Source: Collinsella sp. BA40 (GTDB lineage: Bacteria; Actinomycetota; Coriobacteriia; Coriobacteriales; Coriobacteriaceae). From it: a stretch of DNA of 64,000 bases. The notes under the pieces were generated by a model. The model saw only the letters and a list, made by a program, of their open reading frames with translations, ran no database searches and was not told where the DNA came from. Below, one piece after another: positions 1 to 64,000 of the stretch. Numbering within the stretch: position 1 is the first letter of the stretch; each line of letters starts with the position of its first letter. The position numbers were made by a program, and so were the translations under genes. Location of the stretch: assembly GCF_008014645.1 (NCBI RefSeq), contig NZ_VOWY01000010.1, forward strand, positions 1-64,000, given 5' to 3'.

Positions 1-249
1 GATGGACCATGCTGAAAAACGAGGGCGGCCATGGTTGACAAAACCATAGAGACACCCCCCTTCTGTTCGGACGTAGCGCTGGCAGATGCATCCGCTGCGC
101 CATCCTGTCCCGTATCCTGATGGAGTTTCGTTGCCCCGTCATTAACAATTGCAAATACCCCGTTGATCTTCGAGTCCGTGCAAACGTGGAGAAATGAGAT
201 AAGCTTACAGGTATACAGTTTCGTAGCGTCATCCATGGGAAGGGGAAGC
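1..249. other. window edge and upstream region of the first surface-protein gene
   Basis: No complete gene is convincing here. A plus-strand frame open from the window edge ends at a TGA at 36-38 (last residues MLKNEGGHG) and could be the tail of an upstream gene. An ATG at 31 overlaps that stop and opens a 29-codon frame ending at 120, but nothing supports it as a gene. The sequence from about 140 to 235 is AT-richer than its surroundings and probably carries the promoter of the gene starting at 250; I could not pick out a clear -35/-10 pair. Confidence 0.3.
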
Positions 250-1905
250 ATGCGTACGTGTTCTGTTCGCGCCCTGGTTTTTGCGGGAGCCATGGCATCT
301 CTGGCTGCCGGCCTGATGGTGCCGGCGGGTGCCTTTGCACAGGCTGGCGAGTTTTCATCAAGTGGCACATCGTCGATTTGCCAGGCCTATGCCAAGGTAA
401 AGCCATCCCTGTTAGAAGGATCATCCAAAACGTCAACGCTGGGATCGGGTATAGCGACTGAATATGCCGCTGCGGTGGATGAGGCCGCGCAGTCGTTTTC
501 GGCTTCTGGCTTCAACCAGCCTTTCGCGCAGCCAAGGCGTGCGGTGGATTCGATTCCGCTTGTCGCGGGCTCTCCTCAGTCGGTAAAGATCAGTGATCCC
601 GAAACGGTTTTAACCAAGTTTACGTTCTCCCTCTCGCGGCCCACCGTTATCAGCTTCTTTGGTTCTATCGATATTCAGGGAGGGCTGGCTACATTTTCGA
701 TCAATGACGTCCAGGGCCACGGTTGCGTGCTGGGCTCTGCGGAATTCGCATCGTCTTTGGGCTTGTCGCACATCTCGTTGCCTGCGGGTAGCTATACGAT
801 CGATGCGTTTACCTCGGCTGATAAACCAGGCCATTTCTCACTGGGCTACAACGTGGTCCAGGATTATGACACCTATGCCGACGGCCACGTATTCGAATTC
901 GAATCAAACGGAAATGCCGCTGTTGCGACTCATCTTGATGCGCGTCGTCGCGGCTTTGGCTTCCTGTTCAACTACGCGCTCGCCAATACCCAGCACGCCC
1001 ATCGGGACCTCGATTACTATGCGTTCACGCTTGTCCGTCCCAGCCATATCAAGCTCGAGCTCAACGGCCCCCAGAACACCATGCTCGCGCTCGAAGACCG
1101 GAACGGGAACGTATTGACGCAATCGCTCGACCAGAACGGCAAAAAGCTGCTCGCGCGGGTGGAAGATGTGGGGGAGCCGATCGAAAACCACCGTGCCGTA
1201 GCTCTTGATTGCGGTATGCTGCCTGCTGGAACGTATTACATCGGCGTGGTTACCGACGACTGGCGCGCCGGCGGCGAGTCCTACACGGTTGGCTACAGCG
1301 AGCAGGAGAGCCCTTTTATCGACGTCAACTGGAGCACGCCGCATGAGGCCCACATTCTGTGGCTGGCCCAGAACGGCGTAAGCAAGGGCTGGGATGTGCC
1401 CGGTGGTCGCGAGTTCCGCCCCTATGTCAACGTTGCCCGAGCCGATATGGCCGCCTTCCTGTACCGCCTCGTTGGCGAGCCCGCCTATACGCCCTCGAAG
1501 CAGGATATACAGAAATTCAGGGATGTTACCTGGAACACGCCGCATGCCAAGGAGATCTGGTGGCTCGCTTCCACCGGCATATCCGCTGGTTGGGATATGG
1601 GCGGCTACGCCGAGTTTCGCCCGTATGCCGAGGTTGCCCGAGCCGATATGGCTGCTTTCCTATTTCGCCTTGCCGGCAAGCCCGCCTTCTATCCCTCCTA
1701 TGAGGAGCGGCAGGCTTTTAGCGATGTGAACAGCTACACGCCGCACGTGCGTGAGATTCTGTGGCTCGCTTCCACTGGCGTGTCGACGGGCTGGGACCTA
1801 GGTGGCGGTGTCAAGGAATTCCGTCCGTACGTCATCGTTACTCGCTGTGATATGGCGGCCTTCCTGCACCGTATGTCCGATTACGATTTACTTCCCGCGT
1901 GGTAG
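250..1905 (+). CDS. secreted surface protein with PPC-like domains and three SLH-like wall-binding repeats
   Basis: This 551-residue protein is predicted to be exported and to bind the cell wall. I start it at ATG 250, where a classical Sec signal peptide begins (MRTCSVRALVFAGAMASLAA, ending around AGAFAQA), behind an AGGGG stretch; an upstream in-frame TTG at 163 would bury the signal. The middle (about residues 95-345) looks like two beta-rich domains of the bacterial pre-peptidase C-terminal type, judged from the TFSLSRP...LPAGSYTI and YYAFTLVRP...LPAGTYYIGV patterns. The C-terminus holds three repeats of about 67 residues (from 358, 425 and 492) with the core TPH-x3-I-x-WLA-x2-G(V/I)-x2-GW...FRP...R-x-DMAAFL-x-R. 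The convergent neighbour carries the same repeats. The ligand of the middle domains is unknown. Confidence 0.85.
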   Translation: MRTCSVRALVFAGAMASLAAGLMVPAGAFAQAGEFSSSGTSSICQAYAKVKPSLLEGSSKTSTLGSGIATEYAAAVDEAAQSFSASGFNQPFAQPRRAVDSIPLVAGSPQSVKISDPETVLTKFTFSLSRPTVISFFGSIDIQGGLATFSINDVQGHGCVLGSAEFASSLGLSHISLPAGSYTIDAFTSADKPGHFSLGYNVVQDYDTYADGHVFEFESNGNAAVATHLDARRRGFGFLFNYALANTQHAHRDLDYYAFTLVRPSHIKLELNGPQNTMLALEDRNGNVLTQSLDQNGKKLLARVEDVGEPIENHRAVALDCGMLPAGTYYIGVVTDDWRAGGESYTVGYSEQESPFIDVNWSTPHEAHILWLAQNGVSKGWDVPGGREFRPYVNVARADMAAFLYRLVGEPAYTPSKQDIQKFRDVTWNTPHAKEIWWLASTGISAGWDMGGYAEFRPYAEVARADMAAFLFRLAGKPAFYPSYEERQAFSDVNSYTPHVREILWLASTGVSTGWDLGGGVKEFRPYVIVTRCDMAAFLHRMSDYDLLPAW

Positions 1906-2049
1906 CCGGCCCTAGAGAACGATAGTTCCGCGTCGCATCTGATCGAAGCCGCGGCCGCTTGCACAGAAGCCCACCGTCCCATGGCCAGCGGGCTTCTGTG
2001 CTCGGCGTCCTTGTCGATTGCAGGGGGCGCGGGTTCCGCGTTGTTCCGT

Positions 2050-3543
2050 CTACCGTGGGAACACCCCGCCGAGATACGTGCTCAGCCTATGCAGGAACGC
2101 GGCCATATCCTGACGGGTGACGGGAGCGAGTCCGCGGAACGTGCCGTCGTGGAATCCCTCGGTGACGCCCGTGCCGGCAAGCCACCAGATTTCCCGGGCG
2201 TGAGGTGTCGCGGAAGTGACATCGGCGAAGCGGTGGACGTCGTCGGTACCTGGCGCGAAGCTCGGCGAGCCTGCGAGACGATAGAGGAAGGCCGCCATAT
2301 CCTGGCGCGCTACCGTGTTCAATCCTCGATAGGTGCGATCGGTCCATCCCTGTGCGATGCCCTCCGAGCCCAGCCAGCAGATCTCTTTGAAATGCGGCGT
2401 CGCGGGCGTGATGTCGGCGAACCGCTCGAGGTCCGCCTTGCTGGGCGCGTAGGCGGGTTTCCCGGCGGTCCGGTAGAGCAGCGCCGCCATATCCTGGCGC
2501 GTAACGTTTGCCTCGCCGCGGAAAGATCCGTCGGGGAACCCCGTCGTGATGCCCTGTTTTTTCAGCCAACCGATGTCCTCGTGATGGGGCGTTGCAGGTG
2601 TGACGTCGTTGAAGCCATACAGGTTGAAGGGCGTGAACGCATTGATGTCAACGGAGCCCGAGATGCCGTCCACGACGCCCATATCGGTGTATTGCCACCC
2701 ATGGAAGTCGGAAGCATACATCTTGAAATCAAACTCGAGCTCCGCGGCGTATTGCGCTACCCAGCTCGTCCGCTTCCATATAGCGGGGCTTTTCAGGGCG
2801 CCCTTCAGCAGGAGGCCTGCGTAGCTGTAGATGGAGACGTTTGCGAAGCCCGCTGTGTCCATGGCGTTGAAGTAGGCGTCCACGATAGCCTCGTAGGTCT
2901 TTGTGTCCGAGGGCGGCTTGTGGCCCGTCCAGGTCCAAGTTTCAAGGTCGTAATAAACGGGAAGCGTTGGTTTTGCGTCGTAGCGCTTGAGAAGCTCCGC
3001 CGTCCACCCGCCCTCTTTCGCGGCGAAGTCGGCATCGTAGGCGTAGCTGAAGAGGTAGACGCCGTAGGGCATGCCGATACGCTCGCATTCACGAAGGTTG
3101 CGCGCGAACGATGCGTCCTCGTTGCCGATGCCGTAACCGCAGCGCAGGATCGCGGCGTCCACGCCGGAGCGCTTGACGGCATCCCAGTCGATGGTCCGCT
3201 GGTGTTCGGATACATCGATCACCTTGACGGCGGGGGAGGCGAATACGCGTCCATTTCCGTCGATGAACGTTTTGCCTTCGGCGGTTTCCTTCCATTGGTG
3301 GTCGCGCCATCCACGAAAGGCGAGCGTCGCGGCGTCAGAGCCCATATGACCCAGCGGGTCGGGTTGATAGTTTTCGTTGGCCCAAGCTACGTATTCCTCG
3401 AATGAGGCGAGATGGACGTGGGCACTCGAGGTCTCGGACGCCTGCGCTGCCTTGGGCGCTGCCGCGATGGCGCCGAGGGCGCCGGCGCTTGCAAGCAGCG
3501 CGCGCCTCGATAGGGTAGTCGATGGATGCTCTTGATGTGTCAC
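2050..3543 (-). CDS. Tat-exported GH25 muramidase with SLH-like wall-binding repeats
   Basis: This is a predicted peptidoglycan N-acetylmuramidase of 497 residues. The N-terminus has a twin-arginine signal (LSRRALLASAGALGAIAAAP, residues 11-30). The GH25 barrel spans about residues 105-300: it opens with VIDVSEHQ (Asp110) and contains VYYDLET (Asp199 and Glu201), matching the family's catalytic DxE arrangement. Residues 313-497 carry three repeats with the same TPH...FRG...RQDMAAFLxR core as the convergent gene at 250-1905, so both proteins probably dock to the same wall polymer. It may act in wall remodelling, autolysis or attack on neighbours; the sequence does not decide which. Export of a GH25 enzyme by Tat rather than Sec is worth noting. 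Confidence 0.92.
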   Translation of the reverse strand: MTHQEHPSTTLSRRALLASAGALGAIAAAPKAAQASETSSAHVHLASFEEYVAWANENYQPDPLGHMGSDAATLAFRGWRDHQWKETAEGKTFIDGNGRVFASPAVKVIDVSEHQRTIDWDAVKRSGVDAAILRCGYGIGNEDASFARNLRECERIGMPYGVYLFSYAYDADFAAKEGGWTAELLKRYDAKPTLPVYYDLETWTWTGHKPPSDTKTYEAIVDAYFNAMDTAGFANVSIYSYAGLLLKGALKSPAIWKRTSWVAQYAAELEFDFKMYASDFHGWQYTDMGVVDGISGSVDINAFTPFNLYGFNDVTPATPHHEDIGWLKKQGITTGFPDGSFRGEANVTRQDMAALLYRTAGKPAYAPSKADLERFADITPATPHFKEICWLGSEGIAQGWTDRTYRGLNTVARQDMAAFLYRLAGSPSFAPGTDDVHRFADVTSATPHAREIWWLAGTGVTEGFHDGTFRGLAPVTRQDMAAFLHRLSTYLGGVFPR

Positions 3544-3709
3544 GGAAGTCTCCTTGAGAATAGGCTCCTTGTTCGAGTTCCGCGGCGCAGTGCGCGGCGA
3601 GGGTCTCGACTATTCGGGGTATTGTACTCGAAGATGCTCCATGGGCGACAGACGCCTCGGCACGCTCGCTTGGAAACGCTCGCGACCTCCCGGTCCGAAT
3701 CCTGTACGA

Positions 3710-3747
3710 GCAAGAAAAACGCCCGAACCTGCACGTGATTCGGGCGT
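3710..3747 (-). terminator. intrinsic terminator of tRNA-Arg
   Basis: The inverted repeat ACGCCCGAA/TTCGGGCGT (3719-3727 with 3739-3747) lies ten bases past the 3' end of tRNA-Arg. On the minus strand it is followed by a T-rich run (complement of AAGAAAAA). Confidence 0.8.
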
Positions 3748-3756
3748 TTCAATCTC

Positions 3757-3833
3757 TGGTGCGCCGTATAGGATTCGAACCTACGGCCTTGGGATTAGAA
3801 GTCCCCTGCTCTATCCAGCTGAGCTAACGGCGC
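3757..3833 (-). tRNA. tRNA-Arg (anticodon TCT)
   Basis: Read on the minus strand this is a full cloverleaf. The 7-bp acceptor stem is GCGCCGT/ACGGCGC, the anticodon loop is CTTCTAA (TCT, reads AGA), the T arm contains GGTTCGAATCC, and the CCA end is encoded. Confidence 0.95.
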
Positions 3834-3965
3834 GTAGGTGTGATTATAGACGAAAGCGGGGCGTCGGGACAAAAACGAATCGATGGATGCGCCGAAGTGG
3901 CCGCCCGATATCCGAGCGTGCTATATTTTTTCAGTTCATAATCTTGGCGACGAAGTTTACGAGCA

Positions 3966-4526
3966 ATGAATCGAGGGTCAGGCGTGGGGTTCTTTACGAT
4001 GCATGACGGGCAGCGGCGCGGCGATGGGGCCGGGCCTTCGGAAGTGGAGGGGCAGTCTGCCGTGGCGCCTGCTTGCGAGTTCGTCAAGGCGCACCAGGTG
4101 ATTTCCGCCGAGGGTTTGGCCACGCGCGATAACGCGCTCCTGCATCTTGCCCGCGTCGCCGTGGACCTGGGGTTGGCAACCGATGCCGACGAGCTCTATC
4201 GAGCGTTTATCGCGCGCGAGGTCGAGGGCGATACGGGCATGGTCGACGGGTTCGCGGTGCCTCATGCGAAAAGCCCATCGGTGTGCGAGGCTTCCGTTCT
4301 TATCCTGAAAGATCCCGTGGGCATCGAGGGCTGGGGCACCATGGACGACCTGCCCGTCACCGTGGCGATCGCCCTGCTCATCCCCGAGGTCAACGCCGGG
4401 ACGTCGCATCTCATGGTGCTTTCCAAAGTGGCCGAAGCCCTTATGGACGATGCTTTTCGCGCTGCGATGAAGGCTGAGGACGAGCCCGAACTTGTAGCGG
4501 CGCTTGTCAACGATCGCCTGGCTTAA
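3966..4526 (+). CDS. PTS fructose/mannitol-type EIIA domain protein
   Basis: This 186-residue protein is a stand-alone phosphotransferase EIIA domain of the fructose/mannitol class, which accepts phosphate from HPr and hands it to a sugar-specific EIIB. The diagnostic motif GFAVPHAK places the phosphorylated histidine at residue 100, and the following VLIL...VTVAIALLIPE...HLMVLSKVAEAL segment fits the family. The first 35 or so residues are poorly conserved. An ATG at 3999 behind GTGGGG is an alternative start. It lies 236 bp upstream of ptsH on the same strand, next to the general PTS genes but without its own EIIB/EIIC, so the sugar is unknown and a regulatory (EIIA-Ntr-like) role cannot be excluded. 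Confidence 0.85.
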   Translation: MNRGSGVGFFTMHDGQRRGDGAGPSEVEGQSAVAPACEFVKAHQVISAEGLATRDNALLHLARVAVDLGLATDADELYRAFIAREVEGDTGMVDGFAVPHAKSPSVCEASVLILKDPVGIEGWGTMDDLPVTVAIALLIPEVNAGTSHLMVLSKVAEALMDDAFRAAMKAEDEPELVAALVNDRLA

Positions 4527-4762
4527 GCAGCCCGGTCCGGGTGCGGTGCTGCGGGTTTTCCTTAGGTGTTTCGGCGGCGCCATGCGGCCATTTGAATCTC
4601 ACATGAATGCGCATAAGCTGGGAAAACGCTTCGAATGGCGATCGCGTTGCAGACTAATCCCGTGTTCTGCATGGTTTTTATCCCTGTATGCGGTAGAATA
4701 ATTCCGTCTTATATCGTGCCCCATGGCATCGCGCCGCAAGGCATGTTGAAAAGGAGTCAGTT

Positions 4763-5026
4763 ATGGTTTCTGAGAAGGCCACCCTCATCAATCCCCAGGG
4801 TCTGCACATGCGTCCCGCTGGTCTCTTCGCGTCCACCATGGGCAAGTTCGCCTGCGACGTGACCGTCGTCACCCCCGATAAGGAGGTCAACGGCAAGAGC
4901 CCCATGGCTCTCATGGCTGCTGGCATCCCCTGCGGCACCGAGGTCGAGGTTAAGTGCGACGGCGCCGACGAGGCCGAGGCTCTGGCCCAGGCTATCGAGC
5001 TCATCAAGAGCGGTCTCGGCGAGTAA
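4763..5026 (+). CDS. ptsH: phosphocarrier protein HPr
   Basis: This 87-residue protein is HPr, the small cytoplasmic carrier that moves phosphate from enzyme I to sugar-specific EIIA proteins. The active site is GLHMRPAG with His15. A serine at position 46 in KSPMALMA corresponds to the regulatory Ser46 phosphorylated by HPr kinase in low-GC Gram-positives; no such kinase is encoded in this window. The ATG follows a good AAAGGAG ribosome site. A TAGAAT box at 4694-4699 is a possible -10 element. A strong hairpin separates it from ptsI. Confidence 0.97.
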   Translation: MVSEKATLINPQGLHMRPAGLFASTMGKFACDVTVVTPDKEVNGKSPMALMAAGIPCGTEVEVKCDGADEAEALAQAIELIKSGLGE

Positions 5027-5074
5027 CTCGCCCGCGGGCTTGACCATTGAACAAGTAAGTTCATAGCAATGTAC

Positions 5075-5107
5075 GCAGGCGTCTACGGTCGTGGACGCCT
5101 GCTTTTT
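5075..5107 (+). terminator. intrinsic terminator between ptsH and ptsI
   Basis: Arms GCAGGCGTCTAC and GTGGACGCCTGC (5075-5086, 5091-5102) form a 12-bp stem with one T-G wobble and a 4-base loop, followed by TTTTT. It sits 48 bases past the ptsH stop and 40 before ptsI, so it should stop part or all of the ptsH transcript and leave HPr more abundant than enzyme I. Confidence 0.85.
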
Positions 5108-5147
5108 GTAGCGGTTCGGTTCCCGCCGGGCCGCACGGAGAGAGGAA

Positions 5148-6857
5148 ATGGGAATGTACCAGGGAGTCAACGCTTCTGAGGGCATCGGTATCGGCACCGT
5201 CATGGTGGCCGTCGATCCCGACCTGACTTTTGAACCCCATGAGGTCACCGATGTCGCTGCTGAGAAGGAGCGCTACCAGGCCGCGCTCGCCGTCTTCTGC
5301 GAGAAGACCCAGGCCCAGGCCGACCACATGAAGGTCGCCGTGGGCGAGGCCGAGGCCGAGATCATGGCCGGCCACATCGTGCTTGCGCAGGATCCGGGCA
5401 TGACCGACGGCATCAACATGGCCATCGATGGTGGCACCTGCGCCGAGCAGGCCCTCGTGGACACCAGCACCATGTTCGAGAACATGTTCCTGTCCATGGA
5501 TGACGAGATGTTCCGCCTGCGCGCCGCCGACATCGCCGACATCCGCACCGGCATCCTGGCCGAGCTGCTGGGCGTCGAGGTCGTCGACCTCTCCGTTCTT
5601 CCCGAGAACACCGTGGTCGTCGTTCATGACCTGACTCCGTCCATGACGGCTACCATCGACAAGGAGCACGTCGCCGGCATCGTTACCGAGACCGGTGGCC
5701 GTACCTCCCACTCCGCCATCATCGCCCGCGCCCTCGAGATTCCCGCAGTCCTCTCCGTTGCCAACAGCTGCTCTGCGCTGCGCAACGGCATGACCGCCAT
5801 CGTCGACGGCTCCAAGGGCGTCGTCATCGCCGATCCCGATGAGGCCGTCCTTTCCGAGTACACGGCCAAGGCCGAGGAGTTCGCCGCCGAGAAGGCCGCC
5901 CTCGAGGCCTTCCGCGGCAAGGAGACCGTCACCGCCGACGGCATCAAGAAGATCCTCGCCTGCAACATCGGTAGCCCGGACGACGTGGCCAACGCACTCG
6001 ACCACGATGCCGAGGCTATCGGCCTGTTCCGTTCCGAGTTCCTGTTCATGGATGCCACCGAGCTTCCTTCCGAGGAGGAGCAGTTCCAGGCCTACCGCAA
6101 GGTCGCTACCGCCCTCAAGGGCGCTCCGGTCATCATCCGTACGCTCGATGTGGGCGGCGACAAGGAGATCCCCTACCTCCATATGGAGAAGGAGGAGAAC
6201 CCCTTCATGGGCTTCCGCGCCGTGCGCTACTGCCTCGAGAACGCCGACCAGTACAAGGTCCAGCTCCGCGCCCTGCTGCGCGCCGGCGCCTTCGGCGACG
6301 TCAAGATCATGATCCCGCTGGTCACCTGCGTCGAGGAGGTCCGTGCTGTCAAGGCGCTCGTCGAGGAGTGCAAGGCCGAGCTCGAGGCCGAGGGCATGAA
6401 GTACGACGAGAACATCGAGGTCGGCGTCATGATGGAGACCCCGGCTGCCTCCCTCATCGCCGATAAGCTCGCCGAGGAGGCCGACTTCTTCTCCATCGGC
6501 ACCAACGACCTCATCGGCTACACCATGTGCGCCGACCGCGGTAACGACCACATCTCCAACCTCTACCAGGTGTACTACCCGTCGGTTCTGCGCTCGATCA
6601 AGAACATCATCGAGAGCGGTGTGAAGGCCGGCATCATGGTGGGCATGTGTGGCGAGGCTGCTGCCGATCCGCTGCTCGAGCCGCTGCTGATCTCGTTCGG
6701 CCTGGAGGAGTTCTCCATGTCCGCGCCGAGCATCCTGCGCGCTCGTAAGACCATCTCCCAGTGGAGCAAGGCCGACTGCGACGCGCTTGCCGAGCGTGCT
6801 CTGTCCTGCTCGACGGCCGAGGAGGTCAAGGCGATTCTCGAGGAGGCCGCTCGCTAG
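5148..6857 (+). CDS. ptsI: PTS enzyme I (phosphoenolpyruvate-protein phosphotransferase)
   Basis: This 569-residue cytoplasmic enzyme takes phosphate from PEP and passes it to HPr, the first step of all PTS uptake. The phosphohistidine motif GGRTSHSAIIAR puts the active His at residue 188. The PEP-binding barrel shows LFRSEFLFM, IRTLDVGGDKE, the substrate-binding FSIGTNDL and the conserved active-site cysteine in GMCGEAA. Length is normal for the family. The ATG at 5148 follows GGAGAGAGGA. It lies downstream of ptsH beyond a terminator and upstream of a 1-phosphofructokinase, forming a PTS block. Confidence 0.97.
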   Translation: MGMYQGVNASEGIGIGTVMVAVDPDLTFEPHEVTDVAAEKERYQAALAVFCEKTQAQADHMKVAVGEAEAEIMAGHIVLAQDPGMTDGINMAIDGGTCAEQALVDTSTMFENMFLSMDDEMFRLRAADIADIRTGILAELLGVEVVDLSVLPENTVVVVHDLTPSMTATIDKEHVAGIVTETGGRTSHSAIIARALEIPAVLSVANSCSALRNGMTAIVDGSKGVVIADPDEAVLSEYTAKAEEFAAEKAALEAFRGKETVTADGIKKILACNIGSPDDVANALDHDAEAIGLFRSEFLFMDATELPSEEEQFQAYRKVATALKGAPVIIRTLDVGGDKEIPYLHMEKEENPFMGFRAVRYCLENADQYKVQLRALLRAGAFGDVKIMIPLVTCVEEVRAVKALVEECKAELEAEGMKYDENIEVGVMMETPAASLIADKLAEEADFFSIGTNDLIGYTMCADRGNDHISNLYQVYYPSVLRSIKNIIESGVKAGIMVGMCGEAAADPLLEPLLISFGLEEFSMSAPSILRARKTISQWSKADCDALAERALSCSTAEEVKAILEEAAR

Positions 6858-6943
6858 GGCGCCGCTTCGATTCATGTGATTTTAGGAACGTGCCGTTGAC
6901 GGCGAATCGCTTGGAATCGGCCCGTTCTAAAAAAGGGGGCTAT

Positions 6944-7876
6944 ATGTTTTACACTCTGACCGCAAATCCTGCAGTCGATATGACCGTTTCTTGCAACGGC
7001 CTGGTTCCGGGCGAGAACGTCCGTTCTGGCTCTGCGAACTACACGCCGAACGGCAAGGGCCTGGACGTGTCTTACGCGTTCAAGAAGTTCGGCGTCGACT
7101 CCGTCGCCCTGGGCTTCTTCGCCGGCTTCACCGGTAAGTTCATCGTCGAGGAGACCATGAACATGGGTTGCCTGTGCCGACCGGTGTGGGTCGACGGTAT
7201 CACGCGCATCTGCGCCTACATCAACGACGGTGAGAACGAGTACGGCGTCCTCAATCCCGGTGCGCCCATCACCCCGCAGCACGAGCAGGAGCTCTTCAAG
7301 ATCCTGGACACCGCCGGCAACCTCGATTGCCTCGTCGTGTCCGGCTCCGTGCCGCCGCGCGCGTCTAAGGACTTCCTGGACAAGGTTATGGATCACGCTC
7401 AGGCCCGTGGCGCCGACGTCGTGCTGGACCTGTCCAGCAACAAGCTGAAGGAGCTGGCTGTTAAGAAGCCGCTGCTCATCAAGCCGAACCATCATGAGAT
7501 GCGCGAGATCTTCGGCGTGACCATCGATACCGATGACGATGCTCGTCGCGCGCTCGCCATGGCCCACGAGATCGGCATCCAGAATGTCCTGCTCACCATG
7601 GGTAGCCGCGGCTCCGCGTACTTCTCCAACGGCGAGGATATCTGGTACGCCCAGCGCCAGTTCAACATCAAGCTCGTCTCCTCTGTATGCGCCGGCGACT
7701 CCACGCTCGCAGCGTTCCTGCACAAGTGGTACGACGACCGCGACAACGTCGAGGAGGCGCTCAAGCTCGCGCTTGCCACCGGTGCCAACGTCGCCGAAAG
7801 CGTCGGCCTGGGCGATTTCGCCAATGTCGAGGAGTACAGCAAGCGCATCGCCGTTCGCAAGCTTCCGCGTCTGTAA
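6944..7876 (+). CDS. fruK: 1-phosphofructokinase (PfkB family)
   Basis: This 310-residue PfkB-family sugar kinase most likely converts fructose 1-phosphate to fructose 1,6-bisphosphate with ATP. It begins MFYTLTANPAVDMTV, the usual FruK/LacC opening, and has the substrate-side NGKGLDVSYAF motif and the C-terminal CAGDSTLAAF motif holding the catalytic aspartate. I chose ATG 6944 because it has a GGGGG ribosome site and the family N-terminus; the frame extends further upstream only through ptsI. Its position behind ptsHI supports a role in PTS-imported fructose, although tagatose 6-phosphate kinase (LacC) is a related alternative. Confidence 0.87.
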   Translation: MFYTLTANPAVDMTVSCNGLVPGENVRSGSANYTPNGKGLDVSYAFKKFGVDSVALGFFAGFTGKFIVEETMNMGCLCRPVWVDGITRICAYINDGENEYGVLNPGAPITPQHEQELFKILDTAGNLDCLVVSGSVPPRASKDFLDKVMDHAQARGADVVLDLSSNKLKELAVKKPLLIKPNHHEMREIFGVTIDTDDDARRALAMAHEIGIQNVLLTMGSRGSAYFSNGEDIWYAQRQFNIKLVSSVCAGDSTLAAFLHKWYDDRDNVEEALKLALATGANVAESVGLGDFANVEEYSKRIAVRKLPRL

Positions 7877-7930
7877 AGGCTGTATACGATACGGTTCCTG
7901 TAGCCGTATCCGCGCCGTTAGAGTTTGCAT

Positions 7931-7960
7931 GGGCCGTCGGGTATCCGGCGGCCCATTTTC
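7931..7960 (+). terminator. intrinsic terminator after fruK
   Basis: A 10-bp stem, GGGCCGTCGG/CCGGCGGCCC (7931-7940 with 7945-7954), closes a GTAT loop and is followed by ATTTTC. It lies 54 bases past the fruK stop and separates the PTS block from cca. Confidence 0.8.
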
Positions 7961-8029
7961 TTTGCCCTCGCCTGGTGTGCGAGGCTCGCGCTGGGCGGCT
8001 ATACTAAACCAACTACTAAAGGAGTTGGT

Positions 8030-9466
8030 ATGGCTGTGAACGCGTATCGTTCTGATAATTCGTGCTCGCTGGAGGGCGTGGTCCCGTCTGCCGCCTCGCT
8101 GCGCGTGCTTCGCGCGCTCGAGAGCGCCGGGCTTGAGGCCTGGTATGTGGGTGGCTGGGTGCGCGATGCCATCATGGGTGTACCGAGTCACGATGTCGAT
8201 ATGTGCTGCTCGGGCTCCTGGGAGGAATCGGAGCGCGCCCTTCTGTCCGCCGATATCGATGTCGTTCGCAGCGGCATCAAGTTCGGCGGCATCACGGCCG
8301 TTGTCGAAGGCGAGCGCATCGAGGTCACGACGTATCGGTTGGACGGGTTCTACACCGACGGCCGCCATCCGGATGAGGTGGTGCGTGCCGGCACCATTTC
8401 CGAGGATCTTGCGCGTCGTGATTTCACCGTGAATGCCATGGCCTGGCATCCCGAGCGCGGCGTGCTCGACCTCTTCGATGGTCGCGGTGATATTCAGGCT
8501 CGTGTTATTCGCGCCGTCGGTGAGCCCGCCGTGCGTTTTCGCGAAGACGCCCTGCGCATGCTGCGCGCCGTGCGGTTTGCCTGCCGTCTCGATTTTGCTA
8601 TAGAGCCCGCCACGTGCGCCGCGCTCGCCGAATGCGCACCCTTGTTGGATGCCGTCGCCAACGAGCGCGTCGGCATAGAGATGTGCGGTATCCTCGCCAC
8701 ACGTCACGGTGGCGACGCCATGCTGCGCTATCCGGAGCTGATATGCGCCGCGATCCCCGAGTTGGCCGCGGCTCGCGATTTCGATCAGTGCAGCCCCTAC
8801 CATGCCTTCTCGGTCTACGAGCATATCGCCCGCGCCCTCACGGTCGCCGGCGAGCTTTCCCGCTTCCGCATAGATGGCGGCGACCCCGATAGCGAAGCAT
8901 CGCTTTCGCTTATGTGGGCGGCGTGCCTGCACGATGTTGGTAAGCCTGCGTGCTTTACGCAGGATGCGGGCGGTCGCGGTCACTTCTACGGGCATCCGGA
9001 GGAGGGGGCGAAGATGGCGCGGTCCATCATGCGTCGTCTGGGCCTGAGCGACATGCTGGTTCGCGACGCCTGCACGCTCATACGCTATCACGATATGCCG
9101 GTAGAGCCCGAGCGCACGAGCTTGCTTCACGCTATGCAGTTGTTCGATCGCGCGGGGTGCGATGTCGCTCGTCTTATGGGCGAGCTGTTCGACCTCAAGC
9201 GCGCCGATACCCTGGGCAAAGCTCCCTCGTGTTTCTATTACGTCGAAGAAATCGAGCGCATGCGCGAGATGGTGCGCGAGCTGGTAGCCAATGGCGACGC
9301 CTATAGCGTGAAGATGCTCGCCATCGGCGGACGCGATCTTATCGATGCCGGCGTTCGTCCGGGTCCGCGCCTGGGCGAGCTACTCGAGCGCGCCCTGCAA
9401 GCCGTTATGGACGGGCGGGTGCGTAACGAAGCGCAGCCGCTTCTGGCGTACCTCGGCCTCGCGTAG
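8030..9466 (+). CDS. cca: CCA tRNA nucleotidyltransferase with HD domain
   Basis: This 478-residue enzyme adds or repairs the 3'-CCA end of tRNAs. The class II nucleotidyltransferase head is visible as YVGGWVRD followed by the metal-binding HDVDM, then EDLARRDFTVNAMA and the RFREDALRMLRAVRFA motif of the neck region. An HD domain follows at about residue 300 (CLHDVGKP...HPEEGAKM...IRYHD). The ATG at 8030 has an AAAGGAG ribosome site eight bases upstream. It is a stand-alone gene between the fruK terminator and the ABC importer. The tRNAs in this window already encode CCA, so a repair role is likely for them. Confidence 0.93.
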   Translation: MAVNAYRSDNSCSLEGVVPSAASLRVLRALESAGLEAWYVGGWVRDAIMGVPSHDVDMCCSGSWEESERALLSADIDVVRSGIKFGGITAVVEGERIEVTTYRLDGFYTDGRHPDEVVRAGTISEDLARRDFTVNAMAWHPERGVLDLFDGRGDIQARVIRAVGEPAVRFREDALRMLRAVRFACRLDFAIEPATCAALAECAPLLDAVANERVGIEMCGILATRHGGDAMLRYPELICAAIPELAAARDFDQCSPYHAFSVYEHIARALTVAGELSRFRIDGGDPDSEASLSLMWAACLHDVGKPACFTQDAGGRGHFYGHPEEGAKMARSIMRRLGLSDMLVRDACTLIRYHDMPVEPERTSLLHAMQLFDRAGCDVARLMGELFDLKRADTLGKAPSCFYYVEEIERMREMVRELVANGDAYSVKMLAIGGRDLIDAGVRPGPRLGELLERALQAVMDGRVRNEAQPLLAYLGLA

Positions 9467-9590
9467 GGCGCCGTCGCCTCTTTACATATATCGCTACCAT
9501 GTGTTATTGCCTGCACGTATGAAGCGGGGTAGCATCGTTCACACCGTGCGTAGCACGAATGAATGAACTCGTAACACGATTGGAGCGCAT

Positions 9591-11246
9591 ATGTCGTCCA
9601 CTCTTTCCCGTCCCGTGCCGCGTCGTGCGGTTTTCGGTCTTATGGCTGGTGCCTGCGGCATGGCGGCACTTGGTTCCCTCGAGGGCTGCGCCGGGCGCGA
9701 TGATGCGCAGGGCGCCGGCTCGGCCGCCCCGATCGACTCAAAGAAGACGGTGACGGTGGCCATGAACGCCAGCTGCGAGCCGGCCGCCGGCTTCGACCCC
9801 CTGGTTGCCTGGGGTTGCGGCGAGCACGTGCATGAACCGCTTATCCAGTCCACGCTCGTGACCACCGATGACGAGATGAACATCACCGGAGACCTCGCTC
9901 GATCGTTCGTATGCTCCGCAGATGGCATGGTGTGGACGTTCGACTTGCGAGACGACGTCGTGTTCTCGAACGGCGAGCCGCTGCGCGCCCAGGACGTGGC
10001 GTTCACGGTTAACGCGGTGGCTCACGGCGATACGTCCGAGGCGGACCTTTCCATGGTGAGGGAGGCGGTCGCTACCGGCGACCATACCGTCGAGCTTCAT
10101 CTCACCAAGCCGTATAACGCGTTGCTTTATACGCTCGCCGTGCTGGGCATCGTCCCCGAGGCGTCGTACGGCGAGGGCTATGGAGCCAGCCCTATTGGGT
10201 CTGGGCGCTACGTGCTGGAGCAGTGGGACAAAGGCCAGCAGGTGATCTTCGCGGCAAATCCGCGCTACTACGGACCCGCGCCTTCGATGGAGCGCGTCGT
10301 CGTCGTATTCATGGAGGAGGATGCGGCGCTGGCCGCCGTGCGCTCCGGTCAGGTCGACGTGGCCTTTACCTACCCGACGCACTCGGACCAGACGGTCGAC
10401 GGCTACGAGCTCGTGGCGTACCGCACCGTCGACTCGCGCGGTATCTCGCTCCCCACCGTTCCCGCCGGCGGGACCAAGGTGCTCGAAGGCGATATCGCCT
10501 ACGCCATGGGCAACGACGTGACCTGCGATGTCGCCGTTCGCCGTGCCATCAATATGGGCATCGATCGCCAGGCGATCATCGATCATGTGCTCAACGGCTA
10601 CGGTCGCGTGGCATACAGCGTGGGTGACGGCATGCCGTGGTCGAGCGAGGACATGGCTGTCGAGTTCGACCGCGATGGGGCGCGTGCGCTTCTGGACGAG
10701 GCGGGTTGGAAGCTGGATGACGACGGCGTCCGCTGGAAGGACGGCGTCCGCGCGGCTTTCGACGTGTGGTACTCCTCCGATGATTCCTCTCGACAGGCTA
10801 TGGTCAACGAGTTGTGCCAGCAACTGCACGAGCTTGGTATCGACGCCGCGCCGCGCGGCAGCAGCTGGGACGAGATCTACCTGCACCAGTTCGAGAGCCC
10901 CGTGCTGTGGGGCTGGGGTTCCAATGCTCCCGTGGAGGTGTACGAGCTGCATTACTCCACGGGCTGGGGCAACTACCCGTGCTACGAGAACGCGATGGTC
11001 GATGCCTACCTTGACGAGGCGCTGGCCCAGACCGACCTGGAGGCGTCGTATCCGTATTGGAAGAAGGCCATGTGGGATGGCGAGGAGGGCGTGGCGCCGC
11101 AGGGCGCTTCGACGTGGTGCTGGATGGCCAACGTCGATCATCTGTACTGGAAGCGCGATGGGCTGGACGTTGCCGGTCAAAAGCCGCATCCGCACGGCCA
11201 CGGCTGGTCGCTCGTGAACAACGTCGACGCGTGGGCGTGGAAGTAG
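9591..11246 (+). CDS. family-5 solute-binding lipoprotein of an ABC importer (peptide/nickel type)
   Basis: This 551-residue protein is the extracytoplasmic substrate-binding component of a DppA/OppA/NikA-type importer. A lipobox LEGC places the lipidated cysteine at residue 33. An Arg pair at 11-12 ahead of the hydrophobic stretch allows Tat export. The body has the family layout, with PLVAWGCGEHVHEPL near the N-terminus, WTFDLRDDVVFSNGEPLRAQDVAF and later IDRQAIIDHVLNGYG. Two histidines and a cysteine cluster in the WGCGEHVHEP segment where the ligand pocket begins. It heads five genes (two permeases, two ATPases). A strong hairpin follows it, usual where a binding protein is made in excess. 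The substrate could be a peptide, nickel or a metal chelate. Confidence 0.88.
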   Translation: MSSTLSRPVPRRAVFGLMAGACGMAALGSLEGCAGRDDAQGAGSAAPIDSKKTVTVAMNASCEPAAGFDPLVAWGCGEHVHEPLIQSTLVTTDDEMNITGDLARSFVCSADGMVWTFDLRDDVVFSNGEPLRAQDVAFTVNAVAHGDTSEADLSMVREAVATGDHTVELHLTKPYNALLYTLAVLGIVPEASYGEGYGASPIGSGRYVLEQWDKGQQVIFAANPRYYGPAPSMERVVVVFMEEDAALAAVRSGQVDVAFTYPTHSDQTVDGYELVAYRTVDSRGISLPTVPAGGTKVLEGDIAYAMGNDVTCDVAVRRAINMGIDRQAIIDHVLNGYGRVAYSVGDGMPWSSEDMAVEFDRDGARALLDEAGWKLDDDGVRWKDGVRAAFDVWYSSDDSSRQAMVNELCQQLHELGIDAAPRGSSWDEIYLHQFESPVLWGWGSNAPVEVYELHYSTGWGNYPCYENAMVDAYLDEALAQTDLEASYPYWKKAMWDGEEGVAPQGASTWCWMANVDHLYWKRDGLDVAGQKPHPHGHGWSLVNNVDAWAWK

Positions 11247-11255
11247 CAGCTGCGT

Positions 11256-11290
11256 GCCGCTTTCCGGAAGGACTGCATCCGGAAAGCGGC
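11256..11290 (+). repeat. hairpin between the binding-protein gene and the first permease gene
   Basis: A perfect 13-bp inverted repeat, GCCGCTTTCCGGA (11256-11268) with TCCGGAAAGCGGC (11278-11290), has no T-run after it. It is more likely an mRNA-stabilising or partial-stop structure than a full terminator. Confidence 0.7.
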
Positions 11291-11316
11291 GCCTTCGTCT
11301 GAAAGGGTGGGACGGC

Positions 11317-12315
11317 ATGAGGCATGTGCCCCGTCTGCCATGGTGGCTCCGGCTGCCGCTCCGCTTCGTGGCGCTCCTGGGCGCTGTGAGCATCATCACG
11401 TTCGTTTTGGTTGGGCTTTCGCCTATCGATCCCGTGCAGGCCAACGTGGGGCAAGCAGCCTATCTCGCCATGAGCGCCCAGAAACGCGCTGCGCTGGCCG
11501 AGTATTGGGGTGCGGGCCGGCCCGTGCTCGAGAGGTTCGGCAGCTGGCTTGCCGGGGCGCTGCGAGGCGACTTCGGATACAGTCTGCGGTTCAACGCGCC
11601 CGTAGTAACGGTGGTGGGGGAGCGTCTGGCTTCCTCGGGAGCCTTGCTCGCGGTCGCATGGCTGCTTTCGGGTGCCCTCGGGTTCGCGCTGGGGCTGGTC
11701 GCCGGCGCGCGGCGGGGTACCGCGGTGGATCGCGTCATCAAGGCCGTCTGCTACGCGCTCACGGCTACACCGGCGTTTTGGCTGGGCCTGCTGTTTCTGA
11801 TGGTCTTCGCCGTGGGGTTGGGGTGGTTCCCCATCGGGTTCGCGGCCCCTATCGGCATGGCGGCCCGGGACGTGGACGCGTTGAGCCGCCTGCATCACCT
11901 TGTGTTGCCCGCGATCGTGCTCTCGCTCACGGGGATCGCACCCGTGGCCTTGCATACCCGCGAGAAGTGCATCGACGCGCTTCAAAGCGATTATATGCGC
12001 TTCGCCGCGAGCCGCGGCGAGGGCGAGGGGAGCGCCCTGTTCCGCCATGGGTTGCGAAACATCGCCCTGCCCGCCATCACGCTGCATCTGGCGTCCATCG
12101 GCGAGCTGTTCGGCGGTTCGATTCTGGTCGAGCAGGTGTTCTCGTATCCCGGGCTCGGACAGGCGGCCGTGACGGCCGGCCTGGGCGGCGATGCGCCGCT
12201 GTTGGTGGGGATAGCGCTGGCGTCGGCGATGCTGGTCTTCGCTGCAAATGCGCTCGCAGACGGCCTGGCGTTGCTTCTCGACCCCCGTATGCGCAAGGAG
12301 GTGCGCCATGCCTGA
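11317..12315 (+). CDS. ABC importer permease, DppB/NikB type
   Basis: This 332-residue inner-membrane permease forms half of the channel of the importer. It has about six hydrophobic segments starting at residue 15 (LRFVALLGAVSIITFVLVGL), followed by the LSPIDPVQ motif seen near the N-terminus of DppB/OppB/NikB proteins. The cytoplasmic EAA loop reads YMRFAASRGEGEGSALFRHG. I start it at ATG 11317, which has a GAAAGGGTGG ribosome site; an ATG at 11254 lies inside the preceding hairpin. It overlaps the second permease by eight bases. Confidence 0.88.
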   Translation: MRHVPRLPWWLRLPLRFVALLGAVSIITFVLVGLSPIDPVQANVGQAAYLAMSAQKRAALAEYWGAGRPVLERFGSWLAGALRGDFGYSLRFNAPVVTVVGERLASSGALLAVAWLLSGALGFALGLVAGARRGTAVDRVIKAVCYALTATPAFWLGLLFLMVFAVGLGWFPIGFAAPIGMAARDVDALSRLHHLVLPAIVLSLTGIAPVALHTREKCIDALQSDYMRFAASRGEGEGSALFRHGLRNIALPAITLHLASIGELFGGSILVEQVFSYPGLGQAAVTAGLGGDAPLLVGIALASAMLVFAANALADGLALLLDPRMRKEVRHA

Positions 12316-13192
12316 TCCCGATACCGCGGTATGCGACCGCACGGTCATCTATCATCGTCCGCGCCGCGCGTGCACCGGGTCGCGGAGGCGCCTGCTGCTA
12401 GCGGGGCTGTGCGTCTCGGCGGTTCTGCTCCTCGCCGTGGGGGCTGCCGGCGCGCTGTGCGGCGACGCCGCTGTGACGGTCGATTTCCTCCATAAGAGCC
12501 AGGCACCCTCGTTGGCCCATCCGTTCGGCACCGACTGGATGGGCCGCGACATGCTGGCGCGGACCTGCGCCGGACTCGGCGTCTCCCTCGGTTTGGGGCT
12601 CGTATCGGCGCTCGTTTCGTCGGTTATCGCGTTTATCCTGGCGGCGCTGGCTGCCGTGGGCGGTCCGGCTGTTGACGCGGCCGTGGAGTGGCTCATCGAC
12701 GTCGTCATGAGCGCGCCCCATATCGTGCTGCTCATCTTGGTCTCCTATGCGCTTGGCCGCGGTGCGCTGGGCGTGCTGGTGGGCATCTCGCTTACCCACT
12801 GGCCGAGTCTGGCGCGCGTCTTGCGCGCCGAGATGATGCAGGTGCGCGCCGAGCCGTTTCTCGCATGCTCGCGAGCGCTCGGCACGGGCCGCATGCGCCT
12901 TGTTCTCAACCATGTGGTGCCGGCGGTGCTGCCCCAGTACATCGTGGGGCTCGCGCTCATGTTCCCCCATGCCATCCTGCACGAGGCCTCCATCACCTTT
13001 CTGGGTTTCGGCCTGTCGCCCGAGCAGCCCGCCATCGGCGTGATCCTGTCCGAGGCCATGTCCTATCTGTCGAGCGGGTCGTGGTGGCTCGCCGTGTTTC
13101 CCGGCGCGGCGTTGGTCATCGTCGTGCTGTTGTTCGACGGCATGGGGGCGTGCCTGCGCAGCCTTGCGAGCGGAGCGGAGGTGCAGCGATGA
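12308..13192 (+). CDS. ABC importer permease, DppC/NikC type
   Basis: This 294-residue protein is the second membrane subunit. A cytoplasmic arginine-rich N-terminus is followed by a first membrane segment near residues 28-48, then HPFGTDWMGRDMLART, the hallmark N-terminal motif of DppC/OppC/NikC. The EAA loop reads MMQVRAEPFLACSRALGTGR. It starts at ATG 12308 inside the end of the preceding permease gene and its stop overlaps the next start (ATGA), so the genes are translationally coupled. Confidence 0.9.
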   Translation: MPDPDTAVCDRTVIYHRPRRACTGSRRRLLLAGLCVSAVLLLAVGAAGALCGDAAVTVDFLHKSQAPSLAHPFGTDWMGRDMLARTCAGLGVSLGLGLVSALVSSVIAFILAALAAVGGPAVDAAVEWLIDVVMSAPHIVLLILVSYALGRGALGVLVGISLTHWPSLARVLRAEMMQVRAEPFLACSRALGTGRMRLVLNHVVPAVLPQYIVGLALMFPHAILHEASITFLGFGLSPEQPAIGVILSEAMSYLSSGSWWLAVFPGAALVIVVLLFDGMGACLRSLASGAEVQR

Positions 13193-14139
13193 GGGTGGGG
13201 GAAGACGCTTTCGTGGCGCATGGCCCGCATGGTTCCGAGCAGTTTCATCACCATCACAGTCATGCGGCTGCGTCGCACCACCCGGGTGAGCACCATTTGC
13301 TCTCGGTGGAGGATCTGACCGTGTCATTCGATATGTACGATGCCGATGCCCCCTACTTCTCTGCGCGGCTCGAACCCGTCGAGGTGTTGCACGGCCTCTC
13401 GCTTTCGGTTCATACCAACGAGGTGCTGGCACTGGTGGGGGCGAGCGGCTCGGGCAAGACCGTCCTCGCAGACGCCCTCATGGGTCGGTTCGCACCGAAC
13501 GCCACGGTGCGCGGCCGCATATGGTTCGACGGCCGCGCACTCGACGCGCGGTCGCTGAAAGAGCTGCGTGGGCGCGCTATCGCCATGGTGCCCCAGAGCG
13601 TGACCAACCTCGACCCGTTGATGCGCGTGGGCGCCCAGGTGCGCGGCGTCGCACGCGGGTCCTCTCGCATCGAGCGGTCGGCGGACCGGCGCCGCCGCAT
13701 GCGGCGGCAGCGCGAGCTGTTCGCACGCTATGGTCTCGACGAGGGTGTTGAGCGGCTGTATCCCCATGAGCTTTCCGGCGGCATGGCGCGGCGCGTCTTG
13801 CTCATGTGCGCGCTCATGGAGGAGCCGCGGGTGCTCATCGCCGACGAGCCCACGCCCGGCCTGGACCTGGACCTGGCGGTGCGCGCCGTTGACGACCTGC
13901 GCACGTTTGCCAACGAGGGAGGCGGCGTGCTGCTCATCACGCATGATATCGAGCTCGCCCTGCGCGTGAGCGACCGCGTGGCGATCTTTCACGACGGCGC
14001 GGTGGTTGAGGAGACCGCGGTGGAGAGCTTCCGCGACCCGAAATTGTTGCGTCATCCGTTTACGCGTGCGCTCTGGCACGCGCTACCCGAGCACGATTTC
14101 TGCGCGCGTGATTTGCGCGCAGGGGAGGAGGGGCTATGA
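13189..14139 (+). CDS. ABC importer ATPase (DppD/NikD type) with histidine-rich N-terminus
   Basis: This 316-residue cytoplasmic ATPase powers the importer. It has Walker A GASGSGKT, the signature LSGGM and Walker B VLIADEPT, and a short version of the C-terminal oligopeptide/dipeptide-transporter segment (RHPFTRALW). The odd part is the N-terminus: 11 of residues 11-36 are histidine, including FHHHHSH, placed before the ABC fold begins at about residue 37. Such tracts occur in nickel and zinc handling proteins, which would favour metal over peptide transport, but the sequence alone does not prove it. The start is fixed by an ATGA overlap with the upstream permease. Confidence 0.9.
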   Translation: MRVGEDAFVAHGPHGSEQFHHHHSHAAASHHPGEHHLLSVEDLTVSFDMYDADAPYFSARLEPVEVLHGLSLSVHTNEVLALVGASGSGKTVLADALMGRFAPNATVRGRIWFDGRALDARSLKELRGRAIAMVPQSVTNLDPLMRVGAQVRGVARGSSRIERSADRRRRMRRQRELFARYGLDEGVERLYPHELSGGMARRVLLMCALMEEPRVLIADEPTPGLDLDLAVRAVDDLRTFANEGGGVLLITHDIELALRVSDRVAIFHDGAVVEETAVESFRDPKLLRHPFTRALWHALPEHDFCARDLRAGEEGL

Positions 14140-14834
14140 GCCTGATCGCTGCCGATGTGGCCATCGGCTACCCGGGCCGGGCCCCGCTGGCATCCGGGTT
14201 ATCCCTTTCCGTCGAGCCCGGCGAGCGATTGGCGCTTCTAGCTCCCTCCGGGTTTGGTAAGAGCACGCTCTGCCGCGTTCTGAGTGGATTTATGGCCCCG
14301 ATGCGCGGTGAGGTGAGTGTTGATGGCCTTCGGATCCCAGAGCCTGGTTGCAGGGCCGTTCAGCTGCTTTGGCAGCATCCCGAGCAGGCGTTCGACCCCC
14401 GGCTGCGCATGCGTCGCAGCCTTGCCGAGGCGGGTGGCCTAGAGGGCGATCGCTGGGACCTGCTGAGCGAGCGATTCGGGCTATCGGCCGCATGGCTCTC
14501 GCGGTTTCCCGCGGAGCTGTCCGGCGGCGAGCTTATGCGGTGCTGCATCGTACGGGCGCTCATGGTATCCCCGCGCTACCTCATTGCCGACGAGGCGACG
14601 GCCATGTTGGATGCCGTCACGCAGGCGCAGCTCGTCCGCGCGCTCATCGATACGCAGGAAGAGGAGGGCATGGGCATGATCTTCGTCTCCCACTCGCCCT
14701 CGCTGGTGCGGCGCGTGGCTACGCGGAGCATCGACCTGCAGCAGTTTGTCTCTGACCCGTCGCTCGCTAAGCTTAAACGGGGTTCGAACGCACCGCTATC
14801 TACCTGGGCAATCCACAAGGTGCACACAAAATAG
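14136..14834 (+). CDS. ABC importer ATPase, short DppF/NikE type
   Basis: This 232-residue ATPase is the partner of the previous one; the start overlaps its stop (ATGA). Walker A is APSGFGKST, the signature is LSGGE and Walker B is LIADEAT followed by the D-loop AMLD. It is shorter than typical DppF proteins and lacks their C-terminal HPY segment, which suits NikE-like subunits better. It closes the five-gene operon; no clear T-tailed terminator follows before tRNA-Gln 85 bases downstream. Confidence 0.87.
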   Translation: MSLIAADVAIGYPGRAPLASGLSLSVEPGERLALLAPSGFGKSTLCRVLSGFMAPMRGEVSVDGLRIPEPGCRAVQLLWQHPEQAFDPRLRMRRSLAEAGGLEGDRWDLLSERFGLSAAWLSRFPAELSGGELMRCCIVRALMVSPRYLIADEATAMLDAVTQAQLVRALIDTQEEEGMGMIFVSHSPSLVRRVATRSIDLQQFVSDPSLAKLKRGSNAPLSTWAIHKVHTK

Positions 14835-14919
14835 GGATTCCCGAAAGAAAAGTGTTGCACTGAAGGGGGGACTCCCGTAATATTCTTTCTCGCGCAGAGG
14901 AGCGCAGACAACAACCAAT

Positions 14920-14993
14920 TGGGATGTCGTCTAATGGCAGGACAGCGGATTCTGGTTCCGTCAATGGGGGTTCGACTCCCTCCATCCCAGCCA
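14920..14993 (+). tRNA. tRNA-Gln (anticodon CTG)
   Basis: The acceptor stem is TGGGATG/CATCCCA, the anticodon loop is TTCTGGT (CTG), the T arm is GGGGGTTCGACTCCCTC, and CCA is encoded. Confidence 0.95.
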
Positions 14994-15017
14994 GTTGCTT
15001 GTTCTCCTAGTGCTCAC

Positions 15018-15094
15018 GGCCCGTTCGTCTAGCGGTTCAGGACGCCGCCCTCTCAAGGCGGAGATCACCGGTTCGAATCCGGTACGGGCTACCA
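15018..15094 (+). tRNA. tRNA-Glu (anticodon CTC), copy 1
   Basis: The acceptor stem is GGCCCGT/ACGGGCT (G-T first pair), the anticodon loop CTCTCAA gives CTC, the T arm contains GGTTCGAATCC, and CCA is encoded. It is identical to the next tRNA over its full 77 bases. Confidence 0.94.
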
Positions 15095-15131
15095 AGAGTT
15101 CTCGGGACACTCGTAAGTCCCTTACATATAT

Positions 15132-15208
15132 GGCCCGTTCGTCTAGCGGTTCAGGACGCCGCCCTCTCAAGGCGGAGATCACCGGTTCGAATCCGGTACG
15201 GGCTACCA
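15132..15208 (+). tRNA. tRNA-Glu (anticodon CTC), copy 2
   Basis: This is an identical tandem copy of the gene at 15018-15094, separated from it by 37 bases. The two lie in one cluster with tRNA-Gln and share the terminator just downstream. Confidence 0.94.
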
Positions 15209-15218
15209 ACAGTTTTAT

Positions 15219-15245
15219 CTCCGGTCTTTGACCGGGGATTTTTCT
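15219..15245 (+). terminator. intrinsic terminator of the tRNA-Gln/Glu cluster
   Basis: CTCCGGTC and GACCGGGG (15219-15226 and 15230-15237) pair around a TTT loop with one wobble and are followed by ATTTTTCTT. Confidence 0.8.
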
Positions 15246-15310
15246 TGTATTTCGAGCACGGTTCATTTGCAGGATTTCTTCGCGGGCCCGCTTGAACGAA
15301 GCCGCTCGTT

Positions 15311-15346
15311 CACCAAGCTCGTTACCGTCACCAAACTCGTTACGGT
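15311..15346. repeat. 18-bp tandem duplication in the convergent intergenic region
   Basis: CACCAAGCTCGTTACCGT at 15311-15328 is followed directly by CACCAAACTCGTTACGGT at 15329-15346, with 16 of 18 bases identical. It lies between two converging terminators and no gene covers it. Confidence 0.7.
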
Positions 15347-15382
15347 GCGCCGCACCGTGCTGGCAGCTCCGTGCCGCACTAG

Positions 15383-15415
15383 AAAAGCGGCGCGCCGGAT
15401 GAATGGCGCGCCGCT
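15383..15415 (-). terminator. intrinsic terminator of the glutamate-cysteine ligase gene
   Basis: A perfect 11-bp stem, AGCGGCGCGCC/GGCGCGCCGCT (15386-15396 with 15405-15415), is followed on the minus strand by TTTTCT. It lies 16 bases past the stop codon at 15431. Confidence 0.85.
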
Positions 15416-15430
15416 GCGGTTGGCTCTGGG

Positions 15431-16846
15431 CTAGAGCGTAAGGACGTTGCGGGGCAGCGTACGCTTCTTCCAGAGGGCGTCGAGCATATCGATGCCTTCA
15501 AGATCGAACGAGCGCGCCTCATCGTCGCCGTGGACGACCGGTACGGTCGCTTCGGCGCCGTCCCGGACCTCCAGGCCCGTGCAGGCGCCGTCGTGCTCGA
15601 TGTTCTCGCGCGCGATCGCAACCAGGGCATCCACTACGGCGGTTACGGGCGCGCCGAAGATCTCGGCGTCCCAGCCGTGCTCCTCCAGGTGCATGCGGGC
15701 CGTTACCGCATCGTGCTCGTCTACGCCCTCGAAGCCGCGCGGAAGCCATGCGCTTAGACGCGCGGCGAGCTTGTTTTCAAGGCATTTGTCGTAGAAGAGG
15801 GCGCCGGTGAAACTCGTACAGGCGGCCGCGAGGCGCGGTGGCAGCGAATCCATCTCGCGAAACTCGCAAAACCCTTTGAGCCGCACATTGGGGAAGACCA
15901 TCGAGAGCAGGTGGAAGAGCTCGCTGCGCGTAAGCGCGCGCTCGGCCATGATGTCGCGGGCATAGCGGCTTCCCGTCGAGCTGGTGACGTGCTGCTCATC
16001 GGTGAACAGGATAGGCTTCACGCCGGCGACCCACAGCGCATACTGTTCGAAGGTGAGCCCGGTGAGCGCTCCGGGCACGATGCCGCAGCGATCTACGTCA
16101 ACGTGGTGCCAGATGAGAGAACGCGCCATGCCGGGCGTGGGTTTTCCACGAAAGACCGGCGCGTTGTCGAAGAGGAAGGCAAAGAGCGACCCCAGCAACG
16201 TGCCCATGCGGTAGAGGCGCATGGCGTCCGCTTCGTCCTCGTAGTCGAGCGATACCTGCGTGGAGGCGCTGCAGCGCATCATATCGCGGGCGTAGCGGCC
16301 ATGACGACTCAGATAGGCGTCCATGTCGCGGTAGCGTTCCTTGGGGATGAGCTCCAGGTCTTCGGGCGCTTCTACGAACGGGTCGTATCCCGCCGCAACG
16401 AGGCGCGCGTCGATCTCGAGCTCCTTCAGCACGTCGGCGAGCTGCGCATCGAATGCCTCTACGGCTCGGTAGAGGGCGCGCACGTTGGTTGCGGGTCCGG
16501 CGGACACCTCGAGCTGGGCCGCCGGCTCAAGCGACACGGTGACGCCGATGCGCTCGCCTGCAACCTCTAGTTTGTAGTCGAGGCCGAGTAGGTGGCCGTC
16601 GATGTACACGCGCTCGTCTTCGGGATGCATGGCGGCCAGCGCCCCGAGTATGGATGCGACGCCGTTTTCGCCTGCATAGGGGAGCGGGCGATCGGCTGCA
16701 TCCACGAGGATGCGCTCGAGCTCGAAGCCGATGAGCTTTGCGCCGGGATTCTTCTCGCCACCTTCAAGCAGGCCGACCATGGCATCGAGGTTGCGTTGGA
16801 AGGTATCGGAGAAGACGGGGTTCCTATCAAGATGGCAATGGGACAT
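15431..16846 (-). CDS. glutamate-cysteine ligase
   Basis: This 471-residue ATP-dependent enzyme joins glutamate and cysteine to give gamma-glutamylcysteine. It resembles the GCS2/plant-type ligases also found in actinobacteria (EgtA, GshA): IGFELERILVD near the N-terminus, SLEPAAQLEVSAGP in the active-site sheet, then ASTQVSLDYEDEADAM and FREMDSLPPRLAAAC. The start ATG 16846 has AAGGAG six bases upstream; frames extending further 5' add no conserved sequence. No glutathione synthetase lies nearby, so the product may serve as gamma-glutamylcysteine itself or be finished elsewhere. It is a single gene downstream of the export operon, with its own terminator. Confidence 0.88.
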   Translation of the reverse strand: MSHCHLDRNPVFSDTFQRNLDAMVGLLEGGEKNPGAKLIGFELERILVDAADRPLPYAGENGVASILGALAAMHPEDERVYIDGHLLGLDYKLEVAGERIGVTVSLEPAAQLEVSAGPATNVRALYRAVEAFDAQLADVLKELEIDARLVAAGYDPFVEAPEDLELIPKERYRDMDAYLSRHGRYARDMMRCSASTQVSLDYEDEADAMRLYRMGTLLGSLFAFLFDNAPVFRGKPTPGMARSLIWHHVDVDRCGIVPGALTGLTFEQYALWVAGVKPILFTDEQHVTSSTGSRYARDIMAERALTRSELFHLLSMVFPNVRLKGFCEFREMDSLPPRLAAACTSFTGALFYDKCLENKLAARLSAWLPRGFEGVDEHDAVTARMHLEEHGWDAEIFGAPVTAVVDALVAIARENIEHDGACTGLEVRDGAEATVPVVHGDDEARSFDLEGIDMLDALWKKRTLPRNVLTL

Positions 16847-16946
16847 GATTGCTCCTTGTGCTAAAGAGATGACCTTGTGTATGTACCCCGTTTGGTGCCG
16901 CATCCATCCCTCGTCGCTTCTTTTGAGCTCCTTGCGCTGCAAGGCG

Positions 16947-18185
16947 CTACTGGTAGCGCAGGCATTCCACCGGATCGAGCTTGGCTGCCCGCCGTGCTGG
17001 ATAGAAGCCGAACAGCACGCCGATGATGAGCGAGATGCCCACCGCGAGCACGATGGTTCCAACGGAGAACGCGGGCGCCAGCGTGACGGAGCCGCCGTTG
17101 GCAGACAATGCCTGCAGGATGCCCATGTTGGTGACGACCAACGCGATGCCCCAGGCGGCCAGGTAGCCCACGATGGTGCCTATGACTCCGCCGAGCATGC
17201 AGATTGCGATGGATTCCATAAGGAACTGGTTGGTGATGTCGCGTCCGCGCGCACCCAGGGCGCGGCGCACGCCGATCTCGCGGATGCGCTCGGTTACGTT
17301 GGTGAGCATCATGTTCATGATGCCGATGCCGCCCACCAGCAGCGAGATTCCCGCTACGGCTCCTGTGATGAGCTGGAAGGCGGTGGTGAAGCTCTGCAGC
17401 GCATCGATCTGCGCCTTCATGCTGTAGACCCAGATGTAGTTCTCGATCTCGTCGTCGGGTACGTTTTGAGCTTTGGCGATGGCCTGTTTGATTCCCTCAA
17501 GAGCGCCTTCGGGGTCGGTTCCCTCGCGAACGAAGGCGATCGCCTGGTCGTAGGACCCCTGGGGAAGCCACGATAGCCCGCGTGAGACGGTCTTTGCCGG
17601 CATGAACACGTTCATGTAGTTGTCGTTGCCCATTCCGCCGCTTGCCGCGTCGGCTACGCCCACGATGGTATAGCTCGCGTTGTTGAGCTTGATCTGCTTG
17701 CCTATCACGTCGGCGTCGGGGTTGCCGAAGTACGTCTTCACGCCGCCGCGTTCGATGATGAGCACGCGCGCCCCGCTTGCCTCCTCTTGGGCGTTGAAAA
17801 GCCGGCCCTCGATGAGCTTGACCTGCCCGGTGAGTTCGAAAAGCCTGGTCGACCCGCCGGTGACGGATACGCTGATATCGCGATCATCCATCTTGGTGGT
17901 GCTGAAGCCCGATACGATGCCCTCGGCAAAGTCGATCGAGGCGTTGAGCTTTTCGAGCTTGTTGATATCGGAGTCGGTGAGCGGCTTGGACGTGGTGATC
18001 TGCACCATGCGCGCCGCGTTGAGGCCCAGGCCGTTCAGCAGCGTCTGCTGGACGCCGCCGATGAGCGACGTCATGGCGATGACGGCGGCGATGCCGATCA
18101 CGATGCCGAGCACGGTCAACAGCGTGCGGCCGCGGTTGGCTTCGAGGGCGCGCAGCGCCTCGCGCATCAGGTCGCGTGCGTTCAT
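16947..18185 (-). CDS. MacB-like FtsX-domain ABC permease
   Basis: This 412-residue membrane subunit belongs to a MacAB/LolE-type exporter. It has a first membrane helix at about residues 20-45 (TLLTVLGIVIGIAAVIAMTS), a large extracytoplasmic domain of roughly 220 residues, and three C-terminal helices containing the FtsX signature VGGIGIMNMMLTNVTERIREIGVRRALGA. It ends in the family pattern RRAAKLDPVECLRYQ. Its start overlaps the ATPase stop by four bases. It is the last gene of a five-gene export operon; the substrate is unknown. Confidence 0.92.
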   Translation of the reverse strand: MNARDLMREALRALEANRGRTLLTVLGIVIGIAAVIAMTSLIGGVQQTLLNGLGLNAARMVQITTSKPLTDSDINKLEKLNASIDFAEGIVSGFSTTKMDDRDISVSVTGGSTRLFELTGQVKLIEGRLFNAQEEASGARVLIIERGGVKTYFGNPDADVIGKQIKLNNASYTIVGVADAASGGMGNDNYMNVFMPAKTVSRGLSWLPQGSYDQAIAFVREGTDPEGALEGIKQAIAKAQNVPDDEIENYIWVYSMKAQIDALQSFTTAFQLITGAVAGISLLVGGIGIMNMMLTNVTERIREIGVRRALGARGRDITNQFLMESIAICMLGGVIGTIVGYLAAWGIALVVTNMGILQALSANGGSVTLAPAFSVGTIVLAVGISLIIGVLFGFYPARRAAKLDPVECLRYQ

Positions 18186-18895
18186 AGGGTGCCTCCTCTC
18201 ATGCTGGGTGCGCTGGCGGCCTCGCGGTAGAGGCGTCCGTCGCGGATGGTTACGCGGCGGTCGGCCTCGGCGGCAACGCTTGCGTCGTGGGTGATCAACA
18301 CGATGGTCTTGCCCTGACGCTTGAGCGCGTGGAACGTATCGAGCACCATGCGGCCGGTGACCGAGTCCAGGTTGCCCGTGGGCTCGTCGGCCAGGATGAT
18401 AGCGGGGTCGTTGACCAGGGCGCGGGCGATGGCGACGCGCTGCATCTGGCCGCCCGACAGCTCGTTGGTGCGGTGGTCGTAGTGGTCGACGGGCAGGCCT
18501 GTGGCGCGTAGCGCGTGGACGGCGCGCCGTTCGCGGTCCGCGCGCGGCACATCGGTGTAGGCGAGCGGCAGGATCACGTTGTCCAGCACGCTCATGCGCG
18601 GCAGCAGGTTGAAGCTTTGGAACACGAATCCGATGCGCGTTGCCCGAACCTCGGCCAGCTCGTCGTCGGTGAGCTTCGCCACATCGATCCCTTCGAGCAG
18701 GTACGTGCCCGAAGTGGGCGTGTCGAGGCAGCCCAGTATGTTCATGAGGGTTGACTTGCCCGAGCCCGAGGGGCCGATGATCGCCAGAAACTCACCGGGC
18801 ATCACGCTGAGCGAGATGTCGTGCAGGATGTGGGCGAGGCCGGCTTCGGACTCGAAGATCCTGTGAATATGGCGGATATCGATGACCGGCCTCAT
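18182..18895 (-). CDS. MacB-like ABC exporter ATPase
   Basis: This 237-residue ATPase has Walker [11 protein letters not shown]-loop [10 protein letters not shown], signature [15 protein letters not shown], Walker [14 protein letters not shown] and the switch histidine in ITHD. These are the features of the LolD/MacB group. It overlaps the adaptor gene upstream and the permease gene downstream by four bases each (ATGA), so the three are translated together as one adaptor-ATPase-permease unit. Confidence 0.93.
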
Positions 18896-20310
18896 TTCAG
18901 GACCGCCGTTCCGCTGCCGGTCACCGCGTCGCCGCCCATCTCGCCGTCAAGCATCGCTCCCGAGATGACGAGCGCCTCGTCACCCGTGAGCGGCGAGCGC
19001 ACCATGTCGGGGTTCTCGCCTTCGGGCGCGTCCTCGGGCTTGCCCACCACGGCGAAGTCGTCGTTTTGCGCCACCACCTGAACGTCCACGCGCGTATGCT
19101 CGGAAGTCTCGGGGTCGGTTTCCACCACCACGTAGTAGTGCTCGCCGTCGTCGCTCATAAGGGCGATGGACGGCACCATCACCACATCTGCCAGATGCTC
19201 GGTCATAAGGTCCACGTTGGCCGTCATACCTGGCTTGAGGCGGGCGTCGGGCGCCTCGATGAGGACGTCAACGGCGAACTGCACGGCGCCGGAGTCGCCG
19301 TAGTACATGCCCGACGCGTCGCCGGTGGCGGTCGACGCGATGTTGGATACCTTTCCGGTGAGGGTGAGGTCCTCGAAGGCGGGGAAGGTGATGGAGGCCT
19401 GCTGGTCCTTCGCCACGGTGGCGATCTGCTCCTCGCTCACCTGGATAGTCACCTTCATCTGGGAGAGGTCGGCGATCTGCATGAGCGGCTGGCCGTTCTC
19501 GGTGGCGGCGCTTACGGGGGCGCCCACCTTCGCGTTCATGGCCACGACGTTTCCGGCTATGGGCGCCACCACCGTGCGCGCGCCCGCGGCTGCGACGGCG
19601 GCGTCGTATGCGGCGCGTGCGCCCTCGAGTGCGAGCGTCGCCTCGTCTACGGCATCCTGCGAGACCGCGGTCGTCTGCTGGCCCGTCTCGGGATCGACGA
19701 CGGCGTCACCTCGCCGAGCGGCGGCGAGGGCGCTCTTCGCGCTGTTGAGCGAGCGCTCGGCCTCCTTCACCGCGCGGTCGAGCTCGTCGTTCCTGATCAC
19801 CATGAGGACGTCGCCCTTGTTGACGGCCTGGCCGGCGGCCACGCGGATCTCGGCGATGGTGCCGCCCGTCTCGGGGGCGATCACGGTGCTCGAGAGCGGT
19901 TGCAGCGTGCCCGATGCGCCGATGGCGGTATCGTAGTCGCCGCGCATGGCGAAGTCGGTCACCACGCCCGATTCCGCGTCGTCTTTGGGGTCGAATACGG
20001 CGACGCCGAGCGCGCCCAGCGCGAGGACGCCTGCGATGGTACCCACCGCGATACCGCGGCGGATGAGCTTCTTCTTGCGACGCTCCGCACGCCGGGCTTT
20101 GAGCGCGGCGTAGGCCTCGGCATCGCTACCGGGTGCCATGTCGTCGTCCGGGGCGTCGCCCGCGGGGACGCTCGAGTCGATGAGGGGCGGTAGCGCCTGG
20201 GTCGGATTGGCCTCGAGGCGCGGGATGGCCGGCACGTCCGGACTGGCGGGGACGGGGGATGCGCTGCTGGATGCAGGGGCATCGTTGAGGGGCTTGATGG
20301 GGTCGCTCAT
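18892..20310 (-). CDS. membrane-fusion/adaptor protein (HlyD/MacA-like) of the exporter
   Basis: This 472-residue protein has a long Pro/Ser/Asp-rich cytoplasmic N-terminus (about residues 1-85). One membrane helix follows (IAVGTIAGVLALGALGVAVF), then the adaptor fold: a lipoyl half-motif around GGTIAEIRVAAGQAVNKGD, an alpha-helical hairpin (KEAERSLNSAKSALAAARRG), a second lipoyl half (TVVAPIAGNVVAMNAKVGAP) and beta-barrel domains to the end. In Gram-positive organisms such proteins extend from MacB-like permeases through the wall. The start ATG has an AAGGAGG site. The tail overlaps the downstream ATPase gene. Confidence 0.9.
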   Translation of the reverse strand: MSDPIKPLNDAPASSSASPVPASPDVPAIPRLEANPTQALPPLIDSSVPAGDAPDDDMAPGSDAEAYAALKARRAERRKKKLIRRGIAVGTIAGVLALGALGVAVFDPKDDAESGVVTDFAMRGDYDTAIGASGTLQPLSSTVIAPETGGTIAEIRVAAGQAVNKGDVLMVIRNDELDRAVKEAERSLNSAKSALAAARRGDAVVDPETGQQTTAVSQDAVDEATLALEGARAAYDAAVAAAGARTVVAPIAGNVVAMNAKVGAPVSAATENGQPLMQIADLSQMKVTIQVSEEQIATVAKDQQASITFPAFEDLTLTGKVSNIASTATGDASGMYYGDSGAVQFAVDVLIEAPDARLKPGMTANVDLMTEHLADVVMVPSIALMSDDGEHYYVVVETDPETSEHTRVDVQVVAQNDDFAVVGKPEDAPEGENPDMVRSPLTGDEALVISGAMLDGEMGGDAVTGSGTAVLK

Positions 20311-20353
20311 GGGTCCTCCTTATAGTTGACATGAAAGGGGTGTTTGAAACGGG

Positions 20354-23300
20354 CTATATCGATTCTTCGCGCAGCGTGGTTACGATCGAATCCGATCTTG
20401 CCTGCCGCAGGGCGAACATGGTGGACGCGGCCAGCACGATGGCCACGAGCGCGACGGCTAGAAGCACCCAGCCGAGGGGCAGGACGAAGCCAGCTCCTAC
20501 AGCTTCCACTCCTATGACGCGGTAGAAGAAATAGGCCGCGCCTGCCCCTACGGCCAAGCCTCCCAGCAGACCCCTCAGCGCGTACGACAGGCATTCGAGG
20601 GTTATCATGCGCCAAAACGCCCGGTCGTCCATGCCTATGATTTTGAGCATGGCGAACTCGCGCCGTCGCAGGATCAGTGAATTGCTCAGCGTGTTGAACA
20701 CGTTGCCGATGGCGATGGCGATCGTGATGCCGGTAAAGCAGCTGACGAAGAGGCGGATCGTGTCGTAGGCGAGGCGCGACGTCCGAGTGTTCTCGGCGTT
20801 GTTGGTGAGCCAGGTCCGCTGCCACGCCTCATCGCTCAATTCACCGGCCATGATGTTCCTCATCGCCGCTTCGGCTGCTCGTGCATCTTCGACGTCGAAC
20901 GCGAGGTAGACCGGTATCGAATTGCTCGAGGATCCCGGTTCGGTGTGGAAGGCGAGCGGCGTCCCTATGCCGCCGACAAGGGGGGAGGCTACGAGATGTT
21001 CCGAGGCGGCGGCGAGGGCGGGGAGCGCTGTTGCGGGCAAGACGATGGTGGGCCAATAGTAATCGGTTCCAACCAGAGAGCCGGGGCTCGTCGTTATGAT
21101 CGCCCCGATCGGTATGTCTTCGGAATCGAGGAGCGCTTCGCTGAGCGGGATCTCCGCCGGCTCGTCATCATGCGCGGCGGTATCATCGAGTTGATCGTAA
21201 TAGGCGCATGGTTCGCCGTTGGGGTTTACCGCCACATCGGTGAAATAGAGGCCTTCATGTTCCCGTAGATGCGTGAATATTTGTAACGAACCCGTGTCTT
21301 CGAAGGGGTCGCGTCGGACGGTGCGCGAATCGCGTGCGCGCATGGTGCCGTTGAGCCCGAGCGCCACGGGGTGGGCGGGGTCGTTGTAACGTGCTTGGTC
21401 CAGTCCGTTCCCATCCAGCAGGCCCTTCCAGCTGGCTGCGTCAACGAACAGGGCGGTAACGGGTGTGTATATGCTTCCGTCGTCCGCTTCCCGGCGCTGG
21501 CCCCCATCGGTATCTGCCGAATCGTCCGGATCGAGTAGGCCGGCTTCCATCCGCCCATAGAGCGACAGGTAGATGCTGTACCCGCGGGGCCGTGCGCCCG
21601 ATACGGACCCGAGCGAGCGGTATGCCGATTCGATCGCGTCGATGCCGTCCGCGGTTGTTTCCGATTCCAGGAGGGTGCGTTCAAGTGTGATATCGATATC
21701 TCCGAAGCCCGGATCGACGGAGGCCATGAGCTCGTCCATGTACTGGGATAGCGAGCCTGAAATGAGGATAAGCGCCACGGCGACCGCGAGCGAAACGACG
21801 CCCGCACGGCTCTTCGCGGGCCCGCGCGTCATGCTTCGGTGTGCGAGCAGGCCGGGTACGCCGAAGAGCCGCAGGCGCATCTCGTCGATGCGCGAGCGCA
21901 TGCGGCGACGGCGCGTGCTCCGCCTGCGTGCGCGCGACCCATAGTCTCGCGTCTGCCTGATAGCCTCGATGGCGGGCACGCGCCCGGCCCGCAGGGCCGG
22001 CCAAGCAGCGCTGATCGCCACGGCGGCGGCGGTGAGCAGCGCCGACGCTATCAAGAGGCCGGGCCTCACGGTGAGCGGGGCCGCTCCGCCCGTGTGGAGC
22101 GTCGTCTGGTCGACCAGGGCGCTCACGCCCTCGCTTGCAAAGGAGAGGACCGAGTTGGCGCCCAGTATACCGAGTCCGATACCCAGCGGGATGCCTATGG
22201 CTGCGAGGATGACGGCCTCGGTGAATACGGTGGCGCGAATCTGGCGCGCGCTCGCGCCGATCGAGGCGAGCAGCCCGTATTCGCGCGTGCGCTCGGCCAC
22301 CGCGATGGCGAACGCGTTGTATATGAGGGTGATCGAGGCGAGGGACACGATAAGCGCCAACAGCGCTGCGAGGGCGTAGAGCGATCCCCAAACGGATTCC
22401 TCATCGTAGATGCCTTGATATTTCAGCAGGTCTTCATGGGGCTCTGCGGTGGCGGGCGCCGGCGAGATGCCGGTCTTCGAAATCTCGGCTTCCCGTGCAT
22501 CGTCGTTCGAATACTCTTCCATAAAGCGGCTGATATCGTCGCGCGCACGCATATTCGTCGTTATCAATACGTCGTGCGACCGGGCCGCCAGGCTATCGGG
22601 CTGTACGAATCCCAGGTAGCCTGCGTTGCTCGACCACGTATCCGGTATATAGTCCATGTCGCCGCTATAGAAGCCCACGACGGTGAAGCGCTGCACGGGC
22701 TGTGCGTCCGCCAGCCACTCGGTTATGACGTCGCCCGCGGGCGACGGCGTCATCTTCGTGCCGCCCCGCGCCATCGCGGCCCGTGTGCCCCCGCTTTGCT
22801 CGTCGCTGTAGACGCGCTGGCCCACCGCGAGCTCGATCGTGGTGCCTACGGCGATGGGCCCATCCCAGTTGGCGCGAGGAACGTCATCGTCCCTGCCGGA
22901 TGAGGGCAGCGGACTGTAGAGATGCTGGCCGTCTGCCGTGGTCGCGCCCTTCAGATCGCGTCCCAGCACGAGTTCGCCGGGCGCTTGGGGCGCGCGGCCT
23001 TCTGCGATATAGGGGAGCGAGGCTAGGCCCCGCACGCGCTCTTCGGTGGGCCATGGCTCCAAGGTGAGGTAGCGCCCCCAGTAGCCCTCGAAGCTGCGCG
23101 GCATCAGCGCATGCCCGTAGATTGCCTGGTCGTAGTAGTCGGTTACGCGCTCGTCGCTCGAAAGGTCCTCGAGAACATCGTTATCGATGTCGTGGATGCG
23201 CACCTGCCACGCGCCTTGGGCGATGAGCTCTGCGTTGAGCAGGCCACTGTAGAGGGTGGCCGCTGTAGTGAAGATCGCGGTGATGAGCGCGCAGGAGAGC

Positions 23301-23443
23301 GCGATACCCGTTATGGCGACGATGGTGCGCGCGGGGTTGCGCTGGAGCGACCGACGCACGAACCTGCCGAGCGCGTCGCGGCGCAGCTGCGTGCCGCCAC
23401 GGCTGCCGATGGGTGCCGGTTGCGGGGTGGGAGCGTTGCTCAT
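20354..23443 (-). CDS. large two-module FtsX ABC permease
   Basis: This 1029-residue permease has two FtsX modules. A first helix lies near residues 35-60 (IVAITGIALSCALITAIFT), a long extracytoplasmic domain follows, then three helices around residues 360-500, a second FtsX module beginning near residue 560 (SRAGVVSLAVAVALILISGS) with its own external domain, and three final helices. This is the architecture of Gram-positive drug/peptide and lipoprotein-sorting exporters with roughly 8-10 helices. It overlaps the upstream ATPase gene by four bases and is followed after 43 bases by the adaptor gene. A role in export of antimicrobial peptides or lipids is an inference from family and context. 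Confidence 0.9.
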   Translation of the reverse strand: MSNAPTPQPAPIGSRGGTQLRRDALGRFVRRSLQRNPARTIVAITGIALSCALITAIFTTAATLYSGLLNAELIAQGAWQVRIHDIDNDVLEDLSSDERVTDYYDQAIYGHALMPRSFEGYWGRYLTLEPWPTEERVRGLASLPYIAEGRAPQAPGELVLGRDLKGATTADGQHLYSPLPSSGRDDDVPRANWDGPIAVGTTIELAVGQRVYSDEQSGGTRAAMARGGTKMTPSPAGDVITEWLADAQPVQRFTVVGFYSGDMDYIPDTWSSNAGYLGFVQPDSLAARSHDVLITTNMRARDDISRFMEEYSNDDAREAEISKTGISPAPATAEPHEDLLKYQGIYDEESVWGSLYALAALLALIVSLASITLIYNAFAIAVAERTREYGLLASIGASARQIRATVFTEAVILAAIGIPLGIGLGILGANSVLSFASEGVSALVDQTTLHTGGAAPLTVRPGLLIASALLTAAAVAISAAWPALRAGRVPAIEAIRQTRDYGSRARRRSTRRRRMRSRIDEMRLRLFGVPGLLAHRSMTRGPAKSRAGVVSLAVAVALILISGSLSQYMDELMASVDPGFGDIDITLERTLLESETTADGIDAIESAYRSLGSVSGARPRGYSIYLSLYGRMEAGLLDPDDSADTDGGQRREADDGSIYTPVTALFVDAASWKGLLDGNGLDQARYNDPAHPVALGLNGTMRARDSRTVRRDPFEDTGSLQIFTHLREHEGLYFTDVAVNPNGEPCAYYDQLDDTAAHDDEPAEIPLSEALLDSEDIPIGAIITTSPGSLVGTDYYWPTIVLPATALPALAAASEHLVASPLVGGIGTPLAFHTEPGSSSNSIPVYLAFDVEDARAAEAAMRNIMAGELSDEAWQRTWLTNNAENTRTSRLAYDTIRLFVSCFTGITIAIAIGNVFNTLSNSLILRRREFAMLKIIGMDDRAFWRMITLECLSYALRGLLGGLAVGAGAAYFFYRVIGVEAVGAGFVLPLGWVLLAVALVAIVLAASTMFALRQARSDSIVTTLREESI

Positions 23444-24126
23444 GGCTGCGGCCTGCTTGTATCGCGGACGATGCGACCATCCTCGATAGCGATGACGCGG
23501 TCGGCCATGAGGGCTATGTCCTCGTCGTGCGTGATCACCACGAGGGTTTGCTTGAAGCGCTGGTTGGACGCGCGCAGCAGCCGCATGATCTGGGCGGAAT
23601 TGCGCGTGTCCAGGTTGCCCGTGGGCTCGTCGGCCAGAATGACGGCGGGTGCGTTCATGAGGGCACGCCCGATGGCGACGCGCTGCTGCTGTCCGCCGGA
23701 GAGCTGGTTGGGAAGGTAGCGCTCCTTTCCTGCAAGGCCGAGCGCATCGATGAGCTCGGCCAAGCGCTTCTGGTTCACCTCGCGCCCGTCCATAAGAACG
23801 GGAAGCGTCATGTTCTCTACGACGTCGAGCACGGGGATGAGGTTGTAGAACTGGTAGATGAGGCCGACTTCGCGCCTACGGAAGACTGCAAGCTGCTCGT
23901 CGCTGCCCGCGAAGATGTCCTGCCCTTGCAGCTTGACCGTGCCCGATGTGGGCCGGTCGACGCCGCCCATAAGGTGCATGAGCGTGGACTTCCCCGACCC
24001 CGACGAGCCGACGATGGCGACGAACTCGCCCACCTCGACCGTGAAGCTTACATCTTCGAGCGCGCGTACGGCGGTGTCGCCCGATCCGTAGACCTTGCCG
24101 AGGTGTTCGATGCTCAGGATGCTCAC
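23440..24126 (-). CDS. ABC exporter ATPase, first gene of the export operon
   Basis: This 228-residue ATPase has Walker A GSSGSGKST, Q-loop IYQFYNLIP, signature LSGGQQQRVAIGRAL, Walker [14 protein letters not shown] and ITHDEDIALMADR. I place the start at GTG 24126 because AGGAGG lies five bases upstream and the conserved domain begins immediately (SILSIEHLGKVYGSG); an ATG two bases further 5' is out of frame. It pairs with the 1029-residue permease, whose start it overlaps. The operon promoter must lie in the 24127-24382 gap shared with the divergent TetR gene. Confidence 0.92.
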   Translation of the reverse strand: MSILSIEHLGKVYGSGDTAVRALEDVSFTVEVGEFVAIVGSSGSGKSTLMHLMGGVDRPTSGTVKLQGQDIFAGSDEQLAVFRRREVGLIYQFYNLIPVLDVVENMTLPVLMDGREVNQKRLAELIDALGLAGKERYLPNQLSGGQQQRVAIGRALMNAPAVILADEPTGNLDTRNSAQIMRLLRASNQRFKQTLVVITHDEDIALMADRVIAIEDGRIVRDTSRPQP

Positions 24127-24230
24127 ATGCACCTCCTTTGGCGGGGAAGGGGTGCCGAGTCGCGTGGTGCCCCTTCCGAATATGCGTATTAGCATACTGC
24201 CAGCTGGGGTTACCTGACCGTGTCCTCTCG

Positions 24231-24246
24231 ATGACAGTTCTGTCAT
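24231..24246. promoter_or_regulatory. palindromic operator candidate between the export operon and the TetR gene
   Basis: ATGACAG-TT-CTGTCAT is a perfect 7-bp inverted repeat in the 256-bp divergent gap. TetR regulators usually bind such palindromes next to their own gene, so this is the best candidate site for the adjacent repressor. Confidence 0.55.
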
Positions 24247-24282
24247 AAAGGCTGCTCGGCCTGTGTAGAAAGCTCACAGTAG

Positions 24283-24312
24283 TTGACTAACGGACAAATG
24301 GGGTAATAGTAT
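24283..24312 (+). promoter_or_regulatory. candidate promoter of the TetR gene
   Basis: TTGACT (24283-24288) and TAGTAT (24307-24312) are separated by 18 bases and lie about 70 bases upstream of the ATG at 24383. Confidence 0.5.
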
Positions 24313-24382
24313 CTTGGAAAAACAGGTTGGAACTGCTGCGCCTTTGAAATAGGCGTATGCCGAAATTCGATTGGATGCGCAT

Positions 24383-25021
24383 ATGCCTAAGAACGGCACC
24401 CATATCGATCGCCGCGTGCTCAGGAGCCGTAAGGCGATCATCGACGCCTTCGATCGCCTGCTCGAAGACCACGACTTCAAACAGATCACGGTGTCGGCTA
24501 TCGCGCGAGAGGCCAACATCGACCGCAAGACCTTCTACGTCCATTTTGGAACGATCGACGGCCTGCTCGATGCCATCGCCGAAGAGCGGGTTGAAGAGCT
24601 GCTCGACGCTATGGAGGAAGCGTATCGCGATGCGCCTAAGGACGAAGAGATCTCGCTCGCTCTGCGCCGGTTCTTCGAGATCGCCAACCGCCTTGTGTAT
24701 TCCAGGCTCGTTCAGCACTGTATGGATCGCAACTCGATTCCCGCCGAGGAGCTCCTTTCACGGTTCCTCGTGCCTTTTAAGCGCAAGCTCATCGAACGCG
24801 ACCTGCAGGTGGCCAAGCTTCCGCCACATCAGCTCGATTTCTACCTGTCGTTTCTCATGGCGGGGATCTTCTCCATCTATCGCTCGTGGCTCAAGTCCGA
24901 TCGCTCCATCCCCATCGAGGAGGTTTCGAGCATCGCTAACGACCTGATTCTCAACGGGCTGCGGGGACTTGAGGACGAGCCGGGTTCCGCATCGGCTGGG
25001 AATCCGGGCGGCGTCCAGTAA
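24383..25021 (+). CDS. TetR/AcrR-family transcriptional regulator
   Basis: This protein of 212 residues has the TetR helix-turn-helix near its N-terminus: RKAIIDAFDRLLEDHDF, then ITVSAIAREANIDRKTFYVHFG. The rest is the helical ligand/dimer domain, which has no recognisable ligand signature. I use ATG 24383; an in-frame TTG lies four codons upstream and neither has a strong ribosome site. It diverges from the five-gene export operon and probably represses it through the palindrome at 24231. It may also be co-transcribed with the two-component genes that follow after 88 bases. Confidence 0.88.
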   Translation: MPKNGTHIDRRVLRSRKAIIDAFDRLLEDHDFKQITVSAIAREANIDRKTFYVHFGTIDGLLDAIAEERVEELLDAMEEAYRDAPKDEEISLALRRFFEIANRLVYSRLVQHCMDRNSIPAEELLSRFLVPFKRKLIERDLQVAKLPPHQLDFYLSFLMAGIFSIYRSWLKSDRSIPIEEVSSIANDLILNGLRGLEDEPGSASAGNPGGVQ

Positions 25022-25109
25022 CATCGGTGCCGGGCGGTGACGCGCGCTGTGCTAGCATACCCAGGAGAGTATAACGGCCCCTGGCAGCTTGACGTGGGAG
25101 GTCTCGTGC

Positions 25110-25811
25110 ATGGCACCGCGCATATTACTTGTTGAAGATGACCGTCTCATCATCGAGGCCTTGTCGGAGCTACTGAGCAGCGAGGGTTATGCTATCGATG
25201 TGGCTTCTACGCAAGACGAGGCGATCGCCTTGGCGCTGGGTGCCGGTCCCGATGACCTTGCTACTCGTCCATATGCGCTGCTCCTCCTCGACGTGACGTT
25301 GGCACAGGGCAACGGCTTCGCCGTGTGCAGTGCGGTCAAGCAGGCTCGTCCGAATGTCCCCGTCATCTTCCTCACGGCTTCCGGCGATGAATTCAATACC
25401 GTGGCCGGTATCCAGATGGGTGCCGACGACTATATCGCAAAGCCGTTTCGGCCCCGCGAATTGCTCGCGCGCATCGCGGCGGCCATCCGTCGTTCAGGCG
25501 CATCTCATGGGGTTCTGCAGTTTGGACCGTTGAGCATCGATGTCGACCGCGCGCATGTCGAGCGCGACGGGGCCGATATCGTGCTGTCGGCGCTTGAATA
25601 CCGGTTGCTGCTGCTGTTTGCCACCAACAGGGGCAAGCTCGTCTCGCGCGATATGATTCGCGAAGCTCTGTGGGATGAGGCGGGTACGTATATCGAGGAG
25701 AACACGCTTTCTGTCTACATCAAGCGGCTGCGCGACAAGATCGAGGATAATCCCTCGGAGCCTCGCATGATCGTGACGGTGCGCGGCTTGGGCTACAAGG
25801 CGTTTGGGTAG
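25110..25811 (+). CDS. OmpR/PhoB-family response regulator
   Basis: This 233-residue protein has a receiver domain (acidic VEDD at about residue 10, phospho-acceptor aspartate in LLLLDVTL, FLTAS and the AKPF lysine) and a winged-helix output domain with VLSALEYRLLLLFATNRGKLVSR and SVYIKRLRDKIEDNP...VRGLGYK. The ATG at 25110 follows GGGAGG. A TATAAC box at 25070 is a possible -10. The kinase gene follows within ten bases. The pair sits beside the TetR gene and export operon, which suggests envelope-stress control of export, but the target genes cannot be read from the sequence. Confidence 0.93.
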   Translation: MAPRILLVEDDRLIIEALSELLSSEGYAIDVASTQDEAIALALGAGPDDLATRPYALLLLDVTLAQGNGFAVCSAVKQARPNVPVIFLTASGDEFNTVAGIQMGADDYIAKPFRPRELLARIAAAIRRSGASHGVLQFGPLSIDVDRAHVERDGADIVLSALEYRLLLLFATNRGKLVSRDMIREALWDEAGTYIEENTLSVYIKRLRDKIEDNPSEPRMIVTVRGLGYKAFG

Positions 25812-25820
25812 GTGGTCGCG

Positions 25821-26900
25821 ATGCTCATGCGCAACCGCGAGCTACGACGGTTCTTCCTGCTGTATATCGGCTTATCGCTTGCGTTGTGCGCATGCGCGCA
25901 CGCTTGCTGGGGTCGTTCCATCGCCCTGTGGACTGCAGCGTGCAGCTTGGTCCTCGGGGCCGCGGTGGGGCTGTTCACCTACCTTCGCTACCGCGATATC
26001 GCACGTATCTCGGCCCGTATCGACGCGGTGCTGCATGGCGAGCGAGACCTCTCCCTGTCCCATATGCGCGAGGGGGAGCTGGCGGTCCTTACAAGCGAGC
26101 TCGATAAGATGGTTTCCCGGCTGTATCTCACGGCCGATGAGCTTGAGGGCGAGACCCATGCTCTGGCCGATTCCCTGGCGGATATCTCCCATCAGCTGAA
26201 GACGCCGCTCACGTCGTTATCCTTGCTTTCGGAGCTTATGCGCAAGCGGCTCATGGAGGCTCGAGACGGCCTTTCGCCTCAGGATGTTCGCGATATGATC
26301 GATCGCCTACGCGTGATGCAGGGGCTTCAAGAGCGCATCCGATGGCTCATCTCGGCCTTGCTCAAGATGGCGCGGCTCGATGCCGGCGCGATCGACCTCG
26401 CGCGGGCCGAAGTCCGCGCCGAAGACGTGGTGCGTCGCTCTGCGGAGGCGCTCGCGATTGCCTTCGACTTGGCCGATGTATCGCTTTCCGTCGAGGTTCA
26501 GCCCGAGGCCGCGTTTTGGGGTGATGAGGCGTGGAGCGTCGAGGCCTTGTCCAACGTTCTTAAGAACTGCCTGGAGCATGCGGGGCGCGGCGGCGCCGTG
26601 CGCGTGACGGCGAGCCAAGATGCGCTCGCGTGCCGCATTCGCGTGGAAGATACCGGGCCTGGAATCTCCGAGGAGGACCTACCGCATATCTTCGAGCGGT
26701 TCTACCGCGGCTCGGCCGATGATGGCGAAGACGCCCGCTCCTCCGAGGTCGATCCATGCGGCGTGGGCATCGGGTTATCGCTTGCGCAGAGCTTGGTGGC
26801 CGCCCAGGGCGGCGCTATGCGCGCATCCAACGCGCGCGATGCGAACGGGGCGGTGCTGGGTGCTCGTTTCGATATCGTGTACTTCAACATGAACGTGTAG
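25821..26900 (+). CDS. two-component sensor histidine kinase
   Basis: This protein of 359 residues has two membrane helices close together near the N-terminus (FFLLYIGLSLALCACAHACW and IALWTAACSLVLGAAVGLF), with only a few residues outside the cell between them. It therefore probably senses a signal in the membrane or through a partner protein. The HisKA motif is DISHQLKTPLTSLSLLSELM (His at about residue 127). The ATPase domain shows LKNCLEHA (N-box), DTGPGISEEDLPHIFERFYRG (F-box region) and GVGIGLSLAQSLV (G2). The start at ATG 25821 has a GGTAGGTGG site overlapping the regulator's stop. Confidence 0.92.
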   Translation: MLMRNRELRRFFLLYIGLSLALCACAHACWGRSIALWTAACSLVLGAAVGLFTYLRYRDIARISARIDAVLHGERDLSLSHMREGELAVLTSELDKMVSRLYLTADELEGETHALADSLADISHQLKTPLTSLSLLSELMRKRLMEARDGLSPQDVRDMIDRLRVMQGLQERIRWLISALLKMARLDAGAIDLARAEVRAEDVVRRSAEALAIAFDLADVSLSVEVQPEAAFWGDEAWSVEALSNVLKNCLEHAGRGGAVRVTASQDALACRIRVEDTGPGISEEDLPHIFERFYRGSADDGEDARSSEVDPCGVGIGLSLAQSLVAAQGGAMRASNARDANGAVLGARFDIVYFNMNV

Positions 26901-26949
26901 GGCTGCCGGTCGGCTATCGTATTCGGTTGACCTCGTCGATAACGATGTC

Positions 26950-26981
26950 GGGCGCCGGACGCCGCGATGCATCCGGCGCCC
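26950..26981. terminator. GC hairpin between two converging genes
   Basis: A perfect 10-bp inverted repeat, GGGCGCCGGA/TCCGGCGCCC (26950-26959 with 26972-26981), lies between the kinase stop and the L,D-transpeptidase stop. No T-run follows on either strand, so terminator function is plausible by position only. Confidence 0.4.
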
Positions 26982-27025
26982 GCGGCGCCTCACTCTATGG
27001 ACGGTGGCGTTGCCTGGGGCATTCG

Positions 27026-28762
27026 CTACCAGTGCACGATCACGCAGATGCCTTCCTTGATCAGGCCGTACAGCTCTGCAGCCTTCTCGGGCGGCAGGTT
27101 GATGCAGCCGTGGCTGCCCACGCTCTTATATGCGTTGGGGTTGGAGAAGTTCGACGCGGCCTGCCAGCTGGCATCGTGCAGGCCGATGGCCTGGCCGACG
27201 AAGGGCATCCAATACTTGACGGGCGTCTTATATTCGGGCTCGCCCGTTTCGGGGTCCTTCTTGCCCACCAGAACGATATTGGTGCCGCAGCTATTCATTC
27301 GGTAGATACCGGTGGGCGTTTCGTTTCCCAGGTTTGGATTGCCGGTGATGCATCCCGACTCCCATTGCAGGGCGCCGTTGGCGTCGTAATAGCGGGCATG
27401 CTGCTCAGACAGGTCGATATCGACGTATTCGGCCCAATCCTTCTCGCCGGGCTTGGTGTAGACCGCGCCCTTGCTCTTGAGCGGTACGACCAGATCACCC
27501 GTCTGCTTGTTGGCGACCGCTTGCTCGATGGCCTTGGCAAGCCCTGCGGAATCGACGATCCAGCCATAATTGCCGCCGCCGACGGTTACCACTTTGCCGT
27601 CGGGGCGGGTGTAGGTTCGCTCGCTGCCGGCGGTGTCGAGGTCGTCATCGAGCTCGTAAGCCCAGGCCGTGACGCTCTCCAGATCGAGCGATGGCTTGAG
27701 GTTCTCGTCGAATACGATCCAGGCGGCGAGTTCCTTTCCGCCGAGTTTCGCGACGGAATGGCCCTCCATCTTGATGTCGACATTGGTGCCGATGAGCTCG
27801 TTTGCCGCCTTGCAGGCAGCCTCAAGTTGCTCATCGGTAGCGTCGCCGCCCAGGGTCGCAAAATCGCTCGCGTCGAGTTGTACGCTGGATTCGAGCTTGA
27901 ACAGGGCTTCTTTCACGTGCTTGAGCGCGGGCTCGTAATTGAGCTTCACATTGGTCTTGGCGCGTTCGAGCGTGAAGATGCCCTGCTCCTCATCGTAGGC
28001 GCTCGGGGCATCGAAGGTGCCGCTGCGGCCCTCGTTATAGGCTTCGACCGCCTGGGCGAACGAGGTGTCGAACGCGGCTTCGTCGAACCCGGGGGCGGGG
28101 TCCTGGGGGGACGCTGCGGCTGCACCCTCGCCGCCCTGCCCGGCAAGTGCCTCTGCGAGCTTGAACGGCCAGGCGAAGGGCTCGCTTTCCTTGATGAGGC
28201 TATCCGCCCATTTCGCTACATCGACGGGCAGCCCGCTGTCTTTTGCGGAATAGGTCCATGAGAAGTCGTTGCCGTCAACGGCGAGGGTGTAGGATTGCGC
28301 GGATGCCTCGACGCGGCTCTTAGCAGCGTCTCGACCCATGAACGAGACGTCTACGCCGGCGATCGTCGTGCCCGGATAGTAGATGTTCGAGAACGCTAAG
28401 GCGCCTCCGAGATAGAGGACGGCTACGATGCCGACGGCGATACCCGCTCCGATGAGCGCGCGACGGTTGGAGCGGGTGCCGGGCTTCGTCGTCTGGCGCG
28501 ATGACCCGGCGATGGGTTCACACGGCTCGGCGATGGGCGCCTGCGGGGCGGTGACGTTTTTCGGCCCCGCAGCTTCCATGGCTTGCGTCTCCATCGACGC
28601 GGCCTGCTCGGTGTGCGAGGGGTTGCTTCGAGGGGTGGCGGGATCAGGAAGGTTTCGCATGGCCGCGGCGCGCTGGGCATCGCACGGGGGATTGATGGGC
28701 TGGTCCGTCGCTGCGCGCGTCTGGCTGGAATCGTCTTGGGGTTGTTGCTGAGAAGTGTGCAT
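27026..28762 (-). CDS. membrane-anchored L,D-transpeptidase (YkuD domain)
   Basis: This 578-residue cell-wall enzyme is expected to make 3-3 peptidoglycan cross-links or attach proteins to peptide stems. A Pro/Ala/Gln-rich cytoplasmic N-terminus of about 110 residues precedes one membrane helix (ALIGAGIAVGIVAVLYLGGALAF). A middle region of about 300 residues resembles the peptidoglycan-binding module found before YkuD domains (PGTTIAGVDVSFMGRDAA...). The C-terminal YkuD domain ends with the catalytic SHGCINLP (Cys) and an upstream conserved histidine in IGLHDAS. The start ATG 28762 follows GAGGAAG; an in-frame TTG lies two codons upstream. It is a single gene with its own promoter. Confidence 0.92.
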   Translation of the reverse strand: MHTSQQQPQDDSSQTRAATDQPINPPCDAQRAAAMRNLPDPATPRSNPSHTEQAASMETQAMEAAGPKNVTAPQAPIAEPCEPIAGSSRQTTKPGTRSNRRALIGAGIAVGIVAVLYLGGALAFSNIYYPGTTIAGVDVSFMGRDAAKSRVEASAQSYTLAVDGNDFSWTYSAKDSGLPVDVAKWADSLIKESEPFAWPFKLAEALAGQGGEGAAAASPQDPAPGFDEAAFDTSFAQAVEAYNEGRSGTFDAPSAYDEEQGIFTLERAKTNVKLNYEPALKHVKEALFKLESSVQLDASDFATLGGDATDEQLEAACKAANELIGTNVDIKMEGHSVAKLGGKELAAWIVFDENLKPSLDLESVTAWAYELDDDLDTAGSERTYTRPDGKVVTVGGGNYGWIVDSAGLAKAIEQAVANKQTGDLVVPLKSKGAVYTKPGEKDWAEYVDIDLSEQHARYYDANGALQWESGCITGNPNLGNETPTGIYRMNSCGTNIVLVGKKDPETGEPEYKTPVKYWMPFVGQAIGLHDASWQAASNFSNPNAYKSVGSHGCINLPPEKAAELYGLIKEGICVIVHW

Positions 28763-28813
28763 GGGCAAGCTTCCTCGAAAACGCTATTGAAGGTAATTGG
28801 TTAGCAATTCTTC

Positions 28814-28819
28814 ATTATA
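28814..28819 (-). promoter_or_regulatory. candidate -10 box for the L,D-transpeptidase gene
   Basis: A perfect TATAAT on the minus strand lies about 50 bases upstream of the ATG at 28762. I found no good -35 hexamer at 16-18 bases. Confidence 0.4.
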
Positions 28820-28864
28820 GGCCGAAGACGATATGAAGTTGGCATGAGCGTAGGGATTACATGG

Positions 28865-30478
28865 TTACAGAGCCGTCGAGCACGCCCCGCACCGCGCGCA
28901 CGCGCTCTTGGCCGAGGGCGCCTGCGCGATGCCTCCCTTGGCGGTCTCGCGCAGCGAGGCGGGCAGCGCGCGCCCCACGGCGAGCATGACGGATGCCATC
29001 TCGTCGAAGGGAACGAGGCTCGGCACGCCTGAGAGCGCGAGCTGCGCCGAGGAGAACGCGCATGCCACGCCGATGGCGTTACGGTTCTGGCAGGGTACCT
29101 CCACGAGGCCGCCCACGGGGTCGCATACGAGGCCGAGCAGGTTGGCTAGGGCGATAGCTGCAGCATCGAGCGATTGCTGCGGCGTGCCGCCATGCATGCT
29201 TACCAGTGCGGCCGCGGCCATGGCGGCGGCGGAACCCACCTCGGCCTGGCATCCACCCTCGGCGCCGGCTACGCAGGCCGAGGTCGAAAGGATGAGGCCG
29301 ACGGCGGCCGCGCAGTAGAGCGCATCGGCGATGGCGTCGTCGTCAAGCTCGAGCGCATGCGCCGCTGCGAGCACGCATCCAGGGACAACGCCTGCGGAGC
29401 CGGCGGTGGGCGCCGCTACGATGACGCCCATGGTGGCGGAACGCTCGAGCACGGCCATGGCGCGGGCTACGGCTTCGGTCTGCGTGGGGCCCATGAGGCT
29501 GGCGGACAGGCGCCCGCCCGCCTGGTGCACGTCGCGCGCCTGTCCGTCGAGGAAGCCGCCGAGCGAGCGTTGCGGATGCTCGAGCGGGGCGGTGGTCTCG
29601 CTCCGCATGACCTCGATCACGCGGTCCATCTGCCTGCGGGCGATATCGGGGCTGGTCATGAGCTCCTCGCGCAGCCTCATCACCGCGCCGATACCGAGGT
29701 CGCGTTCGGCGCTTGCGGCGAGCAGTTGGGCCGCATCGTCGAAGAGGTCGGGCACGGATACCCCGGGACCCAGGGTGGAGACGGAGCCGGGGAGCTCGAT
29801 GAAGGTGGCGTAGTTTACCAGGTCGAGCGCGCGTACGACGGGGAGTACATCGCGTTGCGCGGCGCCGTCGGTTTCGAACACGGAGTACGCCTGGCCGCCC
29901 GCCTCGGTGCGGTAGGTGCGGCAGAAGGCAATGTTGAGCTGAGCCTTCGCCAGGGCGCCCGTGAGTGCTGCCAGGGCGCCCGGTGCGTCGCGATGGGCAA
30001 CGAACAGCGTGGTATACAGACCCGAGATCTCCACGTGGACGCCGTTGATCGCGCTGATGCGCATGCGCCCGCCGCCCAGGCTCTCGCCTCGCACGTCGGT
30101 TATGGCGCCGCTCGTGCTTTCAAGGTGTATATCGACTGTGTTGGGATGGATGGACGGGTCGTCTCCACCGATGGCGAATTCGTATGCCAGGCCGTGTTCG
30201 CGAGCCAGTTCGAAGGCGTCGCGAATGCGTTCGTCATCGGTATCGAAGCCCAGGATGCCGCCTACGAGGGCGCGATCGGTGCCGTGCCCGCGGTAGGTGT
30301 GGGCGAAGCTGTTCCACAGGGTGAAGCGAACGGATGCGACGTCGCCCTCGATGAGCGTCGCCGCCACGCGCGCGCAGCGTAGGGCGCCCGCCGTATGCGA
30401 CGACGAGGGTCCCACCATAACGGGACCGAGCACCTCGAACGCCGATGTGGTGGCAAACGATTGCGGCTTAGCTGCCAT
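28865..30478 (-). CDS. sdaA: L-serine ammonia-lyase (L-serine deaminase), single-chain iron-sulfur type
   Basis: This 537-residue enzyme converts L-serine to pyruvate and ammonia. It is the fused form: an N-terminal beta domain (SAFEVLGPVMVGPSSSHTAGA, then an ACT-like region) and a C-terminal alpha domain with the cysteines expected to bind an oxygen-sensitive [4Fe-4S] cluster, in STSACVAGAEGGCQAEVG and LGLVCDPVGG; VEVPCQNRNAIG adds another. The far C-terminus is also cysteine-rich (CARCGAC). The start ATG 30478 follows AGGAGG. Two strong hairpins lie between it and gltX, so expression may be controlled in the leader. Oxygen sensitivity fits an anaerobic host. Confidence 0.93.
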   Translation of the reverse strand: MAAKPQSFATTSAFEVLGPVMVGPSSSHTAGALRCARVAATLIEGDVASVRFTLWNSFAHTYRGHGTDRALVGGILGFDTDDERIRDAFELAREHGLAYEFAIGGDDPSIHPNTVDIHLESTSGAITDVRGESLGGGRMRISAINGVHVEISGLYTTLFVAHRDAPGALAALTGALAKAQLNIAFCRTYRTEAGGQAYSVFETDGAAQRDVLPVVRALDLVNYATFIELPGSVSTLGPGVSVPDLFDDAAQLLAASAERDLGIGAVMRLREELMTSPDIARRQMDRVIEVMRSETTAPLEHPQRSLGGFLDGQARDVHQAGGRLSASLMGPTQTEAVARAMAVLERSATMGVIVAAPTAGSAGVVPGCVLAAAHALELDDDAIADALYCAAAVGLILSTSACVAGAEGGCQAEVGSAAAMAAAALVSMHGGTPQQSLDAAAIALANLLGLVCDPVGGLVEVPCQNRNAIGVACAFSSAQLALSGVPSLVPFDEMASVMLAVGRALPASLRETAKGGIAQAPSAKSACARCGACSTAL

Positions 30479-30494
30479 GGTTCCTCCTGCTCGA

Positions 30495-30529
30495 CCGGCC
30501 GCAGGGGCCGGTGTGGCCCCTGCGGCCGG
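30495..30529 (-). promoter_or_regulatory. GC-rich hairpin abutting the sdaA ribosome-binding site
   Basis: A perfect 15-bp inverted repeat, CCGGCCGCAGGGGCC with GGCCCCTGCGGCCGG (30495-30509 and 30515-30529), has a 5-base loop and ends six bases before the AGGAGG of sdaA. No T-run follows on either strand. In the mRNA it would form directly upstream of the ribosome site, so it could affect initiation or mRNA stability. Confidence 0.6.
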
Positions 30530-30704
30530 CTTCGCCTCGCTCAACAAACGCACGGAGCTCTTTCCAGCCCTCGTGGCCTGCAGCTCGAGCAAGTCGAAGC
30601 CTCAAACATCGAAACAATACAACAAGATTTATCTTAGCGAATGGCCGGGTCGTCCTGCACCGCAGCGCCCGCCCCCGCCCGATGGCCCCGAGCGGTTCAA
30701 CAAA

Positions 30705-30776
30705 GGCCCCGGTACATATCCCCCGAGCGATTTCTGAGCAAAGCGAAGCTGAGCGAGGGGGATATGTACCGGGGCC
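30705..30776 (-). repeat. 20-bp perfect inverted repeat downstream of gltX
   Basis: The arms at 30705-30724 (GGCCCCGGTACATATCCCCC) and 30757-30776 match perfectly around a 32-base loop. It begins 11 bases past the gltX stop and is followed on the minus strand by TTTGTTG, so it may act as the gltX terminator. The loop holds an imperfect GAGCGA...GAGCGA direct repeat. The long, symmetrical, AT-cored arms look more like a dispersed repeat than an ordinary terminator. Confidence 0.65.
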
Positions 30777-30786
30777 GGGGGATGGA

Positions 30787-32262
30787 TTAGAGCGCCATCG
30801 GGCGGGCGCGGTCGATGCGGGCGAGGCAGTCGTCACGGCCGATGAGCGCCATGGTTTCGCCCAGCGGCGGGCTCACCATGTTGCCGCATTCGGCAACGCG
30901 GACGGCGCCGAAGACGAGGCGCTTCTTCACGTCGAGCGCCTCGGGCAGCGGCTCGAGCGCAGCGTCGATGTGAGCGGGCGTCCACTCGGTAACGGCTTCG
31001 AGCGCAGCGCGCGCAGCGTCGAGGACGGCGCCCATGCCTTCCTTGGCCAGGCCCTTGGAGACGGACTTCTCGTCGTACTCCAAGGTCTCGGCCGTCATGA
31101 AGACCGGGGCGGCCACGGCGGCGGCGTCGGCGGGCATCTTGGTGCGCGGGCGCACGATGGCTGCCAGGGCGTCGACCCATGCCTCATCGGCCTCGAAGCC
31201 CTCGTCGATCAGGCCGGCCTCGAGCAGCTCGGGCAGCATGATCTCGTCTGCGAACGTCGCGTCGTCCATCGCGTTGATGTACTCCGCGTTCATCCAGTCG
31301 AGCTTCTTGGGGTCGAAGGTCGCCGGGTTCTTGGAGATGCGCTCCAGGCTGAACTGGCTGGCGAGCACGTCGCGCGGGATGACGGTGGTCTCGCCGTCCA
31401 GCGACCAGCCCAGCAGGGCCAGGTAGTTCACGAAGGCGTCGGACAGGTAGCCGGCATCGCGGTACTCTTCCACGGAGGTGGCGCCATGGCGCTTGGAGAG
31501 CTTCTTGCCATCCGCGCCCAAGATCATGGAGATATGCGCGAAGGTGGGCACCGGGGCGCCCATGGCCTCGTAGACAATGACCTGGCGCGGGGTGTTGGAG
31601 AGGTGGTCGTCGCCGCGGATGACGTGGGTGATACCCATGAGCGCGTCGTCAACCACGGTGGCGAAGTTGTAGGTGGGGGTGCCGTCGGAGCGGAAGATCA
31701 CGAAGTCGTCGAGCTCCTTGGCGTCGAAGGTGACCTCGCCGTGCACGGCGTCGTTGATCACAACGTTGCCGCGATCCTGGGGTACCTTGATGCGCAGCAC
31801 GTAGGGCTCGCCGGCATCGATGCGCGCCTGGGCCTCCTCGGGCGAGAGGTCGCGGCAACGGCGCTGGTAGCCCTGGAAGGGGTCCTTGCGGGCCTGGGCG
31901 GCCTCGCGGTCGGCGGCCAGCTGCTCGGGGGTGCAGAAGCAGGGATAGGCCTTACCTTCGGCCAGCAGGCGCTCGGCGGTCTGCTTGTAGAGGCCGAGGC
32001 GCTCGGTCTGCGAATAGGGGCCGAAATCGCCGCCGACCTCGGGGCCCTCGTCCCAATCGAGTCCCAGCCAGCGCATGGCTCGCAGGATGATCTGGGTGTT
32101 CTCGTCGGTTGAGCGCGTGGGGTCGGTATCGTCGATTCGCAGGATGAAGGTTCCGCCGTTGGCGCGGGCGAAAGCCCAGTTGTAGATCGCGGTGCGGGCG
32201 CCTCCGATGTGCAGCTTGCCGGTGGGCGAGGGCGCGAAGCGAACGCGGACGTTTGAGCTCAT
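30787..32262 (-). CDS. gltX: glutamyl-tRNA synthetase
   Basis: This 491-residue class I aminoacyl-tRNA synthetase charges tRNA-Glu. The HIGH-type motif is FAPSPTGKLHIGGART and the KMSKS-type motif is KKLSKRHG; LRIDDTDPTRS and the C-terminal anticodon-binding helices are also present. Length is normal. I start it at ATG 32262, which has AGAGGAG upstream and leads directly into VRVRFAPSP. A frame extends 11 codons further 5' without conservation. Whether it is discriminating or also charges tRNA-Gln cannot be settled here. Confidence 0.96.
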   Translation of the reverse strand: MSSNVRVRFAPSPTGKLHIGGARTAIYNWAFARANGGTFILRIDDTDPTRSTDENTQIILRAMRWLGLDWDEGPEVGGDFGPYSQTERLGLYKQTAERLLAEGKAYPCFCTPEQLAADREAAQARKDPFQGYQRRCRDLSPEEAQARIDAGEPYVLRIKVPQDRGNVVINDAVHGEVTFDAKELDDFVIFRSDGTPTYNFATVVDDALMGITHVIRGDDHLSNTPRQVIVYEAMGAPVPTFAHISMILGADGKKLSKRHGATSVEEYRDAGYLSDAFVNYLALLGWSLDGETTVIPRDVLASQFSLERISKNPATFDPKKLDWMNAEYINAMDDATFADEIMLPELLEAGLIDEGFEADEAWVDALAAIVRPRTKMPADAAAVAAPVFMTAETLEYDEKSVSKGLAKEGMGAVLDAARAALEAVTEWTPAHIDAALEPLPEALDVKKRLVFGAVRVAECGNMVSPPLGETMALIGRDDCLARIDRARPMAL

Positions 32263-32325
32263 GGACTGCTCCTCTTGGTCGATACTCTTATTCATTCAAG
32301 GACTATACCGTATAGATCGTCGTTT

Positions 32326-32353
32326 ATTATAAACCGCAGATGCGAGACTTAAA
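32326..32353 (-). promoter_or_regulatory. candidate promoter of gltX
   Basis: On the minus strand TTTAAG (32353-32348) and TATAAT (32331-32326) are 16 bases apart, giving a predicted leader of about 57 bases before the gltX ATG. Confidence 0.5.
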
Positions 32354-32910
32354 CCCGCTGTGTCGAGACGCCGGACGTATTGTCAAACTATGCACATTCC
32401 GACATCGGTTCGAAGGGGGCGTCGGAATGGAGGCGTTGGAATCATGCCGGCATTCCGCGTTCGCATCGGCGGCATGCTACGCTCGAGAGCCGATGTGATA
32501 TGCTCGAGGCGTTGACGCAGCTTCTTTGGATCGGCGCGCGTTAAAGCCGCTGCTCGCGGCATGGGGTCCTTATCGCGAGTTGATTGAGAAGCCGTTGACG
32601 AGCCCCCTGCAGGGTGAAGGCGGGAGATTGCGAAGCAAGCGGGTGCAGAATGCATATTTGCTCGTTGTTGCTGCATATTATTTGTTTTGTATTTGCCGCA
32701 TGCCTTCTTGTACAGGGTTGTCGTGGCACTAATTACAGGTTTTGAGTCTTTTGTCAGCGGACAACCGTTCTAGATTCGCACATTAATGGTCATTATTGTC
32801 AGTTCTGCCGTTTGAGGACGGTGCGCTTCGATTGAATGAGGTTCAACAAGACTGACTTTGTGGACATCTGAGGATTTAAATAGCTAATGGAAAGTATGCA
32901 TCGATATTTT
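32354..32910. other. gene-poor, partly AT-rich stretch between gltX and metK
   Basis: I find no convincing gene here. Short open frames on the plus strand (for example 32526-32732, 68 codons) lack ribosome sites and recognisable motifs. From about 32640 the base composition shifts to clearly AT-rich, unlike the flanking coding DNA. The right end holds candidate promoter elements for the metK leader: TAGACT at 32911-32916 with TGGAAA 17 bases upstream. Confidence 0.5.
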
Positions 32911-33088
32911 TAGACTCATTTTCTGCATTTGGTGCCAGGCGACCATCGAGATGCCTCGCGCGTTTGCGTCATTACCGTGGTGTGGTCCGAAGTGCCCTGG
33001 CTGCGTGACGCGGATGCCTATACTTATTTCGAAAGATGCCCGGCGGAATGGTAACGGTCGCCGGGCGCATTTTTTGAAAGGGGCTTCT
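32911..33088 (+). promoter_or_regulatory. structured metK leader ending in an intrinsic terminator
   Basis: The leader ends in a terminator: GCCCGGCG (33038-33045) pairs with CGCCGGGC (33059-33066), followed by TTTTTT at 33070-33075, only 14 bases before the metK ATG. Upstream, GCCAGG (32934-32939) can pair with CCTGGC (32996-33001), and GCGTCA (32966-32971) with TGACGC (33006-33011). These two helices interleave, as in a pseudoknot. A transcript could start near 32922 from a weak TGGAAA/TAGACT promoter. Another possible -10, TATACT, is at 33019. This arrangement suggests attenuation of metK, with SAM as the obvious candidate ligand, but the sequence does not match the SAM-I or SAM-IV consensus that I know. 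Confidence 0.5.
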
Positions 33089-34381
<1,293 letters not shown>

Positions 34382-34413
34382 CGCCGCGGTCTCGATTCCG
34401 GCAAACGTGCCTC

Positions 34414-34458
34414 AAGGGCGCTGCCTTCGCTTCAATGCGGAGCAGCGCCCTTTCTTGT
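34414..34458 (+). terminator. intrinsic terminator after metK
   Basis: AAGGGCGCTGC (34414-34424) pairs perfectly with GCAGCGCCCTT (34442-34452) around a 17-base loop, and T-rich sequence follows (TCTTGTT). It isolates metK from the priA operon. Confidence 0.75.
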
Positions 34459-34692
34459 TGATGAGGCGTGGTTGCCTGCCAGCGTTTGGAGCCCGCATCG
34501 GCTGGCCGGGACCATCACGAGCCCGTAGCTCATCTATGGTCGCAGTATGTTCGGAGCGTATGGGTATGGAACGCTGAACCTATAGTGCGTGTAGTGTTTT
34601 CTCGTGGAAACTCGGTGCGGTGGGCATCGCGGGCGGTTGATTTCGGCTTCTGGCGTACGCTTGTTTGGAGTCGCGGTAGGGAGGGGAGCGAA

Positions 34693-37155
34693 GTGGCCGA
34701 GCAGATGACCTTGTTGGAAGATGTTTCATCGTGTTGCGATGATTCCCGTATGCAGCTTTCCGATATGGGTGCGAGCAACTCGTGCTTCGCTGCGGTTGTG
34801 GTGGACATTCCTTCGCGCGCGCTTTCCGAGCCGTTTGCTTACGGGGTGCCCGAGCAGCTCGCCTGCGATATCGAGCTCGGCTGTAGCGTTCTCATCCCTT
34901 TTGGGCGCCGCGTCGCGCTCGGCTATGTGATCGATATCGCGCCTGAACTCGACGAGCTCTCGTTTGTCGAGGGCGTGAGCCCCGCGCGCGTGAAGCCCTT
35001 GCGCGCGATCGTCGCCGGTTCGTCCTGTGCATCGTATTTCGCCGAAGCCGCGCTGTGGATGAGCGGGGAGTATGTGGCATCGCTCGCCGAGTGCTTGAGG
35101 CTTTTCCTGCCGCCGGGCGGCACGCCGCGCCTGAAGCGTCGGGCCGACGGTACCTACGAGGTCGAGCCGCCGGCGGTCGCCGAGGCGCGCGAGCGCGTGG
35201 TATCCCTCACCATCGACGGCAACGCCTACGTGCCCCCTGCCAACGCTACGCGCCAACGACAGCTGCTCGCCGCCTTGTCGTGCGGCCCCGTGACCACGCG
35301 CGAGCTCAACCTCCTTTACACCGATCTTTCCGCCGCCATCCGCACGCTCGAGAAGAAGGGCGTGGTGCAGGTCGAGGAGCGCCGCGCCTGGCGCCGCGCC
35401 GATAGCGGGACCTCGCTGTCTTCTGCCTGCGCCGTGCAGCCCCGGCAGCTCACCGCGGGGCAGGTGGAGGCGCTCGACGCCATCGAGCGCGCGCGGCGCG
35501 AACGTGCGGCATCGGTGGTGCTCGTCGACGGCGTTACGGGGTCGGGTAAGACCGAGGTCTACCTGTCCGCCATCGAGCGCGTGCTTGCTGACGGCGGAGA
35601 GGCGTGCGTGCTGGTGCCCGAGATCTCGCTGACCGCCCAAACGGTGGGCAGGTTCCGCTCGCGCTTCGGCGAGTCGGTGGCGGTGTTTCACTCCCGGCTG
35701 TCTGCGGGCGAGCGCCTCGACCAGTGGGATATGGTTCGAACCGGAGCGGCGCGCGTCGTGGTGGGCGCTCGCTCCGCGCTCTTCTGCCCGTTTCGCAACC
35801 TCAAGCTCATCGTGATCGACGAGGAGCACGAACAGTCGTATAAGCAGGGTTCCGCCCCGCGCTACCATGCGCGCGAGGTGGCCGCGCATATCGCGCGGCG
35901 CCTGCGGATTCCCTTGGTGCTGGGGTCGGCCACCCCTTCCGCCGAGGCGCTCGGGCGCTGTGCCGAGGGCTCGTACCTTGGGCAGCGCTGGCAGCGCGTG
36001 GAGATGCCCGAGCGACCCGGCGGCGCGGTGCTGCCCCGCGTCGTCGTGGCCGATCTTCGCCGCGAGTTCGCAGCGGGCAGCCGCTCCATGTTCTCCCAGG
36101 TGCTCTACGACGAGCTCATGGGTGTAGCCGAACGCGGCGAGAAGGCTGTGCTGCTCCATAACAGGCGCGGTTTCGCCCCGTTTCTCATGTGTCGCGAATG
36201 CGGGTGCGTGCCCACGTGCAAGCATTGCTCCACCGCCCTCACCTACCACGAACGCACGCACACGCTCGAATGCCATACGTGCGGCGCAACCTACCACGTA
36301 CGGCCCTATCCCGCCGTGGGCTCCGCCTGCCCCAAGTGCGGCAGCAGGTATCTCGCCAAGATGGGCCTGGGCACGCAGCAGGTCGAGGACGCGTTGCGCG
36401 CCATCATGCCGCCGCATGTGCAGGTCATCCGCATGGATGCCGACTCAACCAAGGCCAAGGATGCACACAAGCAGCTGCTCGAGCAGTTCGACGCCGCCGA
36501 GTGCGCGGTGCTGCTGGGCACGCAGATGATCGCGAAGGGCCTCGACTTCCCCGAGGTAACGCTCGTGGGCGTGGTCAACGCCGACTACGCGCTCAAGATG
36601 CCCGATTTCCGTGCGCAGGAGCGCGCCTACGACCTGCTCGAGCAGGTGGCTGGACGAGCGGGGCGCGGCGAGCGCCCGGGTACGGTGGTCATCCAGACCT
36701 ATCTGCCCGACAACCCGGTCATACGCGCCGTCGCCGGCCACGACCGCTCGTTGTTCACCGCCTACGACCTTGCTCAGCGCGAGGAGGCGAGTTATCCGCC
36801 GTATGTGCGTCTGGCGAACGTCGTGGTATGGGGCAGGGACGAGCGGGCTACGCGGGCATACGCCGAGCGCTTCGCCGCGCTGGTGCGCGAGGCGGTGGCC
36901 GACGTGTCGCTCGCCTTCGTCGACCCTGTTCAGGAGGGCGAGCTCTCCCTGGCCGACCCTGCGCGCTCACCGGTGGTGCTGGGTCCCACGAGCTGTGTGG
37001 TCGAGCGTGCTAAAGATCGCTTCCGGTTCCACTTTATGGTGAAGTGCCCGCTGGGGTACCATGTCTCTAGGGTTTTAGGGGAGTGCCTGCGCGAGCTGGG
37101 CTCCCAGTCCGATATATCCGTGAGCGTCGACGTAGACGCGTATGATCTTATGTAG
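34693..37155 (+). CDS. priA: primosomal protein N' (replication restart helicase PriA)
   Basis: This 820-residue superfamily 2 DNA helicase reloads the replisome at stalled forks. It has the 3'-DNA-binding N-terminal domain (VVDIPSRALSEPFAYGVP), Walker A GVTGSGKTEVYL, the DEEH box (VIDEEHEQSYKQ), eight zinc-binding cysteines (CRECGC...CKHC, then CHTC...CPKC), and the helicase motif QVAGRAGRGERPG. I start it at GTG 34693, preceded by GGAGGGGA; the frame stays open 75 codons further upstream without family similarity. It heads the operon priA-def-fmt-rsmB, a gene order widely seen in bacteria. Confidence 0.94.
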   Translation: MAEQMTLLEDVSSCCDDSRMQLSDMGASNSCFAAVVVDIPSRALSEPFAYGVPEQLACDIELGCSVLIPFGRRVALGYVIDIAPELDELSFVEGVSPARVKPLRAIVAGSSCASYFAEAALWMSGEYVASLAECLRLFLPPGGTPRLKRRADGTYEVEPPAVAEARERVVSLTIDGNAYVPPANATRQRQLLAALSCGPVTTRELNLLYTDLSAAIRTLEKKGVVQVEERRAWRRADSGTSLSSACAVQPRQLTAGQVEALDAIERARRERAASVVLVDGVTGSGKTEVYLSAIERVLADGGEACVLVPEISLTAQTVGRFRSRFGESVAVFHSRLSAGERLDQWDMVRTGAARVVVGARSALFCPFRNLKLIVIDEEHEQSYKQGSAPRYHAREVAAHIARRLRIPLVLGSATPSAEALGRCAEGSYLGQRWQRVEMPERPGGAVLPRVVVADLRREFAAGSRSMFSQVLYDELMGVAERGEKAVLLHNRRGFAPFLMCRECGCVPTCKHCSTALTYHERTHTLECHTCGATYHVRPYPAVGSACPKCGSRYLAKMGLGTQQVEDALRAIMPPHVQVIRMDADSTKAKDAHKQLLEQFDAAECAVLLGTQMIAKGLDFPEVTLVGVVNADYALKMPDFRAQERAYDLLEQVAGRAGRGERPGTVVIQTYLPDNPVIRAVAGHDRSLFTAYDLAQREEASYPPYVRLANVVVWGRDERATRAYAERFAALVREAVADVSLAFVDPVQEGELSLADPARSPVVLGPTSCVVERAKDRFRFHFMVKCPLGYHVSRVLGECLRELGSQSDISVSVDVDAYDLM

Positions 37156-37166
37156 GAGGACCAACT

Positions 37167-37703
37167 ATGGAGTGCAACGGCATCGTGCTGTCTCCCGATC
37201 CGCGCCTGCGCCAGGAGTGCGCGCAGATCGAGGAGATCACGCCCGAGATCGAGCAGCTCGTCGAGCGCATGAAGCGCGATATGTTCGAGAACGGGGGTTG
37301 CGGCCTGGCTGCGCCGCAGGTGGGCGAGCTCATCCAGCTGGCCATCGTGGATACCGAGTACACGTCTGCCAAGGACTATGATCCCTACGTCCTTATCAAC
37401 CCCGTGATCGTCGAGCAGTCCGATACGCTCGCGCCTTATACGGAAGGGTGTCTTTCCATCCCCGGCATCAACTGCGAGATCAACCGTCCGGACCATGTGG
37501 TCGTGGAGGCATACGATCTGGACGGCAACCTCATGCGCTACGAGGCGGCAGGCGACCTGTTCTGCGTATGCCTGCAGCACGAGATCGACCATCTGCATGG
37601 CAAGACCATGTTCGAGCGCCTGCTTCCCGGCGAACGCATGCGCGCCATGCGCGCCTATCAGGACGCCCTCGCGCGCGGAGCCAAGCCCGGCGAAACCGAG
37701 TAG
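37167..37703 (+). CDS. def: peptide deformylase
   Basis: This 178-residue metalloenzyme removes the formyl group from nascent proteins. The three family motifs are intact: GCGLAAPQVG, EGCLSIPG (metal-binding Cys) and QHEIDHLHG (two metal-binding His and the catalytic Glu). It starts 11 bases after priA behind AGGAGG. Its neighbour fmt adds the formyl group that it removes, so the pair is functionally linked. Confidence 0.96.
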   Translation: MECNGIVLSPDPRLRQECAQIEEITPEIEQLVERMKRDMFENGGCGLAAPQVGELIQLAIVDTEYTSAKDYDPYVLINPVIVEQSDTLAPYTEGCLSIPGINCEINRPDHVVVEAYDLDGNLMRYEAAGDLFCVCLQHEIDHLHGKTMFERLLPGERMRAMRAYQDALARGAKPGETE

Positions 37704-37806
37704 CCTGCGTTTCGCGGGCGACCGCGTCCGCGTGCAACCGATGGCTCGGAGGCCTCGTTCGGCCTTCGAGCCTTTGTTTTGTCTTCGAGTGGAAGGAAGT
37801 GCGATC

Positions 37807-38727
37807 ATGCGCGTTGTGTTTATGGGAACCCCCTCGTTTGCCGTGCCGTCGCTTCGGGCGCTTGCCGCCGCCTACGACGTCGCCCTCGTCATCACCCGCC
37901 CCGACGCCGTGCGTTCGCGCGGCAAGGTGCTCGAGCCCTCGCCTGTGAAAGCGGCTGCGATCGAGCTCGGGCTTCCTGTGCTCGAGGCGTCCCGGATGAC
38001 CGACGAGGTGCTCGAGGCGCTGCGCGACGCTCGGGCCGATGTCTTCTGCGTTGCCGCCTACGGCTGCATCCTGCCCGACGAGGTGCTCACGATGGCGCCC
38101 GGCGGCTGCGTGAACGTGCATGCCTCGTTGCTGCCGCGTTGGCGCGGCGCCGCCCCCATCCAGCGCTGCATCCTCGAGGGCGATGAGGAGACCGGCGTAT
38201 CCATCATGCGCATCGGCCACGGCGTCGATACCGGCGATTACTGCGCGCAGGCCTCATGCGCCGTTGCGGGCAAGACCGCCGATGAGCTTACGGCCGAGCT
38301 CGCGCGGCTCGGCGGCGAGCTGTTGGTGGAGGTGCTGCCGTCCGTGGTCGACGGAAGCGTCGCATGGACGGTTCAGGACGAGGGTCTCGTCACGCATGCC
38401 GCCAAGATCTCCAAGTCCGAGATGAAGCTCGATCCTGCGTCGAGCGTCGAGGCCAATGTCCGTCGCGTCTTCGCCTCCTCCGATGCGGCTCCCGCCCGCT
38501 GCGCCGTTGCGGGCAAGGCGTTGCGCGTGCTGGGCGTTGCAGCGAGCGATGCCTGTGAGGCGGCTCCCGGCAGCTTCCGGGTTGCGGGCAAGCGCGTGTT
38601 CCTGGGTTGCGTCGATGGCTCCTTTGAGCTGCTGGAGATCAAACCCGACGGCAAGCGCGCCATGTCCGCCTCCGCGTGGGCTGCCGGCCTCCGCGAGCCG
38701 CAGGGCAGCTGGGAGCTTCTGGCGTAA
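37807..38727 (+). CDS. fmt: methionyl-tRNA formyltransferase
   Basis: This 306-residue enzyme formylates initiator Met-tRNA with 10-formyl-tetrahydrofolate. It begins MRVVFMGTPSFAVPSL and carries the catalytic segment NVHASLLPRWRGAAPIQRCI (family SLLPxxRG), with GHGVDTGDYCAQ further on and the C-terminal tRNA-binding beta-barrel. I chose ATG 37807, behind GGAAGGAAG, over upstream in-frame starts inside def. Its stop TAA shares a base with the ATG of rsmB. Confidence 0.95.
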   Translation: MRVVFMGTPSFAVPSLRALAAAYDVALVITRPDAVRSRGKVLEPSPVKAAAIELGLPVLEASRMTDEVLEALRDARADVFCVAAYGCILPDEVLTMAPGGCVNVHASLLPRWRGAAPIQRCILEGDEETGVSIMRIGHGVDTGDYCAQASCAVAGKTADELTAELARLGGELLVEVLPSVVDGSVAWTVQDEGLVTHAAKISKSEMKLDPASSVEANVRRVFASSDAAPARCAVAGKALRVLGVAASDACEAAPGSFRVAGKRVFLGCVDGSFELLEIKPDGKRAMSASAWAAGLREPQGSWELLA

Positions 38728-40163
38728 TGGGTGCGCACGTGGATTCGAATCGCCGCGCGTCTTCGCGCGAGCATGCCGCGGCGCCCGCTCGCCGCGTGGC
38801 CCTGGAGGTTTTGGTCGAGACGGAGCGGCGCGGGGCCTATACGCGCGAGGTCCTAAAATCGTCTACCGCCTACCGGCAGCTCGACTCCCGTGACCAGGCG
38901 TTTGCGCAGCGCCTCGCACTGGGCGTTACCGCTACGGTCGGGTGCCTGGACGACCTGCTCAACCAGTTCCTATCCAAGCCGGGCAAGGTGTCGCCCCGCG
39001 TTCGCATGGCGTTGCGTATCGCCATTTTCGAGCTGTTGTATCTGGCTACACCGTCCGAGGTGGCGGTGAGCCAGGGTGTCGAGCTCGTGCGCTCGCAGGC
39101 TTCGGCGGCGGCCCCGCTCGCCAACGCGGTGCTGCGTCGCGTGGCCGAAGGCGCTGCGGGATTCTTGGTAGCCGATGATGCCGCCCCCGAGCACCGAGCG
39201 GTCGTGCGCGCCGCCCGCCGTTCGGGCCTTCCGGTGTGGCTTGTACGCGAGCTCATGGCATCGCTCGATGGCGGCTGCTTCGAGGCGCTCGTCGGTTCCC
39301 AGCTCGAACCTGCACCGGTGGCGTTTCATCTGCATCCCGCATGCGATGCGGAGTCCCTGGTAGTCGATTCCCCTTCGCCCTTTCCCGGCTGCGTCGTTCC
39401 TGCGCACCCCGGCGCGCTGCTACGTTCGGGCTTACTCGATACCGCGCATGCGGTTGCCTCCGATGAGCACGCGCAGCTCGTGGCCACTATGGTGACGCAG
39501 GAGGGTTCATGCTTGGAGATCGGAGCCGGCCGAGGAACGAAGTCGTTCGTCATATTCGCGCAGGCTCGCCGTGCGGGAATCGAGGGGCGCCGTCATGTGG
39601 CCGTAGACCTTTTCGAGCAGAAGTGCGCGCAGAACCTCGAGCGCTTGCATGCGGCGGGCTTCAACGATGTTCGGGCGTTCGCGGGCGATGCGACCGATCT
39701 GAGCAGCGTGCTGGAGCCGCTCGACCAGGGTGGAGCTCCCGCGCTGTTCGACGTCGTTTTGCTCGACGCGCCGTGTTCGGGCACCGGTACCATGCGCCGG
39801 CACCCCGAGATTCCCTGGCGTCTGAACCGTTCCGACTGCCAGCGCGATCTTCCAGCGCTTCAGCTATCGCTTCTCGTCGCCGCGTCCGCGCGCGTCGCGC
39901 CGGGCGGCTCGCTGCTCTATGCGACGTGCTCCGTGCTCGCCGCCGAGAACGAGGGCGTGGTCGACGCGTTTCTCGCGTCCGAGGCCGGCAGCGGCTTCCA
40001 GCTCGTCCCCGTTACCGAGGCGCCGCTGTTCCAGCTCGAGGCCTACCAGGGCGCGCGCGAGCTTGCAGCCGGCGCGATGACGGCACGCGGCATGCTGCGG
40101 ACTTCGCCCGCGCGTTCTGCCGCAGACGGTCATTTCTGCGCCCGACTCGTGCGGCTTTCGTAA
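38727..40163 (+). CDS. rsmB: 16S rRNA m5C methyltransferase (RsmB/Sun family)
   Basis: This 478-residue protein methylates a cytosine in 16S rRNA using SAM. The N-terminal part (about residues 20-160) is a NusB-like RNA-binding domain (RRVALEVLVETERRG...RDQAFAQRLALGV). The C-terminal Rossmann domain has the SAM motif LEIGAGRGTKS, the motif IV LLDAPCSGTGTMRRHPEIPW and the catalytic-cysteine motif LLYATCSVLAAENE. The ATG at 38727 overlaps the fmt stop by one base, so no ribosome site of its own is needed. It ends the priA operon, which closes with a strong terminator. Confidence 0.92.
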   Translation: MGAHVDSNRRASSREHAAAPARRVALEVLVETERRGAYTREVLKSSTAYRQLDSRDQAFAQRLALGVTATVGCLDDLLNQFLSKPGKVSPRVRMALRIAIFELLYLATPSEVAVSQGVELVRSQASAAAPLANAVLRRVAEGAAGFLVADDAAPEHRAVVRAARRSGLPVWLVRELMASLDGGCFEALVGSQLEPAPVAFHLHPACDAESLVVDSPSPFPGCVVPAHPGALLRSGLLDTAHAVASDEHAQLVATMVTQEGSCLEIGAGRGTKSFVIFAQARRAGIEGRRHVAVDLFEQKCAQNLERLHAAGFNDVRAFAGDATDLSSVLEPLDQGGAPALFDVVLLDAPCSGTGTMRRHPEIPWRLNRSDCQRDLPALQLSLLVAASARVAPGGSLLYATCSVLAAENEGVVDAFLASEAGSGFQLVPVTEAPLFQLEAYQGARELAAGAMTARGMLRTSPARSAADGHFCARLVRLS

Positions 40164-40197
40164 GCGCCCGAATCAACGAGTCCCCATCGATACCATG

Positions 40198-40236
40198 ACG
40201 CCCTTCCGTTCGCACTTGCGAGCGGGAGGGCGTTTT
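40198..40236 (+). terminator. intrinsic terminator of the priA-def-fmt-rsmB operon
   Basis: A 16-bp stem (40198-40213 with 40218-40233) containing two G-T wobbles that pair only in the plus-strand RNA closes an ACTT loop and is followed by TTT. Confidence 0.85.
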
Positions 40237-40264
40237 CGTGCGCGGTTTTGTTCTCGTGCGGCTG

Positions 40265-40525
40265 CTAGGCGTCCTGGTGGGGGCAGTCGGCGCACGAGCA
40301 TCCGCCCTCGGAGGCGGGGGCCGAGGTGGCGGCGGTGCTGGAGCCGCCGCTGCGCATGTCGGTGTTGTAGAAGCCGCTGCCCTCGAACTTGATGCCGCTG
40401 GCGCTGAAAACCTTGTCGGCGGGATTGCCGCAGCAGGGGCAGGTGATCGCAGGATGTTCGGTCATGCCGTGCTCTACCTCGAATACGGTGCCGCACGACG
40501 TGCAGCGATAATCGTAGCGTGCCAT
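40265..40525 (-). CDS. FmdB-type zinc-ribbon protein
   Basis: This 86-residue protein has the small FmdB/CxxC-CxxC zinc-ribbon domain: YDYRCTSCGTVFEV, then ITCPCCGNPADKVFSA. A flexible tail ends in a second cysteine group (GGCSCADCPHQDA). The function of this widespread family is not settled. It lies downstream of the GH13-GH77 gene on the same strand with 99 bases and a hairpin between them, so co-transcription is possible but not required. The last four cysteines and histidine may form an extra metal site. Confidence 0.88.
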   Translation of the reverse strand: MARYDYRCTSCGTVFEVEHGMTEHPAITCPCCGNPADKVFSASGIKFEGSGFYNTDMRSGGSSTAATSAPASEGGCSCADCPHQDA

Positions 40526-40552
40526 GGTCGATGCCTTTCTATAAGCAAGATT

Positions 40553-40585
40553 TCGCCCGCCATGGGATGGATCCCCGGCGGGCGA
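40553..40585 (-). terminator. two-tier hairpin between the GH13-GH77 gene and the zinc-ribbon gene
   Basis: An outer 9-bp stem TCGCCCGCC/GGCGGGCGA (40553-40561, 40577-40585) encloses an inner GGGAT/ATCCC stem. On the minus strand only AAATCTT follows, so it may be a weak terminator or an mRNA processing structure. Confidence 0.5.
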
Positions 40586-40624
40586 TGCGTTGTACGTGTA
40601 GTACTTTACCCGAAGTTAGGCGTT

Positions 40625-43600
40625 CTAGTGCTCCGATGTGCTGGAAGCATCATGAAAGCGCCCCGCCTCGTGCAAGAGGTTGGCCACTGATCGCTCGGCG
40701 GCTGCCAGCTTTTCCTCGTCCGCCTGCCAGTTCCAGTTTCCCTCGGCGATACCCGGCTTGTTCATGCGGGCGTCGTCTCCCAGGAGCATGGCGTCTTGCA
40801 GCTGCATCATGACCACGCGGGCGTTGCTGCCCATGCAGCGTGCGAGTATCTCTCCCGAGAGGTAGCGGGCGCTGGCGTCGTCGTTGTCGGAGCAGAAGGC
40901 GCGGCCCACGAAGCCCGCGAGGGTCGAGGTGTCGTGCGTCGAGGTGTACAGCACCTTGTCGTTGTGGGGGCTTATCTGGTGACGGATGTCGTAGTCTGCG
41001 AACTCCAGCACGTCCATGCCCGGGAAGCCGCAGCTCGCCACCAGCGCGCGAACGGCGGGCGTGAGCAGGCCCAGGTCCTCGGCGATGAACGGCAGGGGGC
41101 CGAACTCGCGATAGGCGCGCTCGAAGAACTCGATGCCGGGGCCGGGCAGCCAGCGTCCCTCGGCGCCGGAGCAGCCCGCGGGGATGCCGAAGTAGTTCTG
41201 GAAGCCCAGGAAGTGGTCGAGGCGCACGTAGTCGTAGAGCTTGAACGAACGGCGCAGGCGCGCCATCCACCATACGTAGCCGTCTTGCTTCATGCTCTCC
41301 CAGCGATAGGTCGGGTTGCCCCACACCTGGCCCGTTGCCGAGAACCTGTCCGGTGGAACGCCGGCGATCTCGTAGGGCTTGCCGTCCTTGCCAAGTGAGA
41401 ACATGCCCGGTTCCGACCAGGCATCGGCCGAATCATCCGACACATACATGGGGATATCGCCGATGACGAGGATGCCGCGCTCGTGAGCGTAATCGAGCAT
41501 CTCTCGCCACTCCTGGTCGAAGCGGAACTGCGCGTACGCGTGGAACTCCGCGGTTTCTGCAAAGCGCTCGTCGGACAACATGCCGATGGAGTAGCGCTGC
41601 TGTTCGGCGGGCCAGCAGTGGCGCGATGCGCCCTGGTGCGACTCCTTGAGCGTCATATAAGCGCAGTAGGAGTCGAGCCACTGCTCGTTTTCGCGCGCGA
41701 AACGAAGGTATTCAGGGCTGGTGAGGCCGCCTGCCTTCTTGAATGCGGCGAACGACTGGCGCAGCTCGCTATCGCTTTCGGCCAGCAGGTTGGTGTTGCC
41801 TGCGAACGCGGAGGGGCCCGCATAGGGGGAGCCATACGAATCGGTGGGGTTGACGGGCAGTACCTGCCAGTAGCGCATGCCCATGGCCGCGAGGTGGTCG
41901 ATGAAGCGCTTGGCCGGCTCGCCGAGCGTGCCGGCTTCTCCGCGCTTGTTGGGAATCGAGGTGATGTGGGCGATCACGCCGGCGCCGTGTTCGAGGGGCT
42001 TCTGCAGACGCGAACGCCTGTGGCCGTAGATGACCGAGGATCCCATGGGCCACAGCTTCAACTCGGCGCAGCCGTCGGCTTCGCGAACGAGGTCGTCGCC
42101 GTTCAACAGGTCCACGGCTGTATCGTTTTCGATGGGGACGCGTACGACGCGCGTGTTGGACAGGCTTCGGTTGATGAGGACGCTCGCGATCTGGCCGTCG
42201 GCGCTGCGGCGCTTGATACACAAGACGTCATCGTTTAAGGCGCTTGCTTGCAGCGTGCCATCGATGAGGAACGGCAGCGCGCGGCGCAGGCCCGATGCGT
42301 TGCGGATCATGGTGAGCATGTCGCGGTCATGGATGTCGGGGTCTTCGGGAAGCGTGCGGCGGTTGCCGGGGTCGGACAGGCCCTCCAGGCAGAACTCGTC
42401 GCCGTAATAGATCGAGGGAACGCCGGGCAGCGTCATCTGCAGCAACGTCGCCAGCCAGAAACGGCCTTTCGCACGGCCGATGGAGTTCTCGTCCAGGCGG
42501 AAGCGCCCGCGTTCGTATTCAGGGAGCTGCGATTCGTCCGGACCGTCGCCCAGGACCGAGGCGATGCGCGGCTTATCGTGGCTGCCGAGCAGGTTGAGCG
42601 CGCAGCGCAGGGCTTCGGGCGGATAGTTCTCGCGCAGGGTCTCGATATGCTCGGCAGCCTGGTAGGCCGTCTCGCCGCCCAGAAGGAAGCCGAGCACCAT
42701 GTCGCGGAAGGGGTAGTTCATGGCCGAATCGAGCTCGTCGCCCTGCAGATAGGCGCGCAGCTTACTGTAACTGATCTTATTCGAGGCGTCCTCCCAGACT
42801 TCGCCCAAGAGCAGGCCGTCGGGGCATTCTTCGAGCAGCGCTGTCTTGATGTTGCGGATGAGATCGTCGGTCAGCTCGTCTGCAACATCAAGACGCCAGC
42901 CCCGAGCGCCGGCGCGCAGCCATGTGCGAATCACGCCGTTTTCACCCAGTATGAGGTCTTGTACCAGCGGGCTTTCTTCGTTGAGCGACGGCATGTTGCC
43001 GATGCCCCACCAGGCGTCGTACGATCCGTCCTCGTGGAAATGGAAGGCGTCGTGCCAGGGCGAGTCCTCGTTCTCCCAGGCGCCCTCGGTTGGATAGTTG
43101 CCAAATCGGTTGAAGTATAGCGAATCGTCGCCGGTGTGGTTGAACACGCCGTCGAGGATGATGCTGATTCCGTGCTCGCGCGCATCGGCTGCTAGACGCT
43201 CGAAATCCTCTTTCGTGCCCAACATGGGGTCGATGGTGAGGTAGTCGCCCGTGTCGTAGCGATGGTTGCTGGCGGCCTTGAAGATTGGGTTGAGGTAGAT
43301 CGCCGTGATGCCCATCTCCTGGAGGCGCGGCAGGTCCTCGCGGATGCCCTCGAGCGAGCCGCCGTAGAAGTCCCAGGTGCGGATCGAGCCGTCGGAAGCT
43401 CGGTCGTAGACGGGCGGGGTGTTCCAGTCCCACACGATGCGCTTGCCAGGACCCTTGCGAGGCACGTCGACCTCGGCGGTAGCGCGCTCGCGCCAGGCGG
43501 CGTCACGGCGGTAGCGATCGGGAAAAATCTGATATACCATGCCTCGCTCGTACCAGGTGGGGCGGGTTGCACGGTGCTTATAGACGGTGATCTGGAACGA

Positions 43601-43939
43601 GGGCGCATCCGCATAGCCATATACCGTGCCCTCGCCGCCTGTAGCGCTCTCGGGTGCGCCCAGGTAGAGCCGGGTGCCGTCGGGCGCATCGATGATGAAG
43701 CGATACCATACCAGGACGGGATCGGGGCAGGGTAGGGACACCGTATAGCGGCCGCCGCCTCTGTGCTCGAGGGGGAGCAGGGTCTCGCCCTCGCCGTCGA
43801 TCCAGGTTCGCAGGGTGATGGACGTTCGCGAGGCATCGCAGTCGATTGCCTGGACGGCGAGCTCCACCGTGGTTCCGGCCACGACCGCGCCGTAGGGTGT
43901 GCGGCAGGTCGCAAGGCGGCTGTTGTGAATGAAGTTCAT
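40625..43939 (-). CDS. fused GH13 alpha-amylase/neopullulanase-like and GH77 4-alpha-glucanotransferase
   Basis: This 1104-residue protein joins two starch/glycogen enzymes. Residues 1-120 resemble the N-domain of neopullulanase-type enzymes. A GH13 barrel spans about 130-560, with catalytic residues visible in GWRLDVADE (Asp near 349), LLLGEVWED (Glu near 380) and LGSHDKPR (Asp near 456). After a beta domain, a GH77 (MalQ) module runs from about residue 645 (EHGAGVIAHITSIP) to the end, with YVRLDHFLG, FIAEDLGLLTP and TSTHDTSTLAG holding its three catalytic acids. Both halves appear active. The fusion would hydrolyse alpha-1,4 (perhaps alpha-1,6) links and recycle the oligosaccharides by transglycosylation. 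No signal peptide is present, so it acts on internal glycogen or imported maltodextrins. The ATG has AGGAGG ten bases upstream. Confidence 0.93.
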   Translation of the reverse strand: MNFIHNSRLATCRTPYGAVVAGTTVELAVQAIDCDASRTSITLRTWIDGEGETLLPLEHRGGGRYTVSLPCPDPVLVWYRFIIDAPDGTRLYLGAPESATGGEGTVYGYADAPSFQITVYKHRATRPTWYERGMVYQIFPDRYRRDAAWRERATAEVDVPRKGPGKRIVWDWNTPPVYDRASDGSIRTWDFYGGSLEGIREDLPRLQEMGITAIYLNPIFKAASNHRYDTGDYLTIDPMLGTKEDFERLAADAREHGISIILDGVFNHTGDDSLYFNRFGNYPTEGAWENEDSPWHDAFHFHEDGSYDAWWGIGNMPSLNEESPLVQDLILGENGVIRTWLRAGARGWRLDVADELTDDLIRNIKTALLEECPDGLLLGEVWEDASNKISYSKLRAYLQGDELDSAMNYPFRDMVLGFLLGGETAYQAAEHIETLRENYPPEALRCALNLLGSHDKPRIASVLGDGPDESQLPEYERGRFRLDENSIGRAKGRFWLATLLQMTLPGVPSIYYGDEFCLEGLSDPGNRRTLPEDPDIHDRDMLTMIRNASGLRRALPFLIDGTLQASALNDDVLCIKRRSADGQIASVLINRSLSNTRVVRVPIENDTAVDLLNGDDLVREADGCAELKLWPMGSSVIYGHRRSRLQKPLEHGAGVIAHITSIPNKRGEAGTLGEPAKRFIDHLAAMGMRYWQVLPVNPTDSYGSPYAGPSAFAGNTNLLAESDSELRQSFAAFKKAGGLTSPEYLRFARENEQWLDSYCAYMTLKESHQGASRHCWPAEQQRYSIGMLSDERFAETAEFHAYAQFRFDQEWREMLDYAHERGILVIGDIPMYVSDDSADAWSEPGMFSLGKDGKPYEIAGVPPDRFSATGQVWGNPTYRWESMKQDGYVWWMARLRRSFKLYDYVRLDHFLGFQNYFGIPAGCSGAEGRWLPGPGIEFFERAYREFGPLPFIAEDLGLLTPAVRALVASCGFPGMDVLEFADYDIRHQISPHNDKVLYTSTHDTSTLAGFVGRAFCSDNDDASARYLSGEILARCMGSNARVVMMQLQDAMLLGDDARMNKPGIAEGNWNWQADEEKLAAAERSVANLLHEAGRFHDASSTSEH

Positions 43940-44009
43940 GATTGTTGATCCTCCTACATTCGCGCGCTCGGGCGCTGCGCGAAAGGGGGCGCTTGCAGGT
44001 AACTATCCA

Positions 44010-44040
44010 ATTATAGACAATTCGGCGGTTTACCTAGGTA
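44010..44040 (-). promoter_or_regulatory. candidate promoter and palindromic operator of the GH13-GH77 gene
   Basis: A perfect minus-strand TATAAT (44015-44010) lies about 75 bases upstream of the ATG. The expected -35 position falls inside the perfect palindrome TACCTAGGTA (44031-44040). A regulator binding there would occlude the promoter, so the gene may have separate control from glgA upstream. Confidence 0.5.
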
Positions 44041-44052
44041 CAGCGCAAGGGT

Positions 44053-44089
44053 ATGCCCCCGAACTCAGGCATGCTGGATCCGGGGGCAT
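44053..44089 (-). terminator. hairpin after glgA
   Basis: ATGCCCCCG (44053-44061) pairs with CGGGGGCAT (44081-44089) 27 bases past the glgA stop. No T-run follows on the minus strand, so it may be a partial terminator or mRNA 3'-end structure. Confidence 0.5.
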
Positions 44090-44115
44090 CGATGCTCGAT
44101 GGTTAAGGGTGCGGC

Positions 44116-45942
44116 CTAACGACGCTTCGCGGTCTTGCGTGCGGTGGTCTTGGGGACGGCAGGTTTCAGGTCGGGCTCGGCCTGCGCGTCAGCTGCATCG
44201 GCTTTCTTGGCAGTCGTGGTCTTGCGCGCGGTGGTGCGTTTCGCAGTGGTTTTGGCAGCGGTCTTGGTTTCATTTGCCGCTGCGGTATCAGCCGCTTCTG
44301 CGGTGGCGGCAGCCTTCGTGGCGCGCTTCGTGGTAGCGGAGCGCTTGGTTGCAGCCGTCTTGCGTGCAGCGGTCTTCTTGGCAGCCGGCTTCTTCACGGG
44401 TTTATCGGCCTGTGCAGCTTCATGTGCGGGGTCGACTGCGGGGTCGGGCTCGACAACGGGCTGTTCCACCCAATGCGGGACGTCGGGATGCAGCCAGTAG
44501 TACAGGTCCATGTACTTGCCGGCCGAGCGCTTCCAACTGAAGTCCTGCTCCATAGCCTGCGTGACCAGCTGGTCCCATGCGTCGCGGTTGTCCCAGAATA
44601 GGCGGGCGCCGCGGAATACGGCATCGCCCATCTCATCGCCGTTGAAGTTGGCAAACGAGAAGCCCGTTCCCTCGCCCGTGACGAAGTTATAGGGTATGAC
44701 GGTGTCTTTCAGGCCGCCCGTCTCACGGACGACGGGCAGGGTGCCGTAGCGCATGGCGATCATCTGCGACAGGCCGCAAGGCTCGAACAGCGATGGCATG
44801 AGGAAGAGGTCGGAGCCGGCGTACATGCGCTGAGACAGCGCTGGGTCGAACTGGATGCAGGCCGCCATCTGGCCGGGATACTTGGATGCAAAGTAGCGAA
44901 GCGCGTTTTCGTATTCCTGGTCGCCGGTTCCCAGAACCGCCACCTGTACTCCATTGGACAGGATGCGGTCGAGTGAGTACGTGACAAGATCCATGCCCTT
45001 CTGGCGCGTGAGCCGCGTGACCATGGTCATGAGCGGTTGGTCGGTTCGAACGGTAAGACCGAGCTCTTCCTGCAGTGCGCGCTTGCATACGGCTTTGCCG
45101 GTTCGGTCGGATACGGAGTAGTTCTGCGCGATGGCGGGGTCCGTTCCGGGGTTGAAATGATCTACGTCGATTCCGTTGACGATACCCTGCAGGCTTTCGC
45201 GCTTACGACGCAGCACGCCATCGAGGTTCTCGCCGTAGGCGGGCGTTTGGATTTCGCCGGCATACGTGGGGGAGACCGTGGTGATGGCATCGGTGTAGTT
45301 GAGCGCGCCCTGCATGTAGTTGACGGCATCGGGGCCGCAGGTCAGTTGGAATGCGGCGGCAGGGATATGTGCCATCCCGCAGATGTCTTCGAGCACCTTG
45401 GCGCTAAACTGGCCCTGGAACGCGATATTGTGGATGGAGAACACGGTCTTGATGTTCTCGTATAGCGGCAAGCCCTGATAGAACTCGCGGAGGAACACCG
45501 GAGCCAATGCGGTGTGCCAGTCGTTGCAGTGCAGGATGTCGGGTGCGAACCCGTCAGGCAGGTGCTGGATGCTTTCGCAGATGGCCTTGGAGAAAAACGC
45601 GAAGCGCTCGCCATCGTCGAAAAAGCCGTACGGGTAGTCGCGGCCGAAATAGCGCTGGTTATCGATGAACATATACGTGACGCCGTTGTGCACGAGACGC
45701 AGCAATCCGCAGTACTCGTTTCTCCAGCCAAGGCTCACGTAGAAGCTCGTGATGAATTCCATCTGGTCTTTGAACTTCTGCGGAATGGTGTTGTAAAGCG
45801 GCACCATGACGATCGTCTCGGCCCCAGCCTGGTTGAGGGCGGCGGGCAGAGAGCCTGCAACATCGCCCAAGCCGCCTGTCTTCACGAACGGCGCTGCTTC
45901 GGCGGAAGCGAACAGTATATGCATTTTCTTGGAAATGGTCAT
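44116..45942 (-). CDS. glgA: glycogen synthase (ADP-glucose type) with histone H1-like C-terminal tail
   Basis: This 608-residue GT5 glycosyltransferase extends alpha-1,4-glucan from ADP-glucose. The N-terminal FVKTGGLGDVAGSLP is the KxGGL ADP-glucose-binding motif; HCNDWHTAL, FSIHNIAFQG, VTRLTRQKG and FEPCGLSQMIAMRYGTLPVVR are the other hallmarks. The catalytic part ends near residue 490, the usual length of GlgA. Residues 514-608 form an added tail with, by my count, about 30 Ala, 20 Thr, 19 Lys and 8 Arg in 95 residues and very few acidic ones, rich in AAKK, KTAA and TTAKR units like histone H1 or HupB tails. GlgB in the same operon has a shorter basic tail. The tail is in frame and sits over no other gene. 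Confidence 0.95.
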   Translation of the reverse strand: MTISKKMHILFASAEAAPFVKTGGLGDVAGSLPAALNQAGAETIVMVPLYNTIPQKFKDQMEFITSFYVSLGWRNEYCGLLRLVHNGVTYMFIDNQRYFGRDYPYGFFDDGERFAFFSKAICESIQHLPDGFAPDILHCNDWHTALAPVFLREFYQGLPLYENIKTVFSIHNIAFQGQFSAKVLEDICGMAHIPAAAFQLTCGPDAVNYMQGALNYTDAITTVSPTYAGEIQTPAYGENLDGVLRRKRESLQGIVNGIDVDHFNPGTDPAIAQNYSVSDRTGKAVCKRALQEELGLTVRTDQPLMTMVTRLTRQKGMDLVTYSLDRILSNGVQVAVLGTGDQEYENALRYFASKYPGQMAACIQFDPALSQRMYAGSDLFLMPSLFEPCGLSQMIAMRYGTLPVVRETGGLKDTVIPYNFVTGEGTGFSFANFNGDEMGDAVFRGARLFWDNRDAWDQLVTQAMEQDFSWKRSAGKYMDLYYWLHPDVPHWVEQPVVEPDPAVDPAHEAAQADKPVKKPAAKKTAARKTAATKRSATTKRATKAAATAEAADTAAANETKTAAKTTAKRTTARKTTTAKKADAADAQAEPDLKPAVPKTTARKTAKRR

Positions 45943-45970
45943 GCAAGCTCCAATGGTTGGGAGTTAGGAA

Positions 45971-45998
45971 ATCGCCGCCCGAGTGGTCGAGCGGCGAT
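45971..45998 (-). repeat. intra-operon hairpin between glgD and glgA
   Basis: ATCGCCGC (45971-45978) and GCGGCGAT (45991-45998) form a perfect 8-bp stem in the 97-base gap. It is followed by TTCC only, so partial termination or mRNA processing is more likely than a full stop. Confidence 0.5.
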
Positions 45999-46039
45999 CT
46001 TCGGTGAATTCAGCGCATTCTTGCCTGTCCCTGCCCGTG

Positions 46040-47146
46040 CTAGCTCAGTGGGACCTTGGGAACGACGAGCGTGTCGTCGGGCGTGCCGCGCAGTTCGGTG
46101 TTGGCGGGAATGACGTTGTTCTTATCGATGATAGCGTTATCGACGCGTGCGCCGCGCTTGATCACGCAGGACTGCATGATGATGGCATTGCTGACGCTCG
46201 CACCGCTTTCGACGACGACGTCGCGCGACAAGATGGAGTTGCGCACGGTGCCCTGGATGTGGCAGCCGGCCGAGATGAAGGAGTTGCATGCGTTCGAGCC
46301 GGTTGCGTATTTTGCCGGAGCGACGTCGTGCGCCTTCGTCATGACGGGACGGTCGTGCGTGAAGAGCTGGTGCATGATGTCGGGGTTGAGCATCTCCATG
46401 GAGCGCTTGTAATACGTCTCTTCGTTGAACATCCCGACGGCGAGACCCTTGAATTCGTAGCTGCACACATCGATGCGGCCGAAGTCGTCCTGGATGGCCT
46501 CGAACAGATCGAGATAATCGGCGCTGGCATAGCTCTCGCAGATATCCAGCAAGACATCGCGGCTGATGACGAAGCAGTCGAGGAACTCGTTATCGCCGTA
46601 GGGGCAGCCGTGGTCGACGGCCTGGACTCGTCCGCAATCGCCGATGTTGAGGCGGGTGGCGTCGTCCACATCGCGGTCGGCGTGCGTGTAGATCATGGTG
46701 ATTCCGGCGCCGCTGCGCTCATGCGCGTCGATGACATCGGAGAGGTTCATATTGAAGACGATATTGGTTGCGCTCATGACGACATAGGGTTCGCTCGCAC
46801 GCTGGAACATCATCTTGTTGGCGATGATGTCGCGGAGCAGGAAGCGCAGGCCATGCTTTGCAGTGCCGTAGGCGCTTCCCTGGAGCAGGAACAAACCGCC
46901 CTTCTTGCGGTCAAGCTCCCATTCACGGCCGCTTCCGAGGTGGTCGACGAGCGAGCGGTAGTTGCCAGGAAGCACGACGCCTACGGTGCGGATACCTGCG
47001 TTCATCATGTTGGACAGCGGGAAGTCGATCAGGCGGTAGCGCCCCATGAAAGGACAGCTGGCCAGGGGACGGCTTTCAAGGAGCGCGCTCTTATCCTTGC
47101 TGGTGTAATTAGCGGTGATATATCCGATTGCCTTACGATTGACCAT
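46040..47146 (-). CDS. glgD: ADP-glucose pyrophosphorylase regulatory subunit GlgD
   Basis: This 368-residue protein is a GlgC relative of the GlgD type. It keeps the nucleotidyltransferase fold (MGRYRLIDFPLSNMMNAGI) and the C-terminal left-handed beta-helix. However, it lacks the glycine-rich GGxGxRL loop at the N-terminus, and where GlgC has [10 protein letters not shown] it reads MSATNIVFNM, so the catalytic aspartate is gone. In Gram-positive bacteria GlgD partners GlgC and changes its activity; the same is inferred here. Four bases separate it from glgC, and the ATG follows GGGGGA. Confidence 0.92.
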   Translation of the reverse strand: MVNRKAIGYITANYTSKDKSALLESRPLASCPFMGRYRLIDFPLSNMMNAGIRTVGVVLPGNYRSLVDHLGSGREWELDRKKGGLFLLQGSAYGTAKHGLRFLLRDIIANKMMFQRASEPYVVMSATNIVFNMNLSDVIDAHERSGAGITMIYTHADRDVDDATRLNIGDCGRVQAVDHGCPYGDNEFLDCFVISRDVLLDICESYASADYLDLFEAIQDDFGRIDVCSYEFKGLAVGMFNEETYYKRSMEMLNPDIMHQLFTHDRPVMTKAHDVAPAKYATGSNACNSFISAGCHIQGTVRNSILSRDVVVESGASVSNAIIMQSCVIKRGARVDNAIIDKNNVIPANTELRGTPDDTLVVPKVPLS

Positions 47147-47150
47147 CGGT

Positions 47151-48299
47151 TCATTCCCCCTTTCCGATGACGACGTCGTTTCCAACGACGGCCGTATCCT
47201 TCGTAGAGTCAACGCTGCCGAGCTTAACGCCTTCTTCCACGATGGCGTTCTCGCCCAGGATCGCGCGCACGACATGTGCGCCGTCCTTTACGATGGCACC
47301 GGGAAGCAGGACGGAGTCCTCGACGATGGCACGTTCGCCAACGACGCAGTCGGTGGAGAGGATCGAATGCTTAACGGAGCCGTAGATGCGGCAGCCGTTC
47401 GATACCAGGCAGTCGTCAAGGCGCCCGTCGGGTCCGATGAAGTGCGGGGGACGGGTGGAGTCGTTGCTCATTACCGGGAAGCTCTTGTCGAATAGGTCGA
47501 ACTCGGGATTTTCGCCCAGTAGGTCCATCGAGGTTTCATGGAAGCTGGAGATCGTGCCGACATCCTTCCAGAATCCATGAAACTCGTAGGTGTACAGGCG
47601 CTTGCCCTCGGCGAGGAGCTTCGGAATGATGTCCTTGCCGAAGTCATGGCTGGAGCGCTGGTCCAGGGCGTCGTCCTCGAGTGCCTGGACCAGGATATCG
47701 GTGCTGAAAATGTAGATGCCCATGGAAGCGAGGTTGGAATCGGGCTTTTCGGGCTTCTCGGTGAATTTCTCGATGCGGCCGTCATCGGGATTGGCCGTGA
47801 TGATGCCGAAGCGGCTGGCCTCCTCCCAGGGAACCGGCATTACGGACACCGTGAGGTCGGCGCCATGTTCGATGTGGCTCTCGAGCATCTTGCGGTAATC
47901 CATGCGGTACAGGTGGTCGCCGGAGAGAATCAGGACGTATGCCGGGTCATGACCCTTGATGTAGTCAAGGTTCTGAGTGATCGCATCGGCCGTGCCCGCA
48001 TACCAGGTGCCACCGTCCTGGGTGGCGTAGGGCGGCAGGATCGAAACGCCGGCACCATGCTCGTCCAGGTCCCATGCTCGTCCGGAGCCAACATACTCGT
48101 GGAGCTGGTAGGGACGGTACTGCGTGAGTACGCCCACCGTATCGATGCCCGAGTTCGCGCAGTTGGACAGCGAGAAGTCGATAATCCTGAACTTGCCGCC
48201 GAACGAGACGGCGGGTTTGGCGATTTTAGACGTGAGCGCCCCCAACCGGCTGCCCTGTCCTCCCGCGAGGAGCATCGCGATGCATTCTTTCTTGCTCAT
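47151..48299 (-). CDS. glgC: glucose-1-phosphate adenylyltransferase
   Basis: This 382-residue enzyme makes ADP-glucose from glucose 1-phosphate and ATP, the committed step of glycogen synthesis. The intact [15 protein letters not shown] loop, [26 protein letters not shown], the catalytic [10 protein letters not shown] and the FTEKPEKP motif show an active subunit. The C-terminal third is the beta-helix domain. It lies between glgP and glgD, four bases from the latter, so the two subunits should be made together. Confidence 0.96.
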
Positions 48300-48362
48300 C
48301 GAATCTTTCCTCTCAAAACGTGCTGAGCCTACAAATCCTTCCCCAAAGCTTCGCGTTGCCGT

Positions 48363-50789
48363 CTAGGCGTGCCAGATCTCGTCGCGATATTCGCGAATGG
48401 TGCGATCGCTCGAGAACCAGCCCGACATGGCGGTGTTGTGCAGCGCGCAGCGGTTCCAAGCCTGCGCATCGGTGTAGGTAGAGGTGAGCTCCTCCCATGC
48501 CTGAACGTAGGAGTGGAAGTCCTTCAAAACGAGGTCATAGTCGTTATTGGACATGATCTCAGTATGAATGCTTTCAAAGTTGCCGGAGAGCTTGGCAAAC
48601 GTATCATCGGTGAGCTCGTCCATAACACGGCCCAAGCGGTCGCGGTCCGCGTTCACGATATCCCATGCGAAGTAGCTACCGCTTGCACGCAGCTGTTCGA
48701 CCTCGGGCGTGGTCAGACCGAAGATCTTCTCGTTCTCCTCGCCGGCGAGCTGGGCGATTTCGATGTTGGCGCCGTCCATGGTGCCAAGCGTGATCGCGCC
48801 GTTCATCATAAGCTTCATGTTGGACGTACCCGAGGCCTCTTTACCGGCGGTCGAGATCTGCTCTGAGATCTCGGCTGCGGGATAGATGAGCTGCGCGTTG
48901 GAAACGCGGAAATTCGGGATGAAGCATATCTTGATGAGGTCGTTGACGCGTGGGTCGTTGTTCACGACCTCGGCCACCGAGTTGATGAGTCGTATGACCT
49001 CCTTGGCGAAGGTGTAGCTTGAAGCCGCCTTGCCGGAGAAGATGAACGTCGTGGGCTGAACATGGAACGAGCTGTCCGAGATGAGGCGGTTGTAAACATC
49101 CATGACCTTCATGATGTTCATGACCTGGCGCTTGTATGCATGGAAGCGCTTGACCTGAACGTCGAAGACCGAGTCGGGATCGATTACGAGGCCGCACTCG
49201 CGGCGGACGTATTCGGCGAGACGAATCTTGTTCTGGCGCTTGGAATGGGCGACGCGCTTGAGGAACGAGGGATCGCTCTCGAAGTCGACGAGCTTTTTGA
49301 GTTCCTCGGCGTTATCGAGCCACCCATCGCCGATTGCCTCGGTGATGAGCTTTGCATAGGACGGGTTGGCTTCGGCGAGGAAGCGTCGGGGCGTGATGCC
49401 GTTGGTCTTGTTGTTGAACTTCTCCGGCGTGAGCGCATAGAAATCGTTGAGGACGGAGCGCTCAAGGATGTCGGTGTGGATCTTGGCGACGCCGTTTACG
49501 GAGTGGCTGCAGATGACGGAGAGATTGGCCATGCGGACCTCTCCGTCCCATAGGACCGAGGTCTTGCGCAGGCGTTCCTGCCATCCGTCCTGGGTGGTGT
49601 CGAATCCGTCGCGCCAACGGCGGTTGATCTCGTCGATGATGTCGTATACGCGGGGGAGCAGCTTCTTGAACGTCGCGATGGGCCACTTCTCGAGCGCTTC
49701 GGGCAAGATGGTGTGGTTGGTGTAGGAAATGGTCTTGGTGACGATATCCCATGCTTCGTCCCAGGTGAGGCGCTCCTCATCCATGAGGATGCGCATGAGC
49801 TCCGGGCCGCACATAGCGGGATGGGTGTCGTTGGTGTGGATGGCAACGTATTCGGGGAGCTTTGCCCAATCGTTGCCATGCTCGCGACGGAAGACGTCGA
49901 GGGCGGTCTTAAGGCCTGCGGCTACGAACAGGTATTCCTGCTTAAGGCGCAGGAGGCGACCATGTTCGCCGGCGTCGTTGGGGTAGAGGATGGCCGAGAT
50001 CGCTTCAGCATCGGCGCGGCTGGCATCGGCATTTGCGTACTCGCCGCGGTTGAAGGCGTCGAGGTCGAAGTGCTCGTCGATGGGCTCGGCGCTCCAAACA
50101 CGAAGCTTGTTGACGGTCTCGCCGCCAAAGCCCACCACGGGAATGTCGTAGGGCAAGGCCAGGACATCCTGCGTGTCGACCACATCGTAGAAGGTGCGGT
50201 CGCCCTCGGTATGCGAGACGACGTGGCCGCCGAAGCCGATGCGCACGGCTTTATCGGGGCGGCGAACCTCCCACGGATAGCCCTTGGAGAGCCACTCATC
50301 GGCTACTTCGACCTGGCGTCCGTTCACGATCTCCTGCTTAAACAGTCCGTAGCGATAGCGCATGCCGTTACCGTATCCAGCGATGCCCTCGTGGGCCATG
50401 GAGTCCAGGAAGCAGGCTGCCAGGCGGCCGAGGCCGCCGTTGCCCAGCGCTGCATCGGGCTCGAGGTCGCAAAGCTTGTCGAGGTCGCATCCCATCTCCG
50501 AGAGGGCATCGGCCACCATGTCGCGAATACCGAAGTTGATGAGGTAGTTGTCGAGGAGGCGACCGATGAGGAACTCGATCGAGAAGTAGTAGACGCGCTT
50601 CTTTCCATCCTTGGCAAAGCGCTTGTCGGTTTCGGCCGAAACAGCGCGCGCCTTCGAGGCGATAAGGCCGGCGAGCGCATTGAAGCGGTCGATATCGCTG
50701 GTGATCTCGAAGCTCTTGCCAGAGAGCTCCTTGACCGCCTCGCGATACTCCTCGATGAACGTTTCCTTGTTTTCGAAAATCTTATTCAT
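48363..50789 (-). CDS. glgP: glycogen/alpha-glucan phosphorylase
   Basis: This 808-residue PLP enzyme releases glucose 1-phosphate from glycogen. It shows the N-terminal YYFSIEFLIGRLL, GNGGLGRLAACFLDS (the GNGGLGRLAA substrate loop) and the PLP-lysine motif KEASGTSNMKLMMNGAITLG. Length and motif order match GlgP/MalP. Its place inside the synthesis operon, after glgB, means that breakdown and synthesis genes share one transcript, so flux is probably set by enzyme regulation rather than transcription. Confidence 0.96.
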   Translation of the reverse strand: MNKIFENKETFIEEYREAVKELSGKSFEITSDIDRFNALAGLIASKARAVSAETDKRFAKDGKKRVYYFSIEFLIGRLLDNYLINFGIRDMVADALSEMGCDLDKLCDLEPDAALGNGGLGRLAACFLDSMAHEGIAGYGNGMRYRYGLFKQEIVNGRQVEVADEWLSKGYPWEVRRPDKAVRIGFGGHVVSHTEGDRTFYDVVDTQDVLALPYDIPVVGFGGETVNKLRVWSAEPIDEHFDLDAFNRGEYANADASRADAEAISAILYPNDAGEHGRLLRLKQEYLFVAAGLKTALDVFRREHGNDWAKLPEYVAIHTNDTHPAMCGPELMRILMDEERLTWDEAWDIVTKTISYTNHTILPEALEKWPIATFKKLLPRVYDIIDEINRRWRDGFDTTQDGWQERLRKTSVLWDGEVRMANLSVICSHSVNGVAKIHTDILERSVLNDFYALTPEKFNNKTNGITPRRFLAEANPSYAKLITEAIGDGWLDNAEELKKLVDFESDPSFLKRVAHSKRQNKIRLAEYVRRECGLVIDPDSVFDVQVKRFHAYKRQVMNIMKVMDVYNRLISDSSFHVQPTTFIFSGKAASSYTFAKEVIRLINSVAEVVNNDPRVNDLIKICFIPNFRVSNAQLIYPAAEISEQISTAGKEASGTSNMKLMMNGAITLGTMDGANIEIAQLAGEENEKIFGLTTPEVEQLRASGSYFAWDIVNADRDRLGRVMDELTDDTFAKLSGNFESIHTEIMSNNDYDLVLKDFHSYVQAWEELTSTYTDAQAWNRCALHNTAMSGWFSSDRTIREYRDEIWHA

Positions 50790-50809
50790 GGTTTCCTTTC
50801 AGATAACAT

Positions 50810-50834
50810 GGGGGCGTCGTTGCCACACGCCCCC
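50810..50834 (-). repeat. intra-operon hairpin between glgB and glgP
   Basis: GGGGGCGT (50810-50817) and ACGCCCCC (50827-50834) form an 8-bp stem in the 75-base gap. No T-run follows on the minus strand. Confidence 0.5.
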
Positions 50835-50864
50835 AGTGAAGACGCGGACGGAATGCTCCGCCCT

Positions 50865-52949
50865 CTACTTCTTCGTACGGGTACGTTTGGGTGCCGCCTT
50901 TTTGGGCGCAGGAGCTTTCTTGGTATGAACGGCTTTCGCCTTTGTCGGAGAGACGTAAGAGGAGGCGCGCGAACGCTTATAGACCAGGCCGCCCATGCCG
51001 GGAAGCGAGATCTCGATGGAGTCGTCCCGGCCGTTCCAAGCTTCGGGCCTACTGGATGCCATCTCGACTACGGGATAGCCGCTGCCACCGAAAGCGGGAT
51101 CGTCGGTATTGAACACGAGCTTCCAGTCGCCTTCGCGCGGAACGCCCATGCGGAACGTCTCGTAGGACGCGGGATCGAAGTTGATGATGATCACCAGGTC
51201 GTCGGCCGGTTTCTTGCCGCGGCGCACGAAGGAAATGATGGATTGCTTGTTATTGTCCGCGTCGATCCACTCGAAGCCCTGCGCATCGTATGCGAAGTGC
51301 CACAGGCCCGCCTCTTTGAGATAGAGGTGGTTGAGGGCTTCGATGAATGCCTGCTGGTGCGCATGCGTCTCGAAATCGCGGGCGAGGAACCACTGAAGCG
51401 ACTCGTAATAACGCCATTCGATGAACATGCCAAGCTCGTTGCCCATGAAGTTGAGCTTGGCGCCCGGATGCATCATCTGGTAAAACGCGAGGTTGCGAAG
51501 GCCGGCGAACTGCCGCCACGGATCTCCCGGCATACGTCCGATGAGCGAGCACTTGCCGTTGACGACTTCGTCGTGGCTAAGGGGCAAGACGAAGTTCTCG
51601 TTGAAGGCGTACATCATCGAGAACGTGAGCAGTCGATGGTTGCCCGGGCGCCAAGGGAAATCGGTCTGCATGTAGTGCAGCGTGTCGTTCATCCATCCCA
51701 TGTCCCATTTGTAGTGAAAGCCCAGGCCGCCGTCGGCTGGTGGGTAGGTTACGAGCGGCCAGGCGGTAGACTCCTCGGCGATCATCATGACGTCGGGATG
51801 CGTTTCGCCAACGGCCTCGTTGACGGTGCGAATAAATGCCGAAGCATCGAGGTCTTCCTCGGTGCCGAATTTGTTGAACTTTTTATCGGCCGGGTTGTCT
51901 ACGCCGAAATTGAGGTAGAGCATGCTGGAAACGCCGTCCATGCGGATGCCGTCGGCATGGAACATGTCGATCCAGAACAGCGCGTTGGAGAGTAGGAAGC
52001 TCACGACCTCGGGGCGACCGAAATCGAATTTATGCGTACCCCAGTTGGGATGGATCTCGCGCTCATAGAGCATGGATCCATTGAAGGTCGCAAGGCCTTG
52101 CGCATCCGCGCAAAAACCGCCGGGGACCCAGTCGAGAATCACGCCTATGCCCGCCTTGTGGCATGCATCGACGAAGTGCATGAATTGCTGCGGGGTGCCG
52201 TAGCGGGCGGTTGCCGCGTAATAGCCTGTTCCCTGGTAGCCCCAGGACCCGTCGAAGGGATGCTCCATAACGGGCATGACCTCGATATGGGTGTATCCCA
52301 TATTCTTGACATAGGCCACGAGCTCGACCGAGAGGTCGTCGTACGAGTAGAACGTACCGCGCTGTGCCGGGAAAGGGTCGCCCGGGCCGGGATAGGTGCC
52401 ATCCTCACGCGGCTCGCCTTGGGGTTCGTCTCCATGGCGTTTCCAGGAGCCCAGATGGACCTCGTAGATGTTGAGCGGGGTGTGCATGTGGTCGCGCTTG
52501 GAGCGCTTGCGCAGCCACGCAGCATCTTTCCAGGCATAACCGCTGAGGTCCCACAGCCGTGATGCGGTGCCGGGGGCCACTTCGGAATAAAATGCATAGG
52601 GGTCCGCTTTATAGAGCAGTTCTCCCTCGATGGTCTCGATAACGTATTTATAGAGGTCGCCTTGGTTGAGGCCGGGGATAAACCCATGCCACAAGCCGCT
52701 ATCCATGATGCGTTCGAGCGGAGTTGCCGTCGCGTTCCAGCCGTTGAAATCGCCTACGACGTGCACGCTTGCAACTTCGGGGGCCCATACGCAGAACGAC
52801 CAGCCCTGGATTCCATCTTTGATAGCGGGGTGCGCACCCATCTTCTCCCAGCTTCGTTGCCAGGAACCCTCCGAGAAGAGATGAAGATCGTCTTCGGTGA
52901 TCATGAGGCAGGGCTGCTCGGTTGAGTTGGCAGCGTTCTTCGTGCTCAA
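50865..52949 (-). CDS. glgB: 1,4-alpha-glucan branching enzyme with basic C-terminal tail
   Basis: This 694-residue GH13 enzyme creates alpha-1,6 branches in glycogen. Residues about 25-135 form a CBM48-like domain (GWSFCVWAPEVASVHVVGDFNGWN). The barrel has the catalytic motifs GIRMDGVSSML (Asp), MMIAEESTAWP (Glu) and LPLSHDEVVNGKCS (Asp). The enzyme proper ends near residue 657; the last 37 residues hold 10 Lys and 4 Arg and no acidic residue (APAPKKAAPKRTRTKK at the end), echoing the tail on GlgA. It is the first gene of the glycogen operon, with a divergent promoter region of about 400 bases upstream. Confidence 0.95.
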   Translation of the reverse strand: MSTKNAANSTEQPCLMITEDDLHLFSEGSWQRSWEKMGAHPAIKDGIQGWSFCVWAPEVASVHVVGDFNGWNATATPLERIMDSGLWHGFIPGLNQGDLYKYVIETIEGELLYKADPYAFYSEVAPGTASRLWDLSGYAWKDAAWLRKRSKRDHMHTPLNIYEVHLGSWKRHGDEPQGEPREDGTYPGPGDPFPAQRGTFYSYDDLSVELVAYVKNMGYTHIEVMPVMEHPFDGSWGYQGTGYYAATARYGTPQQFMHFVDACHKAGIGVILDWVPGGFCADAQGLATFNGSMLYEREIHPNWGTHKFDFGRPEVVSFLLSNALFWIDMFHADGIRMDGVSSMLYLNFGVDNPADKKFNKFGTEEDLDASAFIRTVNEAVGETHPDVMMIAEESTAWPLVTYPPADGGLGFHYKWDMGWMNDTLHYMQTDFPWRPGNHRLLTFSMMYAFNENFVLPLSHDEVVNGKCSLIGRMPGDPWRQFAGLRNLAFYQMMHPGAKLNFMGNELGMFIEWRYYESLQWFLARDFETHAHQQAFIEALNHLYLKEAGLWHFAYDAQGFEWIDADNNKQSIISFVRRGKKPADDLVIIINFDPASYETFRMGVPREGDWKLVFNTDDPAFGGSGYPVVEMASSRPEAWNGRDDSIEISLPGMGGLVYKRSRASSYVSPTKAKAVHTKKAPAPKKAAPKRTRTKK

Positions 52950-53088
52950 AGTGACCTTCCCATCCTACATGCGGCTGCGCCGCGTCTCCTACGTAAGGCA
53001 GGTCGCGGGCTCAACATGCATACGACGAACGAGGTCGGGCAGTATCTGCTCCACAGTCTTGCATGTGTGGAACCTGTGACACTTGGAT

Positions 53089-53124
53089 AATGTAGCACGG
53101 TAGAGTATGCTTGTCCCCGACAAG
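53089..53124 (-). promoter_or_regulatory. candidate promoter and operator of the glycogen operon
   Basis: On the minus strand GGGACA (53117-53112) and TACATT (53094-53089) are 17 bases apart, each 4 of 6 to consensus. The inverted repeat CTTGTC-CCC-GACAAG (53110-53124) overlaps the -35 hexamer. The predicted leader to glgB is about 135 bases. Confidence 0.4.
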
Positions 53125-53260
53125 ACTCGAGAAGGGTCGATTATTTCGTTGAATGACATATGTGCTGCTAAAAGGTACTGTTGAGCATTCTGTTGCATCT
53201 GTTAACCACGTCTTATGTTCCAATATCGTTAAGACGGCGACATCGGTTCATTAAAATTCG

Positions 53261-53288
53261 TTACAGCAACGTTTGATTCTTGTAGTAT
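53261..53288 (+). promoter_or_regulatory. candidate promoter of the HAD phosphatase-thiN operon
   Basis: TTACAG (53261-53266) and TAGTAT (53283-53288) are 16 bases apart in a clearly AT-rich stretch about 55 bases upstream of the ATG at 53348. Confidence 0.4.
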
Positions 53289-53347
53289 ATTTTACAATTT
53301 TCAAAATTCTGTTTCTTAACCGTGTTTTACGTGTAAAGGATGACACC

Positions 53348-54046
53348 ATGAGTAAGCCAAAGGCGTTTATCTTCGATTGCGATGGCACGCTGCTCGACTC
53401 CATGGGTATGTGGCTGAGCATCCAGCCCGAGCTGCTTTCTCGGTATGGGTTTAGCCTCACGCCGAAGGATTTCGCCCGCTTCGAGCATCTTTCTCTCGAG
53501 GAGGAGTGCCATGCCTATCACGATGTGTGGGGTATCGGCGAGTCGGGCGAGGCGGTGTATGCGGAGCTCGAGTCCATGTTGCGTGCGCGGTATGCAACAT
53601 CGATCCCGGCGCGTGCGGGCGTGCGCCGGTTTCTTGAGAATGCCCGTTCCGCCGGGATCCCGATGTGCATCGCAACGTCCACTCCGAAACACCTGGTGCA
53701 GATGGGGCTCGAACACAACGGCCTTGCGGGGTATTTCTCCGGCATTACCACTACGGCGGAGTCGGCGCGCCCCAAGGGCTTTCCCGATATCTACGACCTT
53801 GCGCTTGCGCGGCTGCAGGATACAGGGTGCACGGGCGCATGCGATGCAGGCGATGTTTGGGTGTTCGAGGATGCCTTGTTTGGATTGACGGGTGCGGGGG
53901 CCGGTGGCTATCGGCGCGTCGGCATCTTCGACCCGAACGGCCGGAGCGCGCGTACGGATGTGCTGGCAAACTGCGAGCTGTTCATCGATGAGTTCGACGA
54001 GCTCTCCCTTGCGGATATTCTGGCGTACGGTCAGGGGGAGTCCTGA
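53348..54046 (+). CDS. HAD-superfamily phosphatase/phosphomutase-like protein
   Basis: This 232-residue protein has the HAD fold with a helical cap. The nucleophile motif is FIFDCDGTLLDS, motif II is CIATST, the motif III lysine is in ARPKGFPDIY, and motif IV is VFEDALFGLTGA. The set matches beta-phosphoglucomutase-like and small-metabolite phosphatases; the substrate cannot be named from sequence. ATG 53348 follows AAAGGA. Its stop overlaps the start of the thiamine pyrophosphokinase gene by one base, so the pair is co-translated. A role in hydrolysing a thiamine or sugar phosphate is possible. Confidence 0.88.
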   Translation: MSKPKAFIFDCDGTLLDSMGMWLSIQPELLSRYGFSLTPKDFARFEHLSLEEECHAYHDVWGIGESGEAVYAELESMLRARYATSIPARAGVRRFLENARSAGIPMCIATSTPKHLVQMGLEHNGLAGYFSGITTTAESARPKGFPDIYDLALARLQDTGCTGACDAGDVWVFEDALFGLTGAGAGGYRRVGIFDPNGRSARTDVLANCELFIDEFDELSLADILAYGQGES

Positions 54047-54717
54047 TGCGCGTGCTGGTGGCTGGTGGCTCCCCAGAGCGCGCTTCTATCGGGCTACTTC
54101 GAAAAGCGGCTTGCGGATGTGACGCTATCGTGGCCGTCGACGGCGGGATGGATGCTTTACGTGCTGCGGGCTTGCGACCGCAGCTGTTTTGCGGAGACGT
54201 TGATTCATCCAGCCCGGCTATCGCTGCGGCTATTGATTCCGGCGATGCTTCGTCTTTCGTTTTGGATGGTGTGCGCTGCGAGATCGAGCGGTATAACCCG
54301 CATAAGGATGCAACCGATCTCGACCTCGCCTTGCGCGCAATCGAAAGCCGATATGGTGCCGTCGATATCGTCGCGACCTGCCTATCTGGCGGGCGACCCG
54401 ACCATATGCTGGCGGCACTCGGACGCCTGTGCGCCTGGCCGGGTTCCGTCGAGCTGCGCGAAGACGGGTTCATCGGGCGCATCCTGCACGCCGGCGATAC
54501 CTGGGATGTGGGTCCGTACCGCGGCTGCCGTTTCTCCTTCGTGCCCTTGAGCTGCGGCTGCGTGGTGTCGGAATCGCGTATGCGCTGGGAGCTCGATCAT
54601 GTGCCGCTGCCGCTCCTGAGCGATCGCGGCATATCCAACGAGCTTGATTTTCCTGACGGCAGCATCGCGTGCCATGCGGGAACGCTGGGCGCATGGGTCT
54701 TCATCGACATGCGTTAG
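54046..54717 (+). CDS. thiN: thiamine pyrophosphokinase
   Basis: This 223-residue enzyme converts thiamine to thiamine pyrophosphate with ATP. Family features are AVDGGMDAL, LFCGDVDSSSP, the HKDATDLDLAL motif, SGGRPDHMLA and the C-terminal SDRGISNEL segment, in the right order. The ATG overlaps the stop of the HAD gene (TGATG). TPP is needed by pyruvate-handling enzymes of a fermenter. A terminator-like hairpin follows. Confidence 0.9.
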   Translation: MRVLVAGGSPERASIGLLRKAACGCDAIVAVDGGMDALRAAGLRPQLFCGDVDSSSPAIAAAIDSGDASSFVLDGVRCEIERYNPHKDATDLDLALRAIESRYGAVDIVATCLSGGRPDHMLAALGRLCAWPGSVELREDGFIGRILHAGDTWDVGPYRGCRFSFVPLSCGCVVSESRMRWELDHVPLPLLSDRGISNELDFPDGSIACHAGTLGAWVFIDMR

Positions 54718-54743
54718 CGCGCTCGGAAAACTGCTGAAACAAC

Positions 54744-54779
54744 GAGTGCCCCGACAAGACGATGCTTGCCGGGGCACTC
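54744..54779. terminator. bidirectional terminator between thiN and the APH-like gene
   Basis: GAGTGCCCC (54744-54752) and GGGGCACTC (54771-54779) pair perfectly, with an inner CAAG/CTTG extension. T-rich tails are modest on both sides (CTTCAG plus, GTTGTTTC minus). The two genes converge here. Confidence 0.65.
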
Positions 54780-54815
54780 TTCAGTAGCCTCTGTGCGCTA
54801 AGGGTGCGGTCGGGC

Positions 54816-55580
54816 TTACTGGTAGTCTACGACGTCGATCCAGCTCAGCAGGAACTCGGCATCCTGATCGGCGCGGCTGCGAGCGAGCTCGGACGCGGCG
54901 ACGATGGACATCCAGCGGCGGACGATCTGCATGGGAACGTCGGCGCGATCGCAGTAGAGCTCGAGGTAGGCCTCGGCCTGCTGCTTATCTTCGAGCGCGA
55001 AGAGCAGGTAGGTCATGGCAGCGTCGGCGGCAGGGGAGCCCTGAGTCGCATGGGCCCAGTCGCAGACGTAGAGGCTGCCGTCCTCGCCAACGATGACGTT
55101 GGTGGGGTTGAAGTCGCCGTGGCAGACGTGGAACTCCTTCTTCATGCCGTCCAGGCGCTCCATGAGGTTGTAGCGCGTGGTGGCATTGATCTCTGTAAGG
55201 CCATTGATCATGCGGGCGTACTTATCGCGCTGGCGGTTGAGCAGGGGAGCCTGGAAGCCGTGAATCTCGATCTGCAGGTCGACGAACTGCTCGAGATACT
55301 CGTAGAAGCGGCTGGGATCCTCGGCCATCTTCTCGGCCAGGGTCACGCCGGGGACCTTTTCGGTGAGGATGCCCCAGCCCTCGCCGGCGACCTCGGAAAC
55401 CTCGAGGGCCTTGGGAGAGCGAATGCCCGTCTCGTTGATACGGGCGAGGTTAAGTGCCTCGTTGAAAACATCGGAGACGGGCTTGGCGGCGTTGAACACC
55501 TTAGCCATCTTGTCACCGAGGTCATATACCTTCTTGTTGCCGCGCTCGGCGACGAGGGTCTTGGAATCGGGAAGAATCAT
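54816..55580 (-). CDS. APH/choline-kinase-like phosphotransferase
   Basis: This 254-residue protein belongs to the protein-kinase-like phosphotransferase fold. The catalytic loop is CHGDFNPTNVIV and the metal-binding aspartate follows in YVCDWAHAT. The N-terminal lobe shows the kinase lysine in KMAKVF. The family includes aminoglycoside, choline and fructosamine kinases; nothing here points to antibiotic resistance, and a small-molecule kinase is the cautious call. It lies 111 bases downstream of adhE on the same strand with its own ribosome site, so it may be co-transcribed. Confidence 0.8.
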   Translation of the reverse strand: MILPDSKTLVAERGNKKVYDLGDKMAKVFNAAKPVSDVFNEALNLARINETGIRSPKALEVSEVAGEGWGILTEKVPGVTLAEKMAEDPSRFYEYLEQFVDLQIEIHGFQAPLLNRQRDKYARMINGLTEINATTRYNLMERLDGMKKEFHVCHGDFNPTNVIVGEDGSLYVCDWAHATQGSPAADAAMTYLLFALEDKQQAEAYLELYCDRADVPMQIVRRWMSIVAASELARSRADQDAEFLLSWIDVVDYQ

Positions 55581-55691
55581 GGCGCTTCCATCCTTTCTGT
55601 AGGTTTTGCACCATCGTAATGCGTCCGAAGCCGCCGCCTCGTGCGGAATAGCTCAGCGGCGGCATTCGGACGGTGGATACCCAAGGGAGGT

Positions 55692-58337
55692 TTAGACCTC
55701 GTAGGACTGCGGCTCGCGACCGTAGTATGCATCGAGGAAGAGCTCCTTGATCTCGCTCATAAGCGGGTAGCGCGGGTTGGCGCCGGTGCACTGGTCGTTG
55801 AAGGCCTGCTCGACCATGTCGTCGAGGGTGTCGAGGAAGTACTGCTCGTCAACACCGTAGTCGGCGATCGTCTTCTTCACGCCGATGGTCTCCTTGAGCT
55901 CCTCGAGCGCGGTGACAAAGTTCTCGAAGACCTCCTTGTCGTCCTTGCCCTGGATGCCGGCGTAGCGGGCGAGCTCGGCGTAGTTGTGCAGAGCGTTGGG
56001 ATAGGGGTACTGGGAGAAGGTGCCCATCTTGACCGGGGCCTCGGCGGCGTTGTAGCGCATGACGCGAGTAAGGATGATCGCGTTGGCGATGCCATGGGGC
56101 AGGTGATGGAAGGCGCCAAGCTTGTGGGCCATGGAGTGGTTGAGGCCCAAGAAGGCGTTGGCGAATGCCATGCCGGCCATGCAGGAGGCGTTATGCATCT
56201 CCTCGCGGGCGTGCGGGTCCTTGGCTCCGTTCTCGTATGCGGAGGGCAGGTTCTCGAAGACCAGCTTGACGGCCTTCATGGACAGGCCCTGGGTGTAGTC
56301 GGAAGCCATGATGGAGACGTAGGACTCGATGGCATGGGTCATGACGTCGATGCCGGATGCAGCGGTCAGGCCGCGCGGCGCGGTCATGGCATTGTCGACG
56401 TCGACGATGGCCATGTTGGGCAGCAGCGCGTAATCGGCGAGCGGCCACTTGATGCCGGTGTCCTTGTCGGTGATGATGGCGAACGGCGTGACCTCGGAGC
56501 CGGTGCCCGAAGACGTGGGCACGGCGACGAAGTAGGCCTTCTTGCCCATCTCGGGGAAGGTGAAGATACGCTTGCGGATATCCATGAAGTCCATGGCCAT
56601 ATCCTCGAAGTTGCACTCGGGGTGCTCGTACATCATCCACATGATCTTGCCGGCGTCCATGGCGGAGCCGCCGCCGACGGCGATGATGACGTCAGGCTCG
56701 AAGAGAGCCATCTGGGCGGCGCCGCGGCGAGCGCACTGCAGCGAGGGATCGGGCTCGACGTCATAGAAGCAGTCGTGGGCGATACCCATCTCGTCGAGCT
56801 TGGCCTCGATGGCGCGGGTGTTGCCATTCTTGAAGAGGAACTGGTCGGTAACGATGAAGGCACGCTTCTTGCCCATGATGGTGCCGAGCTCGTCGAGGGC
56901 GACGGGCGTGCAGCCCTTCTTGAAGTAGACCTTCTCGGGAGCCCTGAACCAGAGCATGTTCTCGCGGCGCTCGGCCACGGTCTTAACGTTCAGCAAGTGC
57001 TTCACCCCTACGTTCTCGGAAACGGAGTTGCCACCCCAGGAGCCGCAGCCCAGCGTGAGGGAGGGCTTCATGCCAAAGTTGTACAGGTCGCCGATGCCGC
57101 CCTGCGAAGAGGGGGTGTTGATGACGATGCGGCACGCCTTCATCGTGTTCTCGAACAGGGCGATCTTATCGCTCTGAGCCGGGTGCACGTACAGCGAGGC
57201 GGTGTGGCCCGGGCCGCCGGCGAGGACCAAGTGCTCGGCCTTGTCCACGGCCTCCTGGAAGTCCTTGGCATGGTACATGGCGAGGACGGGAGAAAGCTTC
57301 TCGTGGGAGAACTCCTCCTTCTCGGGATCGGTGGACTCGACCTCGGCGATGAGGATCTTGGTCTTAGCGGGAACCTCGATGCCTGCGAGCTCGGCGATCT
57401 TAGCGGCGGGCATGCCGGGGATGCGGTGGTCAAGGGCGCCGTTCTTGAACATGGCCTCGCGCAGGGCCTCCATCTCGGCGCCCTTCTTCACGAAGTAGCA
57501 GCCGCGGCGAGCGAACTCTGCCTTGACCTCGTCATAAATGGTGTCGATAACGGTTACGGACTGCTCGGAGGCGCAGATCATGCCGTTGTCGAAGGTCTTG
57601 GAATGGATGATGGAGTTGACGGCGAGCTTGATGTCGGCGGAATCGTCCAGGACGACGGGCGTGTTGCCGGCGCCGACGCCCAGTGCGGGCTTGCCGGAGG
57701 AGTATGCAGCCTTGACCATGCCAGGACCGCCGGTGGCCAGGATGATGTCGACGTCGCGCATGACCATGTTGGTGAGGTCGATGGAGGGGACGTCCACCCA
57801 ACCGATGATCTCCTCGGGAGCGCCGGCCTTGACGGCGGCGTCGAGAACCAGCTTGGCTGCGGCGATGGTGCACTTGGCGGCTGCCGGATGCGGGCTGATG
57901 ATGATGGCGTTGCGCGTCTTCAAGGAGATAAGGCACTTGAAGATGGCGGTAGAAGTGGGGTTGGTGGTGGGGATAACGGCACCGACGAGGCCGATGGGCT
58001 CGGCGATCTTGGTGATGCCGAGAGCTTCATCGCGCTCAACGACGCCGCAGGTCTTGGTGTCCTTATAGGCGTTGTAGATGTACTCGGCGGCGTAGTGATT
58101 CTTGATCACCTTGTCCTCGAGGATACCGCGACCGGTCTCCTCGACGGCCATGCGGGCCAGCGGAATGCGGGCCTTATTGGCTGCCATGGCTGCCTCGTAG
58201 AAGATTTTGTCTACCTGTTCCTGCGAGAACGTAGCAAAAATCCCCTGGGCCTCACGCATGCGCGCAAGCTTGGCCTCAAGGGACTCGACGGAATCTACGA
58301 TCTGGGGTGCAGGGGTAACGACAGGTTTCTTTGCCAT
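55692..58337 (-). CDS. adhE: bifunctional acetaldehyde-CoA/alcohol dehydrogenase AdhE
   Basis: This 881-residue fermentative enzyme reduces acetyl-CoA to acetaldehyde and then ethanol, regenerating two NAD+. The N-terminal aldehyde dehydrogenase half (about 1-440) has the catalytic cysteine in NGMICASEQSV and the cofactor loop GVGAGNTPVV. The C-terminal iron-dependent alcohol dehydrogenase half has GGGSAMDAGK, TSSGTGSEVTPF and the iron-ligand histidines in GLNHSMAHKLGAFHHLPHG. The start ATG 58337 has AAGGAG upstream. Such proteins usually assemble into helical spirosomes. The upstream region holds a perfect 12-bp palindrome that may bind a regulator. Confidence 0.97.
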   Translation of the reverse strand: MAKKPVVTPAPQIVDSVESLEAKLARMREAQGIFATFSQEQVDKIFYEAAMAANKARIPLARMAVEETGRGILEDKVIKNHYAAEYIYNAYKDTKTCGVVERDEALGITKIAEPIGLVGAVIPTTNPTSTAIFKCLISLKTRNAIIISPHPAAAKCTIAAAKLVLDAAVKAGAPEEIIGWVDVPSIDLTNMVMRDVDIILATGGPGMVKAAYSSGKPALGVGAGNTPVVLDDSADIKLAVNSIIHSKTFDNGMICASEQSVTVIDTIYDEVKAEFARRGCYFVKKGAEMEALREAMFKNGALDHRIPGMPAAKIAELAGIEVPAKTKILIAEVESTDPEKEEFSHEKLSPVLAMYHAKDFQEAVDKAEHLVLAGGPGHTASLYVHPAQSDKIALFENTMKACRIVINTPSSQGGIGDLYNFGMKPSLTLGCGSWGGNSVSENVGVKHLLNVKTVAERRENMLWFRAPEKVYFKKGCTPVALDELGTIMGKKRAFIVTDQFLFKNGNTRAIEAKLDEMGIAHDCFYDVEPDPSLQCARRGAAQMALFEPDVIIAVGGGSAMDAGKIMWMMYEHPECNFEDMAMDFMDIRKRIFTFPEMGKKAYFVAVPTSSGTGSEVTPFAIITDKDTGIKWPLADYALLPNMAIVDVDNAMTAPRGLTAASGIDVMTHAIESYVSIMASDYTQGLSMKAVKLVFENLPSAYENGAKDPHAREEMHNASCMAGMAFANAFLGLNHSMAHKLGAFHHLPHGIANAIILTRVMRYNAAEAPVKMGTFSQYPYPNALHNYAELARYAGIQGKDDKEVFENFVTALEELKETIGVKKTIADYGVDEQYFLDTLDDMVEQAFNDQCTGANPRYPLMSEIKELFLDAYYGREPQSYEV

Positions 58338-58429
58338 TCTGCTCTCCTTAAGCGGTGGCCTTACCCAACAAGACGCATCATAGCAAGCTCCTTCGTAAAA
58401 TCGAGTGGGAAAGCGAAATTTGTAATCAA

Positions 58430-58441
58430 TGAAACGTTTCA
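58430..58441. promoter_or_regulatory. palindromic operator candidate upstream of adhE
   Basis: TGAAACGTTTCA is a perfect 12-bp palindrome about 95 bases upstream of the adhE start, flanked by AT-rich sequence. It resembles LacI/GalR-family or cre-like half-sites more than the TTGTGA half-sites of Rex. Confidence 0.5.
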
Positions 58442-58559
58442 AAACACAAAGAGTACCTAATTCTTGTCTCGCTGGATCGAAAGATTAGGGTGCGCTAACG
58501 TTTACATGGTCCTTACGACCTCGTATTTCTTTTCAGGTGCGTCTGGAAGAAGCTAGATT

Positions 58560-59040
58560 AGTCTCTATACAGTTTAAACGCTTCAATATTCGTATGTGAC
58601 AACTCTCTGGTAGCACCTCTCGGTGCCTGGAGGCCTCTGATTATTTGGGATAAGCTTGCTCGACGTCGTTGCGATCGTGGCCAGAGGGGATTCGGCCCAT
58701 GGTTCACGTCGATCAATTCGGGGGATACGGGGGTGGGGTGGGACGGCGTGCTGGTCCGTCGCCGGAGGGTCGCGGTATCTGGTTTCAATGCCCTTGCGAG
58801 AGGGTCGTCCTTTGGAGCTCATTGCGACTTGCGTATTCGTCCTCGCGATGGGTGCCGTCGAATCAAGGCCGGCTTCTATACGACGGGAGCCTCGGATGAC
58901 GACCGGCACACTCGTTATCCGGTTCCGCTCCATACGCTAGGGAGCGTTGACGTGGGTCCGGAAGTGTTATGTACAGGTGCGCCGTCTGTTATGTACAGGC
59001 GCGACGTTGTTTTCTACATGTGTGCGACAAGCTGGTTCCA
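58560..59040. other. intergenic region between adhE and rpmB with a tandem TGTTATGTACAGG repeat
   Basis: I see no convincing gene in this stretch; the open frames around 58656-58940 on the plus strand lack ribosome sites and family motifs. At its right end TGTTATGTACAGG occurs twice, at 58965-58977 and 58987-58999, in the same orientation and 22 bases apart (two helical turns). CTACATGTGTG follows at about 59014. Direct repeats on one face of the helix suggest a protein-binding site or a remnant of a larger repeat. Confidence 0.5.
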
Positions 59041-59046
59041 TAAAAA

Positions 59047-59072
59047 AGCACCCCCGATCAGTCGGGGGTGCT
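59047..59072 (-). terminator. intrinsic terminator of rpmB
   Basis: AGCACCCCCGA (59047-59057) pairs with TCGGGGGTGCT (59062-59072); on the minus strand a run of six T residues follows. Confidence 0.9.
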
Positions 59073-59112
59073 TCATGCTTGCAAGCTAACGTTTGTCCAA
59101 AAAGGGTAGACC

Positions 59113-59301
59113 TTAGGAACGAGCCACCTTGGCGGCCTTGAGGCAGCTGGTGCAGACGTTCATCTTGCGACGGGTACCGTTGACAACGACGTACACGCGC
59201 TGGATGTTCGGACGGAACGTACGGTTGGTGACGCGGTGAGAGTGGCTGATGGAGCGACCAGCAACGGGGTGCTTACCGCAGATTTCGCAAACTTTGGACA
59301 T
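59113..59301 (-). CDS. rpmB: 50S ribosomal protein L28
   Basis: This 62-residue protein is L28 of the large ribosomal subunit. It starts MSKVCEICGKHPVAGRSISH, has the internal NRTFRPNIQRV segment and a second cysteine pair (NVCTSC), giving the zinc-binding (C+) form. The ATG at 59301 follows AAGGAGGG. It is monocistronic, with its own terminator. Confidence 0.96.
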   Translation of the reverse strand: MSKVCEICGKHPVAGRSISHSHRVTNRTFRPNIQRVYVVVNGTRRKMNVCTSCLKAAKVARS

Positions 59302-59570
59302 TTCTTTGACCCTCCTTGGGGCGGCTTGGTTCGATGCCGCGTGAACAAACAGCAATGGACTATAACACAGGTTGAAAGCCGTGTGCGCAATCTCCATATT
59401 ACGCCGCTACTTTTTTCTGTGTTGTCGAGCAGAGCTCGTGGTTCGTGGGTCTCCTATTATCGCGCCGCGCACCTGCTGTTGCAAGGTCGCTTGCACCGCG
59501 GGGCTGTCGTACATATTTTGTAAATACTTTCCTTTCAAAAATCTCCCGCAACGCCACCTACCAAGATGTG

Positions 59571-59691
59571 TATACTCTTATGAGACCTTTAAGCGCGTAC
59601 GAGATACCGCAAGGATACATATATCTCATCGATTGATGGTGATCTTGCTTGGTGATGTCTCGTCCGCATAGCGGTCGGGCATTATTTTTTT
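59571..59691 (+). promoter_or_regulatory. pyr operon leader with candidate attenuator
   Basis: A -10 box TATACT lies at 59571-59576, with no clear -35. Downstream, GAGATA/TATCTC can pair (about 59608-59634). A terminator-like hairpin (ATGTCT/GGGCAT plus CCGC/GCGG, 59656-59682) is followed by seven T residues at 59685-59691, 43 bases before the pyrR ATG. The wobble pairs form only in the plus-strand RNA. This fits transcription attenuation by PyrR, but I could not find the Bacillus-type PyrR-binding loop. Confidence 0.5.
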
Positions 59692-59722
59692 GCACCTGCG
59701 ATACCGTTTGTGCAATGGCTAG

Positions 59723-60319
<597 letters not shown>

Positions 60320-60322
60320 CCA

Positions 60323-61267
60323 GTGTTCAACAATCACAAGCACCTTATCGACATCTCGGAGTATTCCGATTCCGAGCTCATGACGATCCTCCAGACCGCT
60401 AAGGCGTTCTCCGAGGTCAACGAGCGCGCTATCAAGAAGGTCCCCACCCTCAAGGGCAAGACCATCGTCAACATGTTCAACGAGCCGTCCACGCGTACCC
60501 GCAGCTCCTTCGAGCTCGCCGAGAAGCGCCTGTCGGCCGATACGCTCAACTTCGGCGGCTCCTCCACCTCCACGGTGAAGGGCGAGAGCCTCATCGACAC
60601 CGTTATGACGCTCGACGCCTACAAGATCGACTGCATCGTCGTACGCGACAAGCATGCGGGCGCTCCCTACATCGTGTCCCAGGCCAGCCCCGCCGTCGTC
60701 ATCGACGCCGGCGACGGCAAGCACGGCCATCCCACCCAGGCTTTGCTCGACCTGTACTCCATCTGGGAGCGCAAGGGCAGCTTCGATGGTCTGAAGGTCG
60801 GCGTCGTGGGCGATATCGGCCACTCCCGTGTCTGCGGCTCCCTCATCCCCGCGCTCAAGATCATGGGCGCCGAGGTCACGGCCGTGGGCCCCAACACCCT
60901 CATGCCGCCCCGTCCCGACATCCTGGGTGCCGACCACGTGTCCAACAGCCTCGATGATGTCCTGCCCGATCTGGACGTCGTCTACATGCTGCGCATCCAG
61001 CGCGAGCGCCTCGAGGGCGCGCCGTTCCCGAGCGAGCGCGAGTACCACCAGCTCTACGGTCTCACCAAGGCCCGCGAGCGCCTCATGAGGCCCGACGCGA
61101 TCGTGTGCCACCCCGGCCCGATCAACCGCGGCGTGGAGTTCGACTCCTACATGCCCGATCATCCGGAGCGCTCCGTCATCCTCGACCAGGTGTACGCCGG
61201 TATCTGCGTGCGCATGGCTGCCCTGTATCTGCTGCTTGGAGGTGCCGATAATGGCCTTGCTTCTTAA
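60323..61267 (+). CDS. pyrB: aspartate carbamoyltransferase catalytic subunit
   Basis: This 314-residue enzyme makes carbamoyl-aspartate, the first committed step of pyrimidine synthesis. The carbamoyl-phosphate motif is FNEPSTRTRSSFELA, with GHPTQALLDL and CHPGPINRGVE also in place. It starts at GTG 60323 behind GGAGGCGAG. No pyrI regulatory subunit follows, so the enzyme is probably the unregulated trimer type, with control falling to PyrR. It overlaps pyrC by 17 bases. Confidence 0.95.
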   Translation: MFNNHKHLIDISEYSDSELMTILQTAKAFSEVNERAIKKVPTLKGKTIVNMFNEPSTRTRSSFELAEKRLSADTLNFGGSSTSTVKGESLIDTVMTLDAYKIDCIVVRDKHAGAPYIVSQASPAVVIDAGDGKHGHPTQALLDLYSIWERKGSFDGLKVGVVGDIGHSRVCGSLIPALKIMGAEVTAVGPNTLMPPRPDILGADHVSNSLDDVLPDLDVVYMLRIQRERLEGAPFPSEREYHQLYGLTKARERLMRPDAIVCHPGPINRGVEFDSYMPDHPERSVILDQVYAGICVRMAALYLLLGGADNGLAS

Positions 61268-62540
61268 GAATGCCCACGTCGTCGACCCGTCCGTCGAGCT
61301 CGATGGCGTGATGGACGTCCTCGTCGAGGACGACAAGATCGCCGCCGTCGGCGAGAACCTGAGTGCCGAGGGCGCCGAGGTCGTCGACCTGTCCGGTAAG
61401 TATCTCGTCCCCGGCCTGGTGGACATGCATGTCCACCTGCGCGAGCCGGGCTTCGAGGCTAAGGGCGACATCGAGTCCGAGACCGCCGCTGCCGCTAAGG
61501 GCGGCTTCACCGGCGTGTGCTCTATGCCCAACACCAACCCTGTTACCGACAACGGCGTCGTGGTCGAGTACATCAAGTCCGTCGCTGCCGCCAAGGGCCA
61601 TTGCCGCGTGTACCCCTCCGGCGCCATGACCCGTGGCCTCAAGGGCGAGATCATCTCCGAGATGGGCAACATGGTCGAGCACGGCTGCGTCGCCTTCACT
61701 GATGACGGCCATGGCATCCAGGGCGCCGGCATGCTTCGCCGCGCCATGGACTACGGCCAGATGTTCGGCAAGGTCTTCATGAGCCACTGCCAGGACAACG
61801 ACCTGGTCGGCGACGGCCAGATCAACGAGGGCGCCGTTTCCACCCGCCTCGGCCTGCTCGGCTGGCCGGCGGAGGGCGAGGAGCTCCAGATCATGCGAGA
61901 TATCATGATCGCCGAGCTCGCCGGTGCCAAGCTGCACATCCAGCACATCTCCACCGCCCGCGGCCTCGAGATGGTCCGCGCCGCCAAGGCCAAGGGCCTG
62001 CCCGTGACCTGCGAGGCCACCCCGCACCACCTGTTCCTCACCGAGGACGCCATCGACGGGACCTACAACACCTGCTTCAAGGTGAACCCGCCGCTGCGCA
62101 CCGCTGCGGACGCCGAGGCGCTCATCGCCGGCGTCATCGACGGCACGGTCGATACCATCGCCACCGATCATGCGCCGCACTCCGACTGGGAGAAGTCCCG
62201 CGAGTTCGAGCTCGCCCCGTTCGGCATGACCGGCCTCGAGACCGCGCTCGGTCTCGTGATCACCAACCTGGTCAAGACCGGCAAGATCAGCTTCGGTCGC
62301 ATGGTCGAGCTCATGGCTATCGAGCCCCGCAAGATTCTCGGTCTGGACCAGGTCCAGATCGCAGCAGGCTTCGTTGCCGACCTCACCGTCTTCGACGCCG
62401 ACCAGGTCTGGACCGTCTCCGATGGCGATTTCGCCAGCCATGCCAAGAACTCCGGCTTCAAGGGAGCCGAGCTCACGGGCCGCGCCACCGATGTATTCGT
62501 GGGCGGCAAGCAGACCCTCAAGGACGGCTGCGTCCTGTAA
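61251..62540 (+). CDS. pyrC: dihydroorotase
   Basis: This 429-residue amidohydrolase cyclises carbamoyl-aspartate to dihydroorotate. It is the long class I form: metal-binding DMHVHLREPGFE, SMPNTNPVTDN, HCQDNDL, HIQHIST and the ATDHAPHS motif are visible. I start it at ATG 61251, which has GGAGG eight bases upstream inside the end of pyrB; an in-frame TTG five codons earlier lies on that ribosome site. The overlap indicates translational coupling with pyrB. Confidence 0.95.
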   Translation: MALLLKNAHVVDPSVELDGVMDVLVEDDKIAAVGENLSAEGAEVVDLSGKYLVPGLVDMHVHLREPGFEAKGDIESETAAAAKGGFTGVCSMPNTNPVTDNGVVVEYIKSVAAAKGHCRVYPSGAMTRGLKGEIISEMGNMVEHGCVAFTDDGHGIQGAGMLRRAMDYGQMFGKVFMSHCQDNDLVGDGQINEGAVSTRLGLLGWPAEGEELQIMRDIMIAELAGAKLHIQHISTARGLEMVRAAKAKGLPVTCEATPHHLFLTEDAIDGTYNTCFKVNPPLRTAADAEALIAGVIDGTVDTIATDHAPHSDWEKSREFELAPFGMTGLETALGLVITNLVKTGKISFGRMVELMAIEPRKILGLDQVQIAAGFVADLTVFDADQVWTVSDGDFASHAKNSGFKGAELTGRATDVFVGGKQTLKDGCVL

Positions 62541-62564
62541 AGTTTGCTAAGATAGCAAGAAGCG

Positions 62565-62599
62565 TAAGGCCGTGTCCCGCACCAGCGCGCACGGCCTTA
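62565..62599 (+). repeat. hairpin between pyrC and pyrK
   Basis: TAAGGCCGTG (62565-62574) pairs perfectly with CACGGCCTTA (62590-62599), preceded by a small TTGCT/AGCAA stem at 62544-62558. No T-run follows, so it is at most a partial terminator within the operon. Confidence 0.6.
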
Positions 62600-62631
62600 T
62601 CTGTATCCATACGGTCAGGTAAGGAGTGCCT

Positions 62632-63426
62632 ATGCCTACGCCTTCGCCTGCTCGCATGCATGACTTCACCGTTGTCTCGAACGAGCAGATCGCCCGTGGC
62701 GTCTATTCGCTCGTTATCGAGGCCCCGAAGCTTGCGAGCATGTTGAAACCCGGTCAGTTCGTCAATATCCGCGTTCCCGGCAACGCGATGAGTTTGCTGC
62801 GCATTCCTTTGAGCTATGCCAGCGCGAACCCCGAGACGGGAACCGTCGAGATCTGGTATGCCGTTGTGGGCGATGGCACCGAGCGCATGGCTGCCTGGAC
62901 GCCTGGCTTCACAGGTGATCTGCTTGGTCCCGGTGGACATGGTTGGTCGGTACCCAAGGACTGTCGTCGCGCCCTCGTAGTGGGCGGCGGCATCGGCGTT
63001 CCGCCCGTACTGTGCCTTGGTCGAGAGCTCTCGGCACGCGGCATCGCGTTCGATGCCGTGGTGGGCGCGGCCTCTTCCGATACCATGGTGGGCGTGCATG
63101 AATTCGAGCGCGCCGGCGCGGGCACGGTCGCTGTTGCCACCGATGACGGCAGCGCCGGGCATCACGGGTTCTGCACGGACCTGCTTGCGGACCTTCTCGC
63201 GCGCAACGACTACGACTATATCGCCACCTGCGGCCCGGGTGTGATGATGAAAAAGGTCGCCGACGCCGCGGCCGCCGCTGACGTTTTCTGCGAGGCTTCG
63301 CTCGAACGTATGATGAGCTGCGGCTTCGGTGCCTGCAGCACCTGCAACGTTGAAACGGTCGACGGCATGAAGGGCGCCTGCATGTGCGGACCCGTCTTCG
63401 ATGCCAAGAAGGTGGTGGTCTGGTGA
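62632..63426 (+). CDS. pyrK: dihydroorotate dehydrogenase electron-transfer subunit
   Basis: This 264-residue iron-sulfur flavoprotein passes electrons from dihydroorotate dehydrogenase to NAD+. It has the FAD-binding LLRIPLSYA (RxxSYA-like), the NAD-site GGGIGVPPVL and a C-terminal cysteine cluster for a [2Fe-2S] centre (CGFGACSTCNVE...GACMCGPVF). I start it at ATG 62632 behind AAGGAG. Its stop overlaps the GTG start of pyrD, matching the usual PyrK-PyrDB complex of anaerobes and Gram-positives. Confidence 0.94.
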   Translation: MPTPSPARMHDFTVVSNEQIARGVYSLVIEAPKLASMLKPGQFVNIRVPGNAMSLLRIPLSYASANPETGTVEIWYAVVGDGTERMAAWTPGFTGDLLGPGGHGWSVPKDCRRALVVGGGIGVPPVLCLGRELSARGIAFDAVVGAASSDTMVGVHEFERAGAGTVAVATDDGSAGHHGFCTDLLADLLARNDYDYIATCGPGVMMKKVADAAAAADVFCEASLERMMSCGFGACSTCNVETVDGMKGACMCGPVFDAKKVVVW

Positions 63427-64000
63427 GCGCGGTAAATATGGCCGTCGATTTCGGCGGCGTGAAGATGAAGAATCCCATCAACACCGCATCGGGTACGTTT
63501 GGTTATGGATGGCAGTTCAGCGAGCTTATCGATGTTTCCAAGCTCGGTGCCATCACCACGAAGGGCTGCGCGGCCGAGCCCTGGCCCGGTAATCCCGCGC
63601 CCCGCATGACCGAGGTCCCCGGTGGCATGATGAATTCCGTCGGCCTGCAAAATCCCGGTGTGCAGGCGTTTGCCTCCGAATCCGGCCCGTGGCTCTCCGA
63701 GCTCACCGAAGCGGGGACGAGCGTCATCTGCCAGGTTGCCGGCCACTCCACCGAGGAGTACGTGCGGGCGCTCGAGATGTTCTGCGAGCTCTGCCCCTGG
63801 GCCGCAGGTTTCGAGATCAACGTGAGCTGCCCCAACATCGCTGCGGGTGGAGCGGCCTGTGGTTCGACTCCCGAAGGCGCCGCCGATGTCATGCGCGCCT
63901 GCCGCAAGGTTACCGACCGCCCGCTGTTCGTTAAGATGGCTCCGGTACGCATCCCCGAGATCGCTCGCGCCCTGGAATCGGAGGGTGCCGACGGACTGAC
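63423..64000 (+). CDS. pyrD: dihydroorotate dehydrogenase catalytic subunit (partial, runs off window)
   Basis: This open frame starts at GTG 63423, overlapping the pyrK stop (GTGA), and is still open at the window end after about 192 codons, roughly the first 60 percent of a class 1B PyrD. It shows INTASGTFGYG near the N-terminus, AITTKGCAAEPWPGNPAPRM, NSVGLQNPGV and the FMN/substrate motif FEINVSCPNI. The class 1B enzyme uses PyrK to reduce NAD+, and pyrK lies directly upstream. Confidence 0.94.
   Translation, partial: MSAVNMAVDFGGVKMKNPINTASGTFGYGWQFSELIDVSKLGAITTKGCAAEPWPGNPAPRMTEVPGGMMNSVGLQNPGVQAFASESGPWLSELTEAGTSVICQVAGHSTEEYVRALEMFCELCPWAAGFEINVSCPNIAAGGAACGSTPEGAADVMRACRKVTDRPLFVKMAPVRIPEIARALESEGADGL

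Follow-up and report, generated by a model that had tools for sequence, protein, structure and literature searches.

A basic, lysine-rich C-terminal tail on the glycogen branching enzyme GlgB is a feature fixed in Coriobacteriales. These tails exist across the whole lineage, are predicted to be unstructured and are under selection for lysine. Our preferred reading, to which we give a probability of roughly 0.4, is that the GlgB tail may act as a disordered polycationic tether to a cellular polyanion, and that a tail on the glycogen synthase GlgA would have been added later in Coriobacteriaceae.

The tailed enzymes of the window

The window, i.e. the whole stretch of 64,000 nucleotides analysed here, encodes GlgB and GlgA together with other glycogen enzymes (Table 1). 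GlgB contains CBM48, a GH13 catalytic domain and an alpha-amylase C domain, and is thus like ordinary bacterial GlgB of GH13 in its full CBM48, catalytic and C-terminal beta domains and in its NCBIfam equivalog match. The scores are above the curated cut-offs (NF008967, 815 bits with cut-off 577; TIGR01515, 736 with cut-off 464). However, ordinary GlgBs end at most about 20 residues past the core, unlike the tailed protein of the window. The stop codon occupies 50865-50867, and the minus strand of 50868-50978 is translated into KRSRASSYVSPTKAKAVHTKKAPAPKKAAPKRTRTKK, the last 37 residues of the protein. The first-pass annotation had counted 10 Lys, 4 Arg and no acidic residue there and had placed this stretch beyond the usual end of GlgB. 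Direct translation agrees exactly with the count (10 K, 4 R, 0 D/E), and all the markers of the domain end fall earlier: Pfam Alpha-amylase_C ends at residue 659 of 694, the NCBIfam GlgB models end at residues 656-661, the alignment of solved branching enzymes reaches residue 659 at most, and the last predicted beta-strand of the AlphaFold2 model covers residues 653-661. In the same model the pLDDT is below 50 from residue 671 on, with no confident structure past 670. Ending with the C-terminal beta domain is a usual, not strictly defining, trait of GlgB, and here 36 extra residues follow that domain; the extension is an addition to the GlgB family and gives no ground to exclude the protein from it.

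Tail lengths were measured from the end of a fixed core, which gives 36 residues for GlgB of the window and 117 residues for GlgA, the latter with a net charge of +14. The NCBIfam models end at residue 482-484 of GlgA, and 124 residues run past them; residues 502-608 have pLDDT below 50 and are unstructured in the AlphaFold2 model.

Table 1. Glycogen genes and C-terminal tails on the window, with the basis of each assignment
Feature	Position	Strand	Basis
glgB, 1,4-alpha-glucan branching enzyme, 694 aa	50865..52949	-	NCBIfam NF008967; Pfam CBM_48, Alpha-amylase, Alpha-amylase_C
GlgB basic disordered (predicted) C-terminal tail, 36 aa, net +13	50868..50975	-	translation; Pfam/NCBIfam domain ends; AlphaFold2 pLDDT
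glgP, glycogen phosphorylase, without tail	48363..50789	-	reading frame; name by sequence similarity
glgC, ADP-glucose pyrophosphorylase, without tail	47151..48299	-	name by sequence similarity
glgD-like pyrophosphorylase subunit, without tail	46040..47155	-	start set at the internal ATG; name by sequence similarity
glgA, ADP-glucose glycogen synthase, 608 aa	44116..45942	-	NCBIfam NF001898, 664 bits (cut-off 603)
GlgA C-terminal tail, 117 aa, acidic/Pro-rich first, then Lys/Ala/Thr-rich, last letters PKTTARKTAKRR	44119..44469	-	translation; AlphaFold2
GH13 amylase-type + GH77 4-alpha-glucanotransferase fusion, 1104 aa, directly downstream of glgA	40625-43939	-	

Among the enzymes examined, the tails mark GlgA and GlgB, the two polymer-building enzymes, with one metagenome-assembled genome (MAG) as the exception. 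The GH13-GH77 fusion adjoining glgA in the window has no tail at its end, GlgP of the relatives has no extension of at least 12 aa (one genome excepted), and no tail is found on GlgC or GlgD of the compared genomes except in MAG L057. A tailing of all glycogen enzymes is therefore ruled out. L057 is an uncultured Coriobacteriaceae MAG which has basic ends also on GlgC (35 aa) and GlgP (14 aa), and its GlgC extension contains an SSYKK motif that resembles the start of GlgB tails.

Distribution of the tails among relatives

The survey of GlgB and GlgA covered 60 Coriobacteriaceae genomes (the family of Collinsella, Enorma and others, as the named loci show), 40 genomes of a second Coriobacteriales family and 80 named GTDB loci. 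The second family corresponds to the Olsenella/Atopobium side and is called Atopobiaceae-like here. It turned out that all the Coriobacteriales genomes on the tree (102 of 102) have a basic GlgB extension, mostly of 20-270 aa (full range 14-273 aa); only two genomes have tails shorter than 20 aa, which are 14 and 17 aa long with net charges of +4 and +5. A tail present only in the strain of the window, a case which had been considered at the start, is ruled out by this survey of relatives. The median length is 80 aa in Coriobacteriaceae and 70.5 aa in the Atopobiaceae-like family, and the 36 aa of the window are among the shorter ones. Related loci outside the order gave 32 GlgBs, in which a median of 9 and at most 40 residues follow the core. 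Generally, the tails are basic along the whole length (23% K, 25% A, 6% R and less than 3% D/E), and their start is conserved in Coriobacteriaceae, where an R.G.SSY.PPK-type motif is found in 54 of 60 genomes.

The tail of GlgA is less widely spread. It reaches at least 60 aa in 55 of 59 Coriobacteriaceae genomes and is absent in all four genomes of one genus, and in the Atopobiaceae-like family all 40 genomes have a tailed GlgB but none of the 39 GlgAs is tailed. Since GlgB tails occur without GlgA tails in this family and in one Coriobacteriaceae genus, the GlgB tail cannot depend on the GlgA tail. We placed the tails on a maximum-likelihood tree of the cores of GlgA and GlgB joined end to end (102 rows, including one identical pair), on which 57 genomes have both tails, 45 only the GlgB tail and 0 only the GlgA tail. 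The GlgA tail needs at the fewest two changes on this tree and always arose where GlgB was already tailed, which is consistent with one gain inside Coriobacteriaceae and one in a pair of Eggerthellaceae-labelled MAGs.

GlgA tails have also arisen elsewhere: two Firmicutes-related MAGs (L079 and L084) carry one of 86 aa or 198 aa, a low-complexity stretch in which Pro and charged residues abound, while their GlgB tail is very short or absent. In L079, outside the order, the GlgA tail is of mixed charge and the GlgB end has 7 residues; with such a GlgA tail beside no real GlgB tail, the nesting of GlgA tails within GlgB-tailed lineages is not universal.

The GlgA tails of Coriobacteriaceae have a recurring layout. 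The first quarter is net-acidic in 41 of 55 tails and often Pro-rich, the further part is basic, and a Lys/Arg cluster closes 48 of 55, commonly as a recognisable motif such as SVSAARKTTTRKKR or TSVRKATATRKRR. At the extreme C-terminus (44119-44160 in the window, and relatives L142-L199) such a basic motif, e.g. SVSAARKTTTRKKR, stands amid variable low-complexity sequence. This hints at a specific role of the last 15 residues. In L183 (G046:C2) the final part of the GlgA tail is an unrelated sequence, RHTRCLGSAACTGWGQN.., which suggests a frameshift or an assembly error.

One explanation of such a pair of tails is a scaffold for glycogen synthesis, in which the tails would join GlgA and GlgB, e.g. 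through pairing of the acidic GlgA linker with the basic GlgB tail or through granule co-condensation. The first-pass annotation had proposed a shared scaffold or granule-targeting principle from the similar composition of the two tails, and its premise stands in part: independent basic tails are found on both chain-building enzymes of one operon in the 55 Coriobacteriaceae genomes, while the absence of the GlgA tail from the Atopobiaceae-like family speaks against a single paired system. The net-acidic start of most GlgA tails next to GlgB tails basic throughout, and the lack of tails on the remaining operon enzymes, would also suit a scaffold, yet the GlgB tail occurs without the GlgA tail in 45 of 102 genomes, in L079 a GlgA tail of mixed charge goes with a GlgB that has hardly any tail, and the two tails do not vary together. 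Among the 55 tailed Coriobacteriaceae genomes, the lengths of the GlgA and GlgB tails have a raw Spearman correlation of 0.34 and phylogenetic contrasts of r 0.19 (p 0.16), and for net charges the contrasts give r -0.14 (p 0.33). Tight covariation is ruled out, as neither length nor charge correlates after kinship correction, and the correlation across related genomes that the annotation had predicted does not go beyond shared family membership. Its other claim, that the GlgB tail is no chance extension of one gene, is borne out by the presence of the tail throughout the sampled Coriobacteriales and by the selection for lysine described below. We regard the scaffold as unlikely; it could be an extra layer in Coriobacteriaceae, and it leaves the GlgB tails of the Atopobiaceae-like family unexplained.

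Selection on the tails and their genomic background

Selection was studied in 23 genomes of the C. aerofaciens group. The dN/dS is 0.33 for the GlgB tail and 0.22 for the GlgA tail, values which are biased by low-complexity alignment and are to be read as below 1, and 0.03-0.04 for the cores. The residues of the tails differ much in how fast they change: per nonsynonymous site there are 0.020 differences for Lys, 0.10 for Ala and 0.28 for Thr in the GlgB tail, and 0.019, 0.098 and 0.12 respectively in the GlgA tail; two ways of aligning the sequences agree on this. As a control for mutation bias, Thr/Ala exchanges were set beside Lys/Glu and Lys/Arg exchanges, all of which arise by an A<->G mutation. 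In the GlgB tail, Thr sites are paired with Ala in 1065 of 2924 cases (36%) and Lys sites with Glu or Arg in 214 of 10,587 (2%), and in the GlgA tail the counts are 3305 of 19,184 and 511 of 20,111; genome pairs overlap, so these counts are not independent and the ratios are descriptive. Because the lysines are strongly conserved amid fast-evolving sequence, selection maintains the positive charge of the tails.

The conservation of lysine bears on the idea of an entropic bristle, in which a charged disordered tail would keep the enzyme soluble and unburied in the growing glycogen particle with no specific partner. Such a bristle would account for tails that are unstructured, highly charged, variable in length and confined to polymer-building enzymes; however, either sign of charge would serve solubility, yet it is lysine that is conserved and throughout the order the charge is positive, and GlgP has no tail. 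We consider this explanation quite improbable. Nearly neutral drift, by which repeat slippage would build functionless Lys/Ala tails in GC-rich lineages, suits the Ala/Lys/Thr/Pro-rich composition, the frequent length change and the rapid turnover outside the lysines, but it is largely contradicted and very improbable given a dN/dS well below 1, the specific conservation of lysine and the rarity of such tails in their own genome beside their presence in 102 of 102 relatives.

To describe this rarity, we took a background sample of 753 kb (39%) of the window's genome, in which a simple caller based on codon usage gave 500 ORFs, 490 of them 80 aa or longer; this caller is crude (76% coding, some spurious ORFs) and the background counts are approximate. 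Segments of 37 residues with at least 14 K/R and no D/E number 8 of 173,271 in this sample, all in GlgB and TopA, so the GlgB tail stands well beyond what chance would give. For the 490 genes, the final 36 residues carry a mean net charge of -0.8 (s.d. 3.8), and GlgB with +13 is the joint highest with ribosomal protein L2. A genome-wide fashion for basic tails is ruled out for the sampled 39% of the genome. The remaining proteins of the sample with a low-complexity or basic end are a PSP1-domain protein, ribosomal L31, a PRC-barrel protein, a TRIC-like membrane protein and GlgA. Besides, in the regions around the operon in the Atopobiaceae-like family, all 24 proteins with a net charge of at least +10 in the last 36 residues are GlgB, a result from operon-biased regions that has little weight. 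The PSP1-domain protein of the window's genome (L223:391-2229) has a long Arg-rich, mixed-charge C-terminal tail with RRRRR clusters.

A possible tether to a polyanion

Protein tails of low complexity and rich in lysine are a familiar kind of feature. Lysine-repeat tails keep actinobacterial TopA bound to DNA and make it more processive (PMC7398561), and lysine-rich low-complexity regions of prokaryotes are enriched in DNA-binding proteins (PMC6821194). The GlgB tails have the traits of lysine-repeat tails, being C-terminal, low-complexity, Lys-rich with Ala, Pro and Thr, poor in acidic residues and intrinsically disordered by prediction (pLDDT below 50, no secondary structure). As in actinobacterial TopA, a disordered Lys/Ala/Pro-rich tail follows a conserved catalytic core, and TopA of the window's genome has one. 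The difference lies in the ligand: DNA is both ligand and substrate of TopA, whereas the substrate of GlgB is glycogen, which is neutral and uncharged, so the ligand of the GlgB tail must be something else and the partner of a tail should in general be something other than glycogen, unless the tail needs no partner at all. In amino-acid composition the tails are also like the lysine-rich tails of histone-H1-like and HU proteins (HC2, HupB/HupS type), but the tails of GlgA and GlgB are on metabolic enzymes. No Pfam HC2 match at E 0.001 was found for GlgA and GlgB of the window or for the proteins of seven relatives, and TopA of the sampled genome has a weak match to this histone-like family, below the curated cut-off.

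The tether to a polyanion is favoured over the scaffold of GlgA and GlgB and over the solubility bristle. The GlgB tail would hold electrostatically on to a polyanion, i.e. nucleic acid or polyphosphate, and chain building would thereby be gathered or kept at a single site, in the way that TopA is held on DNA. GlgA of Coriobacteriaceae would later have gained its own tail, with an acidic linker, a basic region and a short conserved basic end, which may tether the synthase in a similar manner. We infer both the polyanion binding and the co-concentration of GlgA and GlgB. For this reading counts that comparable tails in the sampled genome belong mainly to proteins that work with nucleic acids or in the ribosome (TopA, the PSP1-domain protein, ribosomal L2 and L31) and that the window's genome encodes the polyphosphate kinase PPK1, which makes polyphosphate a possible partner; PPK2 was sought in this genome with no match. 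Against it count the neutrality of glycogen, the lack of a tail on GlgP, a polymer-bound phosphorylase which also acts on glycogen, the widely variable tail length, and the basic ends on the PRC-barrel and TRIC-like membrane proteins. The presence of PPK as a discriminator is uninformative, with PPK1 found in every Coriobacteriaceae genome checked and in most other relatives. A more specific form of the tether, in which the polycationic tail would anchor GlgB of Coriobacteriales to a polyanion-based compartment (the nucleoid or a polyphosphate body) and GlgA of Coriobacteriaceae would have joined later via its tail with acidic linker and conserved basic end, is tentative and on balance doubtful.

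In open-licence papers we found nothing on tails of glycogen enzymes in Collinsella or Coriobacteriia or on charged tails of branching enzymes, and nothing on point for the co-localisation of polyphosphate and glycogen; in the accessible part of a 2024 review of prokaryotic alpha-glucan enzymes, the words "disordered" and "lysine-rich" do not occur. Such tails on glycogen enzymes may perhaps be new.

How bacterial glycogen granules are organised without glycogenin-like or scaffold proteins is, to our knowledge, poorly known. The two related families, both with tailed GlgB and differing in the GlgA tail, offer a natural experiment on whether the site and manner of glycogen building are governed by charge tethers. 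The compartment form of the tether, if true, would mean scaffold-free co-location of two consecutive storage enzymes in bacteria. Lysine-repeat tails, known from DNA-binding proteins, would also extend to enzymes of central carbon storage.
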